Shown piece after piece: positions 1 through 64,000 of a stretch of DNA of 64,000 nucleotides. This stretch comes from a virus: positions 1-64,000 of the IMG/VR virus record IMGVR_UViG_3300043449_001732. One strand, written 5' to 3'. Both the position numbers and the translations under genes were made by a program. The notes beneath the pieces are model-generated. The model had not been told where the DNA came from. It worked only from the letters and a program-made list of their open reading frames with translations, and searched no databases. Within the stretch, counting starts at the first letter, position 1, and each line of letters starts with the position of its first letter.

Positions 1-4
1 TAGT

Positions 5-364
5 TTAGATCAAGCCGAGAATCCTAAGCCAGGAGTCGGGATGATCTGGTTCGACTTCGTCTCCACAGGGAGTAAGGCAACAGCTGTCGAACGTCCACTC
101 TTCGATCTCTTCGTTGGTTGGGATGTCGTACCATCCTTCGAGATCTTCCTTGTCCTGCGCTGAGTAGTTGCCACCGGCTGGGATCCAGTAGCAACGGAGG
201 ATTCCACGCTTGTTTCGGTAGACGTTACCAGTGCAGGCGATGGCGCCTTTGGGTGCGTCTTGGAAGTCTGCATAGGCTTGGTACTGTTCTGAAGCTTCGT
301 CTGGACCACAGGGTTCGTAGCCGAAAGCGTCTGCGATGAGCAGTTGTTCAGGTTGAAGAGACAT
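5..364 (-). CDS. Hypothetical early protein, 119 aa
   Basis: Not recognised. The protein is acidic, soluble-looking and has five cysteines, two of them adjacent near residue 94. The ATG is preceded on the minus strand by a GGAGA ribosome binding site about nine bases upstream, which supports this start. It is the last gene of the leftward small-gene cluster inside the window. A second long frame (10-525) runs over nearly all of it. Confidence 0.75.
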   Translation of the reverse strand: MSLQPEQLLIADAFGYEPCGPDEASEQYQAYADFQDAPKGAIACTGNVYRNKRGILRCYWIPAGGNYSAQDKEDLEGWYDIPTNEEIEEWTFDSCCLTPCGDEVEPDHPDSWLRILGLI

Positions 365-525
365 GAGATGAGATCTCCGATGAGTGTGATTGAGATTGAG
401 ATGAGCGTGATGATGACAATAACAATGTCGTCAACCGTGTCGAATCGATGTCGATTGACAGTTGTTATAGACATAGTTGACGAGTTGTCATCCCGTCTTT
501 CAGTGCGTTGAGTTGATTTGGTCAT
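10..525 (-). CDS. Possible overlapping membrane protein, 171 aa
   Basis: Not recognised and uncertain. Its ATG lies two bases after the stop of the 528-731 gene, as expected for translational coupling. Residues about 32-57 form a hydrophobic segment rich in Ile and Leu (DDIVIVIITLISISITLIG), a likely membrane helix. The remaining C-terminal part is Ser/Thr/Gln-rich and lies entirely inside the 5-364 gene in another frame, so it may be chance open frame. The first ~55 codons lie outside that overlap and are the best supported part. Confidence 0.35.
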   Translation of the reverse strand: MTKSTQRTERRDDNSSTMSITTVNRHRFDTVDDIVIVIITLISISITLIGDLISCLFNLNNCSSQTLSATNPVVQTKLQNSTKPMQTSKTHPKAPSPALVTSTETSVESSVATGSQPVATTQRRTRKISKDGTTSQPTKRSKSGRSTAVALLPVETKSNQIIPTPGLGFSA

Positions 526-527
526 GG

Positions 528-731
528 TTAATCACCGTAATGGATTGATGGGTAAACGTAACGCTCATTGTAATGATCGCAGGCATTGCGTTCCTCTACT
601 GAGATGTCGTCAATGCCATCCCAATCAGATTGATTGGATTCACGCATGGCTTGCTCTTGTTCATAGGCAAGGTCTGCCAATGCATCAAGCAAGTCAGCGT
701 TACGTTGTTCGTCAATGAAGTTGATGTCCAT
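528..731 (-). CDS. Hypothetical acidic early protein, 67 aa
   Basis: Not recognised. The protein is strongly acidic and rich in Asp, Glu and Asn, with no membrane segment or motif I can name. Small acidic proteins of this sort are common in phage early operons, where some bind host enzymes or mimic DNA; that role is only an analogy here. It sits between the 10-525 frame and a non-coding stretch with a strong hairpin. Confidence 0.7.
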   Translation of the reverse strand: MDINFIDEQRNADLLDALADLAYEQEQAMRESNQSDWDGIDDISVEERNACDHYNERYVYPSIHYGD

Positions 732-789
732 TGGTTGAGTTGAGATGGAACGGTGAGCAGTTTAACGTCTTACTCAGGACGTGAGTAGG

Positions 790-811
790 ATCACCCCATT
801 GTGGGGTGATT
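790..811. repeat. Intergenic hairpin (possible terminator)
   Basis: Inverted repeat ATCACCCC / GGGGTGAT with a short loop, in the gap between the 528-731 and 874-1089 genes. There is no clear T-run on either side, so it could be a processing or stability hairpin rather than an intrinsic terminator. Confidence 0.5.
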
Positions 812-873
812 GATAGTACGGAGGTACTTCTTCTACTTGGAATCCTAATAACCGTTGTTTATCAAGAAAACAA

Positions 874-1089
874 CTAAGGCCTTACCTCCTTAACAGCCAT
901 TATCTGTGGCGCTGGCTGTTGCAGAGGGGGCCGGGGGGTTGTGTTAAAGATGTTGTTGCTAGACCCATGGGGGATACCAATAGTTACATCTGTCCCATCC
1001 TTACGGATGGAGATAATAACCTTGCCATCCCTGGTAATCACTGAGACGTGATCTGGGTTAGCAACATCGAATTGGTTGAGGAGTTCCAT
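874..1089 (-). CDS. Hypothetical early protein, 71 aa
   Basis: Not recognised. The N-terminal half (VSVITRDGKVIISIRKDGT) is predicted beta-rich with alternating hydrophobic residues; the C-terminal half is Pro/Asn-rich and probably disordered. It starts with ATG just after an AACTCC-rich leader and belongs to the leftward small-gene cluster. Confidence 0.65.
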   Translation of the reverse strand: MELLNQFDVANPDHVSVITRDGKVIISIRKDGTDVTIGIPHGSSNNIFNTTPRPPLQQPAPQIMAVKEVRP

Positions 1090-1184
1090 GGAGTTGTGTT
1101 AGTGCTGAGTTAGGTTACATGCTGGTTGCTAGCTATGCAACAACGCATGTGGTGTGGTGCTAAAGCGGTACGCTACCTGTGGTG

Positions 1185-1526
1185 TTACCTCAGGTACAAG
1201 TACGATCCTGCATAGTCACAGTTGTGTAAACAGGTTTCAAATGATTGATCATCCAGTAACAGGTACCTGGCATGTTTCGCTGGTGCTTGCCATGATGCAG
1301 GCTTATAGAGAGTCCCTGTTTGCCTTGCGACAAATGCATGGACCGATCTGCCTTCATTCCTGGTACCAGGGTTAGCGACATGGATGATCTTGTAGTACTT
1401 GACGCCGCGCTTAACTTCGAAAGCTATCGGGCTGTTGTACTGTTTGTAGAATTTCTCTTGGAGCGTATCGCAGAGTTCCTGGATACGATCTTCGATAAGT
1501 TTGGTGTTAGCGCTGAGTGTTGTCAT
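1185..1526 (-). CDS. Hypothetical early protein, 113 aa
   Basis: Not recognised. An upstream extension of the frame exists, but the ATG at 1526 (MTTLSANTKLIEDRIQ) gives a natural amphipathic N-terminus and follows a purine-rich leader, so I use it. The middle (YYKIIHVANPGT) looks like a compact beta-rich domain. The start overlaps the end of the 1507-1704 membrane-protein gene, suggesting coupled translation. Confidence 0.7.
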   Translation of the reverse strand: MTTLSANTKLIEDRIQELCDTLQEKFYKQYNSPIAFEVKRGVKYYKIIHVANPGTRNEGRSVHAFVARQTGTLYKPASWQAPAKHARYLLLDDQSFETCLHNCDYAGSYLYLR

Positions 1527-1704
1527 GGTGTTGGGCAGGAGTTTGGTTGGTGATATCCATGCCGACCACTGCACCTGCGGTGAGTGCGGCAATGATTAGT
1601 GACAGGGCTGCCACGCAGATCTTACTAAGGCGAGTCTCATGAGACGCATAGTAAGAATCAAGGTGGACAAAACGCCCTGGTGCCAAATGTACTATATGTT
1701 TCAT
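1507..1704 (-). CDS. Small single-pass membrane protein, 65 aa
   Basis: Not recognised by family. Residues about 28-48 (VAALSLIIAALTAGAVVG) form one clear membrane helix preceded by positively charged residues, predicting a small inner-membrane protein. ATG at 1704 is chosen because the longer frame upstream runs through a repeated hairpin element. The end overlaps the 1185-1526 gene by about 20 bases. Confidence 0.65.
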   Translation of the reverse strand: MKHIVHLAPGRFVHLDSYYASHETRLSKICVAALSLIIAALTAGAVVGMDITNQTPAQHHDNTQR

Positions 1705-1730
1705 ATGTAGTTGAGCCGAAGGTTTGATGC

Positions 1731-1775
1731 AGGATATTGAGTCCTGCAGTGAAGGCCCGTAGGCCCTCAGTGCAA
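1731..1775 (-). repeat. Intercistronic two-hairpin repeat, type 2, copy 1
   Basis: On the minus-strand RNA this holds an AGGGCC-TACG-GGCCTT stem capped by a UNCG-type tetraloop and an AGGA/TCCT stem. A near-identical copy lies at 2307-2350. The G-U pair in the stem forms only on the leftward transcript, supporting a role in the RNA of this operon. Confidence 0.65.
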
Positions 1776-1778
1776 GAG

Positions 1779-1979
1779 TCATAAGGTGCGCTTATCTAAG
1801 CAATAGTATGCGTCGCCTAAAAAGCTACGCATGTATATGAGTTGATGCCCTGGCTTTGCTGGGCATGTCTTGACGTAGTGCTTATTGAGTAGTTGCTGTG
1901 CTCCAGCAGATAGCAGCATGCCTGCTCCTGCGCCCATAACAATGGCAAGCATAGAGTTTTGAAATGTGTTGGAGTTCAT
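1779..1979 (-). CDS. Small membrane protein, 66 aa
   Basis: Not recognised. ATG at 1979 gives MNSNTFQNSMLAIVMG followed by a Gly/Ala-rich hydrophobic helix (residues ~9-26), then a basic Cys-containing tail (HYVKTCPAKPGHQ). It is probably anchored in the membrane with the tail outside the bilayer. It lies between two copies of the type-2 hairpin repeat. Confidence 0.65.
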   Translation of the reverse strand: MNSNTFQNSMLAIVMGAGAGMLLSAGAQQLLNKHYVKTCPAKPGHQLIYMRSFLGDAYYCLDKRTL

Positions 1980-2007
1980 GTCAGTAGTGTGATGATGTTG
2001 AAAGAGA

Positions 2008-2280
2008 TTACATGCACTGGAGCTTACGCTCAAGTTCCATGTCGATGGAGTAATGATAGTAGTCTTCCATCTCCATGAGCATCTCCTTCATGCTTGTTGG
2101 CACTCCACTGCCAAGCGTACGTACGTCACGGTCTAGCCACTCTTGCCATTCGGCATCGGTGTCTGGGTCGAATGTATTCCACAGCTTCTCAAAGTGAAGC
2201 TGCGTTGATTCGCCGCCATACCATGTGACACGATACTGTTGCTCGGCGGATGGTTTGTAGACAAGTGCTGGTGTTGTCAT
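2008..2280 (-). CDS. Hypothetical early protein, 90 aa
   Basis: Not recognised. The protein is acidic and Trp-rich, with a WQEWLDRDVR segment, and contains no visible catalytic motif or membrane helix. The start ATG (MTTPALVYKPSAEQQYRV) is followed by a mixed beta/alpha sequence typical of small phage proteins that bind host factors. Function is unknown. Confidence 0.75.
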   Translation of the reverse strand: MTTPALVYKPSAEQQYRVTWYGGESTQLHFEKLWNTFDPDTDAEWQEWLDRDVRTLGSGVPTSMKEMLMEMEDYYHYSIDMELERKLQCM

Positions 2281-2306
2281 GGTTGAGTTGAAATGAAGTT
2301 AATAAC

Positions 2307-2350
2307 AGGATGTTGAGTCCTGCAGAAAAGGCCCGTAGGCCCTTAGTGCA
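2307..2350 (-). repeat. Intercistronic two-hairpin repeat, type 2, copy 2
   Basis: Second copy of the 1731-1775 element. On the minus-strand RNA it forms AAGGGCC-TACG-GGCCTTT plus an AGGA/TCCT stem. It lies between the 2008-2280 and 2355-2543 genes. Confidence 0.65.
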
Positions 2351-2354
2351 GAAG

Positions 2355-2543
2355 TCAGACTTCAGTCTTAGGTGTGATAACGAATGCCATGTCGTTCGGC
2401 ATCATGAGTGCTGCCGCACGGATACGATACTCGATCAGCTTGGCACTGACAGTGGACATGTTAGGTGCCTTGGCATTCTCGATAGCTTTAGCAGAGAGCT
2501 TTAGCAGATCAGCAGTGTTCTTACGCAGGTTGAGTGCAGTCAT
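2355..2543 (-). CDS. Hypothetical helical early protein, 62 aa
   Basis: Not recognised. The sequence is almost entirely helix-forming with Ala, Leu and Lys (DLLKLSAKAIENAKAP) and no cysteines. It is flanked by the type-1 and type-2 hairpin repeats. Confidence 0.7.
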   Translation of the reverse strand: MTALNLRKNTADLLKLSAKAIENAKAPNMSTVSAKLIEYRIRAAALMMPNDMAFVITPKTEV

Positions 2544-2560
2544 GTTGAGTTGATTTGTAA

Positions 2561-2617
2561 GCCACCCTCAGTGGGTGGCAATACTGAGTGGAGGGTTCGA
2601 CCCTCCGGCATCACGCC
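2561..2617 (-). repeat. Intercistronic double-hairpin element, type 1, copy R3
   Basis: Two stems: GCCACCC/GGGTGGC (2561-2579) and GGAGGG-TTCGA-CCCTCC (2590-2606), followed by the shared GGCATCACGCC tail. It shares the second stem with copy R1 while the first stem differs in sequence but keeps pairing. Confidence 0.7.
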
Positions 2618-2623
2618 TGGTAC

Positions 2624-2815
2624 TCAGTTGGTCTTGTAGCTATTGGCTGCACACCAGGCCATGTGGACCTCGTGCGCATCCTTAGGCCAGTCGTGGCTAG
2701 CACATTGCTGTGCAGTTGCTTGATCTAGTTGGTGCAATGTCACTTGGGTGCCAATGCCAATCAAGATCGCAAAGCCACAGATGGTTGGGGCTACGGCTGG
2801 GAATTGATACTTCAT
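2624..2815 (-). CDS. Small membrane protein, 63 aa
   Basis: Not recognised. ATG at 2815 (MKYQFPAVAPTICG) is the likely start; the longer frame upstream only translates repeat R2. Residues ~8-24 form a hydrophobic helix (VAPTICGFAILIGIG), then a polar Cys/His/Trp-containing tail (CASHDWPKDAHEVHMAWC). It could be a small inner-membrane protein. Confidence 0.65.
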   Translation of the reverse strand: MKYQFPAVAPTICGFAILIGIGTQVTLHQLDQATAQQCASHDWPKDAHEVHMAWCAANSYKTN

Positions 2816-2829
2816 GGTGCTGAGTTGAT

Positions 2830-2893
2830 GTGCGGTACCCATCTCCGCTGAGGGTAATTGTTGAGTGGGGGATTCGATCCCCCGGCTCACGCC
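2830..2893 (-). repeat. Intercistronic double-hairpin element, type 1, copy R2
   Basis: Stem 1 TACCC/GGGTA (2836-2856) and stem 2 GGGGGA-TTCGA-TCCCCC (2867-2883). Compared with R1 the second stem carries paired substitutions that keep it intact. Confidence 0.75.
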
Positions 2894-2899
2894 TTGTAC

Positions 2900-2968
2900 T
2901 TAACGTTGACCTGCCTTAGCAAGTGCAGCCATAACTGCACATGCGGTCAGGAAAATAACGAATTCCAC
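2900..2968 (-). CDS. 22-aa hydrophobic microprotein
   Basis: A very short frame, GTG start at 2968, encoding MEFVIFLTACAVMAALAKAG plus two residues. An AGGAG ribosome binding site lies six bases before the GTG. The peptide is one membrane helix with a basic end. It sits exactly between two copies of the double-hairpin element, as the other cistrons do, which supports it as a real gene. Function unknown. Confidence 0.5.
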   Translation of the reverse strand: MEFVIFLTACAVMAALAKAGQR

Positions 2969-2982
2969 AGGAATCTCCTGTT

Positions 2983-3047
2983 GTGCGGTACCCATCTCCG
3001 CTGAGGGTAATAGTTGAGTGGAGGGTTCGACCCTCCGGCATCACGCC
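2983..3047 (-). repeat. Intercistronic double-hairpin element, type 1, copy R1
   Basis: Stem 1 TACCC/GGGTA (2989-3009) and stem 2 GGAGGG-TTCGA-CCCTCC (3020-3036), ending in GGCATCACGCC. Nearly identical to R2 over 64 bases apart from compensatory changes. Confidence 0.75.
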
Positions 3048-3050
3048 TAG

Positions 3051-3242
3051 TCAGATGACCATCTCAACGTCGGACTCCATCATCTCAGCGAATGTGAGAA
3101 GTTGGATGTTGTTAGTTCCCTGGACACCATCGTTCAACTCTGGTGAGTTGTGGATGTAATCCAGTTGTGCGGCGTTCTCTAGCGCTTCTTCCTTGCAGAA
3201 GTAAACGCTGTGTTGTACGCCGTTGAGGATTACGTAGAACAC
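3051..3242 (-). CDS. Hypothetical early protein, 63 aa
   Basis: Not recognised. I place the start at GTG 3242, which follows a GGAG site at eight bases; the open frame upstream passes through repeat R4 and the neighbouring gene. The protein begins beta-rich (MFYVILNGVQHSVYF) and ends acidic (TFAEMMESDVEMVI). Confidence 0.6.
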   Translation of the reverse strand: MFYVILNGVQHSVYFCKEEALENAAQLDYIHNSPELNDGVQGTNNIQLLTFAEMMESDVEMVI

Positions 3243-3258
3243 GTAAGTGTCTCCGTAG

Positions 3259-3318
3259 TGTGGTGCCCATCTCCACAGGGGGCAAGTGCTGGACCAGGGT
3301 TTGCACCTGGTCACCCGC
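3259..3318 (-). repeat. Intercistronic double-hairpin element, type 1, copy R4
   Basis: Divergent copy: stem 1 TGCCC/GGGCA (3264-3284), stem 2 GACCAGG/CCTGGTC (3292-3312). Same architecture and CATCTCC loop as R1 and R2, but both stems differ by paired changes. Confidence 0.65.
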
Positions 3319-3327
3319 TTTAACGGA

Positions 3328-3555
3328 TCAGCATCCAAGCATCTCGTCCACGTAGGACTTGATGACCTGGAGGTGGTCTCGGTTAAGTGTCTGGCTACGG
3401 CCATACTCAAGCAGGTCAAGGACCTGGAGCATGACGTTATCGCCAGCCTCTTCACGAGACGGTACGCCACACATGTCGAAGATCTCATCACGTGACATCT
3501 CAGTGATGTCGACGCAATCGATCTGACGAACGGTGGCGATGGTGGTGATGGTCAC
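3328..3555 (-). CDS. Hypothetical early protein, 75 aa
   Basis: Not recognised. GTG at 3555 follows a GGAG site and gives MTITTIATVRQIDCVDITE; a longer TTG-started frame to 3609 is less likely. The C-terminal part (VMLQVLDLLEYGRSQTLNRD) is helical. No catalytic motif is visible. Confidence 0.65.
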   Translation of the reverse strand: MTITTIATVRQIDCVDITEMSRDEIFDMCGVPSREEAGDNVMLQVLDLLEYGRSQTLNRDHLQVIKSYVDEMLGC

Positions 3556-3644
3556 GGTGTTACTCCGTAGGGTGAGCTTGGTCTTACACTGCTGGAGTGC
3601 AGCTGCCAAGGTCGTGACCGACCGCCGATATGTCTGCTGCGTTT

Positions 3645-3688
3645 AACGTCCAGCTTGACGTTTTAATCCCGACCTTTCACGTCGGGAT
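3645..3688. repeat. Two consecutive hairpins in a gene-free stretch
   Basis: AACGTC/GACGTT (3645-3662) and ATCCCGAC/GTCGGGAT (3666-3688). They lie upstream of the 3328-3555 gene in a ~240-base gap (3610-3851). The rest of the gap has no convincing gene; a further CCCCTGG/CCAGGGG hairpin lies near 3826-3840. Confidence 0.5.
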
Positions 3689-3851
3689 AGACACATAATA
3701 TCCGGTGGACATTAGCCAACTGTTCTATTTGAACACAGGTGTGCTAAGATGCCGGCGCCCCATATGCGCGGTGAAATAGTACGGAATTGTGTTGATTTAC
3801 ACACATTGAGGGCTATATAAACCCCTGGTTGCCCAGGGGAAGATGTAACCG

Positions 3852-4121
3852 TCAACCAATGCAGGTTGCTTCGATAACTAATGCGTGATCAAATGGTCGG
3901 CGTGTAATCCACACCTTCCATATCACGTCGTTATCCATGTACCGATCGCATTCCTCAAGTTCCTCAAGAAGGAACTTAATCACTCTGCTCGCTGTCCAGC
4001 CACTGGCTCGTAATACACCTGGCTTCATGACAACCTTCTTGCTTGCTCGCAGCGCAAATGCTGCATCGCAAAGCCTGAACGTCATGTCGCGATCGTTGAT
4101 TGTCGTAATAACCGTTGACAT
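3852..4121 (-). CDS. Hypothetical early protein, 89 aa
   Basis: Not recognised. Mixed alpha/beta sequence with a central helix (RVIKFLLEELEECDRYM) and basic N-terminal half. It is the first gene of the leftward operon after the 4122-4395 control region, so it may be the first expressed. Confidence 0.7.
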   Translation of the reverse strand: MSTVITTINDRDMTFRLCDAAFALRASKKVVMKPGVLRASGWTASRVIKFLLEELEECDRYMDNDVIWKVWITRRPFDHALVIEATCIG

Positions 4122-4219
4122 TGAACTAACTTGCGGTGGTATCCTGCGTTCTACGGATGCGCAGCCCCCGGTAAACTTATCTACCTACCACCCATTCTTT
4201 TTTTTCTTCCCACATTTCA

Positions 4220-4310
4220 CTTAGGTTGGGTGTTGTGAGAAGCGTCAGGAAATTTTGTTTCCTATTTTGACCTATATAGGGGCTTTACTTTGAAGTAAAC
4301 TTTGATTTGT
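4220..4310 (-). promoter_or_regulatory. Possible control region of the leftward early operon
   Basis: The 4122-4395 gap has no gene. It contains three inverted repeats in a row: AGGAAA/TTTCCT, the palindrome CCTATATAGG and TTTACTT/AAGTAAA. On the minus strand GTTTAC, a 16-base spacer and TATATA resemble a sigma-70 promoter facing the small-gene operon. The palindromes could be operators. Inference from pattern only. Confidence 0.35.
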
Positions 4311-4352
4311 GTACGTAAAATACCCGTTTACCCCAAATTTTTACACAAAAAA

Positions 4353-4373
4353 GCCGGGGTGTTTAGCCCCGGT
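4353..4373 (-). terminator. Intrinsic terminator after the 4396-4608 gene
   Basis: CCGGGG/CCCCGG hairpin followed on the minus strand by six T residues (GGCTTTTTTG). It lies just downstream of the leftward 70-aa gene. Confidence 0.8.
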
Positions 4374-4395
4374 AATTTCAAAGTCTCAAAAATTT

Positions 4396-4608
4396 CTAAT
4401 TCCCTTTTTGCCGCTTATATGCCAACGTTGCATTCATCGCTTTTGTGAAGGCTTCCTCGTCGGGAAGCTCATAGGCAAGCTCTTTTTTGGCTTCGGTTAC
4501 AAAATCACGTACCTCAAAAGAGTCGCGGCCTTCACGTGCAAGTGACAAGGCCTTATCTTTGATGGCTTCGAGACCTTCAACTCGTTTTTGCCGTTTACCA
4601 GCGTCCAT
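4396..4608 (-). CDS. Hypothetical helical charged protein, 70 aa
   Basis: Not recognised. Highly charged and helical throughout (EGLEAIKDKALSLAREGRD), with Lys/Arg and Glu in alternation, likely a small coiled or DNA/RNA-binding protein. It is a leftward single gene with its own terminator, divergent from the rightward late block that starts at 4712. Confidence 0.75.
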   Translation of the reverse strand: MDAGKRQKRVEGLEAIKDKALSLAREGRDSFEVRDFVTEAKKELAYELPDEEAFTKAMNATLAYKRQKGN

Positions 4609-4711
4609 CCCTGGTGCAAATTAAAGTTATTCTTTAAATATAGCGTCACTACGTCCGGGATTTGTAAACAATAGAATGACAAAAGATAAAAGACACAAGT
4701 AATAACAGCTC

Positions 4712-7639
4712 ATGGCACTTTCCCCAGCTGATTTTTACGCATACAGCCGTGCCACTGGAGCTCCAGTCCCAGAAGATCCCAGGGAACGGGCCGAAATGGC
4801 CCCTGAAGTACTTGAATTCCGCCGTAATCAGCTCAGAGCCCCCCAACAGGAAGAAGAAGGTGGGTTCAACCTCACCAATTTGCTAGGTATTGGTGCCGCC
4901 GCAGCCGGTCTCGCCGGTGGTACGTTCGGCCTTGTCCGTGCTTTACGTAAAGCGCCCGCAAAAACAGCTGTAGCTCCCTCACCCAAAGAATATGGAGGCC
5001 CTGCGCAGCGTTTGGTGCGTGATTTAGGGCGTGCCGAAGATGTGCCTGCGCCGTCCAAGCCTCCTGCATCTCAAACACAAACGCAAGCACCTGCTGCCCC
5101 TCAGTTCACGCCCCGTTCCTTCCTGGAAAGCAAAGGCGCTGTCTTGCCAGCTGAAGACTTGACTTCTGTGCAAGTTGAGCAGCGCCCTTCGGTTGTTAAA
5201 CAACAGGTTGAGGCAACAGATCCAGGCCTGGATCAAGTTGTTAATAGAGGCGTTGTCATTCCAGAGCAACGTGATGTTAACGCTAATGATTTTGCTAGTT
5301 TTAGTCGCGATGCAGATCGCGTCGAAAGAATCAATGCCGTTGTCAACCAAGTTAAAAACTTTCCTCAAGAAACGGCACGTGCAGCAGACACAGGTAACGT
5401 ATGGGAACTGGAAGAACATCTTGAGGAAATGGGCCGTCAAGCTCAGCAGTACTACGGTGCTCGTTACGAAAGGGGCGGGCGGAGTGTTTCAGATTTAACC
5501 GGTGAGCTGGAACTGTCCCCACAACAAGCCCGTGCAATGCGTGGCGCCAAAATTGGCACTGTATCGACCAAGGCAGGTTTAAGTGCAGGCCGCGCCTTAG
5601 ATCTGAGCACGGTCTCTGATTCTGCTACGTCTCGTGGTCGTTTTACTCCTCAAGAAGTTCTTGAGCGTACGATGGCGGCTGCGTCTTATCCACGGGAGAT
5701 CCGTGATCAGATCCTGAATCCTGCTGTACCCCGCGAGCAGATCCGTGAGTTCCTTGGGACTACACCTAAGATTCGTGGCGGCGCTGTTAGCAGCAACCCG
5801 ACGATGGAGATTGCTGGTGGTGCACGTGCTTCTATGACGGAAGCCCCCATGGAAGAACTACAAACCGCCGGTGTTGGTGGAAGAGGGCTGACTTATGCAG
5901 AAACGGCTGATCTCAAGCAACTAGGTCAAAAAGAAAAACTTGAACAAGCTGGTTTTACTTATGACCCCAACACTGGTAATTACTATCAAGAAATCGATGA
6001 TTATGATATTGACCCAACCGAGGTAATGACTGCCAATCGTGAGATGGGCACTGATTATGGCGACACAGAAGGTGTTGGAAATCTGTTAATTGAAACTGAA
6101 TCCTTCCGTGAGCGCACCAACAAAGGAACAACGCAGATTCCAGGTGTAATTCAACAGGCAACGGGTGCTGTTCCTGGATCTGAGCGCCAGTTACGTTCGG
6201 CTGACGTTGTGGTACCCCTGCGCCGCACTGCAGAAGGAATTCAGACCACAGGCCTTAATGTTGTTTCTACCGACCCCACCAAATCTTTTGGCCAACTTTT
6301 GCGCATGCAAGATGTCGGCTACAAAGGTGGCATGGGTATCGAAACAGCTGATATCAATGTCGGCACCAATAAATTGATTGGTGGTTTTGAAACTGCCGTA
6401 GATGTTGTACCCGACAAAATTACAACTCAACCCGTTGCCAATTGGTCGCCATCCGTGATATATGGCGAGACCATCCGTGGAACTAATATCCGTCGTCCTT
6501 ATAAGCCAACGACAGCACGTATTATCACTGGAGAAGCGCCATTGATCGGTATCAGGCGTACCCCCCTGGCGCAAAATGAGCAACAAGTTGGTTGGACTAC
6601 GTTAAAAACTTCACAACCAGAGCCTGTATCTTTGGATCGTGCCACGATTCAAAATGTTGCAGCACAAGCACAATCAGATTATTTCAATAACCCAAGCGCC
6701 AAGGCTGCTTACTTGCGCGAAAAAAATCCTGATGCATTAAAAGCTGGTCTGGCACAAGGCAAAACCTTGGCTGACATTGGTGAATCTTATGACTATCAAG
6801 GTTTCATTATTAAAGCTGTTGATGATTATCTGATGAATCAAGAAGGGATCGATCTTCCCCTTCTCAAGCCGCAAGTCAGTCAAACCACTGGTAATTCTTA
6901 TTACCCGACAGAGGCTAATGCTTTTGTAATGGGCTTGCTCAAAACAGAGAAAGACACTCCCATTTACGGCGAGCCCATCAAGTTGTCACCCGAAGGTAAA
7001 AAAGTTGTAAAAGGTTTCAATAAAGGTGGTTATCCGATTTACGAAACGGAAGGCACTTCTGGCCCTATCCCTGGACGCTATCAAGTCCGTGGCGAAGGTG
7101 GTATCGATCCAATGACAATTAGCGATGACTATGACGGTGAAAACGTTGCATACTACGCGCCTCGTATTGATACAGCCTCTCAGCGTAAAGTTATGCAAGA
7201 AGGCATGCGCAGTGGTGTTGCACCAGAGGCAATGCTTGGTATGAGTAGTACCCCTACGGGTGCTCAGATGTCTGCTTTACGTTCTCAAATGTCTACACCC
7301 CAAGCTGGCGTAGGCATGCGTGCCGTTCCTGTTCGCAATCCGTTGACAGGACAAAAGGTAGGCACTGAGAGGGTGTCAACGATGAACATCGGTTCTTTTG
7401 CTCGTACACAAAATCCTTACACTGGTCCAGCTGCACCTGCAATGGGTCCTGTAAGTCGTGTGCTATCTGGTAACTACCAGTATTCTCCAGAGCAGTTAGA
7501 GGTAAACCTACCTTCTACCAAGCCTCCGGTCAATGTAGAAACGGTAGAATACTACGAACCAAAGGCATCTAATCTTGGAGCAGTAATGCAACAATTACAA
7601 GCTCAAGCAGGACGCCGTCGCGGAAGCCGTAAAAACTAA
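4712..7639 (+). CDS. Large hypothetical virion-associated protein, 975 aa
   Basis: First gene of the rightward late block; not assigned to a family. After an acidic, Pro-rich N-terminus, residues ~53-75 form a Gly/Ala-rich hydrophobic stretch (LLGIGAAAAGLAGG) that could be a membrane or glycine-zipper segment. Then come Pro/Gln/Thr-rich linkers and long regions of polar, probably extended structure, ending in a very basic tail (AGRRRGSRKN). Size, composition and position next to other Ala/Gly-rich genes suggest an internal or ejected virion protein. That role is inference. Confidence 0.7.
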   Translation: MALSPADFYAYSRATGAPVPEDPRERAEMAPEVLEFRRNQLRAPQQEEEGGFNLTNLLGIGAAAAGLAGGTFGLVRALRKAPAKTAVAPSPKEYGGPAQRLVRDLGRAEDVPAPSKPPASQTQTQAPAAPQFTPRSFLESKGAVLPAEDLTSVQVEQRPSVVKQQVEATDPGLDQVVNRGVVIPEQRDVNANDFASFSRDADRVERINAVVNQVKNFPQETARAADTGNVWELEEHLEEMGRQAQQYYGARYERGGRSVSDLTGELELSPQQARAMRGAKIGTVSTKAGLSAGRALDLSTVSDSATSRGRFTPQEVLERTMAAASYPREIRDQILNPAVPREQIREFLGTTPKIRGGAVSSNPTMEIAGGARASMTEAPMEELQTAGVGGRGLTYAETADLKQLGQKEKLEQAGFTYDPNTGNYYQEIDDYDIDPTEVMTANREMGTDYGDTEGVGNLLIETESFRERTNKGTTQIPGVIQQATGAVPGSERQLRSADVVVPLRRTAEGIQTTGLNVVSTDPTKSFGQLLRMQDVGYKGGMGIETADINVGTNKLIGGFETAVDVVPDKITTQPVANWSPSVIYGETIRGTNIRRPYKPTTARIITGEAPLIGIRRTPLAQNEQQVGWTTLKTSQPEPVSLDRATIQNVAAQAQSDYFNNPSAKAAYLREKNPDALKAGLAQGKTLADIGESYDYQGFIIKAVDDYLMNQEGIDLPLLKPQVSQTTGNSYYPTEANAFVMGLLKTEKDTPIYGEPIKLSPEGKKVVKGFNKGGYPIYETEGTSGPIPGRYQVRGEGGIDPMTISDDYDGENVAYYAPRIDTASQRKVMQEGMRSGVAPEAMLGMSSTPTGAQMSALRSQMSTPQAGVGMRAVPVRNPLTGQKVGTERVSTMNIGSFARTQNPYTGPAAPAMGPVSRVLSGNYQYSPEQLEVNLPSTKPPVNVETVEYYEPKASNLGAVMQQLQAQAGRRRGSRKN

Positions 7640-7641
7640 TC

Positions 7642-7869
7642 ATGACTAAAGAAAAAAAGAAAGATAAAAAGTGGATTCAAGGTGCCGACATCAAGGAAGG
7701 CGCCTTTACTGCTAAAGCAAAAAAGAAGGGCATCTCCTCTGCTCAGCTACAAGAGAACGTACTTTCCAACCCTGACAAGTACGACGAGAAAACAGTGAAG
7801 CAAGCAAATTTACGCAAGACCCTTGTAGGCTTACATAACAAAAAGAAAACAAAAGCAGCTAACGATTGA
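7642..7869 (+). CDS. Small basic protein, 75 aa
   Basis: Lys-rich (about 30 percent Lys) soluble protein starting MTKEKKKDKKWIQGADIK. The segment WIQGADIKEGAFTAKAKK resembles a short repeated theme seen in many phage and cyanobacterial small proteins, but I cannot name the family. It starts two bases after the preceding stop and its stop overlaps the next start (TGATG), so it is translationally coupled to both neighbours. Confidence 0.75.
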   Translation: MTKEKKKDKKWIQGADIKEGAFTAKAKKKGISSAQLQENVLSNPDKYDEKTVKQANLRKTLVGLHNKKKTKAAND

Positions 7870-8540
7870 TGGCGCAAGATCCTCGCCTTGACCTTGGACG
7901 TTACATCCAAAACCCTTTTAACAGACAGGGGCAGATCACAAAACGTCTTGATTTTGATGAGCTGTTCCGCTCTAAACCGGAGACAGGGGAATACCCCTGG
8001 AACCCATCGAGATTTGAGTCTCAAGACCTTCTTAAACGCGGGATGACCCGCAAGCAAACACTTAACCCCTCACTCAACTTCGTAGGTAATGCGCCGTTCT
8101 TTGACGCAAACGTAGAGGTAACGCCTGAGTACGAATTATTTGAAGGCCTTGGTCGTTTCAACCGTCCTAATGATTACGACTTTGAAGAAGGGAGAGCACG
8201 TACAGCTCAGCGTCCCCAAGATCAACCCGACTTCAAACCAGAGTGGATCGAAGCATATAAACTCAGCCCCACGATGAATCCTGGCAAGATTGCCAAGAAT
8301 CCCATGCCCCGCATGAGGAATCCAGATCCCAATGGTTACATCATGGCCATGGCTGAAAAACGTGCAGAAAATGAAGTGGAAGACAAACCGTCTATTGCAC
8401 AGCTCCTGGATCGTAAAGGTGTAGTCAAGTCAATGCCTGTGAAGAAAGAAGAAGAGGAAGGAGAAGTCACCGCAGATGAAAATAGTGTTGAAACAAATGC
8501 TTCCCCTGGTAAAACAGAAGGAAAACCACGAGTAACATAG
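7869..8540 (+). CDS. Hypothetical late protein, 223 aa
   Basis: Not recognised. ATG at 7869 overlaps the upstream stop. The protein is hydrophilic and Pro-rich with aromatic-containing turns (LGRYIQNPFNRQGQ) and an acidic low-complexity tail (VKKEEEEGEVTADEN), so probably partly disordered. Its place among structural genes suggests a virion or assembly role. Confidence 0.7.
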   Translation: MAQDPRLDLGRYIQNPFNRQGQITKRLDFDELFRSKPETGEYPWNPSRFESQDLLKRGMTRKQTLNPSLNFVGNAPFFDANVEVTPEYELFEGLGRFNRPNDYDFEEGRARTAQRPQDQPDFKPEWIEAYKLSPTMNPGKIAKNPMPRMRNPDPNGYIMAMAEKRAENEVEDKPSIAQLLDRKGVVKSMPVKKEEEEGEVTADENSVETNASPGKTEGKPRVT

Positions 8541-8559
8541 AACAATAGGCGCAAGAGCA

Positions 8560-9120
8560 ATGTTAGGCACATTAGGTAAACTAATAACAAGTCAAACGTC
8601 TCGCCAGGCAGCCAAGGCAGCTATCCCTGGGGCAGCACTTAACTTTGGTGTCGGCACACTGACGCAAGGTCCTGTGGCCGGCCTTGCATATGCCGCAGGT
8701 GATTTCCTGCTCAACTATCCGGTTGTTGGCGCAGCACGGAAGATGTTCCCTGGTACACCAGCGGGCACTGCAACTATCGTCACCAAGGGCGGTGAAAAAA
8801 TTACCAAGGAACTGCCATACATGCCATCCAGTATTGAGGGCGGCCTAAACCTTGGCGCATCCTTGGCCTCGATGCCACTCGTTGATGTAGCCACCGGAGG
8901 TGCGCTGTACAACAATCAAAATCCAGTGGAACCGACAAACATATCTCAAGAACAACAAATTTATCAGCAGGCTACCCAGCGTCAGGATATTAACCGCTTG
9001 CAACAACAGGCTTTATCTCCTGGCACCCAATTCCAAATGCAAGGTTTGGAGCATACGTTCCATTACCCAGGCGTAACGCTTCCGCCTGAAACCCTTGCAA
9101 TGTTGCAGAGCGCAGGCTAA
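8560..9120 (+). CDS. Ala/Gly-rich hydrophobic late protein, 186 aa
   Basis: Not recognised. The first ~75 residues are hydrophobic and Gly/Ala-rich (AAIPGAALNFGVGTLTQG, AGLAYAAGDFLLNYPVVG), followed by a second such stretch near 95-115 and a Gln-rich tail. The pattern fits a membrane-interacting virion protein. The stop overlaps the next start (TAATG). Confidence 0.7.
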   Translation: MLGTLGKLITSQTSRQAAKAAIPGAALNFGVGTLTQGPVAGLAYAAGDFLLNYPVVGAARKMFPGTPAGTATIVTKGGEKITKELPYMPSSIEGGLNLGASLASMPLVDVATGGALYNNQNPVEPTNISQEQQIYQQATQRQDINRLQQQALSPGTQFQMQGLEHTFHYPGVTLPPETLAMLQSAG

Positions 9121-10106
9121 TGGCTACCCTTCCTTCTTACATCGGACAAAAAGGCGGCCCTTCCCTGAACGTTAAGGGTTTTAAAGGTGGTTTAGATGTT
9201 GGCCTCGAGGTCATGCGTCAAACTGCCATGGAAGGTGGCAAGTACGCTCCTAGCACATTAAGAGATAAACAATTTAAACAAAGCCTGAAAGATACGGGTA
9301 TTTCAGCCAAGGAAACGCCTGGTGCTTTTCTTGGTGCATACACTGCACGTGTAGCAGGCGATATCATCAATCAAGAAACAAGAAACCTGTGGTGGGCTAT
9401 AAACCATCCCATCGCAATGGCTGATAAAGCAGCCGCCAAGCTAATTGATCCTCAAGGTAAATTACCGCGTTACACATCAGCAGCCATTATTGGTTCTGTT
9501 GTAACCCCTGCTTTTGCTTTGAGCGGTGCATATGACCCCACAAATATTTCAGAGTTAGGTCGTCCAAAAGGCTATAAGCAAAACATACCTGACCCAGAGG
9601 ATCCGACTCAATCCATGGATCCAGCCACGGAAGTTTTTGAGCGTTTCATGCAGGGGCGGCAAGGTCGTCCCCTTGCATACGAAAAAGCAAAAGAAGAAAT
9701 CCCAAGCCTTACCAAGGGACGTTATGCAAACTACATGAACTTTTTGTATAACGAACCTGCTGTCCTTGGGTCTGTCAAGGCGACAAGTGAGAACTTAGAG
9801 GGTGTTCCAGAGGCTCGTGTATTTGGTTATCCCGTAAGCATCCCGACGGTAACAACGTTGGCTGGCGGCATTGCTGGGGCACGTATTGGTTTAGCTACTG
9901 CACCACGGCCTCCCCAGGCGCAACAACTCAATCTGATTCCTGGAGCTAAAGCCACTGATATTGACACCAAGATCAAACCCAAACAACAAGGGCTCCGTGG
10001 TGTTGTTGGTGGTTTAGCAGGTGCTGCAAGTGGAGCAATCCTTGGTGTGTTAACAAACCAGGCATTAGCAGCAAAACAGTTAGACACTCAGCTACCAATG
10101 TCTTAA
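9120..10106 (+). CDS. Hypothetical late protein with hydrophobic helices, 328 aa
   Basis: Not recognised. Contains several candidate membrane or glycine-zipper segments (near residues 120-135, 240-262 and 290-315, e.g. GVVGGLAGAASGAILGVL). Coupled by TAATG overlap to the preceding gene of similar composition, so both may form part of one membrane-penetrating or internal virion complex. Confidence 0.7.
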   Translation: MATLPSYIGQKGGPSLNVKGFKGGLDVGLEVMRQTAMEGGKYAPSTLRDKQFKQSLKDTGISAKETPGAFLGAYTARVAGDIINQETRNLWWAINHPIAMADKAAAKLIDPQGKLPRYTSAAIIGSVVTPAFALSGAYDPTNISELGRPKGYKQNIPDPEDPTQSMDPATEVFERFMQGRQGRPLAYEKAKEEIPSLTKGRYANYMNFLYNEPAVLGSVKATSENLEGVPEARVFGYPVSIPTVTTLAGGIAGARIGLATAPRPPQAQQLNLIPGAKATDIDTKIKPKQQGLRGVVGGLAGAASGAILGVLTNQALAAKQLDTQLPMS

Positions 10107-10149
10107 ACTAAGGTACTGATAGAATTTAAAAATAAAGGTAGATATAGCG

Positions 10150-11094
10150 ATGGCCGTACCGCTTAACTTTGACCCAAATACAGCTTATCTTGCGTCTGGA
10201 CCTCAACCATTGCCAGGTCCCTATGCGCCTCAAGCAGCAACTCCGGATGCATTTCAGGCATTCATGGCAAGTAGCAAGGAAAAAGGAAAAGAGCTCCTTG
10301 GTAAGGTTGGTCAAACTGCACAGTCTGCGAAGGAAGAACTCCTGAAACCTGGTGGTGTGTTCAAGAACCAGGCAGGTGCTTATCGTGGTGCCGCCGGTGG
10401 TAAGTCTGGTGCGGCTCTTGGTGCAGTAGGCACGTTACTCTCCGGTGATCCTCTTGGTGCTGCGGTCAGTGCTCCCGTGGGTGTACTTGCAGGCATGGGT
10501 GCAAACGCAGCAACCACTGCGTTAACACAAGGCTTGATGGCTGGCCCTCCCGCAGCAAAAGCAGTTGGTCTTGCTGCTCGCTTCTTAGTTCCTGGCTTGG
10601 TTGGCGGCGCTGCTCAACAAGCAACTGCAGGCGCCGTTAAAGCAGCAACAGGCAAAGTAGAAGCTGGTGCCAATGCTCCTGTAGGCGGTACACCGATGTA
10701 CGTCCCTGGCACTAGCATTGCCTTGAACCAGGCTGGTCTTGAGCAAAACCAATTTGAACGCGATCTTGCCAACCGTCTGAAAGAAGCACAGGCGATGGGT
10801 AATTACGATATCGCTAAGACGAAAGAGATTACGGATTACGCTCTCAACAAACAAATTGAATTACAAAAGGGTCTTCTGCCCATCGCTGATCACGAACGTC
10901 GCCAGAACTTAATTGCTGCCCAGCAGCTGCAAGCAAGTCAAGGTGCGATCTACCAAAACCTTGGCCGCCAAGCAGGTATGTTCAAGTTAGCTGGTGGTGC
11001 ACAAGCAGAAGCGGGTGCCACTCTGCGTACCATGATTGCAAATAATCCGTATGCAAACGCAACTCTCTCCGCTCCGTCCATCAGCTTTGGTTGA
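10150..11094 (+). CDS. Ala/Gly-rich late protein, 314 aa
   Basis: Not recognised. Residues ~80-165 are a long Gly/Ala-rich hydrophobic region (GALGAVGTLLSGDPLG and following), then residues ~190-250 are helical and charged (ANRLKEAQAMGNYDIAK). Such a bipartite hydrophobic/helical layout recurs in this gene cluster. A TAGAATTTA promoter-like motif at 10120 precedes it. Confidence 0.7.
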   Translation: MAVPLNFDPNTAYLASGPQPLPGPYAPQAATPDAFQAFMASSKEKGKELLGKVGQTAQSAKEELLKPGGVFKNQAGAYRGAAGGKSGAALGAVGTLLSGDPLGAAVSAPVGVLAGMGANAATTALTQGLMAGPPAAKAVGLAARFLVPGLVGGAAQQATAGAVKAATGKVEAGANAPVGGTPMYVPGTSIALNQAGLEQNQFERDLANRLKEAQAMGNYDIAKTKEITDYALNKQIELQKGLLPIADHERRQNLIAAQQLQASQGAIYQNLGRQAGMFKLAGGAQAEAGATLRTMIANNPYANATLSAPSISFG

Positions 11095-11096
11095 TC

Positions 11097-11597
11097 ATGG
11101 CACTAACAGTTCCTCCTAATATCACGAAGGGTGCCGCCAAGTTTGGCTGGGATAAGGGAGTAGATCTTTCAAGCCCTGGTATTGGTGCAGCGTTTACACC
11201 AGGTAGTGGGGCTACTCCAGGAGGCTTCCCTGCTGCCGAGGGCCCCCAGTCAGACCTAGCAACCCTTACAAACTATTTGACCCAGGCACGAAGAGAAGAC
11301 AGAGCAGCCAACACGCTAGAACGAGCCGAAGAAGAAGCTCGTCAATTGCGTCAAGCAAAGGAAAGACAGCTGCTAGGCAAAGAAAGCCTAGGTATTGCTT
11401 CCATGTATAATCAAATCAACAAACTACCAGATAAAATTGCAAGTGCATTTGGTGGCGCTGGTGATCTACAGCTGATGCTTGGTACCTACGGAAACATTCC
11501 TGCAATTGTTTCTGAAACCTACCGTACGTTCCCTCAACGTACAATCCAACCAGTTGGCAGTGCTGTACCTAACACCCAATATTTTGGGCGTGGCTGA
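11097..11597 (+). CDS. Hypothetical late protein with coiled coil, 166 aa
   Basis: Not recognised. ATG at 11097 (MALTVPPNITKGAAKFGW) overlaps the upstream stop region. Residues ~60-100 are a charged helix (ARREDRAANTLERAEEEARQ) predicted to coil; the ends are Gly/Pro-rich. Likely a structural or assembly component. Confidence 0.7.
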   Translation: MALTVPPNITKGAAKFGWDKGVDLSSPGIGAAFTPGSGATPGGFPAAEGPQSDLATLTNYLTQARREDRAANTLERAEEEARQLRQAKERQLLGKESLGIASMYNQINKLPDKIASAFGGAGDLQLMLGTYGNIPAIVSETYRTFPQRTIQPVGSAVPNTQYFGRG

Positions 11598-11637
11598 ATA
11601 CCTGTATTAAAATAAAAACAAATAATAGGTCGAACGT

Positions 11638-12132
11638 ATGGCTGCATCAGATTTTTGGTCAGGGGCTGGCGGACCGCTTGCGTCGGCCGGCCTAGGGCTT
11701 ATTGGCCTTCCTTTTCAGATTGCTGGTCAGCGTCGGCAGCAAGACATTATGCGTGCAGGGCTTGAGGCCCAGCTTCGTGCACAGAATTCTGCCCTGGAAA
11801 CCAATGCAATGCTCAGCAGGGAGGGCATGTACGGTCAGCTGGGCGAAAGCCTGGGTGCCAGGGTATTTGGTCAAACTGCAGCCGACCTAGAGTTTGGCCG
11901 TCAAAAAGAAGCACGTAAATATGAATTGGGTCCCCTGGCGGATAAACAGCTTGGTTATCTTTCAGATCTCTCAAGGCGAGAACGATCTGCCGCTATCAGC
12001 CCGGAAAAGCAACAAGCTTTGCGTTTTGAAAATCTGTTAGCCATGAAGAGAGAGCAAGCGCGGGCAGAAGCGCCAATGGCTGCAATGTTTGGGCGTAAAG
12101 CTCCGACAAATGTTAGCTCTATGGTTATTTAA
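11638..12132 (+). CDS. Hypothetical helical late protein, 164 aa
   Basis: Not recognised. Short hydrophobic Gly-rich N-terminus (GGPLASAGLGLIGLPFQIAG) followed by a long charged helix (QRRQQDIMRAGLEAQLRAQN) to the end. The layout matches its neighbours and suggests a virion protein with a membrane- or protein-interaction head. Confidence 0.7.
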   Translation: MAASDFWSGAGGPLASAGLGLIGLPFQIAGQRRQQDIMRAGLEAQLRAQNSALETNAMLSREGMYGQLGESLGARVFGQTAADLEFGRQKEARKYELGPLADKQLGYLSDLSRRERSAAISPEKQQALRFENLLAMKREQARAEAPMAAMFGRKAPTNVSSMVI

Positions 12133-12174
12133 TGGTCTCAAATTGCTACACTGTTTTTAACTGTATCAATTTCA

Positions 12175-12639
12175 ATGAGCACCGAGCAGGAGCGCAGGGA
12201 GACATACGAACAAACAAAGCATGTTCTTTCTTATATATGTGAGGACAATGCAGAAGCCAAAGAATATTTAGAGCTTCTTTTGCGGTGCTTGAGAATAATT
12301 GACGATGTGCATGACGAAGATTATCCGGTAAGCAAAGAAGATTTGCTTTTTGTTTTTGAGGTCCTTTTTGTAAGGCTGCCGATGAACAAATTTTTTGTTG
12401 TTCATCGCGATTTTCTGCTATCACAGCATATGGTTACCTGGAACACGTGGGAGATTAGCAACCTTCTGCGTTCTCAACCAGAAGATTTTCACCGAATGTA
12501 CGGCCAAGTCTTGAGTGGTTATATCCATGAACTTTTGCCACTTGTCGCCTTTTTAATAGGTGGTTATCATAAAATGAAAGAAGTTAATGGGTTAATAAGA
12601 ACCCTATATCAAGATAAGTTGGAGGACGAACATGGTTAG
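12175..12639 (+). CDS. Hypothetical phage protein, 154 aa
   Basis: Not recognised by name. An acidic, mostly helical globular protein with a conserved-looking core (DEDYPVSKEDLLFVFEVLF and VVHRDFLLSQHMVTWN), quite unlike the Ala/Gly-rich neighbours and with lower GC. It overlaps the next gene by eight bases. It might be a chaperone or assembly factor, but nothing in the sequence proves it. Confidence 0.7.
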   Translation: MSTEQERRETYEQTKHVLSYICEDNAEAKEYLELLLRCLRIIDDVHDEDYPVSKEDLLFVFEVLFVRLPMNKFFVVHRDFLLSQHMVTWNTWEISNLLRSQPEDFHRMYGQVLSGYIHELLPLVAFLIGGYHKMKEVNGLIRTLYQDKLEDEHG

Positions 12640-13540
12640 ATGGGTAGGTGGTGGTAGTACCACGATTAATTATCAACCCCCTCAGATTCAAAGGGATGAT
12701 TCTTTTGAGAAATTTTTAAACTATCAACGCGAACGTGAACAAGCAGCTGACGAGCGTGCGGCAGCTGAAAGGGCTGAAAGCAAGCGTGACGCCGATGCAC
12801 GGAAAGCGGCAGGTGCAGCAGGCTATGCTGGCTTAAGGGCCGGAGCTGAATCCGAACTTAGGTCTGGCCTGGTTAGTTATCAAGACGCTGCATCTCGTTT
12901 AAGGGATTACGCTGCCAAATACGACTTAACGCCGCCTGAAGCGGATGTTTCCGCACTGTCAGACATCTATCAGAAAGAGGTGCGCCCCGGCCAGCTGCAA
13001 ACAGGTATTGAAGCTACGTATGAAGAGCTTCTTGGTCGGCCGGCTACAGAGCAAGAGAAGAGCACTGCTTTATCACGGTTCGAAAAAAGTTACTATCGTG
13101 ATATCAACGATCTTAAGGATACAGTTCTAAAAGGTTCAGAGTATCAAAAGAAGTTCAACCAGAACTACCTAGATAATTACTACGACACCATGTTCGGTAA
13201 ACAAACTACCGACGAAAAAGGCGAGCGTACAGGCAAGCGTGCATTTACTTTTGCGCAGAACTTACTTCCCCAATATGGAGGTGACTTAGCTGGTCGCACC
13301 AAAATCACAACCCCCGACTTTGGTAGCAGCTTCACTGGAACACCTACTGAAATTGAAGAGCAACAGCAAAATCTCAGGGATACTCGCCAGTATCTGTACA
13401 GCGCTGGTCTTACCAACCTTCAGGGGGAGATCGACAAGGAAACCCAGTCCCTCAAAAACGAAGGCACAAAAGAACTTGCAAAGATTTCCGCACAAGGTGA
13501 CATCTACAAGCAATTGGTTGGTGCATTTAGTTTCTCGTAA
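12632..13540 (+). CDS. Hypothetical late protein, 302 aa
   Basis: Not recognised. N-terminal ~70 residues are a highly charged Ala/Glu/Arg coiled coil (REREQAADERAAAERAESKR). The middle contains ATYEELLGRPATEQEKSTAL, a segment resembling repeats in extracellular or virion proteins that end in 'LGR.a...e'. The C-terminus is helical. Start ATG overlaps the upstream gene by eight bases. Confidence 0.7.
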   Translation: MVRWVGGGSTTINYQPPQIQRDDSFEKFLNYQREREQAADERAAAERAESKRDADARKAAGAAGYAGLRAGAESELRSGLVSYQDAASRLRDYAAKYDLTPPEADVSALSDIYQKEVRPGQLQTGIEATYEELLGRPATEQEKSTALSRFEKSYYRDINDLKDTVLKGSEYQKKFNQNYLDNYYDTMFGKQTTDEKGERTGKRAFTFAQNLLPQYGGDLAGRTKITTPDFGSSFTGTPTEIEEQQQNLRDTRQYLYSAGLTNLQGEIDKETQSLKNEGTKELAKISAQGDIYKQLVGAFSFS

Positions 13541-13550
13541 ATGTATCAGT

Positions 13551-13560
13551 TATAATTAAA
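13551..13560 (+). promoter_or_regulatory. TATAATTAAA motif, candidate late promoter
   Basis: Sits 20-30 bases before the 13581 gene, with no recognisable -35 box. The same motif recurs at 13760, 24489, 38569, 56866 and 57602. Confidence 0.5.
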
Positions 13561-13580
13561 ACAGCCAATAATTTACGCAT

Positions 13581-13757
13581 ATGTCCGCCACTCCTGTTGG
13601 CCAGGGTACCGCTGACGACTACTTTGATATCAGCAAGTTTGAGCAACTGCTCCAAAAATTAGAGGGTTCCAAGGGTCGTCAACAACGTCAAAAATCCCTG
13701 GAAAGCCGCCGAGACATCTATGCTCAAGGCCTAGCTTCCATGATGAGCAATTTCTGA
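13581..13757 (+). CDS. Small repeated protein, copy 1, 58 aa
   Basis: Not recognised. Short acidic/basic protein: N-terminus variable, then DDYFDISKFEQLLQKLEGSK, an Arg/Gln-rich stretch and the end GLASMMSNF. The next gene (13790-13966) is a tandem duplicate differing mainly in the first ten residues. Its own TATAATTAAA motif lies just upstream, so each copy may be separately transcribed. Position just before the terminase genes suggests an assembly or packaging accessory role; this is inference. Confidence 0.75.
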   Translation: MSATPVGQGTADDYFDISKFEQLLQKLEGSKGRQQRQKSLESRRDIYAQGLASMMSNF

Positions 13758-13759
13758 TT

Positions 13760-13770
13760 TATAATTAAAA
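13760..13770 (+). promoter_or_regulatory. TATAATTAAAA motif, candidate late promoter
   Basis: Duplicate of the 13551 motif at the same distance (about 30 bases) before the second copy of the small repeated gene. Confidence 0.5.
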
Positions 13771-13789
13771 TAGTCAACAATGTAATAAC

Positions 13790-13966
13790 ATGGCTGCTAC
13801 TCCCACTGGTCAACCTGAAGCTGACGACTACTTTGATATCAGCAAGTTTGAGCAACTGCTCCAAAAATTAGAGGGTTCCAAGGGTCGTCAACAACGTCAA
13901 AAATCCCTGGAAAGCCGTCGGGATATTTACGCCCAAGGTCTTGCCAGCATGATGAGCAACTTCTGA
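13790..13966 (+). CDS. Small repeated protein, copy 2, 58 aa
   Basis: Tandem duplicate of 13581-13757: from residue ~11 the two proteins are identical in reading (DDYFDISKFEQLLQKLEGSK onward), and the DNA is near identical too except for scattered third-position changes towards the end. This points to a recent duplication. Function unknown. Confidence 0.75.
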   Translation: MAATPTGQPEADDYFDISKFEQLLQKLEGSKGRQQRQKSLESRRDIYAQGLASMMSNF

Positions 13967-13991
13967 TTTTTTCTCGTAGACTTTATAAGCC

Positions 13992-14249
13992 ATGACCAGC
14001 AGTTTTGCCGATGTTCCGGTTGGCCAGTCAAGTGAAGACGACTGGTTTGATCTAGATAAATATCGTCAAGCTGCTGGCGTTGCTTACGAATTCTCTAAGA
14101 AAAAAATGGAGACTGCTGGTGAACAAGAACGTGAAACAATCGGTAAAGGCGCAACCGAGCAGCGCACTGGAGCTCAGCAGCAGCAGGAATTCAAGCAGAA
14201 GGACGAAGAGCGAGACTACGGTCAGGCCCAACGAGCTTATCGATATTGA
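13992..14249 (+). CDS. Third, divergent paralogue of the small repeated protein, 85 aa
   Basis: N-terminus SSEDDWFDLDKYRQAAG matches the DDYFDISKFEQ core of the two preceding genes, followed by a longer charged Gln/Glu-rich helix (EQERETIGKGATEQRTGAQQ). Its end overlaps the start of the probable small terminase in another frame. Not assigned to a family. Confidence 0.7.
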   Translation: MTSSFADVPVGQSSEDDWFDLDKYRQAAGVAYEFSKKKMETAGEQERETIGKGATEQRTGAQQQQEFKQKDEERDYGQAQRAYRY

Positions 14250-14736
14250 GATATTTGATGCTTGGGTAGACAACTTAGACGCTTCTACTCAAGAATCATT
14301 TCTTTCTTTTGCATCCGATAACTACTCAACAATTGAAATCTATCTGTATTCAAGATTCCTTGGATACAAAGGTAGTGCAATCCCGTGTGAGCTCTGGGTT
14401 AAGGACCGTTACGTCAAGCCAGATCACCGCAAGAAACTCTTGTATGAAATCGATGAGATGCAAGAGGATATGCGCAAGTTGCGCGAAGACGTAGAGCAGG
14501 GTCTTGTTAAACGGGATGCAGGCGTGGCACGTCTTGCATCCATGCAAAAAGAATTACGTGGCACAATTGCACAAGTAGAAACTTATACCTCCAATAAAGA
14601 TCGCAAGGGCCTCTTGATGGCTGGTGCAGATCGTGCTATTCGAGAACTCCTCTCGATTTTCAAAGATGATCCAATTGAGATTCCCCTGGAAGAAGCGTCA
14701 ATGAGCGTGTGGTCTCGCATGCAATTAGAAGAATAG
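14119..14736 (+). CDS. terS: Probable terminase small subunit, ~205 aa
   Basis: Role inferred from position just upstream of the large terminase and from a charged coiled-coil middle (EIDEMQEDMRKLREDVEQG) as in many small terminases; no DNA-binding motif is proven. The conserved-looking part begins around 14250 (IFDAWVDNLDASTQ). No ATG precedes it; GTG 14119, with a GGAG site seven bases upstream, is the best start and overlaps the 13992-14249 gene by 131 bases. Alternatively a +1 frameshift could join the two frames. Confidence 0.5.
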   Translation: MNKNVKQSVKAQPSSALELSSSRNSSRRTKSETTVRPNELIDIEIFDAWVDNLDASTQESFLSFASDNYSTIEIYLYSRFLGYKGSAIPCELWVKDRYVKPDHRKKLLYEIDEMQEDMRKLREDVEQGLVKRDAGVARLASMQKELRGTIAQVETYTSNKDRKGLLMAGADRAIRELLSIFKDDPIEIPLEEASMSVWSRMQLEE

Positions 14737-14772
14737 CCCGTACTAAGATAGGTTTAAATCCAGTTACCAGGT

Positions 14773-15075
14773 ATGGGCGCAAACGCAAATAATTCGCAGC
14801 TTGCCGGCATGGCACGTCAGCAGCAACAGATGGCTAGCGAAGGTGTCAGCCGTCGTCGTCAGGCAATGGCAACAGCTCCTGCACCCATGGGTAGCCCCAT
14901 GACGGAAGAAGGCGATATTTCCGGTAGCGCAGCGGTATCAGAAGGCTTAACCCGTGGAACACCACCGGGAATTTCTTTTGGTCCCGGCCGCGCAATGCGT
15001 ACTCTTGAAGAAGAAGCCGAAGGATCTCCTGCTTACCAGCAGATGATTGCGCGTATCCGCCAAGGTATGCGTTGA
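14773..15075 (+). CDS. Hypothetical late protein, 100 aa
   Basis: Not recognised. Ala/Met/Gln-rich, probably disordered (ARQQQQMASEGVSRRRQAMA), ending in a basic helix. Its stop overlaps the start of the next gene (TGATG). Sits between the small and large terminase genes. Confidence 0.7.
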   Translation: MGANANNSQLAGMARQQQQMASEGVSRRRQAMATAPAPMGSPMTEEGDISGSAAVSEGLTRGTPPGISFGPGRAMRTLEEEAEGSPAYQQMIARIRQGMR

Positions 15076-15239
15076 TGGCAAAAGGTAAAATGCCTCCGCA
15101 ATTTCTTGAATACCTCAAGAAAAAAGAAGCAAAAAACCAAGACGGGTCTGAGATGTCAGACAAGGAAAAACGCAAGGCTGCTTTAGATAAAGCGCGTAAG
15201 TACCAAGACGAAAAGCGAAAGCAGAAAGAAAAAAAATAG
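15075..15239 (+). CDS. Small Lys-rich protein, 54 aa
   Basis: Short frame starting MAKGKMPPQFLEYLKKKEAK, very basic and helical. Coupled to the upstream gene by TGATG. A LEYLKKK-type start is common in tiny phage proteins found near packaging genes, but no function is known. Confidence 0.7.
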   Translation: MAKGKMPPQFLEYLKKKEAKNQDGSEMSDKEKRKAALDKARKYQDEKRKQKEKK

Positions 15240-15271
15240 GGTAGTATTTAAAGATACGTTAAATACTAGTC

Positions 15272-16798
15272 GTGCCTTCGTATCTTCACTTAACACACAG
15301 GCGAAATGCAAAGGCAGCGGCTAAAAATCAACAACTTAGAAAACCAAAAAACGAAGAATCTCTTGCATTAGCGCGAGAAGATTTCAGTTTTTTCTGTGAG
15401 TACGTAGCCGATAAGCCTCCTGCGAAGCACCACAAGGAGTGGCATCGTCATTTTGTTACAGGGGAAGATAGTAACTGCCTGATTAAAATTGCTGGCCCCA
15501 ATATTGACTTATTGGCGCCCAGGGGGAGTGCTAAGTCCACAAGCTTGGGTTTGTTTACGGCATGGGCAATTGGCGTGCATACCACAGCCAAAATGCCTCT
15601 TCAGATTCTTTATCTGTCGTATACGGTTGACATTGCTCGTTCCAAGTCGGCAACCATCAAACGTATCATTGAGAGCAAGCGCTACCAAGAAGTATTCCCA
15701 AAGGTACGTCTTCTCAAGAACGTAACCAGTAATGAGTACTGGTCAATTGATCATCGCTTTGCCGGTATTGAAACCACAGGTGACGAACAATTTACGCTCT
15801 GTGCAGCAGGCCTCAAAGGTTCGGTGACTTCCAAGCGTAGTCATCTGGTCTGCATCGATGACGCCATTAAAAGTTCAGCGGATATCGCAAACCCTGACAT
15901 CAGAAAAATGATGCAGGAGAACTGGAACGCAGTGATTGCGCCAACCATGTTTGAAGGTGGACGGGCCATCTGCCTTGGAACCCGCTTCCGACATGATGAC
16001 ATTCACGCAACCACATTCAACGAACAAAACAACTGGACGCAGATTGTTCTATCTGCAATCCAAAATGATCCGGTCACTGGAGATGAGGAATCGTATTGGC
16101 CTGAGATGTGGTCCCTTGATTACCTAAAAGAAAAGAAAAGGCAAGCGCCAATTGCTTTTTCGTTTCAGTACATGAATCAAGTCATCAGACAAAACGAGCT
16201 ATCTCTGGCACCAGAGCTAATTGTTAAAGCTGAAATAGCGACTGAATTTGACGCTCTTGGCATTGGTGTTGACCTGTCTGCAGGCATCAAGGAAAAAAAT
16301 GACTACACCGTAATGGTGCTAGGTGGCCGTGTTGATGATCGTATACACATCATTGATTATCGCCGTATTCGCGTAATGGGCAACCTGGAAAAACTCGACG
16401 CAATGAAAGAGCTGCTCAATGATTGGTCTATTCTTGGCCGCGATGATAACGGGAATTACTTTCCGACTTATTCAACTTGCGATATCTGGTCGGAAGCAGT
16501 CCAGTACCAAGCGTCTTTGGAGGCGGACTTCAAGAGAGTCTGTCTAAGCAACGAAGGTCTTTACAACTTGCTCTGGCATCCAGTTAAAGGATTTAGGGCA
16601 GATAAGTTGGCTCGTTTCCGTGGCATCATTGGCATGTTTGAGGATCGCAAAATTATTTTCAATCGTTACCGCAACTTTACAAATATGTTTGAAGAACTGA
16701 CAAACTTTGGCGTTAGTAGTCATGACGACTGCGTCGATGCATTGGTCTGGCTTGTTAACGGACTTGCACGCAAAGGGCAGCTTCATCTTGATTACTAA
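15272..16798 (+). CDS. terL: Terminase large subunit, 508 aa
   Basis: Packages phage DNA: an ATPase motor plus a nuclease that cuts the concatemer. Walker A LAPRGSAKST near residues 80-90, Walker B LVCIDDAI near 192-199, and a C-terminal RNase H-like nuclease with GIGVDLSAG (Asp near 333), a second acidic site near CDIWSE and the final HDDCVDALVW near 483-492. Length is normal for the family. GTG start at 15272; no intein or intron seen. Confidence 0.92.
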   Translation: MPSYLHLTHRRNAKAAAKNQQLRKPKNEESLALAREDFSFFCEYVADKPPAKHHKEWHRHFVTGEDSNCLIKIAGPNIDLLAPRGSAKSTSLGLFTAWAIGVHTTAKMPLQILYLSYTVDIARSKSATIKRIIESKRYQEVFPKVRLLKNVTSNEYWSIDHRFAGIETTGDEQFTLCAAGLKGSVTSKRSHLVCIDDAIKSSADIANPDIRKMMQENWNAVIAPTMFEGGRAICLGTRFRHDDIHATTFNEQNNWTQIVLSAIQNDPVTGDEESYWPEMWSLDYLKEKKRQAPIAFSFQYMNQVIRQNELSLAPELIVKAEIATEFDALGIGVDLSAGIKEKNDYTVMVLGGRVDDRIHIIDYRRIRVMGNLEKLDAMKELLNDWSILGRDDNGNYFPTYSTCDIWSEAVQYQASLEADFKRVCLSNEGLYNLLWHPVKGFRADKLARFRGIIGMFEDRKIIFNRYRNFTNMFEELTNFGVSSHDDCVDALVWLVNGLARKGQLHLDY

Positions 16799-16830
16799 GA
16801 ATTAGAATCAATAAAAAAGCATTTGCAGTC

Positions 16831-17124
16831 GTGGGACCAGAGTACTTAGCCCTTGGTTTGACAGCGGTAATTTCCGCACTTACAGGGGGATCTTGGGTCG
16901 CGAATAAAATATTGGGCCGCTCGTATGAGCGTATGAAACAATTACATGACATGTTGATAACGCAAGAGAATAAAGTGACTTCTCTTGAAAATCAAATCAA
17001 CCGCATGCCGCTTGAATACGTTTTAAAAGTGGACTTCCTTAGAGAGATCCAAGAAATGCATGACAACTTTAAGCAGATCAATATTAAGCTTGATAAGCTT
17101 ATGGAAAAGCTTTTGGCAAAATGA
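16831..17124 (+). CDS. Small membrane protein with coiled coil, 97 aa
   Basis: Residues ~5-26 form a membrane helix (YLALGLTAVISALTGGSWVA), the rest is a coiled coil (LHDMLITQENKVTSLENQIN to the end). This layout resembles holin-associated or spanin-like phage proteins, but there is no specific signature, and the position next to terminase is not diagnostic. GTG start; the stop overlaps the next ATG (ATGA). Confidence 0.7.
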   Translation: MGPEYLALGLTAVISALTGGSWVANKILGRSYERMKQLHDMLITQENKVTSLENQINRMPLEYVLKVDFLREIQEMHDNFKQINIKLDKLMEKLLAK

Positions 17125-17303
17125 GCTACATCCTTGAAGTGCAAGAAGATGAAAATGGAGATATTTTTATTTCGTTTCCAGAGGAGATAACAGAAGAACT
17201 TGGATGGGAAGAGGGTGATATTCTCGAGTGGAATTTAAAAGGAAATGGAATTGTATTGAGTAGACTGAATGACATAGCAGGTTACGAAGTATTGGAGGAT
17301 TAA
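17121..17303 (+). CDS. AbrB/MazE-like beta-barrel DNA-binding protein, 60 aa
   Basis: FPEEITEELGWEEGDILEW followed by IVLSR fits the swapped-hairpin AbrB/SpoVT fold, whose members are transcription regulators or antitoxins. The usual hallmark 'P.ei.e.LGw..GD.l' is clear. No toxin partner is adjacent, so a regulator is more likely than an antitoxin. Overlaps upstream gene by four bases; the next ATG follows its stop directly. Confidence 0.7.
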   Translation: MSYILEVQEDENGDIFISFPEEITEELGWEEGDILEWNLKGNGIVLSRLNDIAGYEVLED

Positions 17304-17840
17304 ATGATTCGTTACTATAACGGTACTTATGGCGGCTCATTGGGCAATCAGGCCGGCATGGAAAGTGCTGCTGGCATGCTTGCCGGTTCTCCTAGTTTTG
17401 ATATCAATAAAAGGAGTGGCGCACTGGGCGGACGCTCCGGAGAGCAGCTCAAGCGTTTGTACGAAGGCGGTACGCAACAAAATGAACAGCTAAACGAAGA
17501 ACTGCGGCAACGTGGAATCATGCCTCGTTCTGGTCCGCAGCTGCCCCTTGCTTTTGGTGAGACTCCCTCTATGGGTAACGAAGGTCTTTTTGGGGGGCCT
17601 CAGTATGGACAAGAAGCATCTCTCAATAATTTTGGGGGTATTAACGGGATGGAGCTTGCCCAGGCAAAACCTGCTTCATTTAATTTTTTAAATCCTCTGA
17701 GTTGGTTCCAAGGGCAACCCCAAGAAGCAATTCGCCGTGCAGAACAAGGAATTGCGCCCGCAAAAGGCAGTGGATCTATGACGGAAAATCTATTGCGCCG
17801 TAAAGCGATGGAAGCACAGATAATGAAAGGTTTGCGTTAA
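17304..17840 (+). CDS. Hypothetical late protein, 178 aa
   Basis: Not recognised. Gly/Gln/Asn-rich and probably extended or disordered (GTYGGSLGNQAGMESAAGML), with a short basic helix at the end (RRKAMEAQIMKGLR). Lies between the AbrB-like gene and the portal. Confidence 0.7.
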   Translation: MIRYYNGTYGGSLGNQAGMESAAGMLAGSPSFDINKRSGALGGRSGEQLKRLYEGGTQQNEQLNEELRQRGIMPRSGPQLPLAFGETPSMGNEGLFGGPQYGQEASLNNFGGINGMELAQAKPASFNFLNPLSWFQGQPQEAIRRAEQGIAPAKGSGSMTENLLRRKAMEAQIMKGLR

Positions 17841-17884
17841 TCTTGTAAACTGTTAAACTAACAGTACAGAAAAGAACCAAATAA

Positions 17885-20245
17885 ATGGCAGGCGACGCTA
17901 AGGCCAGGCTTCAAGAAATTATTAACGCTTATATCGATAAAGACAGTTCCACTGTTGTCGATACTGGCGTAGTTGCCTCGCATTTGGCGCAAATGAAACT
18001 TTTTGGCATCCGTCAGGGTGTTGAATTTTTCCCTGCGCAAGACAACTTCGGTAATCAACGCAAAGACTTTATTGATCGCGTAGTTAAATACAATCAGATT
18101 GACACACGCCTGGATTCAATCTGGGACTATTTCATGTGTGATGGCCAGGGTATCTTTTATATCCGACCCACGCAAAACAACTATCGCCTTTATTATTTTA
18201 GGCGTCATGAGTATCGTTCTTTTTATAACATTGACGGCGAGCTTGACGAAGTTGTAATCATCTATAGCTACAAGGTCCGCCAGGGCCTTGGTTTCCAGCA
18301 GGACATTGCCAGCAACAACCTGACAGGCCCTGCTTATATGGGACAAGGCGGAGCAAAACGTTACATCCGCCTTTCAATCAAACGACGAACAATTGAGGAG
18401 ACTCATTCGGAAGGAGAACTTTCTTTCGATACTGTTTATCAAGCGAACCCAGGGAAAACTAAAACTTTTAAAAATACGCTTGGATTTATTCCCTGCGTTG
18501 AGATCTTTAACAACCCCAAGGGCTTCTCGACTGAAGGCATTGGTGAGTTTGAAGCATTAGCCAACCACATCTGCACGCATGATGAAATGGTCCGCACCAT
18601 GCGGAAGAACGTGCAGTTCTTTGGTAATCCAACCCTTCTTTCGTCTCGGCCCAAGACCGACCTTATGGAGGCTGGCGGCGATGTAGCTGTACAACGTCCG
18701 TCTATTGCAGCCAACTCAGGCTTTGCTGGCATGGGTGGCTTGAGTCAATCGCGGTTCAAAGCAGACCCAATCTCCCGTGGTGTTGACGGTCAAATCCGCG
18801 TGCCAAGAGTGATTGCCAATCTGGAACCCAACGACCGTGTTGGTTACATTGTCCCAGATGCCATCACTGGCGACCAGAATTCCTTCGCACGTCAGTACCG
18901 AGAAGAAATTCGAACAGCTTTAGGCGGTGTTGATGAACTTTCCATTTCTGCTGGTGTGACGGCTACAGAGTACAAGTCTTTGTTTGGACGTGTTTCTGCA
19001 ACATCGAAGAAAAAAGCAAATGCTATTTACACCTATGGTGTCTGCCGTTGCCTAGAGCTCATTATTTACCAGGAAGAACGCTTATTCCGCGAGACGTTGG
19101 CGGCAGCTGCAGGACTAGAGAAACCCCTGGAACTACCGGAGACTGCATCTGACGCAGATATTGCTGCCTATAACGATGCAATGAGTGCGTTTGAAGAGCA
19201 GGTCAAGCAATTGATGATGGCTTGCTTGAAGACTCAGCAGATTCCACCCGGTGTACTTGGGTTGATTCCCGATGGTGATGTCACGATGCAGTGGCGCTGG
19301 CTGGGACCCGTATATGAAGATTCCACTCAAGATGTACTGAACAACTCCATTGTTGTTCGAAATCTGCAAGAATTAGGTGTTGATAGCATTGAAGCACTGA
19401 AGTACCTCTTCCCGTCTAAGACGGATGAAGAAAGGGCCGGGATGCTATCAGGTTTCCCGTTCAGGATGGTGAATGAATTGCAGAGTGCTTACTCTCAATT
19501 TGCTCGCCTGGTGGGTGGAATGATGCAGACCCCCCATCCGCAATCACCGGACTTACCGATGGCTGCAGATCCGCGATTGGATTTAACCCCATATCTGTAT
19601 CGCACTTTAGAAGCTCTACAAAAGGAGATGAGTTATGCAGGACGCTACCGTCCAATCGATCCCACAGACGAGCCAAGCACCAGCGGCCGTCGCTCCGAGC
19701 AGTTACGTGATGGCAGCTCCGGCTCCTCAGGCAACTCCGGCCAGCTACCAGGCGGCTCCAGTGGCTTATCAGGTGGGTACCAGCTACCCCCAAGCGGTAC
19801 CTCAGGCGATCCCCAGCTACCAATCAGCCCCTACGCAGTACGCCCCCCAATCCCAACCGGCGGAATCGACGGGGAACCCATGGGAATCGGCGTTCAACAA
19901 GGTGGTGAACCTGCTGAGCGCTCCAGTTCAATCCCCGTTCCAGGGAGCACCCTCGCAGGCGCCGACAGCGTATACCCCAGCCAATTACGGCCAGATCAGC
20001 GGCCCCAATACGCAACAATCGGTAGCGCCGATCTCGTATCTCAGCCAGGAATCCTCGCCCAACTATTCCCAAACTTCCTCCAGTCCGTCCTTGGCGGAGA
20101 TCGCGGATTACCTGGGGCTGAGCCAGGAAAGCCGGATGGTAATCGACGCGTACGGGGTGGAAGCTCCGGCTCTGCTGAACAACTACGCCCTGAATCTGGA
20201 AGGGATGCTGGACAGCGCCGTCGCGTGGGGAAACCGCGCCGCTGA
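17885..20245 (+). CDS. Portal protein with long low-complexity C-terminus, 786 aa
   Basis: Forms the ring through which DNA enters and leaves the capsid. Assigned from size, position between terminase and capsid genes, and portal-like content: mixed alpha/beta N-terminal domain (QIDTRLDSIWDYFMCDGQGI), and a central part rich in polar helices and a conserved 'GVTATEYKSLFGR' segment like those where portals name their clip/stem. Residues ~585-786 are Gly/Ser/Pro/Arg-rich and share DNA with the gene at 19635-20609 in another frame. The true portal core may therefore end near residue 590. Confidence 0.75.
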   Translation: MAGDAKARLQEIINAYIDKDSSTVVDTGVVASHLAQMKLFGIRQGVEFFPAQDNFGNQRKDFIDRVVKYNQIDTRLDSIWDYFMCDGQGIFYIRPTQNNYRLYYFRRHEYRSFYNIDGELDEVVIIYSYKVRQGLGFQQDIASNNLTGPAYMGQGGAKRYIRLSIKRRTIEETHSEGELSFDTVYQANPGKTKTFKNTLGFIPCVEIFNNPKGFSTEGIGEFEALANHICTHDEMVRTMRKNVQFFGNPTLLSSRPKTDLMEAGGDVAVQRPSIAANSGFAGMGGLSQSRFKADPISRGVDGQIRVPRVIANLEPNDRVGYIVPDAITGDQNSFARQYREEIRTALGGVDELSISAGVTATEYKSLFGRVSATSKKKANAIYTYGVCRCLELIIYQEERLFRETLAAAAGLEKPLELPETASDADIAAYNDAMSAFEEQVKQLMMACLKTQQIPPGVLGLIPDGDVTMQWRWLGPVYEDSTQDVLNNSIVVRNLQELGVDSIEALKYLFPSKTDEERAGMLSGFPFRMVNELQSAYSQFARLVGGMMQTPHPQSPDLPMAADPRLDLTPYLYRTLEALQKEMSYAGRYRPIDPTDEPSTSGRRSEQLRDGSSGSSGNSGQLPGGSSGLSGGYQLPPSGTSGDPQLPISPYAVRPPIPTGGIDGEPMGIGVQQGGEPAERSSSIPVPGSTLAGADSVYPSQLRPDQRPQYATIGSADLVSQPGILAQLFPNFLQSVLGGDRGLPGAEPGKPDGNRRVRGGSSGSAEQLRPESGRDAGQRRRVGKPRR
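19621..19627 (+). promoter_or_regulatory. Ribosome binding site inside the portal gene
   Basis: AAAGGAG seven bases before the ATG at 19635. It decides the start of the overlapping gene and shows that the overlap is used for translation. Confidence 0.75.
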
Positions 20246-20609
20246 TGCGCTGACCGGTTACGCCAACTTTGCGGTCAACGAGCACCAGGAGAACCTGGCG
20301 TACAACGAGATCCTGACCAACCCCGACGTGCTTAGCGATTACACGCTGAAGTTCTTTGGTCCCGAAGGTCCGTATCCCGTGTACGAAAATGAAGCTCAAT
20401 TAGAGACTCGTGGCTACCCGACCCAGGCCCTGGAACAACCCCAATTTGGTCAGTTCCCTGCACCTCCTGCGGCTGCTGCTCCCCAAGCTCCTGAAAACTT
20501 CTGGGGTTCTTTCGGTGAGCAAATGGCTCGTGATCCCCAGAATGCTTGGCGCCTTCTGAACCAAGCTCAGCCTCAAGTTGTTGCAAACAAACTGTTTGTG
20601 ATGGAGTGA
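19635..20609 (+). CDS. Probable scaffold-like or assembly protein overlapping the portal, 324 aa
   Basis: Starts at ATG 19635 behind a strong AAAGGAG site and runs 611 bases in the +1 frame of the portal. N-terminal ~140 residues are Pro/Gln/Ala/Ser-rich (SQPAESTGNPWESAFNKVVN), the rest is folded-looking and helical (LAEIADYLGLSQESRMVIDA, NWYALNLEGML-type). Its place between portal and capsid is where phage scaffold proteins or proteases usually lie; no protease signature is seen. GC is clearly higher than flanking DNA. Confidence 0.75.
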   Translation: MQDATVQSIPQTSQAPAAVAPSSYVMAAPAPQATPASYQAAPVAYQVGTSYPQAVPQAIPSYQSAPTQYAPQSQPAESTGNPWESAFNKVVNLLSAPVQSPFQGAPSQAPTAYTPANYGQISGPNTQQSVAPISYLSQESSPNYSQTSSSPSLAEIADYLGLSQESRMVIDAYGVEAPALLNNYALNLEGMLDSAVAWGNRAADALTGYANFAVNEHQENLAYNEILTNPDVLSDYTLKFFGPEGPYPVYENEAQLETRGYPTQALEQPQFGQFPAPPAAAAPQAPENFWGSFGEQMARDPQNAWRLLNQAQPQVVANKLFVME

Positions 20610-20613
20610 GGCG

Positions 20614-21150
20614 ATGCGTCCACTCCTTAAATTAGGTGTACCTGCTGCAGCTGGCTTAGCCACGGGTGGGTACGCCCTTTCTCAAGGTGAAGATCCCGGC
20701 ACTGCTGCTCTTGCCGCAGGTACTGGTGCATTGGGTGGGGCAGCTGGCTTACTCGGCGCGCGTCTTGCTGGTAAATACATGTCTCCTGCCTTGCTTAAAG
20801 CAGGCAAAGAAGGAAAAGTTGCTGCAGAAAAAGCTCTACTTGAATCTGCGGTCACCATGCCTGAAGGCTCCCGGCGCCAGAATGCAATTCTGGGTTTAAT
20901 TGACCGTTCCGCTGGAATCAACATTCCTTCTGAAGAATCTTTTACTCGTGGTTTGGGTAAAGCAACGTCTGCTGGTCTTGTTCCTGCAGGAGCACTTACG
21001 GCAGGTTTAGGCGGTGTCGCCCTTGGCGCTATCCCGGCATCTATGGGTGTACCTGGTTTCCAGCAAGGTGGACCAGTTGATCCTGAGTCCTATGGTTCCA
21101 GCAATTCCGCTGGTGCGCGTTACAAAACGCCTACAATGCAGTACATGTAA
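20614..21150 (+). CDS. Ala/Gly-rich hydrophobic late protein, 178 aa
   Basis: Not recognised. Residues 5-55 are Gly/Ala-rich and hydrophobic (GVPAAAGLATGGYALSQG, AGTGALGGAAGLLGARLAG), a second stretch near 125-150, then a Gly/Ser-rich tail. Composition matches the proteins at 8560-11094, suggesting they share a role in the virion or at the membrane. Confidence 0.7.
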   Translation: MRPLLKLGVPAAAGLATGGYALSQGEDPGTAALAAGTGALGGAAGLLGARLAGKYMSPALLKAGKEGKVAAEKALLESAVTMPEGSRRQNAILGLIDRSAGINIPSEESFTRGLGKATSAGLVPAGALTAGLGGVALGAIPASMGVPGFQQGGPVDPESYGSSNSAGARYKTPTMQYM

Positions 21151-21256
21151 TTTTTTTAAATTACCAACTGCTAAAATTTGTGTTAGATAAGACACACTGA
21201 TGTCTGAATCTTTTACCCGATAAAACACTTCCTGCGATATTGGAGGATAAAACAAA

Positions 21257-22423
21257 GTGTTTCTTGATACCGACTTTCCAAAGATCCTTGGTGCGGAACT
21301 TTACCGTCCCCACCCTGCCTACATTGCCGAGATGGCAGTGGAGCCCGTGGTTGTCCACGACTTCACTCGTCAGCCTGGTCAAACTGTTCAGTTAGACCGC
21401 TATAAGTTCTGGGGTACCCCTGGTACTAAGGACAGCCGTGAGCGTATTGCCGACCAAACCATCGGTACCGCTAACAGCCGTAACATCACCAAGGAGAAAG
21501 TCCTGGTGGTGCTTAAGGAATACACCGGTCCTGCAGACCCGGGTGATCCTACCCAGCCTTCGACCTTCAAGATTGCCCGTGAGACCCTGGTCACCGCTCA
21601 GCGCCTGCTGCTGGACACCGGCAACCTCAACATGTTCCACCAGTCCATCGGCAGCCTGACGCTGCTGGATGACTACCGTCGTTGGCGCGACCGCGTGTTC
21701 ATTGATGAACTCGCCAAAGCCGAAGCCAATGGTGCCGCGTCTACCACCCAAGGTGGTTACTACTTCGCTGGTGGCAAGGTCAAGGATGCTTCTGGCCGTA
21801 TTGCCTACACCTCCACCGAGTACGACAACGAAGTTCAACAGTTCCAGGTGCGTACCGACCTGCTGACCGTTGTTAAGGACCTGCGCAAGCGCAACGTTCC
21901 TACTTACGCTGATGGTCTGTATCGCTGCATCTGCGATCCTACCTTCATGATGCACCTGCGTCGTGATCCCGACTTCCGCGAGATCGCTCGTTACGCTGGT
22001 AATCCTGGCCAAGGCATGTACATGGGCAACCCCATGATGCCTAACAATGCTAGCTTCTTCCAGGGTCCCCAGGCTGGTCAAGCTTACTTCCTGGCTGGTG
22101 AACCTGTCATGCCTACCGGCGTGCAGTTTGAAGGCGTCAAGTTCTTCGAGTCGACCAACTTCCCGACCAAGAGCATCAGCACCTCTTTCAGCGGCACCGG
22201 TGGTACCTACGCTTCCAAGGAAGTGGCTCAGGGTTATTTCTTCGGTCCTCAAGCCATTGGCGTGGGTATCGGCGGCCCGAACGCTCAGGTGCTCATCAAC
22301 AACAACGATGACTTCAGCCGTTTTATTATCTTAATTTGGCAACTGTACGCCGGTTTCGAAATCCTGAACAAGGACTTTGTGACCACCGCGTTCAGCTATG
22401 TGCAAGATGACGGCACCATCTGA
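21257..22423 (+). CDS. Probable major capsid protein, 388 aa
   Basis: Shell subunit of the head. Assigned from position after portal and overlapping assembly gene, size typical for an HK97-fold protein, a strong GGAGGA ribosome site before a GTG start, and a marked bias to C-ending codons that signals very high expression. Segments such as VVVHDFTRQPGQTVQLDRYK and FLAGEPVMPTGVQFEGVKFF fit HK97-type strands. No family hallmark is provable by eye, so this is a position-based call. Confidence 0.8.
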   Translation: MFLDTDFPKILGAELYRPHPAYIAEMAVEPVVVHDFTRQPGQTVQLDRYKFWGTPGTKDSRERIADQTIGTANSRNITKEKVLVVLKEYTGPADPGDPTQPSTFKIARETLVTAQRLLLDTGNLNMFHQSIGSLTLLDDYRRWRDRVFIDELAKAEANGAASTTQGGYYFAGGKVKDASGRIAYTSTEYDNEVQQFQVRTDLLTVVKDLRKRNVPTYADGLYRCICDPTFMMHLRRDPDFREIARYAGNPGQGMYMGNPMMPNNASFFQGPQAGQAYFLAGEPVMPTGVQFEGVKFFESTNFPTKSISTSFSGTGGTYASKEVAQGYFFGPQAIGVGIGGPNAQVLINNNDDFSRFIILIWQLYAGFEILNKDFVTTAFSYVQDDGTI

Positions 22424-22457
22424 TCAATAAACAATAACTAAACTACAGGAAAAATAA

Positions 22458-23261
22458 ATGACTTATTTGTCCGCTAAGAAAATCTATCCCGGCAACTGGG
22501 CTGAGCCCCTGAACGGCTGGTATAAGAACATTGACGCCGATTATGCCGGCACCAATGATGGCTCCAAGGGCGGCCCCACCTCTGTGCTGGCCCTCCCTGG
22601 TTACCGCTACTTCCAGCAGCGTGGTTACGTGGCAGTTACTGCTACCTCTGGTGTTGGCCCTGTTGCTTCTGCTGATGTGATCGTTCCTTCCCCCTACCGG
22701 AATGACGACACCCGTACTGATATCACCGGTATGGTGATCTCTGGTTCCAGTACCCTGCCTGCTTACGTGTATCGCACTGCGATCTCCGTGGCTTCCGGCT
22801 GGGGCGACGGTCGCGTTGCTTCCGGTGTGTATGCAGCTACTGGTAACGTGATCTCGTTCGGTCGCGTGAGCTCCAGCAACCCCACCGCCGCTTCTGGTGT
22901 GGGCGAAGGTGTGATTCAGGCCAACCTGACCTCCACCGTCTCCGGCTCCCAGGCAGGCGAAATCTACTTCGCTGGTGGTACCGCTGGTTATGGCACCAAC
23001 CCCTTCCTGACCATCACCGGCGCCACCGGTGTTGCTCCTGGCACTGTTAACTACGCCGCTACTGTTGCGACCACCCTCAAGGTGTTTGCCAAGGAAACCG
23101 CCAACAGCACCACCACTTCCGGTGGCTTCTACATCTCCAGTGGTGATGCAAACGCTGGCCGCACCGGTTACCTGGTTGTGGAAGTGTGCTACATCCAGCC
23201 CGATGAAGCTCCTGGTTACGAAGACATTGATGGCTACCTGACTGGTCGCACTGTTAGCTGA
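22458..23261 (+). CDS. Highly expressed structural protein (decoration or tail), 267 aa
   Basis: Not recognised. Beta-rich, Gly/Ser/Thr/Val-rich sequence with almost no Lys (FAGGTAGYGTNPFLTITG), consistent with a jelly-roll or Ig-like virion protein. Codon use is as biased as in the capsid gene, indicating similar abundance. A head decoration or major tail protein are both possible. Confidence 0.7.
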   Translation: MTYLSAKKIYPGNWAEPLNGWYKNIDADYAGTNDGSKGGPTSVLALPGYRYFQQRGYVAVTATSGVGPVASADVIVPSPYRNDDTRTDITGMVISGSSTLPAYVYRTAISVASGWGDGRVASGVYAATGNVISFGRVSSSNPTAASGVGEGVIQANLTSTVSGSQAGEIYFAGGTAGYGTNPFLTITGATGVAPGTVNYAATVATTLKVFAKETANSTTTSGGFYISSGDANAGRTGYLVVEVCYIQPDEAPGYEDIDGYLTGRTVS

Positions 23262-23273
23262 TTAGGGTAAACT

Positions 23274-23300
23274 AGGACCAGAGATTAACTCCCTGGTCCT
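23274..23300 (+). promoter_or_regulatory. Hairpin covering the ribosome site of the next gene
   Basis: Perfect 8-bp stem AGGACCAG/CTGGTCCT with an 11-base loop, ending one base before the ATG at 23302. It has no U-run. It could lower translation of that gene relative to the highly expressed gene upstream, or mark an RNA end. Confidence 0.6.
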
Positions 23301-23301
23301 T

Positions 23302-23712
23302 ATGTTGTATCAGCACAGAAAAACAGGCGCTCGCGTCAAAGTTGTAAGTGAGTTCGATAACGGTGATTGGTTCATGGTTGAAGACCAGGACGGACGCCTT
23401 TACACTGCCTACAAAAGCGAGTTACTGCCTGACGAGACAGCCACTAAAACGGTAAAAACTCTTCAGGTAAAAGATAAAGCCGCAAAAGAAGAGCCCCGTG
23501 CTTTTCCTCCTGACAATCGTTTGAATATTAATTCCGCTACCGCCCAAATGATCGCTGATCACATTAAGGGTATCGGTCTTAAAACTGCCCGAGAAATCAA
23601 GGATCTACAGATGTCTTTATCGGGTGAGCGATTCAATAACTTGGAGCAACTCAAACAGATTAAAAGAGTGGACTGGGGAGCAGTTCTTGCGGCTGATCTG
23701 ATTCGAGTTTGA
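23302..23712 (+). CDS. Helix-hairpin-helix protein, 136 aa
   Basis: N-terminal ~45 residues resemble a small beta-barrel (RVKVVSEFDNGDWFMVEDQD). Residues ~72-125 form a helix-hairpin-helix unit: LNINSATAQMIADHIKGIG with the GIG hairpin, then a basic helix and FNNLEQLKQIKRV, like ComEA-type DNA-binding domains. A head-tail connector or DNA-end-binding virion protein is plausible. A strong terminator follows. Confidence 0.75.
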   Translation: MLYQHRKTGARVKVVSEFDNGDWFMVEDQDGRLYTAYKSELLPDETATKTVKTLQVKDKAAKEEPRAFPPDNRLNINSATAQMIADHIKGIGLKTAREIKDLQMSLSGERFNNLEQLKQIKRVDWGAVLAADLIRV

Positions 23713-23722
23713 TAAACAAAGT

Positions 23723-23752
23723 AAACCCCTGGGAAACCAGGGGTTTTTATTT
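23723..23752 (+). terminator. Intrinsic terminator of the capsid transcription unit
   Basis: Ten-base stem AAACCCCTGG/CCAGGGGTTT capped by a GAAA tetraloop, followed by T-rich sequence (TTATTTT). Confidence 0.9.
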
Positions 23753-23778
23753 TAAAATTAATACAATGCTTAGTTGAT

Positions 23779-24477
23779 ATGGGCCAGAAATATTACTTTG
23801 GAACAATTGGTTCCACAGGGACTTCAACTGGTCCTCATGGGCACTTCTATGTCAAAGACTTGGCATCTAACAAATACATTGACCCTGGCACCATCAAGAG
23901 TCGCCTGACGGGCTTTCGTGTAGGCGAAAAGGAAATCCCTTTAATCACTGCAAATCAACAAGGGCAATTAGATTTAAATCCCGCTGCTGGCTTAACACTT
24001 ACTTCTAAGTATGGGCCAAGGGCTCAGCCAACGGCAGGGGCATCTACTTTTCACCAGGGCTGGGATCTCGCTGGACCCGAAGGAACACAGCTTAAGTATG
24101 TCTCTGACGGTGGTACGTATGCACCTAAACAAAACCAAGGTGGCTACGGTAATCTTGGCACTTTCATTACGCCTGATCAACGATATGAGATTGGTGTTGG
24201 CCACTTAAAAGACTTGGGGCAGCAAGCTGCAGGCGCACGTTCTACTGCACCTAAGCCGACCGCAAGCACACCATCCAGTGATGCGGCGCTTGAGATGCTT
24301 AAGTCTTTATTTTCAGGAGCACAGAAACCTGAAGAAAAGCAACAGAACCTTGCTGAGCAATTGCTAGGACAGACACTAGGTGATCTACTCACTGGCGCCG
24401 CCAAACGAAAAGCAAGTACGTTTGACCCATACGAAGGTTACACAATTGATTCAAGCGTCTTGGATCAGTTTGCGTGA
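23779..24477 (+). CDS. Circularly permuted M23-type peptidase, 232 aa
   Basis: Zn metallopeptidase that would cut peptidoglycan cross-links, probably virion-borne. All M23 active-site elements are present but in rotated order. The HxH strand that normally ends the domain comes first: STGTSTGPHGHFYV (His20, His22). Then follow KYGPRAQPTAG, the HxxxD motif FHQGWDLAG (His92, Asp96), GGYGN and VGHL (His142). Normal order is HxxxD, then HL, then PHLHF. The C-terminus (150-232) is a Pro/Ser linker plus helices. Confidence 0.75.
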   Translation: MGQKYYFGTIGSTGTSTGPHGHFYVKDLASNKYIDPGTIKSRLTGFRVGEKEIPLITANQQGQLDLNPAAGLTLTSKYGPRAQPTAGASTFHQGWDLAGPEGTQLKYVSDGGTYAPKQNQGGYGNLGTFITPDQRYEIGVGHLKDLGQQAAGARSTAPKPTASTPSSDAALEMLKSLFSGAQKPEEKQQNLAEQLLGQTLGDLLTGAAKRKASTFDPYEGYTIDSSVLDQFA

Positions 24478-24488
24478 TTTTATGCATT

Positions 24489-24497
24489 TATAATTGA
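24489..24497 (+). promoter_or_regulatory. TATAATTGA motif, candidate late promoter
   Basis: About 20 bases before the GTG start at 24517. One of six matches to TATAATTRA in front of rightward genes or RNAs. Confidence 0.5.
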
Positions 24498-24516
24498 ATA
24501 ACAAAGGGAAGTAGAA

Positions 24517-24978
24517 GTGCAATTATCGGATTTCGATAAAAGCAAAGTCAGGTACCATTTGGGGTATTTCACCGTATCTGTTCCAGCGGGTGACTACGCT
24601 CGCCTGGAAGAGGCGATGAATACCATTCCCGACTCTTATTTCTACGATAAAATTTCTATTCAACTTGGTCGGTGCGACACAGCTGAAAAGAAAACAGAAG
24701 TAGCCACTTCGCCCTCTACGCGACTCGAAAGTATTGCGGGTGACGTGGATCGTACGATTCGCTCTAGCAATGCCAAAGAAGCGTTAAAGGTTTGGGATGA
24801 GATCTATCTCTACGAAACCAATAGGTTGGCGCAGATTCTTTATGTGCCCAACTATAAAGATCCGTTCCAGGCTCGTTATAGATACGAACGCTCTGGCGCA
24901 GAATTCATCCAGGCTTTACCTGGACCTGCCGACGTTTCCGTAGGCACCCGTATTTACTTACATGAGGCTTGGCGCTAA
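24517..24978 (+). CDS. Hypothetical late protein, 153 aa
   Basis: Not recognised. GTG start behind AGGGAAG. Compact mixed alpha/beta protein (VRYHLGYFTVSVPAGDYARL) of a size typical for head-tail connectors, and placed where those occur, but no motif supports it. Stop overlaps the next start (TAATG). Confidence 0.7.
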   Translation: MQLSDFDKSKVRYHLGYFTVSVPAGDYARLEEAMNTIPDSYFYDKISIQLGRCDTAEKKTEVATSPSTRLESIAGDVDRTIRSSNAKEALKVWDEIYLYETNRLAQILYVPNYKDPFQARYRYERSGAEFIQALPGPADVSVGTRIYLHEAWR

Positions 24979-25859
24979 TGTCTTTACTTAATAGGCTTCT
25001 TCCCCCGCCCTTAACAAATCCTCTCCTGCAAGGATTAGGTAATGAATTGCGCTATGCCGGTGGACAGCTGTTGCAAGGGCGCACTCCTTATGCAAAACCT
25101 GCAGTGGGCTCGATTCCTCCTAGTGCTAATGGGGAATCTTATCGTCGTGCCGAACTGCGCTTAGGTGACGCTGCCAAAGCAGGTGGTGGTGGCGGGGGCG
25201 GTGGAAACGCTGGATATTCAACGTCTTTTGGCGCCCAGCAAGGCGGTTACTCTCCTGCTGCAGAGCGTGCATATCAGCAGGAAGTCTCACGCGTTGCCCA
25301 GCTGACCGCACAAGATCCAGAACTTCAGCGTTACGAAAAGGCTCGCAAAGAGGCAGTTACTGCTGGCCCTGGTTCTGCCGCTGAGCAATCTGCAGAAGAT
25401 ATGGGAATGCAGATGTGGGCAAAAGCCAATCCCAAACTTGCAGCAAAAGTTAAACCTGGCCAAGCCGGTTACGATGCAATCCAACGTACTATTGGGGCGG
25501 GTCAAATGGGCTCTCCCATGAACTTCCCATTTGATAACAGCTCCCCCCTTGGTACGACACCTCCCGTTTCCCCAGAATCGTATGGTGTTGCAAAGGTTGC
25601 CCAAGGTTTAGGTCTCTCACCTTTACCTGCAAATTCTTTTGCAGGAGCTTCTGCAGCACCTTATGCAGGGTTTAATCAAGGCCAAACTTTACAGAGTGCT
25701 CCCCTCGGCATGCCGACTGAGATGCCAAGTGCTTCTTATGCTGGTGCAACGGGCCTACAGCCTGTAGGGTCTGAGCTTCCGAAGTTTGATCCCAAGGGTG
25801 CAGAAGCTCAAAAGCTTCTTGAAATGTTTAAAGACTCTATCTTTTCTACTCAAAAGTAA
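24978..25859 (+). CDS. Hypothetical late protein, Gly-rich, 293 aa
   Basis: Not recognised. Amphipathic N-terminus (MSLLNRLLPPPLTNPLLQGL), a run of nine Gly within a GGGGGGGGN linker near residue 75, a charged helix near 110-150, and a Pro/Ser/Ala-rich low-complexity C-terminal half. Probably a flexible structural or assembly protein. Confidence 0.7.
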   Translation: MSLLNRLLPPPLTNPLLQGLGNELRYAGGQLLQGRTPYAKPAVGSIPPSANGESYRRAELRLGDAAKAGGGGGGGGNAGYSTSFGAQQGGYSPAAERAYQQEVSRVAQLTAQDPELQRYEKARKEAVTAGPGSAAEQSAEDMGMQMWAKANPKLAAKVKPGQAGYDAIQRTIGAGQMGSPMNFPFDNSSPLGTTPPVSPESYGVAKVAQGLGLSPLPANSFAGASAAPYAGFNQGQTLQSAPLGMPTEMPSASYAGATGLQPVGSELPKFDPKGAEAQKLLEMFKDSIFSTQK

Positions 25860-25944
25860 TTCTCTGGCATTGCAAGGCATGTAAGCCCAGCCAACTGGAC
25901 ACAGATCTTTGATCTACGGGGGCCAGTGTTGTTGCTTTAAAACC

Positions 25945-26061
25945 ATGATTCTTTGTCCTAAGTTTGTTAAACGTACTTTGACCTATTTGGCTACGGCCCT
26001 TTCGCTGCAAACCGTATTCATTCCTGGTCTCAAAGCAAGTTCAAACTGGGTAGGAGAATAA
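25945..26061 (+). CDS. Possible 38-aa secreted or membrane peptide
   Basis: Small frame in the 212-base gap before the lysozyme gene. It has a signal-peptide layout: basic start (CPKFVKRTLTYLATALSLQ), hydrophobic core, GLKASS as a possible cleavage site. No strong ribosome site. The rest of the gap shows nothing clear. Confidence 0.35.
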   Translation: MILCPKFVKRTLTYLATALSLQTVFIPGLKASSNWVGE

Positions 26062-26071
26062 GAGCATCATC

Positions 26072-26767
26072 ATGAATGAACGCCAGCTACTGGAACAAAA
26101 AGTCAAAAGCCCAAGCGTGCAGAATGCATTGCGAGTTCTTCGCTTTGCAGAAGGCACCGAAAGGAATGGTCCCGATTCCTATCGGGTCATGTTTGGCGGT
26201 GGCTTGGCGCCAGACCTAAAGCGTCATCCCGACAGGGTTATTAACACCGGTGGGTATGCAAGTTCTGCCGCTGGTGCTTATCAGTTCTTGACGCCAAGCT
26301 GGCAGTCACATGCCAGTGCTCTAGGGCTTCAAGACTTCAGTGCTGCCAACCAAGATATTGCGGCAACCCGTGCGATGCGTAATCGCCTGATGCCCATTGG
26401 TGGCTTGGCTACCCTTGAGAAAGAAGGGTTTAGTCCTCGCGTATCAGCAGCCCTTGCTCCAGAGTGGGCATCTCTTCCTACGGAAACTGGTAGAAGCTAT
26501 TACGGGCAGCCTGTCAAAAAACTTTCTGAATTACAGAAAGTTTATGGTCAGACTGTACAACCGACTACACAAGCTTCAACCCCTTCACCGGAAACTGCAA
26601 AAGCAGTAGAGAAAGGCAATTCACTTGCCGATGCGTTGCTTGGGTATGTTCTCAAGAACAGTCTCAGTGCAGGCGTCACGAATGCAACGATGTCTCCGGA
26701 AGATCTCCTAAAGGCGTCAAATCCATATAATCTGACTCCGCTTGACGCCATGAGGATGTTTGAGTAA
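26072..26767 (+). CDS. GH104-like lysozyme domain protein, 231 aa
   Basis: Residues ~15-160 match the lambda-endolysin-like (GH104) muramidase pattern: catalytic Glu27 in LRFAEGT, then MFGGGLAPD, HPDRVI, SSAAGAYQFLTPSWQ, LGLQDFSAANQD. Lambda R has the same order of blocks (SEGTD, VGGELFTD, STGAGRYQL). The C-terminal ~70 residues are a linker plus helix, not part of the enzyme. Placed among tail genes, so probably a virion-associated cell-wall hydrolase rather than the lysis endolysin. Confidence 0.8.
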   Translation: MNERQLLEQKVKSPSVQNALRVLRFAEGTERNGPDSYRVMFGGGLAPDLKRHPDRVINTGGYASSAAGAYQFLTPSWQSHASALGLQDFSAANQDIAATRAMRNRLMPIGGLATLEKEGFSPRVSAALAPEWASLPTETGRSYYGQPVKKLSELQKVYGQTVQPTTQASTPSPETAKAVEKGNSLADALLGYVLKNSLSAGVTNATMSPEDLLKASNPYNLTPLDAMRMFE

Positions 26768-27093
26768 TGGCAAGTCTCAAAAACCGACAAACTTATCTCG
26801 GTGCAGATTACACCCCTGGGGAGGTATCTGAACTGCTTAAGGGAGAGCGCTACACATCCTTTGGTGATCTCCCTTATTCTTTTGGTGGCCTGATCGGCAA
26901 GGATCAGCCAACATACACAAGTGTTGGCTTTGATCGCTTGAGTAAGTTCAAGTCGGAACAGAAGGATCCTGGGAGCATGTTCCAGCGTTTCCTTGCGTTG
27001 CAAAATAACCCCACGTCTTTAGTTGAAAGCAAAATGCGCTTGCCGGCGGGTTTCAACCAGGCTTATAACTTAGCTGCATCGGCAAGTTTTTGA
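26767..27093 (+). CDS. Hypothetical late protein, 108 aa
   Basis: Not recognised. Starts within the preceding stop (TAATG), so co-translated with the lysozyme-like protein. Aromatic-rich, with GADYTPGEVSELLKGERYTS and FDRLSKFKSEQKDPG segments. May be a tail-tip accessory. Confidence 0.7.
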   Translation: MASLKNRQTYLGADYTPGEVSELLKGERYTSFGDLPYSFGGLIGKDQPTYTSVGFDRLSKFKSEQKDPGSMFQRFLALQNNPTSLVESKMRLPAGFNQAYNLAASASF

Positions 27094-27164
27094 CCGTAGC
27101 ACTTAAAAGTTGCTTGAGCTAGAATTCTTTTAACAAGGATTTTCAAGGCTGAAGGAGTAGGTAA

Positions 27165-27950
27165 TTGAGCTCGACATCCACGAATAAGCAGCCCCTGCTT
27201 GTTGATCGTCCTTTATTTGATACCGTACGAGTCACGACTCAAACGGTAGGCAGTGCTGCAACCAATACTTTGTTTGTGCAAGGTGGTCAGGCACCGTCTA
27301 TCCTCGTGGACATGGACGCCGAATTAAGCGAAGATAATAACAGTGGTGGTGTCGTTGACTCAATTACCATTACACGTAACGACTTCTACCGTTCTCCCGA
27401 TTACACAGTAAATACAACTACCTCTGGCACGCCCATTTCGCTTGTCAGTGGACAGATTGTTTTAATTACAGCAACCGGTTCCTTGACAGGTGGCGGTGCA
27501 CCCTTCAGTGGCTATGGGTATTACACCTACACAGGGGCAGCTACCCTCACTGGAATCAACACTGCACTTAACTATTCCGGTGGCACTGCATCGGGCTTCG
27601 CCTACAACGGTGTTGCCTACGGTTATCAGCAAGCTGCAACCTTTGTGTTTTACCAGACGCGTGGCACAACGACTCCGATTCCTGGTTCTGGTGATTACAG
27701 AATTGTTTTTGCAAAAACGCTTCCTGCTGGCAGTGGCACGATTGATTGTTCTGACGTGATGCCTCAGCTTGCAGTGCCAAATGTAAGCGCTGGTAACGCC
27801 AATGGGCTAGGCCCCACGGCTCCGCTGCGCAATAAAGGCATCTACCTGGAGCGGGGTGACCGACTTTACGTGGGTGTATTCCCTGATGGTCCCAATAGTT
27901 CTGGCTATATTCCTGGCGTGCACGTTGTTGCACAGGGTGGCTTTTTCTAA
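27165..27950 (+). CDS. Beta-rich virion protein, 261 aa
   Basis: Not recognised. Dominated by Thr/Ser/Gly/Val beta strands (VVDSITITRNDFYRSPDYT) with no helices of note, as in receptor-binding or tail-sheath-like decoration proteins. TTG start at 27165 behind GGAGTAGG. A similar overall style is seen in the 60486-61805 protein. Confidence 0.65.
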   Translation: MSSTSTNKQPLLVDRPLFDTVRVTTQTVGSAATNTLFVQGGQAPSILVDMDAELSEDNNSGGVVDSITITRNDFYRSPDYTVNTTTSGTPISLVSGQIVLITATGSLTGGGAPFSGYGYYTYTGAATLTGINTALNYSGGTASGFAYNGVAYGYQQAATFVFYQTRGTTTPIPGSGDYRIVFAKTLPAGSGTIDCSDVMPQLAVPNVSAGNANGLGPTAPLRNKGIYLERGDRLYVGVFPDGPNSSGYIPGVHVVAQGGFF

Positions 27951-27953
27951 GGC

Positions 27954-29513
27954 ATGTCTCCCAAAGGGGGCGATAAATTTGGATCTTTTGTTAAAGCAAG
28001 TGACGCTGATCCTTTTCGCCTAAAACCAATTACAACAGAGTTTTCCGCTGGTGGCGTACCGAACTCACTCACGGTCGTCAACAGAGAATCTGCATGGTCT
28101 AGATGGCGCCGTGGCTACGAAATTGCCACCGCATGTTTCTATGACAACGCATATGAATACCCGTTTAGCTACGTAATTCCAGTCCCAGCTGGGACACCTG
28201 CTTCTGTTGCTGCAGCACAACCGACAATCCCTGGCACATTCATCGGGTTTCCAACTACCAACAAAGAGTTTGGAATGCATTGGGCAGGGACCCGCTTGGC
28301 TGGATCTCTTAGGTGCGACAACCTGGTTGATCGAACTACTGGCACCAGGCTTTACATTGAAATGGTGACGGAGGATTCATCGTACTGGTACGTCAAGCTG
28401 GCCGGTAATTGGAGCACCAGCAATCCACTACCCCCGCCGTTCTACGTGGCCCTTCCAGGCGTTCCTAACGGCCTCAGAGCGATCAACGGGGAGATCCTGG
28501 AGGACCGCGTCATCACCGTTAACGCGCCTCCAATTACCAAAGATACAATTGATCCCACAACTCAAAAGCGTTATGGCTATATACAGGCAGTCATTGTTGA
28601 AACATTTCCATTCACTGGTATTTTGAAGCTTCGTAAGGCGGGTTCAGTTGAAGCAACCCCAGATGCAAACCTTGTTACTCCAGCGACCAAAGGACCAACG
28701 CCAAATAGATATCTAATTACAGGCGCAAGATACTGTTGCTCTTGTCAGGATTTTTCAAGGCGTGACTATACGTTTATGCAAATGCTGGGTGATAAGCCAA
28801 AACGTTTATTTCCAAGGGTAAGTATTGCATCTGTTAAGCCTGGACGATATGAAAAAACAAAGCTAAATGGACGTTTGGACAATAGCGCCATGACAAGTGC
28901 AACGGTAAATCGAAAGATGGATATTATTGCACCTAGTTCTCAGTATACGGTTCCTCCTGAAATCAACACCATATCAACAGTAGAGCCAGGTGCCACAAGG
29001 GATTTTCCTGGAGTATTCCGCGACTTTGGCGCTACCTACACAAGAAGCACAGCAGATCCTTTCATCCCTGGCTCCAGGGCAGAAGGCATGCCTTTATATA
29101 ATGACTATTCTTCAAGCAATGGTCAGATAACATCAATCACTGACTTTTGGTCTCCATTGCTTGATGAGATGCGTTACTGCAAGCATATCTACGCCATGAA
29201 GTTTGGCGAAGGTAGCTTTCCGCCAGAGCCGTCGGACTTCCCTGTGGAACAAGGGAGTATGGCTGCATGGGAGCAAAAACTCGTTGACAAAACTGAAAAC
29301 GAGCAGCAAGAGTTAATGGCAGCCGATCTTTCTCGTCGCTCTTTATCCATGATGGATGTGCCGCCATACAACTGTCAGTCACCCATGATGATGCCAATGA
29401 TGCAAAAGCTGTTTAATATTCCAGCCAACTTTGTAATGATGCAAGGTTTTACAATGTATGACAAGGATGGAACAGCATACAAGCCATCCCTGGGCCAATT
29501 ACCAGCATCGTAA
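27954..29513 (+). CDS. Large virion protein, 519 aa
   Basis: Not recognised. Starts three bases after the previous stop. Mixed beta-rich sequence with many aromatic and Pro residues, a Cys cluster (RYCCSCQDF) near residues 260-266, and Met-rich C-terminal segments (SPMMMPMMQKLF). Position between adhesin-like and small tail genes suggests a tail component. Confidence 0.7.
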   Translation: MSPKGGDKFGSFVKASDADPFRLKPITTEFSAGGVPNSLTVVNRESAWSRWRRGYEIATACFYDNAYEYPFSYVIPVPAGTPASVAAAQPTIPGTFIGFPTTNKEFGMHWAGTRLAGSLRCDNLVDRTTGTRLYIEMVTEDSSYWYVKLAGNWSTSNPLPPPFYVALPGVPNGLRAINGEILEDRVITVNAPPITKDTIDPTTQKRYGYIQAVIVETFPFTGILKLRKAGSVEATPDANLVTPATKGPTPNRYLITGARYCCSCQDFSRRDYTFMQMLGDKPKRLFPRVSIASVKPGRYEKTKLNGRLDNSAMTSATVNRKMDIIAPSSQYTVPPEINTISTVEPGATRDFPGVFRDFGATYTRSTADPFIPGSRAEGMPLYNDYSSSNGQITSITDFWSPLLDEMRYCKHIYAMKFGEGSFPPEPSDFPVEQGSMAAWEQKLVDKTENEQQELMAADLSRRSLSMMDVPPYNCQSPMMMPMMQKLFNIPANFVMMQGFTMYDKDGTAYKPSLGQLPAS

Positions 29514-29743
29514 TGACAACACCGAACTTTGGAGATGTTGTAGACAGTGCTTTTATTTACTCCGCAGAGCAAGATGATGTACGTAAGTACGGCTTCAGTG
29601 ATATCCAGGTAAGCGGTCGCCCTACCATCTATCACGCAGGAGATGTCGTACACCTGCCTTATGTGTCTGGTGAGATATCAACAATAGAAGCTGTGGGTCT
29701 TGCCTGGTCTGGTTATGTGAATGGCATCCCACCAGAAGAATAG
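29513..29743 (+). CDS. Hypothetical late protein, 76 aa
   Basis: Not recognised. ATG overlaps the upstream stop (TAATG). Beta-rich with Asp/Val/Tyr (SDIQVSGRPTIYHAGDVVHL). Last gene of the rightward unit before the HTH gene. Confidence 0.7.
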   Translation: MTTPNFGDVVDSAFIYSAEQDDVRKYGFSDIQVSGRPTIYHAGDVVHLPYVSGEISTIEAVGLAWSGYVNGIPPEE

Positions 29744-29753
29744 ATAAAATAAA

Positions 29754-29772
29754 AGCCCCGTCAACGCGGGGC
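29754..29772 (-). terminator. Bidirectional-looking terminator between convergent genes
   Basis: AGCCCCG/CGGGGCT stem; on the minus strand it is followed by TTTTATTTTAT and ends the 29794-30012 gene. It may also stop the rightward unit. Confidence 0.75.
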
Positions 29773-29793
29773 TCATGTACTCAAGTGTGTTTA

Positions 29794-30012
29794 TCACACA
29801 GCCAGGGGTTGTTTTTCAAGCTTATCAAGGCGCTTGCGGACAGCAGCAACATTCCAACGATAGCTATCCCTGGAACGGGTTTCAGGAAAAGCAGCGTAGT
29901 GGGGGCCAAGCTTCAGAGTGCCGTCGTCGCGGTACTGGAAGAGGGTCTTGCGGTCAATACCGAGGAGTTCTTCCACACGTTGCGCGGAGACCCATCCAGG
30001 GTGCTTAGCCAT
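29794..30012 (-). CDS. Excisionase-like winged helix-turn-helix protein, 72 aa
   Basis: VSAQRVEELLGIDRKTLFQYR with a following RDSYRWNVAAVRKRLD is the helix-turn-helix pattern of MerR/Xis-type DNA-binding proteins ('..sa..va..LGi....l..yr..G.l....'). Likely a transcription regulator or excisionase-type factor; no integrase is seen. A leftward single gene with its own terminator inside the late block. Confidence 0.75.
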   Translation of the reverse strand: MAKHPGWVSAQRVEELLGIDRKTLFQYRDDGTLKLGPHYAAFPETRSRDSYRWNVAAVRKRLDKLEKQPLAV

Positions 30013-30147
30013 GGCTCAAGAAGCTGTCTACGCCATAAGCTTATCAGCCGTCAAGAGGCCGTCAACAGCTTTAATAAAGTCTTTATCTCTTTATTTTCTC
30101 TTTGAAAAGTGAGGTGAAATTAAAATAGATTAACAGCACACAAGAGC

Positions 30148-30510
30148 ATGTTCAATTGCGAACAGGAACCCCTCGCCCTGCTCATTGAATTAACTCCGAA
30201 GCTCGCTAAAAAACGTTACCGCCAATCCATATACGATGCCTGGGATTCAAAATGTGCTTATTGCGAAGAAGTTGCTACTTCCCTAGACCACATAATCCCA
30301 AGGTTTAAATCTGGGTCTAGCAATAGAAATAATCTTGTGCCTGCATGTAGCAGGTGCAACACTTCCAAGGCCAGTACTAAGGTGAATGAGTGGTTTGAAA
30401 AACAAGAATTTTTTACACAAGCTAAGATGGATAGAATCAACTCTTGGATTAAGCAAGAACCTATCGACGTTTTTGTTTACCAGGTAGATACTTTATCGGT
30501 GGCGGTTTGA
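30148..30510 (+). CDS. HNH endonuclease, 120 aa
   Basis: Nuclease that nicks or cuts DNA, probably a free-standing homing enzyme. HNH core: CAYCEEVATSLDHIIPRFKS (zinc-binding Cys pair, catalytic His in LDHI), N-N-L, then CSRCN, the second Cys pair. Short N-terminal helix before it. Sits between two structural genes whose products are unrelated to it. Confidence 0.85.
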   Translation: MFNCEQEPLALLIELTPKLAKKRYRQSIYDAWDSKCAYCEEVATSLDHIIPRFKSGSSNRNNLVPACSRCNTSKASTKVNEWFEKQEFFTQAKMDRINSWIKQEPIDVFVYQVDTLSVAV

Positions 30511-30511
30511 C

Positions 30512-33256
30512 ATGGGACTTTCGTATGACCCTGTAGCTAAAAAGTGGAATATAAGCTATGAAAAAGTCGACAACAAAACAGATTATCCTACAAACCTGCA
30601 AACCAATGCGCCTACAAATTTACCAACCAATTTACCCACCAGCGTAACCAAGCAGGTTTTTGTTACCAAGTCAAGGAATGTTCCCGCACAGGAAACGTAT
30701 TCTCAATATGATTCTTGTGCAAGCAGGGATTATAAAGGTGCTTGTCAGCCAGGATTTGTTCAAAGGACAAGAATGGTAACCAAAACTGAATATTATAGTG
30801 AATGGGAAAATCAATATGACGCAGCAATGTCTCAGCAAAATCAAATGATAAATGAAAACAATGCAAAAACAAATGCTCAAAATGCAAAAGCAAATGAAAT
30901 AAATGCAGCCACAAATCAATCAAACATTAAATTAAACAAAGAAAATGCTAATACAAATTTAAATAACACAAAATTAAATCAAGCATATGACAAAACAATT
31001 AGTACCGCCACTGGTACCAAGGGGGGTGATTACGTGCAAATGCGTGATCAAATTCGAAAATTAGATGTAAACGCAACTACAAAAAGCGCACTAGAAAATT
31101 ACTACAAAACCTTCTACCAGACTGAAAAACTACAAAAGTGGGACACAGCACTTGGTGCTAAACCTCAATATGGCACCTTTGATCCCAACTACTACAAACA
31201 ACAAAATCCAACAGTTGAGGCTGCGTGGAAGGCTGCTGTAGCCAATGACGACATTGATATCACTCAACGATATGGTGAGAACGCTTATTATCTGCAGCAC
31301 TACACAGCTCAGGGTAAACGGTCTGGTTTAAGGGGCAACGCTCCAGAGCAAACGTCTGCCGCCCAGGCCTATACAGAAAAGAAGCCTACAGATGCAGACT
31401 TGCAACAGGTTAGAAATCTTCAATTAGGCGTGGACACCAATACACAAACTCAACGCTTGCTCAATATCCCTGAGATTGCAGCTGAGTGGGAAAAGGCTAA
31501 AAACGGAGATCCCTACTGGGCACAACAGGCGAAGGATAAGTATCTAAATCCCGACAAGCCGGATGAATTTGCGGCGTTATTTAGATTGTCTGAGCGTCCA
31601 GAAGACAAGCAAGTAAGTTTGCAATACAACGTAAATGCAGGTTATGGCGTAACGGAATTAGAGGACGCAATCAATGAAGCTGTTGGTGATAAAGCAACAG
31701 TGGATGTCAAGCGGTTTGGTGCTTTAACGCAAGACGCCTTAAAAACAACTATTGCTGAAATGAAGAAAGCAAAAGGCAAAGAGCAAATGCTCAGTCTTTT
31801 GGGAGGATTTGGTGGCTTTAGCGAGGTCATGGACATCAATAAGGAGCTCACTAACAGCATCATGGGCGACTCTGGGGTTGGTGGCATGCTTTCCTTTATG
31901 TCAGGAGGCAAAGCCGAGGAGTCCCTGGAGAAAAGCCTTCAAAATATCACAGGCGTAAAGAACAATGTTACGTATAACTGGCAACAATGGTTTGATGAAA
32001 CACTTAAGAAAAAATATGAACAAGATTTGGAACTTGGCTACACAACAGGGGAAGCCAAGGAAAACGTAAAGATACAAGCAGATTTTGCTCGTAATTTTAT
32101 TGATAAGTATTTAACACCGCGGTTCAACACCTCCCGTTCAATGGATGAGTTTGTTGAATACTTGGATGTGCGCCAAGAAGAGCAAAACCCATTCCAGACG
32201 CAAGACATCTTAAACGCAACGAATCAAGTTGCAAACTTAAGAGCGCAGATGTATTTGGACCAGTTAAAAGCATCTTCTGATCGTTACTTTAACTCAGACT
32301 TTTACTTCAATCCAACCGGAGACAAGGCGAGGACTTCCAACTACGCAGAACAAGCAAAAACCGTAGCCTCTGACTGGGAAGCAGCTAAGAAAGGTAATGC
32401 ATACTGGGCGCGGCAGGCATATCGTTTTGGCGTGAATATTAATGACAAGGACGCTTTTGCGCGCATGCATTTTCAGGTAAAGGGCCAGGGGCGTGGCTAT
32501 GACGGGGCAGAAGACATTCTCAACGCCGGCAAGGTGCAAGATGAGATCTACTCAAAAATTCTTCCGGCTCTTAAAGAAGAAGCTTTGAAACAAGGCACTG
32601 TCTTTGGTCAGTTTGTGACCCCAGAAGAGTTTACCGACGAATTACTGAAGGGCCTGGATCCAGCAGACAAAGAGTCTTGGGATGAGGTTCTTAAACGGTA
32701 CGGTATTACAGACTTCAAGGGCACAATTGATGAGCTCAAAGAGTACGTAACGGAAACACTGCGCACTGGATCAGCGCAAAAAATTAGGGAAGAATTAAAG
32801 TACTTAAACGAAAAGCGCAAGAAACCAACGCAGCAAGTGCTTGGTTTGACTTATATTGAGCGACCCGAAGATTATAAGGACCAGCAGGCAAAGCCATCTA
32901 CCGAGCTGTATAAAACATTTCAATCTGCTGGTTACCAGGGTACAGAGGATGAATTTTATGAAAAGTTTTTCCCTGATCTAGACCGCTCTGAGCAAACGTT
33001 ACTAACGAAAGCAGGCTCTGATTCGGCACTCAAGATACAAGGATTAGACATGAGTGACCCCTTTGCATCCCTTGGAACTATTGAAAGTTTCTTTGGTGAA
33101 GATTCTTCATCTGAAGAAGGAACTAAGACAACGCGAGATACTGATATGGATAGTTATTTTAAACTGGGATTAGATGACGACGAAGATGAAGACTACAAGT
33201 CCAAAACAGGTAGTCAGATTCTCGGTGAGTTCACATCTATGTTTAAGGGTCTCTGA
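30512..33256 (+). CDS. Very large virion protein with Asn-rich segment, 914 aa
   Basis: Not assigned. N-terminal ~85 residues are Thr/Asn/Pro-rich. Residues ~105-160 are an unusual Asn/Ala/Lys coiled repeat (QNQMINENNAKTNAQNAKAN) coded by AT-rich DNA. The middle (GTFDPNYYKQQNPTVEAAWK) and a repeated 'W..A...GN.YWA.QA' theme near residues 325 and 630 recur twice. Acidic tail. Size and position suggest a tail-length, internal or ejection protein. Confidence 0.7.
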   Translation: MGLSYDPVAKKWNISYEKVDNKTDYPTNLQTNAPTNLPTNLPTSVTKQVFVTKSRNVPAQETYSQYDSCASRDYKGACQPGFVQRTRMVTKTEYYSEWENQYDAAMSQQNQMINENNAKTNAQNAKANEINAATNQSNIKLNKENANTNLNNTKLNQAYDKTISTATGTKGGDYVQMRDQIRKLDVNATTKSALENYYKTFYQTEKLQKWDTALGAKPQYGTFDPNYYKQQNPTVEAAWKAAVANDDIDITQRYGENAYYLQHYTAQGKRSGLRGNAPEQTSAAQAYTEKKPTDADLQQVRNLQLGVDTNTQTQRLLNIPEIAAEWEKAKNGDPYWAQQAKDKYLNPDKPDEFAALFRLSERPEDKQVSLQYNVNAGYGVTELEDAINEAVGDKATVDVKRFGALTQDALKTTIAEMKKAKGKEQMLSLLGGFGGFSEVMDINKELTNSIMGDSGVGGMLSFMSGGKAEESLEKSLQNITGVKNNVTYNWQQWFDETLKKKYEQDLELGYTTGEAKENVKIQADFARNFIDKYLTPRFNTSRSMDEFVEYLDVRQEEQNPFQTQDILNATNQVANLRAQMYLDQLKASSDRYFNSDFYFNPTGDKARTSNYAEQAKTVASDWEAAKKGNAYWARQAYRFGVNINDKDAFARMHFQVKGQGRGYDGAEDILNAGKVQDEIYSKILPALKEEALKQGTVFGQFVTPEEFTDELLKGLDPADKESWDEVLKRYGITDFKGTIDELKEYVTETLRTGSAQKIREELKYLNEKRKKPTQQVLGLTYIERPEDYKDQQAKPSTELYKTFQSAGYQGTEDEFYEKFFPDLDRSEQTLLTKAGSDSALKIQGLDMSDPFASLGTIESFFGEDSSSEEGTKTTRDTDMDSYFKLGLDDDEDEDYKSKTGSQILGEFTSMFKGL

Positions 33257-33543
33257 TGTCAGACAAGCATAAAAAGGCAGCCTCTGCTGCAAACCGCTAC
33301 CAAAAAGACAAGATGGCTTGCAACAAGCCTCAGCGTGCGCCCAAGGGTGATAAGCATAAGTATGTTGTCAAGGCTTGTCAAGATGGACGAGAGGGCATTG
33401 TGCGTTTTGGTTTGCGTGGATATTCAGATTATCTTTCGCACAAGGACGAGGGAAGGCGTGCTAACTTCAAGGCCAGGCACAACTGTTCCGAGAAGAAGGA
33501 CAAACTGACTCCCGGATGGTGGGCCTGTAATTACAACTGGTAA
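33256..33543 (+). CDS. DUF5754-like basic protein, 95 aa
   Basis: Resembles a small conserved phage/viral family (DUF5754) by memory: KYVVKACQDGREGIVRFGLR, then a spacer and RRANFKARHNCSEKKDK, ending TPGWWACNYNW. The conserved Cys/His (ARHNC, WWAC) may bind metal. Function unknown. Starts in the previous stop and is followed closely by another tiny basic gene. Confidence 0.65.
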   Translation: MSDKHKKAASAANRYQKDKMACNKPQRAPKGDKHKYVVKACQDGREGIVRFGLRGYSDYLSHKDEGRRANFKARHNCSEKKDKLTPGWWACNYNW

Positions 33544-33548
33544 CAACA

Positions 33549-33674
33549 ATGGCAAAACCAAAGTCCACTGCATTAGTTAAAATTGAATCGCGTCCCAAAC
33601 GCAGCAAACAGGGTGACGGCAAGCACTCCAAACCCAGCCATGGCCGCAAGCTAAGCAGGGGACAGGGCAAGTGA
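33549..33674 (+). CDS. Small basic protein, 41 aa
   Basis: Tiny Lys/Arg/Ser-rich protein, MAKPKSTALVKIESRPKRSK and a Gly/His-rich tail. Six bases after the preceding stop. Similar to short basic phage peptides; role unknown. Confidence 0.55.
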   Translation: MAKPKSTALVKIESRPKRSKQGDGKHSKPSHGRKLSRGQGK

Positions 33675-33717
33675 TTTAAATTATTGTGTATGATTGGGAG
33701 TAACAATAGTTGCTCCC

Positions 33718-34377
33718 ATGTCAGATCTTTCTCGTGCGATTAACTTAATCCGCAAGTACGAAGGCTTTAACGAAAAAGCCTACCCAGATCCGATTACGGG
33801 CGCAGAACCTTACACAATTGGATACGGAACTCAATTCTATCCAGATGGATCTGCCGTTAGACGCGGGCAGTTCTGCACCATGGAAAAAGCACTGGAATAT
33901 CTATTCAATGAAGTCAGTATTATCGAAACACAGTTAGATAAATTAAACCTTGGCCTTGACAACGTGATGCGTCAGGCGTTGATCTCGTTCGTTCATTCGA
34001 TTGGCTGGGAGCCTTTCCTTTATAGTCACGTAATTGACTGCGTTGAAAACGAAGACTTCTGTGCGGCAACAGAAGAGATGGGCCAATGGATTTTTGATGC
34101 CGACCATCACGTCGTTGGCAACCTCCTAGACCGACGCAGGGAAGAAATCAATTTGTTCCTGGAAGACTTGGATGAACACCCTTGGCCCTCCAGTGAAATC
34201 CTCCTTGGCGCCTTTAGGAATTATTCAGCTTCTCAGCATGAGATCAACGCGATTCGGAAGCTGGAAGAACGGATCAGTCCTTATATCCTTTCTGAATTTG
34301 CCAATGAGTTTTGCAGCGGTAACAACCAATGGTTAGACAATCCTGCAAAGGACTACGATTCCGTCTTTAGCAGCTAG
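33718..34377 (+). CDS. T4-type lysozyme (GH24), 219 aa
   Basis: Endolysin that hydrolyses peptidoglycan for release. Catalytic triad in T4 order: Glu15 in RKYEGF, Asp24 in AYPDP, Thr33 in YTIGYGT. Residues 1-130 form the lysozyme domain; the C-terminal ~90 residues are acidic and helical and look like an added domain. ATG 33718 is chosen because it puts the conserved KYEG at the usual position. A second, two-domain endolysin lies at 42840. Confidence 0.85.
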   Translation: MSDLSRAINLIRKYEGFNEKAYPDPITGAEPYTIGYGTQFYPDGSAVRRGQFCTMEKALEYLFNEVSIIETQLDKLNLGLDNVMRQALISFVHSIGWEPFLYSHVIDCVENEDFCAATEEMGQWIFDADHHVVGNLLDRRREEINLFLEDLDEHPWPSSEILLGAFRNYSASQHEINAIRKLEERISPYILSEFANEFCSGNNQWLDNPAKDYDSVFSS

Positions 34378-34388
34378 GCTTAGAATAA

Positions 34389-34703
34389 ATGAAAGAAAGC
34401 ATGAACAGCCGAATGGAGCGTTCAGTTGAACCACGGGAATTTGAACTTCCCTTAGAGCTTCAGTTCTCCATGCGTAAAGCTGAGCTTGCTGCTCAAGAAA
34501 TGACATGGGATGATCTGTACGCAGCCCTGTTGAACCTCTACCATCAACGCCTGATGGAGTGGTATGCGGTCAAAGAGATCATGGCGTCTGAAAATATTGA
34601 GATTGACTTTGACATCCCCACTGACTTGGAGCTAGCAGAACTCGCCGCCGCATGTGTATACGACGACGAGGATGAGGATGAAGACGATCTTCAGCCGTTC
34701 TGA
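34389..34703 (+). CDS. NblA-like phycobilisome degradation protein, 104 aa
   Basis: NblA directs breakdown of phycobilisomes in cyanobacteria; phages use copies of it. Residues ~18-66 (ELPLELQFSMRKAELAAQEM, LLNLYHQRLMEWYAVKEIM) follow the NblA pattern: L-x-EQEF-like start, R, then MS-type turn, L-x-x-LY-x-Q-x-M and a second helix. A very acidic tail (DDEDEDEDDLQPF) is added. Resemblance is by eye only; the family call needs a profile search. Confidence 0.55.
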   Translation: MKESMNSRMERSVEPREFELPLELQFSMRKAELAAQEMTWDDLYAALLNLYHQRLMEWYAVKEIMASENIEIDFDIPTDLELAELAAACVYDDEDEDEDDLQPF

Positions 34704-34981
34704 GTTTCGTTGACAGTAATTAGGCGGTCCAAGTACCACTGTGCTTTCTTAAGGTCTTGCACACCGCCTTTGTTTCGCCAGCGCCACGTGTACTTGACGC
34801 AATTACCGCGCAGATAACCCTGGAACTCCTCTGCGGTTAGTTGTGCTTCAATCGCATCGATGCATTCAATAGCGGAATCTGCGTAGTGAGACGGATGGTT
34901 TACCAGATCCTCCTGGACCACAGGAGCAGTTTCTTTTGTTGCCCAGGGAACTGGGCAAACACCATCCTTACACTCAGTCAA
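34691..34981 (-). CDS. DUF3310 protein, 96 aa
   Basis: Widespread phage family of unknown function: VNHPSHYADSAIECIDAIEA, then LTAEEFQGYLRGNCVKYTWR, KGGVQDLKKAQWYLDRL. TTG 34981 just after the stop of the 34990-35331 gene is my start; an ATG-started frame reaches 35185 but then overlaps that gene by ~196 bases with Ser/Gly-rich low-complexity residues. Convergent with the NblA-like gene. Confidence 0.75.
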   Translation of the reverse strand: MTECKDGVCPVPWATKETAPVVQEDLVNHPSHYADSAIECIDAIEAQLTAEEFQGYLRGNCVKYTWRWRNKGGVQDLKKAQWYLDRLITVNETQNG

Positions 34982-34989
34982 GTCGCTAA

Positions 34990-35331
34990 TTATCGGCGCA
35001 AACCACGGCGAAGACGAGACTGTTCCATCAGCTCCTCGTTCGGCTTCCCCAGATCCAGCACTAATGCTTTGGGTTTCGGTGATGCTCCCATCTCCAGACC
35101 CTGTTCCATTGTTGGAATATAGCCCGTTGCTCCAGGCCGTCCCCCCTCGAGTGCCAAGTTTGTCCGTTCCCTTCCGTCCTGACATAGGGTTAACCCTCTG
35201 TTGTACATATCCATTAAGGGTACATCATTTTCTTCATTGGCGAGAGGTGCGCCAAAATCATCTTCATCAAGACAACGACACTGCAGTTCGTCTTGAACAA
35301 AGCTATCTAAAAAACCAGCGGCTCCATGCAT
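34990..35331 (-). CDS. Hypothetical protein, 113 aa
   Basis: Not recognised. Soluble with two N-terminal Cys (DELQCRCLDEDDF) and a basic end (EELMEQSRLRRGLRR). Its stop sits just before the TTG of DUF3310. An alternative reading gives DUF3310 the overlapping DNA instead. Confidence 0.6.
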   Translation of the reverse strand: MHGAAGFLDSFVQDELQCRCLDEDDFGAPLANEENDVPLMDMYNRGLTLCQDGRERTNLALEGGRPGATGYIPTMEQGLEMGASPKPKALVLDLGKPNEELMEQSRLRRGLRR

Positions 35332-35372
35332 GGTAGTATCTGGGCTTGATTTATTCCTACTACAATCATACT

Positions 35373-35747
35373 ATGGCAGATTTATTTAACTCTAATTACG
35401 ATCCTCGCCAGCTATCAGGAACTTCAGGGGCTGAGGTATCAGACTTGCGTCCTGAGCAAGCTTATGACACTGACCTCAGGCGTGTAGACGCGAGTGAAAG
35501 GAGTTCAGCAGAATCTTTAAACGACAATCAAAATCGTGTAGCCAAGTACATGCGTGCTGCCAAAAGCGCAGGCAAGTTTCGGCAAAGTGCTGGTATTGAT
35601 GAGCCAAGCATCCGAGGTAAAACGCCACGGTCAGAAGCGTCTATCAATGGGACAGTGCTGCCAAGCCTAGGAGATTCAGGTGGGCGCTCCGGAAGCACCG
35701 GATACGCCCGTAAGCCTCAACCACAGTTCGGCAAACCGTTTGTTTAA
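35373..35747 (+). CDS. Hypothetical protein, 124 aa
   Basis: Not recognised. ATG 35373 (MADLFNSNYDPRQLSG). Hydrophilic Ser/Arg/Asp-rich, probably disordered, with a Gly/Ser tail. Its stop overlaps the end of the convergent dCTP deaminase by four bases. Rightward gene inside a leftward operon region. Confidence 0.65.
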   Translation: MADLFNSNYDPRQLSGTSGAEVSDLRPEQAYDTDLRRVDASERSSAESLNDNQNRVAKYMRAAKSAGKFRQSAGIDEPSIRGKTPRSEASINGTVLPSLGDSGGRSGSTGYARKPQPQFGKPFV

Positions 35748-36331
35748 ACCTGGCTGTACACAACCTCATAGGGTTGATTCTGGTACTTACCCTTGCGATC
35801 TTGATAGCTTGTCTCGCAGGGCTCGCCACGATAAAACAAAAGCTGCGTAATACCTTCGTTGGCGTAGATGCGGTTGAACAAACCGGTACAGTTGCTGATC
35901 TCAAGTGTCAGGTGACCCTGCCAAGCAGCTTCTGCAGGCGTAATATTCACCAAGATACCCGATCGTGCATACGTAGATTTGCCGACTGCTACTACGGTCA
36001 CGTCGCGAGGCAGCTTAATGTGCTCCATTGCCACACCCAAGCAATAGCCATAAGGAGGGAGAAGGAAATACTCGCCCTTCTCATCTTCTAGTAACTCGGC
36101 AGGTTTCAGGATGTTTTCGTCAAAATTTTTAGGGTCACAATCCCCCGCTTGAATTTTGCCAAAAATTAAACATTGCTTGGGAGACAGGCGAATGTCATAC
36201 CCGTATGAACTCAGGCCATAGCTCAAAAGCTTCCTGCCCTCCTCTTTGCTGATCAAGCGATCAACAAACGGCGAAATCATGTCATGCTCTTCGGCAAGTT
36301 GTTTGATTTCCCAGTCAGCAAGGACGCTCAT
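35744..36331 (-). CDS. dcd: dCTP deaminase, 195 aa
   Basis: Converts dCTP to dUTP, feeding thymidine synthesis for phage DNA. Family blocks present: GLSSYGYDIRLS, FLLPPYGYCLGV, VGKSTYARSGIL (the R-S-S/T nucleotide motif), WQGHLTLEISNCT and EGITQLLFY. Catalytic Glu in LEISN. Length is standard. Start ATG 36331; a TTG four codons upstream is less likely. Confidence 0.92.
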   Translation of the reverse strand: MSVLADWEIKQLAEEHDMISPFVDRLISKEEGRKLLSYGLSSYGYDIRLSPKQCLIFGKIQAGDCDPKNFDENILKPAELLEDEKGEYFLLPPYGYCLGVAMEHIKLPRDVTVVAVGKSTYARSGILVNITPAEAAWQGHLTLEISNCTGLFNRIYANEGITQLLFYRGEPCETSYQDRKGKYQNQPYEVVYSQV

Positions 36332-36364
36332 GGTGCTCAGCAATCGTTCTTTAGTATACGGAAC

Positions 36365-36952
36365 CTAAGAAAGGATATGACCCTTTTCAGCGTACAAGTC
36401 AATAAACTTTTCTACGGCGGCACCAGAGCTGTCCACTGGAGGCAGGTATACAACAAGTGACGTGCACGTAGGTTGTTGCTTAACTTCATCACCAACGACT
36501 TTTAGCAGCTTTGGCGCGGTTCGCAAGATACATATCGGAAAGCTAAAGATTCGTGGGTCGTAACGAATCATGTCAGGGCAGTTGGTAAAATACAGGCCCT
36601 GCTTAATTTCCTTACTGAGCCAGGCATTGTACATGCGTTTAAACCAAACAGCATGTGACGATCTAAGAGTAGGGGAAGACCCTCGCGTAAACTTCCAGCG
36701 TTCGTTTGGTTTGTCCCAGTAATACGTGCCATTAGGTGGGAATAGATAGGCGTTCCCGTGCCATTGCTGGGCATTTAGTCCGTCATCGCTAGGAGTAAAA
36801 AACTGTGTTGCCCCCACATACTCATTTGCAATCTTGGAACTCGCCACATCAAGATCAATGCCACCCATAAGGGCATGTGCTGAAGCCACCAAGTCTGGGC
36901 TTGTGATCAGCTCATTGTTTTCTGTGTAGCCAGGGCGGAATGTTTTCCCCAT
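36365..36952 (-). CDS. Dam-like DNA adenine methyltransferase, 195 aa
   Basis: Looks like the phage DNA N6-adenine methyltransferase family: LDVASSKIANEYVGATQFFT, DGLNAQQWHGNAYLFPPNG, then Trp-Lys and a C-terminal block. In active members the site usually reads (D/N)PPY; here it is FPPN, so activity is doubtful. It could protect phage DNA or be a degraded copy. Overlaps its neighbour by one base in the operon. Confidence 0.65.
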   Translation of the reverse strand: MGKTFRPGYTENNELITSPDLVASAHALMGGIDLDVASSKIANEYVGATQFFTPSDDGLNAQQWHGNAYLFPPNGTYYWDKPNERWKFTRGSSPTLRSSHAVWFKRMYNAWLSKEIKQGLYFTNCPDMIRYDPRIFSFPICILRTAPKLLKVVGDEVKQQPTCTSLVVYLPPVDSSGAAVEKFIDLYAEKGHILS

Positions 36953-37338
36953 CAGCTCTCTGTAGTTTTCTGGTAATCAACTTCAAAGTAACGCATGCCG
37001 TCCTTGTCATTAATGATGTAACCAGCTTTTTCTAATGGGTTGATTTTTTGCGCAGCGGCAAGAATGCGCCTAAAGCTTTCGGCCATGTCCCCATCATTCT
37101 CACGTTCGCACTCCTCCTGGGCAGAGTGAATCTCTTTGAGCGTCAAAAAGAACATAGAACGGGATTTGTCCTGGGGCTGGAACACCATTACACCAGGACC
37201 CTCGGTATCCCAAAATTTGCAATATTGTTGCCCCAAGTCACCAAGAATCAGCTTTATGGTGGCATCAAGCATCTTGGCTTTTGTATCGTCAGCCTCCAGG
37301 CCAATGACTGAAGCAATTAATTTTTCACGACGATTCAT
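36952..37338 (-). CDS. Hypothetical protein, 128 aa
   Basis: Not recognised. Mostly helical with a beta patch (VMVFQPQDKSRSMFFLTLKE). Overlaps both neighbours by one to four bases, so it is part of a coupled five-gene leftward unit. Confidence 0.7.
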   Translation of the reverse strand: MNRREKLIASVIGLEADDTKAKMLDATIKLILGDLGQQYCKFWDTEGPGVMVFQPQDKSRSMFFLTLKEIHSAQEECERENDGDMAESFRRILAAAQKINPLEKAGYIINDKDGMRYFEVDYQKTTES

Positions 37339-37796
37339 GGTTTAATCAATCCTTGGCGAGAAAGTGCATCAATAAGCTTGGGCAAAGGCTTGTAAATTAC
37401 GACAAGCTTTCCAAGGATGCCACGTTTTTTTACCAGCTTACCCCGTTCGTCACGTAATTTGTCAAATTCCCCTGAACGAATGAGGTATTCAGCTACGCAG
37501 CGAAGCCTACGTTTCAAAGGCAGCTCAGCAAGCGGAAATTTACCACAAATTGTATCTGGAACCATGTCCTTAAACGCCATGCGCAAGCGATTGGCAAGTG
37601 TCATGTTTGAATTCTCATCTTCTTCTTCATAATTTTTTAAGATCTCCAGGTACCTTCTCAGGCACTTGTCATCAAATGAGCCTTCGGGTGGCAAGAAGAT
37701 TGCAACCTGATTAACCAATGACTCCGGCAAAACCTCTACGTGGTTTGCAACCGTTACTTTCTTGATTTCAACATTGGCAAAGCGGTGTGACATCAC
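37335..37796 (-). CDS. Hypothetical basic protein, 153 aa
   Basis: Not recognised. Basic, helical, with RLRMAFKDMVPDTICGKFPL and a Lys-rich end (RGKLVKKRGILGKLVVIYKP) that could contact nucleic acid. Overlaps both neighbours by four bases. Confidence 0.7.
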   Translation of the reverse strand: MMSHRFANVEIKKVTVANHVEVLPESLVNQVAIFLPPEGSFDDKCLRRYLEILKNYEEEDENSNMTLANRLRMAFKDMVPDTICGKFPLAELPLKRRLRCVAEYLIRSGEFDKLRDERGKLVKKRGILGKLVVIYKPLPKLIDALSRQGLIKP

Positions 37797-38209
37797 TGAA
37801 ACTCCTTAAACCGCTCGGGGATTTGGTATAAGCGTGCGTCTTTGCGGAGATCCAGGATATCAACTTTTTTATTCTTGGCAAATGCTTGGATCAAATGGTT
37901 CCACGGGATACGAATCACCGGTTTTTTCATGTCGCCAGGGGCGATATTCACATAATGAATACCCTCTTCCCACCCTTTGTCCACATTTTTCTTGCCAACG
38001 GTAATCCAGTTTCTAATCGTTTGATCGGATATGTTTAGACGCCTTGCACACTCCTCTGTAGAAATGTATTCATCTGCGTATGCCTCTGGATTTAGCATGT
38101 CCGTTTCTCCTTTGGAATAACGACTGTGCCATAGGGACGCAAGGATATTTCGAATCCCTTTCAGTTCCCATGCAATGTCTTCAAGACCTTTCCTAATACC
38201 GTGGGTCAT
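37793..38209 (-). CDS. Helix-turn-helix DNA-binding protein, 138 aa
   Basis: MerR/excisionase-type helix-turn-helix at residues ~48-75: YISTEECARRLNISDQTIRN, followed by a wing (IRIPWNHLIQAFAKN). N-terminal ~45 residues are another helix. First gene of the 38209-35744 leftward operon, so it may be its regulator. Confidence 0.75.
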   Translation of the reverse strand: MTHGIRKGLEDIAWELKGIRNILASLWHSRYSKGETDMLNPEAYADEYISTEECARRLNISDQTIRNWITVGKKNVDKGWEEGIHYVNIAPGDMKKPVIRIPWNHLIQAFAKNKKVDILDLRKDARLYQIPERFKEFQ

Positions 38210-38260
38210 ACGTCAATAATCTTTAAGTAGATGCTAGTGTGTGGAGAAAGCATTTGCATC

Positions 38261-38548
38261 ATGGAAGAGCAGGTAACTCCCAGTCAGCAACCTATGCCTA
38301 GTCAGATTACTGCCGAGCAATTGGCAGAGATGAAAGCAAGGGCTCGCGACATGGCCATACAGCAAACTATTACACAGCAAGCAGCTGTTCCCCAGCAAAG
38401 GCCCCAGGTTGTTTACGTGCGGCGCAATTTGACAGTGGCAGAGTTGTTGGTGGTATTCCTTATTTCATGTGGACTTGTCACAGGAGTGCAAGCTGCATGG
38501 CACTTCGCCGCAACTACATTGCCTCGCCTTGAAATCAAGGTTAAGTAA
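38261..38548 (+). CDS. Small membrane-anchored protein, 95 aa
   Basis: Gln/Pro-rich N-terminal half (MEEQVTPSQQPMPSQITAEQ), then one membrane helix near residues 65-82 (VAELLVVFLISCGLVTG) and a short tail. Could be a holin-like or tail-associated membrane protein. ATG 38261 after an ATC spacer. Confidence 0.65.
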   Translation: MEEQVTPSQQPMPSQITAEQLAEMKARARDMAIQQTITQQAAVPQQRPQVVYVRRNLTVAELLVVFLISCGLVTGVQAAWHFAATTLPRLEIKVK

Positions 38549-38568
38549 CTGGCTAGGCTCAGAGAAAC

Positions 38569-38577
38569 TATAATTGA
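38569..38577 (+). promoter_or_regulatory. TATAATTGA motif, candidate late promoter
   Basis: About 25 bases before the GTG start of the tail-fibre gene at 38602. Confidence 0.5.
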
Positions 38578-38601
38578 TTTAGGAGTACCTGTGCGTATAC
38601 A

Positions 38602-40578
38602 GTGGCCAATCGTCGTATTTCTGAACTTCCGCTCCTAGCTGGGGCGGATGTAGCCGAGCAGGATCTGCTGACGATGGTCCACGTATTCGAAGTGGACCCT
38701 ACCCTTAAAAATAAAAAGATCACAATCTCTGGTTTTGGAGATTACCTCTCAACTAAATACGTAACAACCACTGGTGGCACAGTAACCGGCAACGTCTTAG
38801 TACAAGGGGACTTAACTGTAACTGGCGTTACTGTTGTCAATGCATTCACTAGTAGTGGCCTTGGAACGTTTAGTGGCGTCTTAGTTCAAAACAACCTGAC
38901 CACAAGTGGTACGATTAGTGGTCAAACAATTACGGGCCAGGCGCTTCAATCTGTAACACTCAACTCGGCAACAGGTACATTCACTACGGTTACTGGGGCA
39001 ACTTCAAACTTTGTAAGTGGGAATTTTAGTACCCGACTCTCGGGTGCAACCATTACCGGTAACACGCTTCAAGCAACGTCCGGACAATTTAGTTACCTGA
39101 GTGGCGCCACAATTACAGGTGGTTTGGTCCAGGGTGTAAGTGGTGTTTTTGGCACGCTTGCTACGCCTGTTCTTGATGTAAGTGGTAACTTGTCCGTTGC
39201 GAGTGGACTGACCGTTACTGGCCTTGCTCAATTTGCATCAGGCGTACAAGTCACTGGCACGTTATCAGGAACAACCGTCACTGGGACAGTGGCACGTTTT
39301 ACTAGTGTTACTGGTGTAACGGGTGTATTTACAACTACGTTGTCAGGTGCATCCATTACTGGGACAATTGTTAATGCAACATCAATCACTGGTGTATCTG
39401 GCACTTTTACATCAAGGGTATCGGGGGCAACCGTAACAGGTAACGTAGGGTCCTTTGGCTCAGTCAGTGGCATTTCAGGTGTATTTTCCCAGGTTCTTTC
39501 TGGTGCTGTAATTACCGGAGATGCTGGTCAGTTTGCGGTAATCACCGGTGTTTCTGGTGTATATACCAATTTATCTGGTGCCACGGTCACTGGTGATATT
39601 GTTGCAGCCACAAATGTATCGGGTGTTTCCGGTGTATTTACTAGCCGTATCTCAGGTAATACCGTTACCGGCACCACTGCAGCTTTTACAACCATTACAG
39701 GTGTCTTTGGTGTATTCACTACTCAGGTATCAGGAGCAACCATCACTGGTACCAGTGGTCAATTCACAAATGTAACGGCAGGCACTGGGGTATTTACTCT
39801 TGTTTCTGGTACTACTGTCACGGGTAATACAGGTGCGTTCACTAACCTCACTGGTATTGCAGGTGTCTTTACCACCAGTGTGTCAGGTGCAACCGTAATA
39901 GGTACAACAGTTACCGGTGCGACAGGCATCTTCACTTATGTAACTGGTACCACGATTACCGGCATAAACGTTAACGCTGCTACTGGTGTATTTACCACTC
40001 TTCAAGCAACAAACCTTAGTTTTACTAACACCACAATCTCGGGTGACTTAAACGTTGTTGGCTCTGGTTTTATTGGTTCTGGTTTATCTGTAACCGGAAC
40101 TATCAGCGGGCAAACGGTAACCGGTACAACGGCAGCTTTTACTTCAGTCACTGGAGTGTCCGGTGTCTTTACCACGCGTTTATCGGGTGCAACAATTACG
40201 GGTAACACAGGATTATTTGCAAATGTAACAGGTGTTTCTGGTGTATACACTTATCTTTCAGGTGCAACCGTTACAGGTGATACGGCTAATTTCAGTAATG
40301 TAACTGGTGTTAGTGGCACATTTACAACACATTTGTCGGGTGCAACCATTACGGGTAACACTGGACAGTTCAGCAACATCACAGGTGTTTCCGGCACGTT
40401 TACAAGCACTCTTTCAAGTGCAAATATTTCCGGAACCAACGCAACTATCACCAACATCACCGGCGGTACACTCGCGATTACAACCCCGTCTGGCGATACT
40501 CCCGCCATTGTCTGCTCAGGTGTTGTTTCTGGTAGCGCCAGTGGTTTTATAATCAAAGGCCCCTTGATTATTCTTTGA
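38602..40578 (+). CDS. Tail fibre with ~25-residue beta repeats, 658 aa
   Basis: Host-recognition fibre. A 55-residue head is followed by about 20 degenerate repeats of the type VTGVSGVFTTRLSGATITGN, Gly/Thr/Ser/Val-rich with no charged residues, typical of a trimeric beta-helix or beta-prism fibre. GTG start. The repeated DNA may recombine, changing length. No chaperone domain at its end; the next gene carries one. Confidence 0.8.
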   Translation: MANRRISELPLLAGADVAEQDLLTMVHVFEVDPTLKNKKITISGFGDYLSTKYVTTTGGTVTGNVLVQGDLTVTGVTVVNAFTSSGLGTFSGVLVQNNLTTSGTISGQTITGQALQSVTLNSATGTFTTVTGATSNFVSGNFSTRLSGATITGNTLQATSGQFSYLSGATITGGLVQGVSGVFGTLATPVLDVSGNLSVASGLTVTGLAQFASGVQVTGTLSGTTVTGTVARFTSVTGVTGVFTTTLSGASITGTIVNATSITGVSGTFTSRVSGATVTGNVGSFGSVSGISGVFSQVLSGAVITGDAGQFAVITGVSGVYTNLSGATVTGDIVAATNVSGVSGVFTSRISGNTVTGTTAAFTTITGVFGVFTTQVSGATITGTSGQFTNVTAGTGVFTLVSGTTVTGNTGAFTNLTGIAGVFTTSVSGATVIGTTVTGATGIFTYVTGTTITGINVNAATGVFTTLQATNLSFTNTTISGDLNVVGSGFIGSGLSVTGTISGQTVTGTTAAFTSVTGVSGVFTTRLSGATITGNTGLFANVTGVSGVYTYLSGATVTGDTANFSNVTGVSGTFTTHLSGATITGNTGQFSNITGVSGTFTSTLSSANISGTNATITNITGGTLAITTPSGDTPAIVCSGVVSGSASGFIIKGPLIIL

Positions 40579-40625
40579 ATATAAGTTTTAAAAAGCTAGA
40601 ATCGTAAAAAGGATTTGTTAAAACA

Positions 40626-42215
40626 ATGCCATACGGTGAAATTCGGGTTGATACTATTACCTTTACCAACGCGGGCGTCGATAAAAGCATTACCGTTTCT
40701 GGGTTATTTGCGTCTACTTCTGGTAATTTAACTGTTACTGGAACTATTTCAGGTACCACGTTTACTGGTACAACCGCAAACTTTACCAGCGGTAACGTCA
40801 CCACGTTTAGCGGTGGTACATGCACTATTACTTCAGGCGTATTTGCCTCTGGTACGGCAACAAATCCATCAATCAGTTTCATTACAGATTCAAATACAGG
40901 TCTTTACTCCCCCGGCGCAGACCAGCTTGCCATCAGCACCGGCGGCACGGGGCGGTTGTTTGTTGACAGTGCCGGCAGAGTGTTGATCGGACAAACAACA
41001 ACAGGACTGCAAGCCGTTAGATCGATGGCTTGGCAGGGAAGCGGCGAGGGAACGTTATACATCAGCCACTCCACCGCCGACGGTAATGGCGATCCATTCA
41101 TAAAGTTTGGCTATAACGCAGGCGAGATTGGTTCCCTGCGTCAAGCCGGCCTTACAGGTGTTGGCTTGTTTAGCGCTGATTATTTGAATTTCGGCTCAAG
41201 TAATACCGAGCGCATGCGCCTGGACGCTAGTGGCAGCTTCCAGTTCAAAGGCGCTGGTACCGCAGGTGTCACCCAAGCCGTTAGTTTTAATGGCAGTGCA
41301 CCTGTTAATAGCCTTGTCATCGACAGCTCTGGCAGGCTGTTGGTGGGGACGAGTACAGGGCGTAACATTGCCGATGCAGCGCAAGGCCGTATTCAAGTTG
41401 AAACTACTAATTATGGCGGTATTTCAATTACTAACAACATAGCAGACCCAAGTTGTGCAACTTTAGCGTTTGGCAAACAAAGATCTGGGGCGGTTGGTGG
41501 AAGCACGATTGTTCAGAATGGCGATTTGCTTGGTGCGATATTCTTTGGCGGCGCAGACGGTACTGATATTGAAACTCAAGGCGCAAGAATTGAAGCAGCT
41601 GTAGACGGCACCCCCGGCGCTAACGACATGCCGGGCCGCCTGGTTTTCAGCACCACCGCCGACGGAGCGAGCAGCCCGACGGAGCGGATGAGGATTACGA
41701 GTGGTGGGCGCTTCAATAATGTCTCCACAGAAGCCGGCATCTTTTCCGAGACAACACAAACAGCTGGCACTTCTTTTGTTGTCTTCCAAGGTAGGTACGG
41801 TGCTACGGCGGGCAACCCTCTTAGCGGTACTACATCGTTCCAGGTTTTTTCAAACGGAAATGTTCAAAACACCAACAACTCCTACGGCGCCATCTCTGAC
41901 ATCAAGCTGAAGGAGAACATCGTTGACGCCAACTCCCAATGGGACGATTTAAAAGCCCTGCAGGTTCGCAACTACAACTTCAAAGAAGGTCAGACCCACA
42001 CCCAAATCGGCCTTGTCGCCCAGGAGGTTGAACTTGTCTCCCCCGGACTCGTCACCGAATCCCCCGACCGCGACGCAGAAGGCAACGACCTCGGGACCGT
42101 CACCAAAAGCGTCAACTATTCGGTGCTCTACATGAAGGCAGTCAAGGCGCTGCAGGAAGCAATGGAGCGCATCGAAACCCTCGAGGCCAAAGTTGCAGCC
42201 CTTGAGGGCGTGTAG
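40626..42215 (+). CDS. Tail spike/fibre with C-terminal S74 self-cleaving chaperone, 529 aa
   Basis: N-terminal ~60 residues share the style of the previous fibre (SGNLTVTGTISGTTFTGTTA), the middle is beta-rich (DSNTGLYSPGADQLAISTGG), and the C-terminal ~110 residues are a peptidase S74 intramolecular chaperone: AISDIKLKENIV with the Ser-Lys catalytic pair, VGLVAQEVE-like core and a final coiled coil (MKAVKALQEAMERIETLEAK). It folds the trimer and is then cut off. Confidence 0.85.
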   Translation: MPYGEIRVDTITFTNAGVDKSITVSGLFASTSGNLTVTGTISGTTFTGTTANFTSGNVTTFSGGTCTITSGVFASGTATNPSISFITDSNTGLYSPGADQLAISTGGTGRLFVDSAGRVLIGQTTTGLQAVRSMAWQGSGEGTLYISHSTADGNGDPFIKFGYNAGEIGSLRQAGLTGVGLFSADYLNFGSSNTERMRLDASGSFQFKGAGTAGVTQAVSFNGSAPVNSLVIDSSGRLLVGTSTGRNIADAAQGRIQVETTNYGGISITNNIADPSCATLAFGKQRSGAVGGSTIVQNGDLLGAIFFGGADGTDIETQGARIEAAVDGTPGANDMPGRLVFSTTADGASSPTERMRITSGGRFNNVSTEAGIFSETTQTAGTSFVVFQGRYGATAGNPLSGTTSFQVFSNGNVQNTNNSYGAISDIKLKENIVDANSQWDDLKALQVRNYNFKEGQTHTQIGLVAQEVELVSPGLVTESPDRDAEGNDLGTVTKSVNYSVLYMKAVKALQEAMERIETLEAKVAALEGV

Positions 42216-42261
42216 TCCTATTAATTATTCCCCCTGGTAAAATAAAAGAAAACTATTTGTT

Positions 42262-42585
42262 ATGGCTAACACTGTTTGGGATATTGCCAACATGGAACGT
42301 CATCTTCCCGATGGCGAAATTTGTCCTGATGGCGCCATCTACACTGTCCACTGGACTGCATCCCTGGAAGAAGACGGCGAAACAGCAGGTGCATACGGCA
42401 GCATTGGCCTTGGCGATCCCGACCCCGACTCCTTCGTTCCGTTTGATCAGCTGACCAAAGAAGAGGTCGTTGGTTGGGTGCTGTCGGCACTTGGTGTTGA
42501 TCAGGTTGTTTCTATTGAAGAGGCACTGCACAACCAAATTCAACAAAAAATTCATCCCACTTCGGCCACTGGTGTTCCTTGGTAA
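42262..42585 (+). CDS. Conserved small phage protein next to fibre genes, 107 aa
   Basis: Beta-rich N-terminus (GAIYTVHWTASLEEDGETAG) and a helical C-terminus ending TSATGVPW. I recall this layout (IYTVHW...PW) as a recurrent small phage protein near tail-fibre genes, possibly fibre-assembly related, but cannot name a function. Confidence 0.75.
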   Translation: MANTVWDIANMERHLPDGEICPDGAIYTVHWTASLEEDGETAGAYGSIGLGDPDPDSFVPFDQLTKEEVVGWVLSALGVDQVVSIEEALHNQIQQKIHPTSATGVPW

Positions 42586-42620
42586 TTACTTGCTATACTT
42601 TTTGAAGTCACTTGTTTAAC

Positions 42621-42797
42621 ATGGCTTGCAAAAAGTCTGATCTTATTTCGGCAATTAATTCCTTTGGTTCTGCCCGTGCTACCGGCGATGGCAACCTCAT
42701 TGCTTTTGCCGGTAACTTGATTGGTCAACTCCTGGATACCCTTGAGTTTGAGCCCGAAACCCCGGAAGAAACCACTGAAACTGAAGTCGTAGAGTGA
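42621..42797 (+). CDS. Hypothetical protein, 58 aa
   Basis: Not recognised. Two short helices (KKSDLISAINSFGSARATGD, IAFAGNLIGQLLDTLEFE) and an acidic tail. ATG 42621. A TATACTTTT promoter-like box lies about 30 bases upstream. Confidence 0.7.
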   Translation: MACKKSDLISAINSFGSARATGDGNLIAFAGNLIGQLLDTLEFEPETPEETTETEVVE

Positions 42798-42839
42798 TTT
42801 GGTACACCTGATTTAGAGTTAGTAAAAAGCTCTAGGTCG

Positions 42840-43952
42840 ATGTCCATAAAACTTGTTGAAGCGGCTCGGTACTTCAAAGAACAACCACATCAAGTTGATG
42901 CGTGGAATTGGCTCCAGGCTCAGATACCCTCTGAGACCCTGGAGTCTTTTGCTATCAAATACCGCACAGCGCCAAAACCTGTGGAAACCTACCCCAATAC
43001 TTGGGAAGGTGTGATGAAAGCAGGTAAGGACGCTGGTGCAAAATACCCTGAATGCGTTGCTGCTCAATGGGCACTTGAATCAAATTGGGGTAAGGACACC
43101 TCAGGTACTCATAACTACTACGGGCTTAAAGGGTCTGGCACTACGGTCAACACACAAGAATTCATCAACGGTCAATGGGTAACAATCAAGGCTGGATTTA
43201 TTGATTTTCCCGACCTTTACACCTGTACTTGTTACCTGGTTGACCGCTGGTACAAAGACTATGGCACATACAAAGGTGTGAACCGTGCAACAAGCAGGAA
43301 CAACTGCGCGCAATTATTGGTTACAGAAGGATACGCTACAGATCCTGGTTACAGCACCAAGCTGATCCAGATTATGGATAAACAACTTGGTACGCCAGGA
43401 GGTAATACCACTGATGCGACAACATCTAAAACACTGTCCGTACCTTACTTTTATCAACTTGACAACCAGTCTGGTACGGGATATCGCGAGTGTTTTTCTT
43501 CGAGTTGTGCTATGGTAGCCGGTTATTACAACTTGGTAAAATCGGATGACGAATACAATAAAATCCGCGCCAAATACGGAGACACGACCAGCAAAGATGC
43601 TCAGCTTGCAGCTTTGCGTTCCCTGGGACTCAAGGCAACATTCATCACCAACGGTAATGCAGCCCTCCTAGAAAATGAAATTCGCAACGGCAGGCCAGTA
43701 GCTGTTGGTTGGCTGCACCAGGGGAACATTAATTACCCGACTGGTGGTGGACATTGGACGTGCTGCATCGGGTTTACGCCAGATACATTTGTACACAACG
43801 ATCCAAATGGAGAAGCCGATATGTTAAACGGTGGTTACGTCAGTAATTCTGCAGCGCGTGGCAAAGGTGTAAAGTACAGTAGAAAAAATTGGTTGCGTCG
43901 CTGGGAATGCGACGGTAATAATACAGGTTGGGCAATTCTTGTATCAAAGTGA
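42840..43952 (+). CDS. Two-domain endolysin: glucosaminidase plus C39-type peptidase, 370 aa
   Basis: Cell-wall hydrolase for lysis. Residues ~55-190 match the FlgJ-like endo-beta-N-acetylglucosaminidase family (CVAAQWALESNWGKDTSGTH, catalytic Glu in LESNW). Residues ~205-370 match a C39-like cysteine peptidase: FSSSCAMVAGYYNL with Cys223 and a GGHWTCCIGF block with His305. Gly/Thr linker between. Two complementary activities: glycan and peptide. Confidence 0.82.
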   Translation: MSIKLVEAARYFKEQPHQVDAWNWLQAQIPSETLESFAIKYRTAPKPVETYPNTWEGVMKAGKDAGAKYPECVAAQWALESNWGKDTSGTHNYYGLKGSGTTVNTQEFINGQWVTIKAGFIDFPDLYTCTCYLVDRWYKDYGTYKGVNRATSRNNCAQLLVTEGYATDPGYSTKLIQIMDKQLGTPGGNTTDATTSKTLSVPYFYQLDNQSGTGYRECFSSSCAMVAGYYNLVKSDDEYNKIRAKYGDTTSKDAQLAALRSLGLKATFITNGNAALLENEIRNGRPVAVGWLHQGNINYPTGGGHWTCCIGFTPDTFVHNDPNGEADMLNGGYVSNSAARGKGVKYSRKNWLRRWECDGNNTGWAILVSK

Positions 43953-44110
43953 AACGTAATAAAGATTTAAAGATTCGAGTAAATATTTGTTGGGAGGTTG
44001 GCGACGAAAAAAAATGCGCAACCCTCAGTAAAGAAGAGGCTTACGCAACAAGAAAATGGGTTGAAGACAACAATGGTGTTGTGTTCTGGAGTCAGGTCTT
44101 GCCTGATTAA
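43949..44110 (+). CDS. Hypothetical protein, 53 aa
   Basis: GTG start inside the endolysin stop (GTGA), so translationally coupled. Basic start (KRNKDLKIRVNICWEVGD), then LSKEEAYATRKWVEDN. A beta-rich small protein of unknown role; last gene before the 44107-44808 nuclease. Confidence 0.6.
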   Translation: MKRNKDLKIRVNICWEVGDEKKCATLSKEEAYATRKWVEDNNGVVFWSQVLPD

Positions 44111-44808
44111 TCAGCGTTCTTTAAATACTGAATAGCATTTTCCAAATTAGAAATATCATCAAAGAACAATCCCAGTCCTGTATTGCAATGTGAACACAAC
44201 AATCCCCTTACTTTATTTGTTTCGTGATCGTGATCAACACACAAGATGCCAGGAGAAGCTCCAACGCCAGGAGCCCGAGCTGCTGGTACGCCACAAATTT
44301 TACATTTATAATTTTGCTTATCTAACAAATCAAAATAACCATCAAGAGTTAGGCCGTACTTTTTAAGATTTGCACTTCGAATTTTATCTTTGTATACAGT
44401 TTTATTTTTTAAACTACAACACTGTTTACACCAAGCTCCTACTTTTCCGATTTTTCTTCCATTAGGTTCAGGCGGAAAATTTTCAAACGGCTGAATTAAA
44501 TTGCAGCTGCCACATATTTTGACATTGTCCTGAGCTAGTGCATATTGAGTCTTATACCTTACTGCATTAATTTGTTCTTTTGCGCATTTTCGACAGCCTT
44601 TGCCGGCAAGATGGTTTGTTGCCAACTGTTGAAATTCACCGTGCCTTGAACAAATGATCGTAACAGCGTTTTGCTGTCGACTAAAAGTTGTGGGTACTAA
44701 AGAATAATCGTAAAGGTCACCGTGAATCCCCCTGGCCCTATCGATGAAATACTCGGCTCGCTGTTGCCGACTTGCACCCCTAGGGAGTTGTTGTTTATAC
44801 TTGGTCAT
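44107..44808 (-). CDS. Endonuclease VII-like HNH nuclease, 233 aa
   Basis: C-terminal half matches recombination endonuclease VII-type nucleases: LDKQNYKCKICGVPAA, LCVDHDHETNKVRGLLCSHC with the paired Cys and the catalytic DHDH, and NTGLGLFFD. The N-terminal half adds two more Cys-pair zinc modules (CGSCNLIQPFENFPPEPN and CKQCC) as in homing relatives. May resolve branched DNA or act as a mobile gene; insertion between a + gene and its terminator suggests mobility. Confidence 0.8.
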   Translation of the reverse strand: MTKYKQQLPRGASRQQRAEYFIDRARGIHGDLYDYSLVPTTFSRQQNAVTIICSRHGEFQQLATNHLAGKGCRKCAKEQINAVRYKTQYALAQDNVKICGSCNLIQPFENFPPEPNGRKIGKVGAWCKQCCSLKNKTVYKDKIRSANLKKYGLTLDGYFDLLDKQNYKCKICGVPAARAPGVGASPGILCVDHDHETNKVRGLLCSHCNTGLGLFFDDISNLENAIQYLKNAD

Positions 44809-44834
44809 GGCCACACATGTCCTGTGGTTATTTG

Positions 44835-44870
44835 GCAGTGATGTTTGCGGCATCACTGCTTTTTATTTTA
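44835..44870 (+). terminator. Intrinsic terminator, rightward
   Basis: Perfect 9-bp stem GCAGTGATG/CATCACTGC followed by TTTTTATTTTA. Because the nuclease gene lies between it and the last rightward gene, it was probably separated from its gene by that insertion. Confidence 0.8.
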
Positions 44871-44874
44871 ACAA

Positions 44875-45039
44875 TTAACGATCCTTGGCGCGGCCCACAA
44901 GTAAACCGCCGATTTCAATAAGACGATAAACCTTGCGCAAAAACCGGTCATCACGCGGGTTGGGAGTCAAAGCGCAAATAGCAGAACATGCTGCATGAAT
45001 GGCAAGAGCCACTTCAAGGTACTTGTTAAAATGTGCCAT
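44875..45039 (-). CDS. Hypothetical protein, 54 aa
   Basis: Short frame, start MAHFNKYLEVALAIHAACSA, with two Cys and a basic end. Helical. Next gene upstream ends 18 bases away. Not recognised. Confidence 0.55.
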   Translation of the reverse strand: MAHFNKYLEVALAIHAACSAICALTPNPRDDRFLRKVYRLIEIGGLLVGRAKDR

Positions 45040-45057
45040 GGATTTATCCTGTTTCTT

Positions 45058-45333
45058 TTATTCTACGAGACTTGATTTGTAAAAGAAAAAAGATTTGTGT
45101 TCATCAGAGATTTCCCACTTGGAATTCTCATGGCGCATAAACCATTTCTTCCACACTTGAAACTGTTTATCTGGCAACGCACACTCACATTTCAAACATA
45201 TTGAATCTCCTGCTGGCAACTCAATAATCCATTGACGAACTTGACGAATGGCTAAAGCTTGAGTCTTGGGGCCAAACTTACCGGTCAAAGATGAATCCAT
45301 CTGGCGCACTCGTTTGTTCTTGCGCCTGTTCAT
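45058..45333 (-). CDS. Hypothetical protein, 91 aa
   Basis: ATG 45333 (MNRRKNKRVRQMDSSLTGKF) avoids a frame that overlaps the next gene more. Basic start and a Cys pair (ICLKCECALPDKQ), followed by an aromatic-rich end. Might bind metal or nucleic acid. Overlaps 45278-45493 by 56 bases. Confidence 0.6.
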   Translation of the reverse strand: MNRRKNKRVRQMDSSLTGKFGPKTQALAIRQVRQWIIELPAGDSICLKCECALPDKQFQVWKKWFMRHENSKWEISDEHKSFFFYKSSLVE

Positions 45334-45493
45334 CCAATCGTTGAGTTGCCTCCCAGAACGGGACACTGCCATGCTGGCTAACCACACACAACCATTCGTC
45401 GTCTTGATCCAAGGGATCAAACGCAGTTTTAGGCGCATTTTCTGGGCTAAAAAAATCGTCCCAATCTTTTTGCGTCGCTTCATAAATAGCCAT
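45278..45493 (-). CDS. Hypothetical acidic protein, 71 aa
   Basis: Not recognised. ATG 45493 (MAIYEATQKDWDDFFSPENA). Acidic with many Asp/Glu and aromatic residues. Overlaps its downstream neighbour by 56 bases and abuts the 37-aa gene upstream. Confidence 0.65.
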   Translation of the reverse strand: MAIYEATQKDWDDFFSPENAPKTAFDPLDQDDEWLCVVSQHGSVPFWEATQRLDEQAQEQTSAPDGFIFDR

Positions 45494-45606
45494 TAGTCTT
45501 CGTAGATACGGCACTCTCGCGCCCAAGGATTATCTTGACAGTAAGTAGCAAAAGCTTTGGTGGGGTTGTGTTTTTTCTTCAGTAAGTGCAAAATAAATTT
45601 GAACAT
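45493..45606 (-). CDS. Small basic protein, 37 aa
   Basis: ATG 45606: MFKFILHLLKKKHNPTKAFA, then a Cys-containing end. Amphipathic, hydrophobic and basic start suggests membrane association. Its stop overlaps the next start by one base. Confidence 0.5.
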   Translation of the reverse strand: MFKFILHLLKKKHNPTKAFATYCQDNPWARECRIYED

Positions 45607-45610
45607 TTTG

Positions 45611-46507
45611 TTACGGGCGGTCAACAAGAGGCAGGAAAATTTCAGGTAGACGTGCATCGGGATCTCTTTCGCGTTTCCATGCATCGGACCATTCCGCTAA
45701 TGAATGTTCATGTTCTACATCTGTAGTGTAGCTGTCACTTGGCTCTAATTCAAATTTGTCATCAGCTTCTGGTGACATAAAACCAATAAACCAAGTTGAT
45801 GTGGCTGGTATTGTTACCGTTGCACCACTATCAATGGATGCTGCACTAAACGTATATGCATTAAACCCTATCGGTATTGAGTAGTTAACATTGAAGTTTG
45901 GTCCAATAACAATAGTATTGGACAAGTCAAGTGTAGTCTCTGCAACCAAGAAGCTTCCATCTAGGTCTTCCAGTAAAATAAAAGAATCCAGGGCGGGAAA
46001 TTCAACAACTAACCCCAGGGAATAATCAAGCGGTTCGTTCCTAGTACTAGAAATACAGAGTAAATAACTGCCCGCTTCTAAGATGAAGTAAAGATCGTCT
46101 CCTTTATTTAACGTGTAAGAGTTAAAGGTGTTTGCCAGATCAGAACCGGCCCCCATTGTGTGGCCAAGATAGGGATAAAACTTTTCTCCGTCCGCATTAG
46201 TTGTTGAAACGCTGTCCGCTTGAAAGATCATGCGGCCTTCAATTGGAGTCTTATTTAGGTCGTATGTAGAAACCTGGATATAGTTAGGACGCGGTCCGCC
46301 TTTCTGTGTAATAATCCAGGCTGGGCTAGTAACGTTGAGCTGAAACCAATGGTTCATGGTGCCACCACCATAACCATTCAAACCCACTATATTTTTAGGC
46401 CCTAGTTTTCCCGTTAGATAGCGAAGTGATGTTTCGCTGAACGTACCCAGAACAAGGGGATTATCTTGGGTACGTTGCCGCTGACTTGTATTAGATACTC
46501 TGCTCAC
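45611..46507 (-). CDS. Beta-rich virion-like protein, 298 aa
   Basis: Not assigned. N-terminal 25 residues polar, then beta-rich: VTSPAWIITQKGGPRPNYIQ, a Gly/Thr-rich middle and an acidic C-terminus. Style is that of tail or fibre proteins, but it is encoded leftward outside the late block, perhaps relocated by mobile elements. Confidence 0.65.
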   Translation of the reverse strand: MSRVSNTSQRQRTQDNPLVLGTFSETSLRYLTGKLGPKNIVGLNGYGGGTMNHWFQLNVTSPAWIITQKGGPRPNYIQVSTYDLNKTPIEGRMIFQADSVSTTNADGEKFYPYLGHTMGAGSDLANTFNSYTLNKGDDLYFILEAGSYLLCISSTRNEPLDYSLGLVVEFPALDSFILLEDLDGSFLVAETTLDLSNTIVIGPNFNVNYSIPIGFNAYTFSAASIDSGATVTIPATSTWFIGFMSPEADDKFELEPSDSYTTDVEHEHSLAEWSDAWKRERDPDARLPEIFLPLVDRP

Positions 46508-46551
46508 TGCATGATACTAACTCCGTATATCCATTGTACTCGGAGCGTGTT

Positions 46552-47616
46552 TTAGGCATCCTCGTGGTAATCAGGGACATCATTGACTTCACAAGGATGC
46601 GCAATAGAAGGTTTGTAATCACGTTCAATTAACTCCTGGGTTTTTTTCAGGCGTATCGCACTGCTTGCCGCCATTAGTTTTTGTGCATCAAAGTGTGTGT
46701 CAAAAGGTTCCAGGCGTTTTGGTGGCAGCCCGCGATTCCAACGAGAGAACATATGAAGGGGGTTGCCGCACCAAGGGTTACCGCACAGTCTGGTCACTGA
46801 CAAGAAGCCGACATCTCCCCATGCACACTGGTAGAGGAGCTTATGGAAGTTAACGTTCTCAGAAGTCTGGTCACTGTAAAACGCCCTGTAGGAAGGGAAG
46901 CACACACGGCGGGGACTGACTTTCCCTGGGGCATTAATCTGCCAGCACTCGTCTGGATGGCCGATCTCAACTTTCTCCCACAACCGAAAGTACTTGTACT
47001 TATACCGTTCGTTTAAAAAGTTAATGTCAAAGCCACATACGTTGGATTGAATTTTGATTGCACAGTGGTAGCACCAATGCTCTTGACTGTTTCTGATGGT
47101 ATGCCCATGGGCACATGGATACCCCTTGTAGTAACCAAGTGTTTTTAACTCTTCTTCTGATAGGGAGTCAATGCCCTTGACGTAAGTAAAGAGTCCAGAC
47201 GCAGGTGGCTCGACGGAAGCGCCTATCAACTCGGGATCAATCATGGGCTCTAGCTCGACAATAGTAGTGTTTTTTGATTTCAGTAGGCATGACTTGAGTC
47301 CTAGGCGGTTGTCCTTGTCCTCATTGGCTGTCGTATGGACAACGGCATGCTCATCAGGGCATAGACCGGTACGTAGATAGTAGACGATCCGGTGAGCCTG
47401 GTACTCCTGCCCGTCAATACAGACAATGTAGTGACCGGTTTTCTTGTGGATGCGCCCCGCTGGATCCCCCTGGTTGTAGCCAGCTTTGTCAACGAGCCAT
47501 TCAAGGCCACTAGGGTACCGGACGGAAAGCTTGTACAGGCTTTCCAGGTACTGGATGGGGGGCATTTCCTTGTAGTTGCGTGGCATGGGTGGGATGCGTA
47601 CTCCGGAATCATACAC
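46552..47616 (-). CDS. HNH-type homing endonuclease, 354 aa
   Basis: N-terminal ~110 residues carry an HNH/AP2-like unit (YQAHRIVYYLRTGLCPDEHA followed by an H-x-N-x-DN region). A middle Cys/His cluster (CAHGHTIRNSQEHWCYHC) probably binds zinc. A second HNH-like unit near residues 240-310 ends LCGNPWCGNPLHMFS, the common 'C.NP.C.NP.H' signature. Two nuclease modules in one protein is unusual. Element A of the repeat region lies just upstream. Confidence 0.75.
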   Translation of the reverse strand: MYDSGVRIPPMPRNYKEMPPIQYLESLYKLSVRYPSGLEWLVDKAGYNQGDPAGRIHKKTGHYIVCIDGQEYQAHRIVYYLRTGLCPDEHAVVHTTANEDKDNRLGLKSCLLKSKNTTIVELEPMIDPELIGASVEPPASGLFTYVKGIDSLSEEELKTLGYYKGYPCAHGHTIRNSQEHWCYHCAIKIQSNVCGFDINFLNERYKYKYFRLWEKVEIGHPDECWQINAPGKVSPRRVCFPSYRAFYSDQTSENVNFHKLLYQCAWGDVGFLSVTRLCGNPWCGNPLHMFSRWNRGLPPKRLEPFDTHFDAQKLMAASSAIRLKKTQELIERDYKPSIAHPCEVNDVPDYHEDA

Positions 47617-47640
47617 GAGAAATGGTCCAAAATCCAGGGC

Positions 47641-47717
47641 TGCAAAAATCTTCAGAATAAGGTTAAATTCTTTTTGGTATAGGGAAAAATGACACTTTTG
47701 CCATCTTATACGGAATC
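47641..47717 (-). repeat. Non-coding ~80-bp element, copy A (inverted)
   Basis: Reverse complement matches copies B and C over TTCCGTATAA, AAGTGTCATT, CAAAAAGAA and CCTTATnCTGAA blocks. It faces the gene at 46552-47616. Confidence 0.7.
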
Positions 47718-47740
47718 ACTGGCTGCTTCTTTGTGCATCT

Positions 47741-47842
47741 GTCTTATTTGTATCTCACCATAAGACGTTCCGTATAAAAAGCAAAAAGTGTCATTAATCT
47801 CTACATCAAAAAGAAAACAACCTTATCCTGAATTTCTCTGCA
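47741..47842 (+). repeat. Non-coding ~80-bp element, copy B, with leading hairpin
   Basis: Starts with a GTCTTAT/ATAAGAC inverted repeat (47741-47766), then GACGTTCCGTATAAAA, AAGTGTCATT, CAAAAAGAA and CCTTATCCTGAATTT. Confidence 0.75.
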
Positions 47843-47851
47843 AGTCTTAGT

Positions 47852-47953
47852 CGTCTCAGCCATGTCTTACTTGAGACGTTCCGTATAAAAGCGCAAAAGT
47901 GTCATTTTTCCCTACATCAAAAAGAAAGCGACCTTATCCTGAATTTTTCTGCA
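47852..47953 (+). repeat. Non-coding ~80-bp element, copy C, with leading hairpin
   Basis: Leading inverted repeat CGTCTCA/TGAGACG (47852-47878), then the same blocks as copy B. The stem sequence differs from copy B but keeps pairing. A short GTCTCA-aca-TGAGAC hairpin follows at 47975-47989. Confidence 0.75.
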
Positions 47954-48006
47954 CGTACAAATACTCTCTCCTGGGTCTCAACATGAGACATGGTTGCCAG
48001 TAAAAA

Positions 48007-48026
48007 GCCCCCGCCGAAGCGAGGGC
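48007..48026 (-). terminator. Terminator of the leftward glycosyltransferase unit
   Basis: GCCCCCGCC-gaag-CGAGGGC stem; on the minus strand it is followed by TTTTTA just beyond the glycosyltransferase stop. Confidence 0.8.
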
Positions 48027-48041
48027 CTGATTCCACCCTGG

Positions 48042-49325
48042 TCAGGCTACTGCGCCTACCAGTCGCTTCTTGCGTTTTTCTTTTTTCTTCTCCTTCTTGC
48101 TTACCGGTTCTTCCGCCTGAGTCGAGTGCGCATCCCCATAGGCGCCCTCTAGGACCTCCTGGAACAGCCCTGCAAACTGAGGTGCGATGTTGTCCCAGTC
48201 GTAGCAGGGAGAGGTGGCACGCTCGTAGCAGAGGCGTGCAGTCTCATCAAGCTTCTCATGGTTCTCATATAGATCCGTCAAGATTTCGGCAAGGTGATCT
48301 GAGGACGGGCAGGGCATTTCCCGTGCGTAGTTCGTATCCACATCTACGTGATCACAACGGATCAGGCGACCAGCACCCTCAAAGATCTCCTTAGTACTGG
48401 TGTGGTCAGGCACCACCTGGGCAACACGGCAACCCGCATGCTCATGGTTGACCAACCCGTGGCCCTCACCCTTGCAAGTGTTGACGCCGACATCAGCCGC
48501 GTTATAGATCGCATTCAGGAAGTCCACCTCCACGTTCGGAGGTCCTTCTGTTTGCGCAGTAAGGATGATGCGTCCGTTGGGGTCTAGCCCTTCGCGATTC
48601 ATTGCCCTGGCAAACAACGGCATCAAGTCCCAACCTTGATCTTTGAGTCCCATGTGTAAATACAGTTGCGTATCCGGTTTGTCTTTCGCAAACTTGGCAA
48701 AAGCCTCAACCGTAATGTCGATGCGTTTACGGAACTGGTTGCGGTTGCCGTTGAACACCACAAAGATGTCATCCGACAGACCAAGCCGCTTACGAGCCTC
48801 GCTCTTATCCATGGGATAGAACTGACCCTTGGTGATACCGTGAGGAATCACAGCGATGGGCTTCTGGTAGCCAGCAGCCACCACCTCTTTTGCACCAAAT
48901 TCCGTATAGCAGATGGACGCATCCCACTCATTCATGGTGTCAAGGATGCACCCAGTCCAGCCGTAGCTGTCCATGGGGTAGTAGCCAATGAACTTGAAGG
49001 CACCAGTCTTATGGATGTCCTGGATCTGACGATACAACTCATTCAGAATCCACAGATCATTCATTATGAAAATGAGATCTGGCTTCTCTTTCTCCACAAT
49101 TTCTCGAATGCGCTGCTCACCAAAGGGTGCGGTCTGGTAGCGGTTGGACGAGGGATAAATGAGGTACTTATCACAGAGTGGATGCGGGTCTCCAAACCAG
49201 TTATTACCGAGCACTACAACTTCATACTCTTCACAGATGCGCTCAAGCACATTTTCCGTGACACGAGCAAACCCGGTCTTGGCAATGATGTCACCGGACC
49301 AGAGCAATTTAGGTTTTTTGGCCAT
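48042..49325 (-). CDS. GT4-type glycosyltransferase, 427 aa
   Basis: Transfers a sugar from a nucleotide sugar, perhaps to phage or host DNA or to cell-surface glycan. Two-domain GT-B fold: N-terminal half (KPKLLWSGDIIAKTGFARVT), C-terminal half with VVFNGNRNQFRKRIDITVEA and AADVGVNTCKGEGHGLVNHE, the E-x7-E-like donor site seen in GT4. A Lys-rich tail follows. Terminator lies just after the stop. Substrate cannot be told. Confidence 0.85.
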   Translation of the reverse strand: MAKKPKLLWSGDIIAKTGFARVTENVLERICEEYEVVVLGNNWFGDPHPLCDKYLIYPSSNRYQTAPFGEQRIREIVEKEKPDLIFIMNDLWILNELYRQIQDIHKTGAFKFIGYYPMDSYGWTGCILDTMNEWDASICYTEFGAKEVVAAGYQKPIAVIPHGITKGQFYPMDKSEARKRLGLSDDIFVVFNGNRNQFRKRIDITVEAFAKFAKDKPDTQLYLHMGLKDQGWDLMPLFARAMNREGLDPNGRIILTAQTEGPPNVEVDFLNAIYNAADVGVNTCKGEGHGLVNHEHAGCRVAQVVPDHTSTKEIFEGAGRLIRCDHVDVDTNYAREMPCPSSDHLAEILTDLYENHEKLDETARLCYERATSPCYDWDNIAPQFAGLFQEVLEGAYGDAHSTQAEEPVSKKEKKKEKRKKRLVGAVA

Positions 49326-49348
49326 TTAATAGAGAACGTCTTGATCAA

Positions 49349-49708
49349 CTATACAGAAACACAAGGAGTTGTTGATCGTACTAATTCTTTTTGTTCGGCT
49401 ATTTCTGCTTTGAGTTTTGTTTTTAAAAACTCAGCTGCCTTATGTGTTTGCGTGGTATCCCCACAGGTGTATAAATCGATGGCACAATAACCAATCTGAG
49501 GCCAGGTATGGATAGACGCATGGGACTCAGACAGTAATGCAAGTAGTGTGACGCCTTGCGGTTCAAATTTTTTTCCTACAATCCGCAGGATATTGGCTTT
49601 TGCTAGAACTAAAGAAGCCTCAAGCAACCGTTGAAGCTCCTCATAGTTATCTAACAACTCTGGGTCACACCCATAGAGATCTAAAATTAAATGCCGACCG
49701 TCACTCAA
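49349..49708 (-). CDS. speD: S-adenosylmethionine decarboxylase (SpeD), 119 aa
   Basis: Makes decarboxylated AdoMet for spermidine synthesis. LLSESHASIHTWPQIGYCAI contains the self-cleavage site between Glu61 and Ser62, which becomes the pyruvoyl cofactor, and the conserved His63, followed by the CGD block. Length is that of the prokaryotic single-chain form. A known auxiliary gene of cyanophages. It overlaps the primase gene by four bases. Confidence 0.92.
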   Translation of the reverse strand: MSDGRHLILDLYGCDPELLDNYEELQRLLEASLVLAKANILRIVGKKFEPQGVTLLALLSESHASIHTWPQIGYCAIDLYTCGDTTQTHKAAEFLKTKLKAEIAEQKELVRSTTPCVSV

Positions 49709-52341
49709 AGCTCTGCCTCTGCAGATTCCATTGTCGCATCAGTCTTCTTATCTATGACATCTCCATAGTGAATACGCCATTCTTTTTTGTTCATGCCCAC
49801 TTCAATAATGGACGGGAACTTTGCGTACTTTTGGTCTGATGCCCTGCAGGCAACGTTGACTACACGCATGCCACGTGGATTCTTGAACTTGTAGACGTTC
49901 AAGCCAAGCTGGTGGATACACACGTCCATCAACAAGGTTTCAAAACGGCTACGCCCAAGGATGTTGCTGTTGGATGCACGTGCAAATTCACAGTAACTGG
50001 CATATAACCACGTATCCCAAGACACGTACACGTTTGAAGAACCAGCAGAAGAAGGCTTAGCCAGACCAATAGGAGTAGACACCCCTGGGTCAAATACCAC
50101 ACAATGATCAAGCCAATCCATGATCTGGTTGGACTTAAGGATTTGTTCACGGTGATGCTTAGCAAAGAAGCCAACTTTCTCATTGGTCTCCATCAGATAC
50201 TCACGCATCTCAGCCTCACTCATATCCAAGACCCAGTTGACAAGCCCTGGGAGCAAGGACGCAAATTCACCAAAGGGACGACCACGGTCATCCATATCAA
50301 TCAACGTGCGCTGCTCAGCAGAGTTACCAGTGAACGGTTTGTCGAAAGGAATAGTGAGGCGACGACGTGCAAGACCTGAGGTTGGGTCAGTCGTCTGGAT
50401 GGGTTCGTTAGCCGTGATCATGACAAGGCCATTGAACTTAAACGGCTTCTGGGACCCCGTCTGAAACTTATGTTCGTTACGGATCAAGTCCCGACCGGTA
50501 ATAGCTTTTAACACAGAGACCGAACCGCCATAGCGTTCAACGTCGTTGAAGAGCAATAATTTTTTCTTATATAGGTTGGCGGTTTCAAATCGGTTTTTCT
50601 CAAGGTGCTCAAGGGATGAGATCATTGCGTTGTCATCCCCAACCAAGGCATGTGCCAGGTTCGAGTACGTTGACTTACCAGATTTACCAGGCCCAACAAT
50701 TTCAACAAACTTCTGAATATCAGAGTGACTTAAAAGGACGGCACGCAACCAAGCCCTCAGCACCTGGACGCGACCCCAGTTATCATCTTGTGTGTTCTTC
50801 AGCCACTTGACAATAGGCTCACAAGTTGCCCCTGGGTCATAGTCATAGGGCAGTTGTTGCGTGATGTGCATGCTCCTGTTGAAAGGCAGCAGTTCACGCG
50901 TGTTGACGTTAAGAATACCGTTGGTAAACAGTAGGTGGTCGTTGCCTTCATACCAGTCATCAAAGATGAGGCTGATGCGTAGCTGCTCGTATACATCGTT
51001 GACCAGCGTCATGCTGTAGCCATTCTTAAGGAAGCCCTCCTTGATCAGGTCGAGCTGAGACTTGATCTCACTCTTCATCTCAGTCTCAGACAGACGAGAC
51101 CACAAGCCTTTTGACCTGTGGTGCTCATAGATGAAGAATGCGTTGTGGGCTTGACTAAACTGCAGCCTTCCTCTATAAACCTGCAGGAGTACGTCAGCGA
51201 CTGCGTCAGATGAAGGTCCTCTTGTTTGTTGTTCTTTTCCTTGCCCCCGTCCCTGCCTTTTCAAAGACTTACGATTCCCCTGAGGAAGCTGCACAGTATC
51301 TTCAAGAGATAACTCAGTCTCAATGGTCGGCATCAGTTCAGCCTCAATTTCTTCCAGTTGTTTGGACATGTGCTCAAGTGTCGCATCATCAACACTCATC
51401 GCACGATGGTTCTGGGACATCTCCCAGCCATGCTCACGGGCAATGTGAATAAGGGAACCTAGCCCACGGCCACCGCCTTTACTAAAGGACAACCAACGGC
51501 GGTGGCACTCGCCATCTCGATACTTATCTGATTGCTTGGACCACTCATCCCATTGATCCAGCAACGATTCATCCAGTGAGTGAAGCGATTGTCCAATCGT
51601 GATCCAGATGTCGTAATCGTCACAGGCCTCTGGTGGCAGTGCCCACATTGCTTCTGTTGCTAGCTGCATATCCCGCTCTAGCGAGATCTCTGTGTTCACA
51701 GCAAATGTGGGACCAATTACCCTGGAGATCTCCTTTGCTGGGACACCCTGCTTGACATTTTTGTTAATGATTGCATTCATTAACCAATCAGGGAACTCAG
51801 GCAGGGCGTCAATCCACTCAAACCCCTGGTTAACGCCTGTATAGTAACCTTCGGTCTCAGGGTGAGTGCCCATGAGAACACCCTGGTGCTTACGCCACAA
51901 GATCTCAAGCTTTTCTTTATTTTTTTCTGCGTGCCAAGTGTACTTGTTCCTTACGAAATGCTTATGTTTTTCCCGGTCTACACGATAAAGTTTCCGTTCA
52001 CGCCCTTCTTTACCACTACAAATGGTCAGCGTATCTGGCAGAGCAGTCGCGAAGGTTTGGTCTGACAGTTCTTCGATAAGGTTGTAGACGCTCGGTCCAT
52101 CAACATCAACCCACACCAAACCATAAGGAAGGTTGTAGACAGGACCGCTGAGAAGACCGATGGCCTTACATGATCCCGTGATGATCTCCTCCTCGATCTC
52201 ACAAATACCAAATGGTTTGTTCTGCCAACTCGAGACGTACGGGTCTTTGTTTGCGCCCAACGGCGTGAGCGGCCAATCTTTAGGGATGTAGTCAAGACGT
52301 ACTTCACCGGGTTTTAGGGTTTGTTGTTGCTTGCTTGTCAT
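49705..52341 (-). CDS. Bifunctional primase-helicase, 878 aa
   Basis: Starts replication. N-terminal prim-pol-like domain (LTPLGANKDPYVSSWQ, then GLVWVDVDG with the metal-binding DVD). Middle low-complexity linker near residue 360. C-terminal D5/P4-type SF3 helicase: LPFNRSMHITQQLPYDYDPG, Walker A VGPGKSGKST near residue 545, Walker B KKLLLFNDVE, sensor ITANEPIQTTD and Arg finger GLARRR. No DNA polymerase was seen in this window. Confidence 0.9.
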   Translation of the reverse strand: MTSKQQQTLKPGEVRLDYIPKDWPLTPLGANKDPYVSSWQNKPFGICEIEEEIITGSCKAIGLLSGPVYNLPYGLVWVDVDGPSVYNLIEELSDQTFATALPDTLTICSGKEGRERKLYRVDREKHKHFVRNKYTWHAEKNKEKLEILWRKHQGVLMGTHPETEGYYTGVNQGFEWIDALPEFPDWLMNAIINKNVKQGVPAKEISRVIGPTFAVNTEISLERDMQLATEAMWALPPEACDDYDIWITIGQSLHSLDESLLDQWDEWSKQSDKYRDGECHRRWLSFSKGGGRGLGSLIHIAREHGWEMSQNHRAMSVDDATLEHMSKQLEEIEAELMPTIETELSLEDTVQLPQGNRKSLKRQGRGQGKEQQTRGPSSDAVADVLLQVYRGRLQFSQAHNAFFIYEHHRSKGLWSRLSETEMKSEIKSQLDLIKEGFLKNGYSMTLVNDVYEQLRISLIFDDWYEGNDHLLFTNGILNVNTRELLPFNRSMHITQQLPYDYDPGATCEPIVKWLKNTQDDNWGRVQVLRAWLRAVLLSHSDIQKFVEIVGPGKSGKSTYSNLAHALVGDDNAMISSLEHLEKNRFETANLYKKKLLLFNDVERYGGSVSVLKAITGRDLIRNEHKFQTGSQKPFKFNGLVMITANEPIQTTDPTSGLARRRLTIPFDKPFTGNSAEQRTLIDMDDRGRPFGEFASLLPGLVNWVLDMSEAEMREYLMETNEKVGFFAKHHREQILKSNQIMDWLDHCVVFDPGVSTPIGLAKPSSAGSSNVYVSWDTWLYASYCEFARASNSNILGRSRFETLLMDVCIHQLGLNVYKFKNPRGMRVVNVACRASDQKYAKFPSIIEVGMNKKEWRIHYGDVIDKKTDATMESAEAEL

Positions 52342-52526
52342 GCTTCTGTTTGCTGCTTGATCTCCACTTTAAAGTCCCGCTCAGGGAATACCGTATCCTT
52401 AACCAATATATATGCATGAAAATGCATGTCGGTAGGCAGACAAAAACAATCCCCATCCGCCGCATTCATCATGAGGCTCTGGAGCGTATTCATCCACTCA
52501 CCAACGGAAATAACATGGATTTCCAT
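52338..52526 (-). CDS. Hypothetical protein, 62 aa
   Basis: Not recognised. His/Met-rich (VGEWMNTLQSLMMNAADGDC), beta-rich end. Overlaps the primase start by four bases, so translation is coupled. Confidence 0.65.
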   Translation of the reverse strand: MEIHVISVGEWMNTLQSLMMNAADGDCFCLPTDMHFHAYILVKDTVFPERDFKVEIKQQTEA

Positions 52527-52600
52527 CGGGGGGTTGGGTTGTGTGTTTTCTTATCCTAGGCTGCCCAATCCGAGGGGACCATCAAAATTTTGTTAAATCA

Positions 52601-52783
52601 CTAAGTCTTATTGGACTCATACGAAAAATTCCACGGATTTTTTTCATCGACTTCATCCCACTCGTCCATCAGTCTGTTGTAAACATCTACAGGATCCTGC
52701 CTAGTCTTAATGCAAGACGAAGTTGCGACAGACCAGGCAATACGCTTGCGTCTCTCCATGGGATCATCAGTATTCCAGGGCAT
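52601..52783 (-). CDS. Hypothetical protein, 60 aa
   Basis: Not recognised. Helical, Trp-rich, starts MPWNTDDPMERRKRIAWSVA. First gene of the primase/SpeD/glycosyltransferase leftward unit. The gap 52527-52600 shows no clear promoter. Confidence 0.6.
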   Translation of the reverse strand: MPWNTDDPMERRKRIAWSVATSSCIKTRQDPVDVYNRLMDEWDEVDEKNPWNFSYESNKT

Positions 52784-52832
52784 AACACTGCTGCTTATGT
52801 GTTAATATCATACACAGCTAGCTGTTGTATTT

Positions 52833-53549
52833 GTGTATCATTACACTTATATGAGTATTGATTCCACCGATGGCCGCATGTATATTGGCAGTCGAACATC
52901 GAAAAACAAACCCGAAGAAGACGTTAATTATTTTGGAAGTTTTTGCGACAAAACTTTTAAACCAGATACGAAGAAAATTTTAAAAATATTTAAAACTCGT
53001 GCAGAAGCTTTTAAGCATGAAGCATATTTGCATTTTGTATTAGATGTTGCTGTAAATCCAATATTTGCAAATAGGTCAAGAGTGACCACTACAGGTTTTA
53101 CATGGCTTGGACAAAAACATTCTCCTGAAACAATTGAAAAAATTCGACAAACAACAAAAGAAAATATGACACCAGAACGAAAAGAAAAACTTAAGGAAGC
53201 AAGCAAAAATAAAAAACTAAGCAAAGAACATATTGAAAAACTTCGTCAATCAAACTTAGGCTTAAAACGAAGTTTTGAAACATGTGAAAAAATTAGATCA
53301 AAAGCACTTGGCAGACAAGTATCCAGTGCAGCACGCAAAAAAATCAGCGTAAGCAACAAAGGCAAGTGGATCAATAGAAAAGATCAAAGCAAACCAATAA
53401 CATTAAAAAATAAAAATACCGGACAAGTTTTATGTTTTGTTTCACAAAAAGAAGCTGTTCGTTCTCTTGGTTTACATCAAGCAGCATTGAACAGAGTGGC
53501 AACAGGCAAGCAGCACTCCACTAATGGATGGATTCTTTTTGTAAATTAA
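52833..53549 (+). CDS. GIY-YIG homing endonuclease, 238 aa
   Basis: Mobile nuclease. N-terminal GIY-YIG domain: YHYTYMSIDS and GRMYIGSRTS, the two halves of the signature, then an AxxFKHEAYLH helix. Next come NUMOD3-type DNA-binding repeats (GQKHSPETIEKIRQTTKENM, KEHIEKLRQSNLGLK) and a C-terminal IENR1-like helix (LGLHQAALNRVATGKQ). GTG start at 52833. AT-rich, unlike neighbours, and opposite in strand: signs of insertion. Confidence 0.85.
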   Translation: MYHYTYMSIDSTDGRMYIGSRTSKNKPEEDVNYFGSFCDKTFKPDTKKILKIFKTRAEAFKHEAYLHFVLDVAVNPIFANRSRVTTTGFTWLGQKHSPETIEKIRQTTKENMTPERKEKLKEASKNKKLSKEHIEKLRQSNLGLKRSFETCEKIRSKALGRQVSSAARKKISVSNKGKWINRKDQSKPITLKNKNTGQVLCFVSQKEAVRSLGLHQAALNRVATGKQHSTNGWILFVN

Positions 53550-54400
53550 ATTAAGTCTGCATCATAAACTCCACAGCGTTCTATTTGCGAGTAATATTCG
53601 GAAACCAACTTTAACCAATCAGTTTCAAGAGAGTCTAAAAATTTCCTGGAAATTTTAAATACTTGAGTTCTAATAGGAGTAGAAACAATAATGGCACCTT
53701 GTTGCACACGCATTCCCAAGCTTTGTTCAATTGCAATTGAATACGCACAAATTTGTTTACATGCTTTTTTAAACTTGAGGTGTCCCCCAAGCAAGTCCCT
53801 CCATTCAGGAGAACCTTTTTCCAAGTCTTTTGGCCACTTGCGGCTGTAAGGTTTGACACTGGTCTTAAGGTCGGCAAGCGTCAGCTTGTTCCCTACAACA
53901 CCGATAATGTCAGGTGAACCAACCCATGCTCGTCCCTCCTCATCATGCGCCCATACCCTACCAACACCATCGTCTGACAATGCAAACTGATGCTTGTCTA
54001 GTAAAGGAGTTTCAGCCCACAGTACCTCGTCAAACTGATCAAGAATCCCTGGCATACCCGACCAAAAATCTTGGTAGTCAGGCGGGATTTTAGGGTTTTT
54101 ATCCCCTTTCAGGTAGCACTCCATGCCATAGTGGATAGCTGTACCACGTTCGGCAGCAGCTTCTTTTACACCTGGATTGTTCTTACTCCACATCTCCAGC
54201 TTCCGTTTGTTTGCTTCGGAGGCTGTTTCACTAAGAATAGTTGTTACACTGGGCGCCGGCCCTGTTACAAACGGTGTATGGTAGTGTCGCTTTCCGTTAA
54301 TTGTAATACGGGCGGGGCGGCTGTTCAGCTCCCGCATCAACTCTGGTTGCTCTTGATATTTCAGCGACCATGGATCGCTTGTTTCAATTCTAGCAACCAT
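53546..54400 (-). CDS. PD-(D/E)XK family nuclease, 284 aa
   Basis: DNA nuclease likely involved in recombination or degradation of host DNA. PD-(D/E)XK core: GSPDIIGVVGNKLTLADLKTS with Asp in PDII and the D-x-K of ADLKTS, preceded by a RGTAIHYGMECYL helix and followed by QICAYSIAIEQ. Similar genes occur in cyanophages near primase and polymerase genes. Ends four bases from the converging homing nuclease. Confidence 0.8.
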   Translation of the reverse strand: MVARIETSDPWSLKYQEQPELMRELNSRPARITINGKRHYHTPFVTGPAPSVTTILSETASEANKRKLEMWSKNNPGVKEAAAERGTAIHYGMECYLKGDKNPKIPPDYQDFWSGMPGILDQFDEVLWAETPLLDKHQFALSDDGVGRVWAHDEEGRAWVGSPDIIGVVGNKLTLADLKTSVKPYSRKWPKDLEKGSPEWRDLLGGHLKFKKACKQICAYSIAIEQSLGMRVQQGAIIVSTPIRTQVFKISRKFLDSLETDWLKLVSEYYSQIERCGVYDADLI

Positions 54401-54452
54401 TGAAGGTTTTGTATATTGCTGTTATCCTAACGTATATGCCTAGCAATTGACA

Positions 54453-54557
54453 ATGGAAAACCAAAGGCGAACAATTATGTGGCTGATTGCCGCTATTGTT
54501 CTTGTCGTAGGGCTTGACGCCTACCTGTTTGCTGCCGAAGTTTTTAAAAACCAATGA
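54453..54557 (+). CDS. 34-aa single-pass membrane microprotein
   Basis: Too short for usual gene finders. MENQRRTIMWLIAAIVLVVG then GLDAYLFAAE: basic start and one membrane helix. Its stop overlaps the ATG of the high-light-inducible protein (AATGA), so the two are translationally coupled. A partner or chaperone of the HLIP in the thylakoid is a guess. Confidence 0.6.
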   Translation: MENQRRTIMWLIAAIVLVVGLDAYLFAAEVFKNQ

Positions 54558-54793
54558 ACAAAGCAGTGCTTTGGATCCAAGGTTGGTACAACTGCCTGTC
54601 CTGGATCATCCAAGAAATTGTCAGCCGCTACTGCCCAGACCTCAATATCGCAACCTTGCCGACCCACCCTGAGGATTACCTCTGGTACGCCGAGCGTTTT
54701 AATGGTCGCGCCGCCATGCTTGCCGTAATTTTTATCCTGCAATGGGAGTTTGTAACCCACAAATCCATTTGGGAGTTTGTAGGTGTCTATTAA
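54554..54793 (+). CDS. hli: High-light-inducible protein (HLIP), 79 aa
   Basis: Thylakoid pigment-binding protein that protects photosystem II during infection; a hallmark cyanophage gene. The single membrane helix carries the ELIP/HLIP motif YAERFNGRAAMLAVIF (residues 45-60; Glu47, Asn50, Arg52 bind chlorophyll). N-terminal ~45 residues are amphipathic and Trp/Cys-rich, longer than in the shortest family members. Confidence 0.88.
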   Translation: MNKAVLWIQGWYNCLSWIIQEIVSRYCPDLNIATLPTHPEDYLWYAERFNGRAAMLAVIFILQWEFVTHKSIWEFVGVY

Positions 54794-54944
54794 TCTCACC
54801 AGGTTTTATTACGACGTTGACGACGAAGAGCGCACTGGGCTTTTGAATCAATGCGCGGTTGACGACGTTGAAACAATTGAGGCCGATGCGTTTGAATTGG
54901 AGTTACAATCCAAGAATATTGAATACATCCGAGTCGACCTGTGA
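54783..54944 (+). CDS. Hypothetical acidic protein, 53 aa
   Basis: GTG start inside the HLIP gene; stop overlaps the next GTG (GTGA). Acidic (YYDVDDEERTGLLNQCAVDD). Continuous four-gene overlap chain with HLIP and the methyltransferase. Not recognised. Confidence 0.6.
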   Translation: MSINLTRFYYDVDDEERTGLLNQCAVDDVETIEADAFELELQSKNIEYIRVDL

Positions 54945-55537
54945 CGCAAGCAACTGACTGGAACACGTATTTTTCCACGATCAAACCTAGGCTTGGCGCT
55001 CGGGCTGACGGATTCCAAAAAATTTTCCAACACCTAAATGGGGTCCAAAACCCCATCATTATTGAGACGGGTACGTACCGAGAGGAAGACAACTACACAG
55101 GCGACGGTTGCTCCACTCTCCTTTTTGACGAATACGTTAGTGCCCATGGTGGCCAGCTGATTTCTGTTGACATTGACCCGAATGCTTGCGAGCTAGCCAG
55201 TTCAAGTACCAGCAGCAACACTGAGGTTATTGAGTCGGACTCTGTTGAATTTCTTGGCACCCTGGAGGGGCGCTGCGATCTGTTGTACCTAGACTCGTAC
55301 AACATCACCGATTGGAACAATGATTGGGCACCGGCTGCTCACCACCTCAAAGAGTTGTTTGCCGCCAAGAACATCATCAATCCTGGCACTTTAATCATTG
55401 TTGATGACAACAGAAAATCTTCACAAGGCAAACGGTTGGGTAAAGGACGTTTGATTTACGAACTTATGGAATCCCTTGGCATCCCTAGTTTTATTGATGA
55501 CTATCAAGTGGGTTGGATCTGGGAAGAATTACAGTAA
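54941..55537 (+). CDS. Class I SAM-dependent methyltransferase-like protein, 198 aa
   Basis: AdoMet-binding Rossmann pattern: PIIIETGTYREEDN (motif I-like), QLISVDIDPNACELA (acidic ribose-binding loop), CDLLYLDSYN and GTLIIVDDN (motif IV-like). Resembles the methyltransferase-24 type used on sugars or small molecules. Substrate unknown. GTG start; expressed with the HLIP group. Confidence 0.75.
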   Translation: MTQATDWNTYFSTIKPRLGARADGFQKIFQHLNGVQNPIIIETGTYREEDNYTGDGCSTLLFDEYVSAHGGQLISVDIDPNACELASSSTSSNTEVIESDSVEFLGTLEGRCDLLYLDSYNITDWNNDWAPAAHHLKELFAAKNIINPGTLIIVDDNRKSSQGKRLGKGRLIYELMESLGIPSFIDDYQVGWIWEELQ

Positions 55538-55546
55538 TCCCTACCA

Positions 55547-55602
55547 TTTTTCTTAACTTATCCACTAGATATGTTAAGAAAAACATGACATACTTAACAT
55601 AT
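55547..55602 (+). promoter_or_regulatory. Nested inverted repeats, alternative hairpins or operator
   Basis: TTTTTCTTAAC (55547-55557) pairs with GTTAAGAAAAA (55573-55583), while ATATGTTAAG (55569-55578) pairs with CTTAACATAT (55593-55602). The shared GTTAAG makes the two hairpins mutually exclusive. The segment lies in the leader of the 55619 gene and could be an operator or attenuator. Confidence 0.5.
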
Positions 55603-55618
55603 TAGTTATGTGGATAGA

Positions 55619-55870
55619 ATGCCAGAAGTAATTCTTTTACCACGAAACCCCAAAGGTTCTGAAATGACTCTTTCCAACCAGGTCAAACAATCCATTGATG
55701 ATGCCACGGCAAATCTGCGTGAAGCCCTTGCGTTTGCTGCCCGTACCGAGCATCCTGTAACGATCAGCACACTGACCGACATCCTGGTACGCCTAGAGTC
55801 CCTTGAGTCCATCGAGGAAATCATGCACAAGTTTGGTAAACAGCACGACATCCCCACCAACTTTGGCTAA
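55619..55870 (+). CDS. Hypothetical protein, 83 aa
   Basis: Not recognised. ATG 55619. Helical (SNQVKQSIDDATANLREALA), with EHPVTISTLTDILVRLESLE. Overlaps the next gene's TTG start. A GTG three codons upstream is a possible alternative. Confidence 0.65.
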   Translation: MPEVILLPRNPKGSEMTLSNQVKQSIDDATANLREALAFAARTEHPVTISTLTDILVRLESLESIEEIMHKFGKQHDIPTNFG

Positions 55871-56033
55871 GTATCAACTTCCAACGGAGGCTGAACGCCT
55901 TCAAAATTATTTTTGGGAACTCGAATCAAAGATCCCAAATCCTGGTAAGGACTGGGCACGGTCTGCCAAGGAATGTAAGTGGCTTAAAATATTAAAAGAA
56001 AGAGAACTAAAGTCGAGTGGCGCAGGACAATAG
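55863..56033 (+). CDS. Hypothetical protein, 56 aa
   Basis: TTG start at 55863 inside the previous gene's end. Helical and charged: AERLQNYFWELESKIPNPGK. Overlaps the next gene. Not recognised. Confidence 0.55.
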   Translation: MAKYQLPTEAERLQNYFWELESKIPNPGKDWARSAKECKWLKILKERELKSSGAGQ

Positions 56034-56301
56034 CAGATATACAAAACCGGAATTACGTGAGCGCATCAAAGATCGCATCATGGAAAGTTCCAAGGGAGGC
56101 AAGCCAGGCCAATGGAGCGCAAGACGCTCACAACTATTGGCCCAAGAATACGAAAGAGCCGGTGGTGGATATAAAGGTGGCAAGAGTGAAAAACAAAAAG
56201 CTTTAAGTAAGTGGACTGACGAAAAATGGTCCACAAAAGACGAGTACGAGAAACGTTCTAAAGCTAAAGCTGCGGCCAAGAGGTATAAAGATGGCGGCTG
56301 A
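56017..56301 (+). CDS. DUF5872-like protein, N-terminal half, 94 aa
   Basis: Matches from memory a conserved phage/bacterial domain: RYTKPELRERIKDRIMESSK, GGKPGQWSARRSQLLAQEYE, GGGYKGGKSEKQKALSKWTD. Basic, probably nucleic-acid-associated. The second half of the usual protein appears to be the separate next gene. GTG start. Confidence 0.65.
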   Translation: MAQDNSRYTKPELRERIKDRIMESSKGGKPGQWSARRSQLLAQEYERAGGGYKGGKSEKQKALSKWTDEKWSTKDEYEKRSKAKAAAKRYKDGG

Positions 56302-56500
56302 TAAAGCAATTCAACCTGGCTACACCAAGCGTTACTTGCCGGAAAAAGCATGGGCCTCTTTATCCAAGGAGGAAAGAGAGGAGACTGACCGCAAGAAACG
56401 CGCTGCCAGTAAGGAAGGAAAACAATTTGTACCTAACACAGAGACAGCAAAAAAAGCTGGCAAAGCAGCCCGTGCATCCAAACGTTACAAAGATAAATAA
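56291..56500 (+). CDS. DUF5872-like protein, C-terminal half, 69 aa
   Basis: TKRYLPEKAWASLSKEERE, DRKKRAASKEGKQFVPNTE: the block that normally follows the previous gene's domain in one chain. Here it starts at its own ATG, overlapping the previous stop by eleven bases, so the protein is split. Confidence 0.65.
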   Translation: MAADKAIQPGYTKRYLPEKAWASLSKEEREETDRKKRAASKEGKQFVPNTETAKKAGKAARASKRYKDK

Positions 56501-56533
56501 CTCGCGTATACTTAATAAAGATTCCTGATTAGC

Positions 56534-56704
56534 ATGGAAAAGAAAAAGGCTATTCCCCCCAAAAAAGCTGTGCCGCCCGCAAAAGGCAAGGCTGCTCCCC
56601 CTGTTAAAGGCAAAGGTGGTGCATCTGCCAAGCAAACTGAAGCCCGCGACAAGTTTAAAGAAATGATTGCGAAGAAAAAAGAGGCTGCTGCCAAAAAGAA
56701 ATAA
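56534..56704 (+). CDS. Small Lys/Ala/Pro-rich protein, 56 aa
   Basis: Frame just below usual size cut-offs: MEKKKAIPPKKAVPPAKGKA, then a charged helix ending in Lys repeats. Histone-H1-like composition suggests DNA or RNA binding. A TATACTTAA box precedes it. Confidence 0.65.
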   Translation: MEKKKAIPPKKAVPPAKGKAAPPVKGKGGASAKQTEARDKFKEMIAKKKEAAAKKK

Positions 56705-56726
56705 GGTATCGCGCTATACTTTCAGT

Positions 56727-56807
56727 GCTCAATACACACGTCTCGTCCCGTAGGTATTGGCGGTAAGTAATTAGTTTTAGTCCTGGTCTGAGCAACCAGG
56801 ATTTTTT
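56727..56807 (+). ncRNA. Candidate ~80-nt small RNA
   Basis: A TATACT box at 56715 is followed by a CAATAC/GTATTG stem and then a strong terminator hairpin. No frame of any size lies inside. Predicted from promoter-terminator spacing only. Confidence 0.4.
56781..56807 (+). terminator. Intrinsic terminator
   Basis: TCCTGGT/ACCAGGA stem followed by six T residues. Confidence 0.85.
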
Positions 56808-56811
56808 ATGC

Positions 56812-56829
56812 GCCATAAAATTTTATGGC
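56812..56829. promoter_or_regulatory. Perfect 18-bp palindrome, possible operator
   Basis: GCCATAAAATTTTATGGC, nine-base arms with no loop, 37 bases before a TATAATTGA box and the 56911 gene. Typical of a dimeric regulator site. Confidence 0.5.
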
Positions 56830-56865
56830 AGCAAAAATAAAAATACTGGAAATATAGACACAAGT

Positions 56866-56874
56866 TATAATTGA
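56866..56874 (+). promoter_or_regulatory. TATAATTGA motif, candidate late promoter
   Basis: About 37 bases before the ATG at 56911. Confidence 0.5.
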
Positions 56875-56910
56875 CTTATGTGTTTTAATCGTTAGGTTGC
56901 GATTTTAAAT

Positions 56911-57558
56911 ATGTCAACTAGTAAGGCTGCTGAATACGAAAAAGCCAAGGCGGCTGTTGCAAAAGCAGCTGCTTATAAAGCCACTGCAGCACAAAAACCC
57001 GCTGCACCTGCATCAAAACCTACTGCAGAAAAACCTTCTGCACCCACAGCAAAACCCGCTGCACCTGCAAAGAAACCTTGGGTTCATCCTGGGGTTTCAT
57101 CGGGTTACGTTCAAGATCCTAAAGTTCAGTTAAAACAATTTATGGCTAAATCAGGAGCTAAAACTCCAGATGAAGCTTATAGACTTGAAGTAGCTGCAAG
57201 ATTAAAGGACCCTGCTGCTGCACATTACTTAGCAGGTGGTGAAGGGATATATCCTGAACGCAATTCAAACACCAGGATGTATTTAGAAGAGTTAACACAA
57301 GCAGAAAGAGACAAATACGAAAAAGATAAATATAAAACCGATAGGTACGTTGTGCCTCGTGATTACTGGTATGGCATTCCAGAGAAATATCGACCTACTG
57401 ATTGGGAAACACCAGAAGGGAAAACGTGGTTTGAGCCTCAACTTAAAGAATATGCAATGACAAAAGGCAATACTATTCCATTGCCTGCCAGAGGATCTCA
57501 AGAGTTTAAGGACGCGGCAAAGAAAGTTAGATACAGTGCTGGCAGGTGGACGTGGTAG
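56911..57558 (+). CDS. Hypothetical protein with Ala/Pro/Lys repeats, 215 aa
   Basis: Residues ~5-60 are an Ala/Lys/Pro repeat (AAQKPAAPASKPTAEKPSAP), likely an extended spacer. The rest is a folded, aromatic-rich domain (KVQLKQFMAKSGAKTPDEAY, VPRDYWYGIPEKYRPTDWET). No family recognised. Possibly a virion or wall-associated protein. Confidence 0.7.
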   Translation: MSTSKAAEYEKAKAAVAKAAAYKATAAQKPAAPASKPTAEKPSAPTAKPAAPAKKPWVHPGVSSGYVQDPKVQLKQFMAKSGAKTPDEAYRLEVAARLKDPAAAHYLAGGEGIYPERNSNTRMYLEELTQAERDKYEKDKYKTDRYVVPRDYWYGIPEKYRPTDWETPEGKTWFEPQLKEYAMTKGNTIPLPARGSQEFKDAAKKVRYSAGRWTW

Positions 57559-57601
57559 TACAATTAATGCCCTTAAAGTTTTAACTTTTAACTTTTTTGT
57601 G

Positions 57602-57610
57602 TATAATTAA
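57602..57610 (+). promoter_or_regulatory. TATAATTAA motif before the structured RNA
   Basis: Exact -10-like box about ten bases before the first hairpin of the structured region, consistent with transcription of that RNA. Confidence 0.5.
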
Positions 57611-57613
57611 ATC

Positions 57614-57890
57614 GATAGAGGTCAGGTCCCTGCCTGCACACCTGATCCATCTACCTTGCGGTAACCTTGCCGTCCCGCGTTCTTTGATCGCCCCAGGGAG
57701 AAATAGGATTTAAGTCCTGGGTTTCCAGGCCAGGGGGATGGCCTTCCCTGCCCGTTTGATTCTCGGGTGCGCCCTCGACCCAAAAAGCGTGGCCGGAAAT
57801 TCCGTCTACGCTTAGGCAAGCGCAACGAATCAGCAACACCCCCTATGCTTAGCTCCGGGACGCCGGATGATGCACAAACCTGGGGGTCAC
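57614..57890 (+). ncRNA. Multi-stem structured RNA of unknown class
   Basis: No plausible gene on either strand; GC is higher than the flanks. At least six stems in series: GGTCAGGT/ACCTGATCC, CCCAGG/CCTGGG, CAGGG/CCCTG, GGG-tgcg-CCC, AAGCGT/ACGCTT enclosing CGGAAATTCCG, and ACCCCC/GGGGGT enclosing TCCGG/CCGGA. A tRNA-like domain follows directly. Not tmRNA, RNase P or a group I intron by their usual signatures. Confidence 0.55.
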
Positions 57891-57962
57891 TCAACCGGTA
57901 GTCCAGTGGCAGGACACCCCGACAAGGGAGTTAGATAGCTGGTTCGATTCCAGCACGGTTGA
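57891..57962 (+). tRNA. tRNA-like element 1 without a normal anticodon arm
   Basis: Seven-base acceptor TCAACCG/CGGTTGA, D-arm GTCC-AGTGGCA-GGAC with the conserved GG, and T-arm GCTGG-TTCGATT-CCAGC. The anticodon region (CCCCGACAAGGGAG) has only a CCC/GGG stem and lacks the universal U33, so no anticodon can be assigned. It may be a tRNA-like 3' domain of the upstream RNA or a decayed tRNA. Confidence 0.5.
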
Positions 57963-57978
57963 TTTTCAGTTAAATTTA

Positions 57979-58799
57979 TTAGTTGCCTAACGCGGATATA
58001 AAGTCTTCAGGAGAATCTACGGTAGCGTACACGTATTGTTTAGGATCTATTGGTGTTTTAATTTTTTGAAGTCTGGACAAACCTTGTTTTGCAATATCTA
58101 AAGCCATTTGAGGGTCTGTCATTAAAAAATCAGCAACTGCCCCCTGGTATATTTGCGCTTCTTCTTTTAACCCAGCCGCATGTAATCCGTCAGCTACTGC
58201 GCGAGAAATGTTAGCAGCTTTTTGTCTATCTGATCTAATTGGTTCCGATAAACCAAAATCAAGTTGAATAGGTCTTCCCGTCATTTTATGAAACATAATA
58301 TTTCCAGGATGTCGATCAGACAAAGAAACATTATTTAAAGCCAATACACTCATTTGTTTAGCTTGATTTAAATACTGTTGTTTGTTCAATTGGTCGTTTA
58401 AAGAAATATCAGCAGTTCCAGCTGGCGTGTAATTAGTCCTTAGGTCTTGCATTGTTATTTCTCCACGCATTGATGGATTGATACCAGGCTCTAACGGAAC
58501 AACAGTTTGTCCAATCCTTGGAGGCGCTAAAACAACAGACTCAATTGCAGGAGCAATTCCCAACTCAGCAGCTTTAGCCTGTAAGTTAATTTCATTTAAT
58601 AGTTTTTGTTTTTTTTCTAGTGCAATTTCTTTGGTTACTAAACCAGGCGAAGTTGCATATACCTCACTAAATTGGCCACTTCCAATTTTTTTTGTGCTCT
58701 CTTAGCTGCTTCAGCAGCCATTGCACGGACTTCTTCAGGACCAACTCCTGGGCGGACAGGCGGTTTTTTATTTAAAATATTTTTTATTAAATTTAACAC
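57979..58799 (-). pseudogene. Protein-kinase-like gene split by a frameshift at an A8 run
   Basis: Reading across 58686-58693 (eight T on the + strand, A8 in the gene) with a -1 shift joins two frames into one kinase of ~270 residues. Upstream frame: start near GTG 58799, KKPPVRPGVGPEEV. After the shift: IGSGQFSEVYA (glycine-rich loop) and VTKEIAL (Lys). Downstream frame: LSDRHPGNIMF (catalytic loop; Asp83, His85, Asn88 counted from TTG 58563) and IQLDFGLSEP (DFG). DRHxxN resembles PI3K/UbiB-type kinases. Could be sequencing error, programmed slippage on A-AAA-AAA, or decay. Confidence 0.6.
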
Positions 58800-58833
58800 T
58801 TTATTGCTGCACTTGTTACAATTATAAACTAAC

Positions 58834-58910
58834 CCACCTGGTCCGAGACAATTGGATAGTACGGTCACTGCCGCTGCAGGACGATGTAGGTTCGAATCCT
58901 ACCCAGGTGC
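58834..58910 (+). tRNA. tRNA-like element 2 without a normal anticodon arm
   Basis: Perfect seven-base acceptor CACCTGG/CCAGGTG, five-base T-arm GTAGG-TTCGAAT-CCTAC and a GG-containing D-loop (AATTGGATA). Total length 76 fits a tRNA. The D-stem is weak, and the anticodon region folds as GTC-A-CTG/CAG-GAC with a CCGCTG loop, lacking U33. It overlaps the upstream edge of the leftward kinase frame. Confidence 0.5.
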
Positions 58911-58939
58911 TTTATATTAAGAAGACTTGAGATGCTCAG

Positions 58940-59605
58940 ATGACAACACTGGTAGCCAACGTTCCACCAGTAAAGGTATGGGTGCGTCGTGAATACTTGC
59001 GTGACTTACATGACGGCCACGGTGAATACACCCCTGGCTATTGGGTAACATGCAAATCACTCACAGGTAGGGCTTTGTATTTTGAGACGTACCTTACCGA
59101 GTATGGTGCACTGTATGACAAGCTTCCCATCAGTGCTTTTCTTGCTTGGGACCCAGATCATCCCACCAAACCACAAGCACCTACACCCGACTTACCTTTG
59201 ACAGATCTTCAATTTTGGAACGGGTTCGACCACGGGCTTACCGTAGTCGAAAAGAACTTAATCTTTAACATGCACTTTGAGGTCTTGACACGCAGCGCAG
59301 GTGTAATAGGTGGCACATATTTGTTTACTATTGACAACTACCATCCTCATCGAAACGAACCCGACTTTTATTTCTCAGAATTTCCTGATGAACATAAATC
59401 ACATAACATTGTGGCTTTGGACAATGGTCAAATTGGTGCTTATCCCAACAATCGCTGCCGGATGGTCGATCCATCTTTAACCAACCATGAATTAAAGACA
59501 CCAGACTTTAAGGTATCTACGCGTTACTTTGATGTTGAACATGCACCTAAGTGGGGAAGGCTTGGTGAATCAGACGAATACTTCTGGAAAACGCCTAACG
59601 AATAG
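58940..59605 (+). CDS. Hypothetical protein, 221 aa
   Basis: Not recognised. Beta-rich, aromatic and His-rich soluble protein (VTCKSLTGRALYFETYLTEY, NDYHPHRNEPDFYF-type). No membrane helices. I recall similar lone proteins in cyanophages but cannot assign a role. Confidence 0.7.
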   Translation: MTTLVANVPPVKVWVRREYLRDLHDGHGEYTPGYWVTCKSLTGRALYFETYLTEYGALYDKLPISAFLAWDPDHPTKPQAPTPDLPLTDLQFWNGFDHGLTVVEKNLIFNMHFEVLTRSAGVIGGTYLFTIDNYHPHRNEPDFYFSEFPDEHKSHNIVALDNGQIGAYPNNRCRMVDPSLTNHELKTPDFKVSTRYFDVEHAPKWGRLGESDEYFWKTPNE

Positions 59606-59635
59606 TTAGATCAGTTATATTTACTGCAGTAATGC

Positions 59636-59893
59636 TTGGCTTTGGTGCCAACTTCCAAGGAAATACTCCAGCGCAATAGACAAAAGTTTCTTGAGTACAA
59701 GAAGACTTTGAATTGCCAGCACTGTGGGTTGAATGATCATCGTGTCCTTGAGTTTCACCACGTTGGTGACAAGGACCATAACATATCAAATATGGTTAAT
59801 CACGGATACGGCTGGCGCCGCATCGAAGAAGAAATAAAGAAATGCATTCCGCTATGCTGCAACTGCCACAGGCTTGAGCACTGGAGTGATTAA
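59636..59893 (+). CDS. HNH endonuclease, 85 aa
   Basis: Compact HNH core: CQHCGLNDHRVLEFHHVGDK (Cys pair, catalytic HH), then CIPLCCNCHRLEH (second Cys pair). Such tiny HNH enzymes are often homing or packaging nucleases. Start is uncertain (TTG 59636 or a GTG a few codons on). Ends against the Dps-like gene by four bases. Confidence 0.8.
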   Translation: MALVPTSKEILQRNRQKFLEYKKTLNCQHCGLNDHRVLEFHHVGDKDHNISNMVNHGYGWRRIEEEIKKCIPLCCNCHRLEHWSD

Positions 59894-60444
59894 TTATTTC
59901 TAAGAGTAGCCTTAATTTGCCAAGCAGCTTTAAATGCTTGACCCGTTAAGTCGGCAAGGAAGTTTTGAATATCAATAGCTCCAACTTTAGAAGCAATAGG
60001 CTCTAGTTTTTTGGCTTTCATACCAAGTTCCTCAAGATTTTTGTAGTACACGCCAAGCATGTCAGCGCCCTTGTATGAAGTTACAGCTTGCATGGGAGGA
60101 GCAGCATCCTTAAGTCCACAACCACACATGGGCATCAGATAATCCATGCTGCGAACAAACTCAGCAAGGGTATCAAATTGCTCCAGGTGCGCCTCATACT
60201 GATCTTTTAGGAAGGCATGGACGCCTAAGAAGTTACCGCCCTCGTAGTTCAGGTGGATTAAATGTGACTGGGTCTCCAGTTCCTTGAGGTAAGCACACAG
60301 AGAGATGCACTGCTGGATGAATGCACCCACATCACCACCAGCCTTGGATTTGGCAGGGGCTTTTGGCTTGTCCTGGGGCTGAGGAACAGCTTGAACCTGG
60401 GGCGTTTCAGCAGGTTGATACTGTTGCGGAGCGGGAGCGTACAT
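59890..60444 (-). CDS. Dps-like ferritin, 184 aa
   Basis: Mini-ferritin that oxidises and stores iron and shields DNA. The full ferroxidase set is present at exact family spacing: His64 and His76 (HLNYEGGNFLGVH), Asp91 and Glu95 (DTLAE), i.e. H-x11-H-x14-D-x3-E. Residues 1-38 are a Pro/Gln-rich tail, perhaps DNA- or protein-binding. An extra MCGCG near residue 107 is unusual for the family. Leftward, first after the HNH gene. Confidence 0.75.
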   Translation of the reverse strand: MYAPAPQQYQPAETPQVQAVPQPQDKPKAPAKSKAGGDVGAFIQQCISLCAYLKELETQSHLIHLNYEGGNFLGVHAFLKDQYEAHLEQFDTLAEFVRSMDYLMPMCGCGLKDAAPPMQAVTSYKGADMLGVYYKNLEELGMKAKKLEPIASKVGAIDIQNFLADLTGQAFKAAWQIKATLRNN

Positions 60445-60485
60445 AAGTCTTGACCAATAGTTCTAGTTTATCAGTCATTAACACG

Positions 60486-61805
60486 TCATCTTGATACCTC
60501 TTCCCAGTCCATAGCAGCTAACACTTGAGCACCGTTATCTTCACTGCTGCAAACCAAAGTTAATTCAGTTGTTGCACCCGTAAAACTATTACGTTCCAGC
60601 TGGAATTTAAACAATGCTTCCTTAAGGATGTCAACCACAGCGGATCCTTGGTTGGAGCCATTGGTAAAACCACTGGCAAGCACACGCCCAGTTCCGAGCG
60701 TAAAGGAAGAAGCATCAATTTTGTATTCAACGGATGAGTCGTCGCCTAAGTTTGACCAGGTGCCACCAGTCGTTGTGCCACCAACAATAACTTTCCAGTT
60801 ATAGCTAGCGTTATTGGTAATACCCATCAAAGATATTGCAGTTAAAATAACAATTGCATCTAGTCGAGTTGATTTAAGGCAAAGCGAAACAATTGGATAA
60901 ACAGTAGGTGCAGTCGTTAATGTATACGGCGTATCGACTGGGGTTCCGACTGCGTTTTGAGCACCCCTTAGCTCATAGCCACCTTCTGAAATAACTGTTG
61001 AACACACTTGTTTTAATGTGCTACTACTTGCAGTAGTACCAAGGTTTTCAATCTCATAACGAACCGGCAGTGATGCCGTTGTCATGTAAGTAGATGTAAT
61101 TAAATTTGCGTGGTGGAATGAATGGCAGTGTACAAATTGCCCATTAATTACAAACCCAGTACGCACAGTGCCAAGACCTAGCCATTCAATATCAGTCCAA
61201 TGAATTTGAGCCTTGGTGATATCAAGAGTAAAACCAGAAGGACCTTGTCCATCCAACGTATCAATATTCCAGTTTGCTTGAGACACTCGAGTCTCATTAA
61301 CAGAACCAGAAACTGAATTACGTTCAACAAAAGATGGCGCACTGGTACCGCTAACTTCTACGTAGATACCATTATCTGTTCCAAAATACCCAACGCGTTG
61401 ACGCAAGTTAGCTTTGCCAGAAGCCATGACAAACGTGTTCATAACCTGCAGGCTTTTCCCTGGCTGGTAAGAACATACCTTTGTCGTTTCCCTTAAAACT
61501 TTTGCACCAGATGCAGTGGTTACATTGAGATTAACTAATCCTTCGCCACTGCTAAATACGTAGGTGCCACCAGTTCCTGTTGAGGTAGCCCACAGACCAT
61601 TGTCTCGATACCGATGACTTGAGTCAAAGAGTGTTAATGGGGAGGATGTACGCAACCTACCAAATGCGTCACCAGCCGTACCCCCTGCTTGTACATATAC
61701 ATTAGTACCGCTAACCGTAGTTACTTCAAGCGGTTGACCACTGCAAGTTTGAACCTTAACTACTTCGTATAACGTGCTCGCATTTACTTCTCTATATACA
61801 GGCAT
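60486..61805 (-). CDS. Beta-rich structural protein, 439 aa
   Basis: Not assigned. Starts MPVYREVNASTLYEVVKVQT; strongly beta-rich with Thr/Ser/Val and Gly (VETGTNVYVQAGGTAGD-like). Likely a fibre, capsid-decoration or receptor-binding protein. Length and style recall the 27165-27950 and 45611-46507 proteins. Encoded leftward outside the late block. Confidence 0.7.
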   Translation of the reverse strand: MPVYREVNASTLYEVVKVQTCSGQPLEVTTVSGTNVYVQAGGTAGDAFGRLRTSSPLTLFDSSHRYRDNGLWATSTGTGGTYVFSSGEGLVNLNVTTASGAKVLRETTKVCSYQPGKSLQVMNTFVMASGKANLRQRVGYFGTDNGIYVEVSGTSAPSFVERNSVSGSVNETRVSQANWNIDTLDGQGPSGFTLDITKAQIHWTDIEWLGLGTVRTGFVINGQFVHCHSFHHANLITSTYMTTASLPVRYEIENLGTTASSSTLKQVCSTVISEGGYELRGAQNAVGTPVDTPYTLTTAPTVYPIVSLCLKSTRLDAIVILTAISLMGITNNASYNWKVIVGGTTTGGTWSNLGDDSSVEYKIDASSFTLGTGRVLASGFTNGSNQGSAVVDILKEALFKFQLERNSFTGATTELTLVCSSEDNGAQVLAAMDWEEVSR

Positions 61806-61824
61806 TGAACTATTGAGTAGATAA

Positions 61825-62076
61825 TTACATTTTAGAACACGTAGTTCCCTTCTTTTTTTGTATATGTAACTTGCGCATTTCTTTATGACTCAAGCCACCG
61901 TAGTCCCGTGGTTCTGTCACAGGCAAACTTTTCATACCACATACGCCACAGTTACCTATGTGATAAGTGGCATAGTGACTTGGAGGACCGACGTAAGAAC
62001 TACCCTTGTACCAAAGACCGTGAGTCATCCCACAGTTATCACAAATCCATTCAGGGTAATACTCCTGCATCTTCAT
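61825..62076 (-). CDS. Zinc-ribbon protein, 83 aa
   Basis: WICDNCGMTHGLWYK and GNCGVCGMKSLPVTEPRDYG give two Cys-x2-Cys pairs, a zinc ribbon common in small phage and cyanobacterial proteins. May bind DNA, RNA or a protein partner. Stop close to the structural gene. Confidence 0.75.
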   Translation of the reverse strand: MKMQEYYPEWICDNCGMTHGLWYKGSSYVGPPSHYATYHIGNCGVCGMKSLPVTEPRDYGGLSHKEMRKLHIQKKKGTTCSKM

Positions 62077-62462
62077 TGTTTTTTACACCGCAGAAGATCA
62101 ACCAATTCTTGAGCTTTGTCATATTCTTTTTTGACCAGCTCAGCATTGTTATGTGCAGCAGTCAAGAAACATTCGAAGAGTTCAGCCCCTGACAGCTCAT
62201 TAAAAAATTCAGCAATTGTGTCAGCAAAATACTCAGTTGCTTTCTTTTTAAATTCAGTGGCATCTAGCTGCATTGAAGTAAGTTTCATCATGGTATCCCG
62301 CCATTCTGGCATGACGCTTGTGACATTGCTTGTATCATGAAGAGACTCACGTGAGTCTTTGGAGACACCCGGAGTATCCATCTCAGCAATCACGCGATTA
62401 GATCGATACCATTCTTGCCATTTGTTAATGGCGTCCATAGGTTCATCCACTTGGTTGTCCAT
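62073..62462 (-). CDS. Hypothetical helical protein, 129 aa
   Basis: Not recognised. Acidic, helical (ATEYFADTIAEFFNELSGAE), with one C-terminal Cys. Overlaps the zinc-ribbon gene by four bases. Confidence 0.7.
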   Translation of the reverse strand: MDNQVDEPMDAINKWQEWYRSNRVIAEMDTPGVSKDSRESLHDTSNVTSVMPEWRDTMMKLTSMQLDATEFKKKATEYFADTIAEFFNELSGAELFECFLTAAHNNAELVKKEYDKAQELVDLLRCKKQ

Positions 62463-62525
62463 AATAAAAAAGAACGTACCACTAGTGTGGCACGTTCAAT
62501 AAGTATAAATTGTTCAACTTGAACT

Positions 62526-62819
62526 TCAGGCAGTTGCCTCAAGTTTTTTTTGTTTTTCTATCAGTTCTTCGTATTCTTTGACTGCGGCAAGCATTTCAAA
62601 GTACCGTTCACGCATCGTGGTACCTGCTTCGGTCATACAGAAACGCTGCCACAAACCTGTGTAGCAATGGTTGGTTGGTTTGTAGACCTGGTACAGGCGT
62701 TCCATGAAGTCAGCCTTCTTCTGTTCTTCAACCACGTCCCAGTTACGCAGTTGTTCCTTCAACCAAGGTGTATCGAATGCACCAGTGGTGTTCAGTTTCT
62801 TAAGAAGTTCTTCAGTCAT
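62526..62819 (-). CDS. Hypothetical helical protein, 97 aa
   Basis: Not recognised. ATG 62819 (MTEELLKKLNTTGAFDTPWL) is preferred over an upstream codon in the neighbouring gene. Helical with a Tyr/Cys region (QVYKPTNHCYTGLWQRFC) and a Lys-rich end. Confidence 0.65.
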   Translation of the reverse strand: MTEELLKKLNTTGAFDTPWLKEQLRNWDVVEEQKKADFMERLYQVYKPTNHCYTGLWQRFCMTEAGTTMRERYFEMLAAVKEYEELIEKQKKLEATA

Positions 62820-63009
62820 TGGAATCAATTGCGGTGATGGAAGTGAAGACACCTTTGACGGCAGGGCTAGTTTCAAAGAGGAGATCGTCTAGCTCATCCT
62901 GGAGAGCGATGGCAATATCCTGTGCAGTACGACCGCCAAAGCTGTCGTATTCAACCTCAAGATCAACCGCAAACGATACGGTTAGCCGAGGAACAATAAC
63001 GGGTTCCAT
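62812..63009 (-). CDS. Hypothetical protein, 65 aa
   Basis: Not recognised. ATG 63009 (MEPVIVPRLTVSFAVDLEVE). Beta-rich then acidic helix (ALQDELDDLLFETSPAVKG). Overlaps its downstream neighbour by eight bases. Confidence 0.65.
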   Translation of the reverse strand: MEPVIVPRLTVSFAVDLEVEYDSFGGRTAQDIAIALQDELDDLLFETSPAVKGVFTSITAIDSND

Positions 63010-63034
63010 TACTGGTAGTAAAGACTGAATTACT

Positions 63035-63292
63035 TTACAGCAACTTCTCCAAAGAGTGCACTTGATTTTGCTGATAGTAACCAAGACGCTCTTGGATCAA
63101 ATGCGTGTAATTGATGGCAGCATCAACCATCTCAGTTGCGTCCATTGATGCAGCAAGGTTTTCATTTGCTAACATCCCTGCTGTTAACGCAGTAACTTGC
63201 CACTCAAGCTTGGTACCCACCAATGCGGGAAGAGGTGTCCCTGCCTGAGTGAAACCCGCCAGTAAATCAACCAGCTTACTTTCATCAGACAT
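63035..63292 (-). CDS. Hypothetical helical protein, 85 aa
   Basis: Not recognised. Ala/Leu-rich helices (VTALTAGMLANENLAASMDA), no charged clusters or membrane segment. Member of the leftward small-gene unit at the window end. Confidence 0.65.
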   Translation of the reverse strand: MSDESKLVDLLAGFTQAGTPLPALVGTKLEWQVTALTAGMLANENLAASMDATEMVDAAINYTHLIQERLGYYQQNQVHSLEKLL

Positions 63293-63327
63293 GGAACACC
63301 TCTTGTATCTATTTATTGTATGGCAAC

Positions 63328-63546
63328 TTATTTATCGCCACGTGCCAGGTAGTACCAGTAGGCACGGGCTGCGTTTTGGTGGAAGCGTTTACCAAGCAAA
63401 AGTTTAAGTTTCTTTTGCTCAAGCTCATCGACCTTATCGTTGTGATAAGGCACGGGCTCATCACCGTCACACAACATCGACATCTCCAGTTCATTCATTT
63501 GGATCTGGAGATTGAAGTCATCAACACTATGGTTGTGACATGACAT
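63328..63546 (-). CDS. Hypothetical protein, 72 aa
   Basis: ATG 63546 (MSCHNHSVDDFNLQIQMNEL) is chosen because the frame above it overlaps the 63569 gene. Cys/His at the start could bind metal; the C-terminal half is a Lys-rich helix (KVDELEQKKLKLLLGKRFHQ). Confidence 0.65.
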   Translation of the reverse strand: MSCHNHSVDDFNLQIQMNELEMSMLCDGDEPVPYHNDKVDELEQKKLKLLLGKRFHQNAARAYWYYLARGDK

Positions 63547-63568
63547 GCGGATGTGTGCATCCTCGAGA

Positions 63569-64000
63569 TCAGTCGGGGGTTCCAGCTTCTGGTAGAAGTT
63601 CTCCGAGATGTTTGGATGCCTCCAGATCCACTGACTTGTTTGAGAAGATGCGCTGGGAACGGACCGAGTATTCTTGGACAACTTTGACTCCGTGTGGTAG
63701 GTGCTGACCGGCTTGGTAGGCGTTGCGGATGGCATCGAGGTTTGGGAGAACTTCTTGTTTGGTTCGGGGTTCAGTCCTTTCGTCAAGGACTTCTCCTGAC
63801 ATTGAACGTACCACGATTCGTTTGGTTGTGGTTGTTTCTTGCTCAATGCAGAATTTGCTGCGTTCTTCAGTGTCCCAAAACTCTGGGTCTGACGTGATCT
63901 CAACAGTTAACTCCTTCTTACGTATGAGGGTGAATTGATAATTGCGCCCACTGATCTTGTTGGAATCAGATGGCAGTGCACGCCGTAACCAATTTAGCAA
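63569..64000 (-). CDS. Hypothetical protein, cut by window end, at least 143 aa
   Basis: The 5' end lies beyond position 64000; the visible part starts LNWLRRALPSDSNKISGRNY. Mixed beta/alpha with a basic beta-rich segment (TTTTKRIVVRSMSGEVLDER). Not recognised. Confidence 0.6.
   Translation of the reverse strand: MLNWLRRALPSDSNKISGRNYQFTLIRKKELTVEITSDPEFWDTEERSKFCIEQETTTTKRIVVRSMSGEVLDERTEPRTKQEVLPNLDAIRNAYQAGQHLPHGVKVVQEYSVRSQRIFSNKSVDLEASKHLGELLPEAGTPD

Follow-up and report, generated by a model that had tools for sequence, protein, structure and literature searches.

The 64-kb window analysed here, which is the first part of an 83,981-base IMG/VR virus record, carries four copies of a structured RNA element between consecutive small genes on its minus strand. 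Each copy joins two modules that belong to different genes: the 3' module, which is a minimal tRNA mimic by its T-loop and its 12-bp geometry, closes the upstream gene, and the 5' module, a putative pseudoknot or a plain hairpin, precedes the downstream gene. The RNA family is absent from Rfam and was recovered from more than 100 loci of a phage group in which S-EIV1 is the one annotated isolate recovered. There is, in our judgement, an even chance that the host RNase Z cuts at the boundary between A73 and UU, which would leave a blocked 3' end on one mRNA and a structured 5' end on the next. Moreover, tRNA-style punctuation as known from mitochondria might exist in a bacterial virus that relies on a host tRNA-trimming enzyme and places a stop codon within the tRNA-like helix. 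The full form of this reading, in which a DNA phage lineage would possess its own tRNA punctuation consisting of stop-codon-bearing minimal tRNAs, the host tRNA 3' enzyme and swappable pre-capped single mRNAs, is tenable but falls marginally short of an even chance. If true, it would explain how phages swap small genes yet keep their expression signals.

The source phage is S-EIV1-like and probably a cyanophage, i.e. a virus of freshwater cyanobacteria. At the element locus, the nearest annotated relative is Synechococcus phage S-EIV1 (KJ410740). Its layout matches that of the window, with small minus-strand genes adjoining a plus-strand run of larger genes. The small proteins flanking the elements gave no match in PHROGs and no function was obtained for them. 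Covariance searches placed the four elements of about 77 nt on the minus strand between positions 2555-3335, each between consecutive minus-strand ORFs, with E-values of 4e-19 for the type-B copy and of 2e-13 to 2e-17 for the type-A copies (Table 1). Two consensus scans yielded three matches each, compared with 0.23 and 0.14 expected. Because the elements lie between consecutive minus-strand genes, the RNA sense is that of the minus strand; read in this sense, each element consists of the 3' module of the upstream gene, a short A-U-U linker and the 5' module of the downstream gene. A preliminary description of the region had reported four copies of a double hairpin of about 60 nt between early small genes. 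Number and position were borne out and all the stems that it named are present in the sequence, but the core measures about 77 nt, nothing was found in favour of the designation "early", and the stems are part of a different architecture, namely a tRNA-like junction followed by a pseudoknot or a hairpin, in which each module belongs to a different gene. Missing from that description were the outer helix P1, the mini-hairpin P3, the helix that crosses "stem 1" in the pseudoknot and the location of the stop codon within P1.

Table 1 Coordinates of the intercistronic elements and of the leader hairpin in the window
Feature	Position	Strand	Details
Covariance matches	2555-2631, 2830-2907, 2983-3058, 3258-3335	(-)	
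Element 4	3258..3335	(-)	Type-B 3' module of gene 3328-3609(-) and pseudoknot 5' module; R1 match 95.7 bits, E=4e-19
Element 4, tRNA-like 3' module	3287..3333	(-)	P1 UGCUG/CAGCA, P3 AUCCGUUAAAGCGGGU
Element 4, stop codon UGA of upstream gene	3328-3330	(-)	Within P1
Element 4, T-arm	3292-3312	(-)	T-loop UGCAAAC; C then UU after the 3' module
Element 4, pseudoknot 5' module	3260..3284	(-)	UGCCC/GGGCA crossing GUGG/CCAC
Element 4, next gene downstream of pseudoknot	start about 3239	(-)	
Element 3	2983..3068	(-)	Type-A 3' module of gene 3051-3239(-) and pseudoknot; R2 match 73 bits
Element 3, P1 5' strand	3063-3068	(-)	GUUGAG, inside coding sequence
Element 3, T-arm	3020..3036	(-)	GGAGGGUCGAACCCUCC
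Element 3, pseudoknot	2985..3009	(-)	UACCC/GGGUA crossing GCGG/CCGC
Element 2	2830..2907	(-)	Type-A 3' module and pseudoknot at 2832-2856; R2 match 88.6 bits
Element 2, stop codon UAA	2900-2902	(-)	
Element 2, T-arm	2867..2883	(-)	GGGGGAUCGAAUCCCCC
Element 1	2555..2631	(-)	Type-A 3' module of gene 2624-2815(-) and plain-hairpin 5' module; R2 match 70 bits and fold
Element 1, T-arm	2590-2606	(-)	Surrounded by P1 ACUCAG/CUGAGU
Element 1, plain hairpin	2561-2579	(-)	GCCACCC..GGGUGGC, upstream of gene 2355-2543(-)
Leader hairpin GGGGGCUGCGCAUCC..CGCAG	4144..4169	(-)	Upstream of the first gene (3852-4121) of the element-bearing run; 75 unique copies in 70 loci

The copies in the window differ in detail. 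Element 1 has a plain hairpin where the others have a pseudoknot, P1 of element 2 contains a single A.C mismatch (GUUAAG/CUCAAC), and the minimum-energy fold of element 3 is a four-way cloverleaf.

Three pattern scans of IMG/VR retrieved more than 160 loci, a few of the pattern-only matches being due to chance; since the relatives were sampled by sequence patterns, the bases within those patterns are not evidence of conservation. With one covariance model, a batch of 90 loci yielded 193 matches with E<=0.001. Among 28 phage records that were searched whole, 26 contained one to five matches each, on one strand and within a single stretch of at most about 2 kb. A scan of bacterial genomes returned six scattered matches, none of which was confirmed by the covariance model, and among annotated phages the element was found in S-EIV1 only. 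In Rfam 15, no family scored above its gathering score and there was no credible lower match; known Rfam riboswitches, ribozymes and phage RNAs were thus rejected as candidates.

The preliminary description had taken the compensatory changes among the four copies as a sign of selection for RNA pairing, a view that recovery of only identical copies from relatives would have contradicted. The covariance search of phages instead returned matches from many relatives that differ by compensatory change, and the view is well supported by their covariation and by the G.U pairs on the coding strand. Across about 240 instances, drawn from 124 loci, compensatory changes are dense in all helices but the near-invariant P3, for or against which covariation therefore says nothing; they were found in P1, in the T-arm and in both pseudoknot stems. 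In an alignment of 33 type-B sequences with pseudoknot, 97.1% of the cells are paired and 15 pairs show double changes, and the covariation score was 0.44 compared with 0.16 in shuffled controls (0/500), which do not remove shared ancestry. When the structure was slid along this alignment, just 35-43% of the cells were paired. The 15 type-A sequences gave 97.7% paired cells and 14 pairs with double changes. On the coding strand, departures from the commonest pair are more often G.U (22) than A.C (8), and two P1 positions hold 46 and 30 G.U pairs against very few A.C. The selected strand is thus the transcript of the genes.

The 3' module is built around the end of the upstream gene, whose stop codon lies in or beside the outer helix. 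Of 183 type-B copies, 153 have it at one or the other of two neighbouring P1 positions, and of 60 type-A copies, 44 have it at one of two fixed positions, where about 1-1.5% per position would be expected. As a result, non-coding sequence is paired in P1 with the last codon and the stop codon, and the pairs that make this connection covary. Among 297 upstream stretches selected on the downstream module only, 289 contain the hairpin, and 287 of those 289 hairpin loops have the T-loop form UNNRA. The T-arm is stacked on P1, and the stack is 12 bp long in each of the sequence types A, B and C, which is the length of acceptor plus T-stem in tRNA: position 12 is paired in 75%, 86% and 100% of the copies, respectively, and position 13 in 34%, 16% and 10%, the type-A figures being lower partly because some copies (e.g. 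element 3) have a longer linker and an extra hairpin. The constant length of type B alone is weak evidence because type B is one homologous family; the agreement of the three types is stronger. When P3 and the T-loop were the only criteria for choosing type-B copies, base 73 was an A in 156 of 182 (86%), and UU came next, in place of the CC of a CCA end, in 178 of 182 (98%). In type A, UU stands 2 nt after the 12-bp stack instead of 1 nt. The GG of the D-loop is absent from most copies, a type-C family with a GGUG linker being the exception; the small hairpin P3 stands where the D and anticodon arms would be, and the consensus has no anticodon arm.

Genuine tRNAs or their remnants were rejected because neither ARAGORN, which called no tRNA in the element region, nor the Rfam tRNA model RF00005 calls the elements. 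The second-best match of RF00005 in the 84-kb phage is element 2 at 2867-2884, aligned to the T-arm positions 46-63 of the model with 10.5 bits, which is not significant. An intrinsic terminator was rejected as well, because the 3' module is followed by only UU and then by structured sequence, with no U run. Reading the loop UGCAAAC as a GNRA tetraloop with a bulge was dropped because the variants UGCAAUC and UGCAACU cannot form it. In tRNA-Leu genes on relatives, the T-loop UGCAAGU is combined with an encoded CCA. This phage group thus uses UGCAA in genuine T-loops, and what sets the cassettes apart from the tRNAs is UU instead of CC. The elements could also be passive REP-like stability elements that block exonucleases or stop ribosomes or polymerase, with no dedicated cut and the T-loop as merely a stable loop. 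The location between stop and start and the many alternative hairpins at the same place fit this explanation, which we nevertheless judge unlikely, as a generic barrier needs neither UNNRA loops at a fixed distance nor a 12-bp stack common to three types, and it has no use for A73 and UU.

Some further tRNA-related sequences were observed. Genes for tRNA-Leu with an encoded CCA are common in these phages (G000 79601-79673 (-), L058, L084 and others); the unusual T-loop UGCAAGU, whose UGCAA is shared with the type-B cassettes, is found in those of two relatives. At 5758-5833 (-), locus L010 has a longer tRNA-like stretch in place of the 3' module; it includes a true UUCGAUU T-arm, and a hairpin takes the position of the anticodon arm. 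In the window, ARAGORN called a tRNA at 57891-57963 (+), of unknown type and with two bases in its anticodon, to which the Rfam tRNA model gives no support.

For the 5' module, 187 unique copies were chosen by the linker and AGAU only, disregarding the second stem. At least three of the four stem-a pairs can form in 186 of the 187, with one clear failure, and the stem occurs as GCGG/CCGC, GUGG/CCAC, GCAG/CUGC, CAGG/CCUG, GAGG/CCUC, AGGG/CCCU, CCGG/CCGG, GCCG/CGGC and GGGG/CCCC. Stem b varies as UGCCC/GGGCA, UGCCU/AGGCA, UACCC/GGGUA and UACCU/AGGUA. The two helices are both kept by compensatory change, as in an H-type pseudoknot; since they cross, they form either a pseudoknot or two alternating hairpins. 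The fixed length of loop 1 (3 nt in 175/187) favours the pseudoknot, which we infer to be the structure adopted. Alternating hairpins may form instead, as a loop 1 of 3 nt with no nucleotide between the 3' strands is tight. The fluoride riboswitch also contains a pseudoknot with GAUGG in a hairpin loop and a paired strand that abuts its own 3' stem strand. The layout of the GAUGG loop is alike, but in the 5' module the pairing partner lies upstream instead of downstream, and there is no Rfam match.

The start codon mostly lies 16-18 nt downstream of the pseudoknot. Half of the pseudoknot leaders contain an SD, plain-hairpin leaders almost never (2/94), and in 22 of the 41 SD-bearing pseudoknot leaders the SD pairs with the start region, compared with 2.6 expected. 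This pairing would suit a control of downstream translation, either by small riboswitches or by operators to which an RNA-binding protein of phage or host attaches; AGAU and GGYACC of the pseudoknot would then be what is recognised. The conserved AGAU and loop 1 length point the same way, but AGAU was part of the selection. Moreover, plain hairpins replace the pseudoknot in nearly half of the cassettes, within the same gene families, many leaders lack an SD and the 3' module would be left unexplained, all of which makes such control improbable. The 5' module stands alone on some first genes of runs (L005, L047). A 67%-GC phage contig (L092, near 630-2160 (+)) carries four copies of the elements' pseudoknot, but there its partner is another hairpin, GACCCGAG..CUCGGGUC, which overlaps the UGA stop.

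The ownership of the modules was analysed with 226 instances that link 165 distinct gene-family pairs, after removing the cassette sequence before clustering the genes and counting distinct combinations only. The upstream gene predicts the 3' type (z=15.1) whereas the downstream gene does not (z=1.4), the 5' type tracks the downstream gene (z=13.8) and weakly the upstream gene (z=3.5), and the two types are mutually independent (z=-0.1). This places the border between the modules at the linker, the site of the proposed cut by RNase Z. The number of gene-family pairs and the travelling of modules with genes might also be taken to mean that the elements are recombination cassettes, i.e. conserved DNA at junctions through which small genes are shuffled, as has been proposed for T4-type regulatory cassettes, with RNA structure being secondary. 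However, compensatory change and coding-strand G.U pairs need a function at the RNA level, and recombination would favour identity over covariation. As the only function it is strongly disfavoured and, in our view, very improbable; a role in shuffling may rather be a consequence of the elements.

We propose that the element would act as a punctuation mark in the polycistronic phage mRNA, at which two RNA modules meet at one point. The acceptor-like P1, holding the upstream stop codon, would stack with the T-stem to 12 bp, followed by the A73-like base and UU, and the host RNase Z would cleave just after the discriminator, ahead of UU. The message of the upstream gene would then finish with a tRNA-like helix whose 1-nt overhang gives 3' exonucleases little to grip. 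On the other side of the cut, the downstream mRNA would begin 1-2 nt before the pseudoknot or hairpin, its new 5'-phosphate would be shielded from RNase E and RNase J, and its start codon, about 17 nt beyond the 5' module, would stay accessible to the 30S subunit. With the mRNA cut at the linker, each gene would thus be a self-contained, shuffleable unit with a structured 5' end, an ORF and a tRNA-like 3' end. The preliminary description had listed RNase processing sites, stability elements and regulators of individual cistrons, which pointed in the right direction and left the choice among them open.

The substrates of RNase Z are tRNA precursors that lack CCA; the enzyme holds them by a clamp on the elbow, uses distance and cuts after the discriminator (PMC4810234, PMC4919913, PMC10100781). 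A U within 2 nt downstream of the discriminator stimulates the enzyme about 200-fold (PMC4810234, PMC10100781), and RNase Z occurs in cyanobacteria (PMC10989914). By sequence and geometry, the elements resemble such substrates in their CCA-less end, in the U within 2 nt of the discriminator and in the tRNA-like distance from elbow to end, which suggests cutting by RNase Z. Against this enzyme, the canonical D-loop is absent from most copies, and RNase Z often prefers a processed 5' end, whereas here the 5' side is the whole mRNA. A ribosome translating to the stop codon would melt P1, and cutting would therefore need ribosome-free ends. A cut by RNase P at the 5' side of P1 was ranked low, because the gene would lose its stop codon and CC is absent after base 73. 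The main rival cutter is RNase E, which could act on the A-U-U linker between the stable structures, the tRNA-like part being an exonuclease block only. The linker is AU-rich and conserved across all module combinations, and RNase E sites in Synechocystis favour U at +2 (PMC10989914), as a cut before A73 would give. However, merely 2-3 unpaired nucleotides are on offer, mapped sites are enriched in A at -3/-4 whereas type B mostly has GUU before the cut, and RNase E leaves the T-loop, the 12-bp length and the A73 preference unexplained; we thus consider it rather unlikely.

The proposed RNase Z-dependent punctuation resembles that of mitochondria, where tRNA-type structures between genes mark the cuts by RNase P and RNase Z that free single mRNAs. 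However, mitochondria use real tRNAs, whereas the phage elements are minimal non-tRNA mimics with a stop codon in the acceptor helix and a presumptive cut, are found in a DNA phage and have an additional structured 5' module. Other tRNA mimics, among them the tRNA-like structures of RNA viruses, also imitate T-arm and acceptor and are read by tRNA enzymes of the host, as the phage elements would be. In plant RNA viruses such structures stand at genome 3' ends, whereas the phage elements are internal, repeated and intercistronic. In the hyperplastic regions of T4-type phages, regulatory cassettes with promoters or stem-loops lie between shuffled small genes. The likeness is in the position of the signals; T4-type cassettes differ in containing promoters, and no covarying tRNA-like module is known in them. 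The SAS/ESAS signals of cluster K mycobacteriophages are likewise repeated intergenic inverted-repeat signals upstream of many unrelated small-gene starts, but SAS is a 13-bp motif, GGGATAGGAGCCC, with an SD, for which neither a tRNA-like 3' module nor a pseudoknot is described (PMC3203893). This 13-bp motif was not seen at the start codon in the element sequences read, and no precedent for the element was found in the open-licence literature.

Other structures were observed in the region. The leader hairpin GGGGGCUGCGCAUCC..CGCAG is highly conserved about 20-45 nt before start codons, often after a AGAAAAAAAGAAAGG-like tract, and probably marks a shared transcript 5' end. At 4345-4379 of the window, a hairpin AAAAAAGCCGGGG..CCCCGG between the divergent gene runs looks like a terminator; a similar one is found in S-EIV1 (L001, about 4955-4981). 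Another intergenic structure follows UGA stops at 1730-1781 and 2306-2357 (-) and in L006, L038, L042, L055, L073, L082, L124, L137, L142 and L153. It consists of UGAGGGCC-[UUCG/UACG]-GGCCUUC within CYUGCA/UGCAGG, followed by CAGGA..UCCUG, and its copies show compensatory A-U/G-C change.
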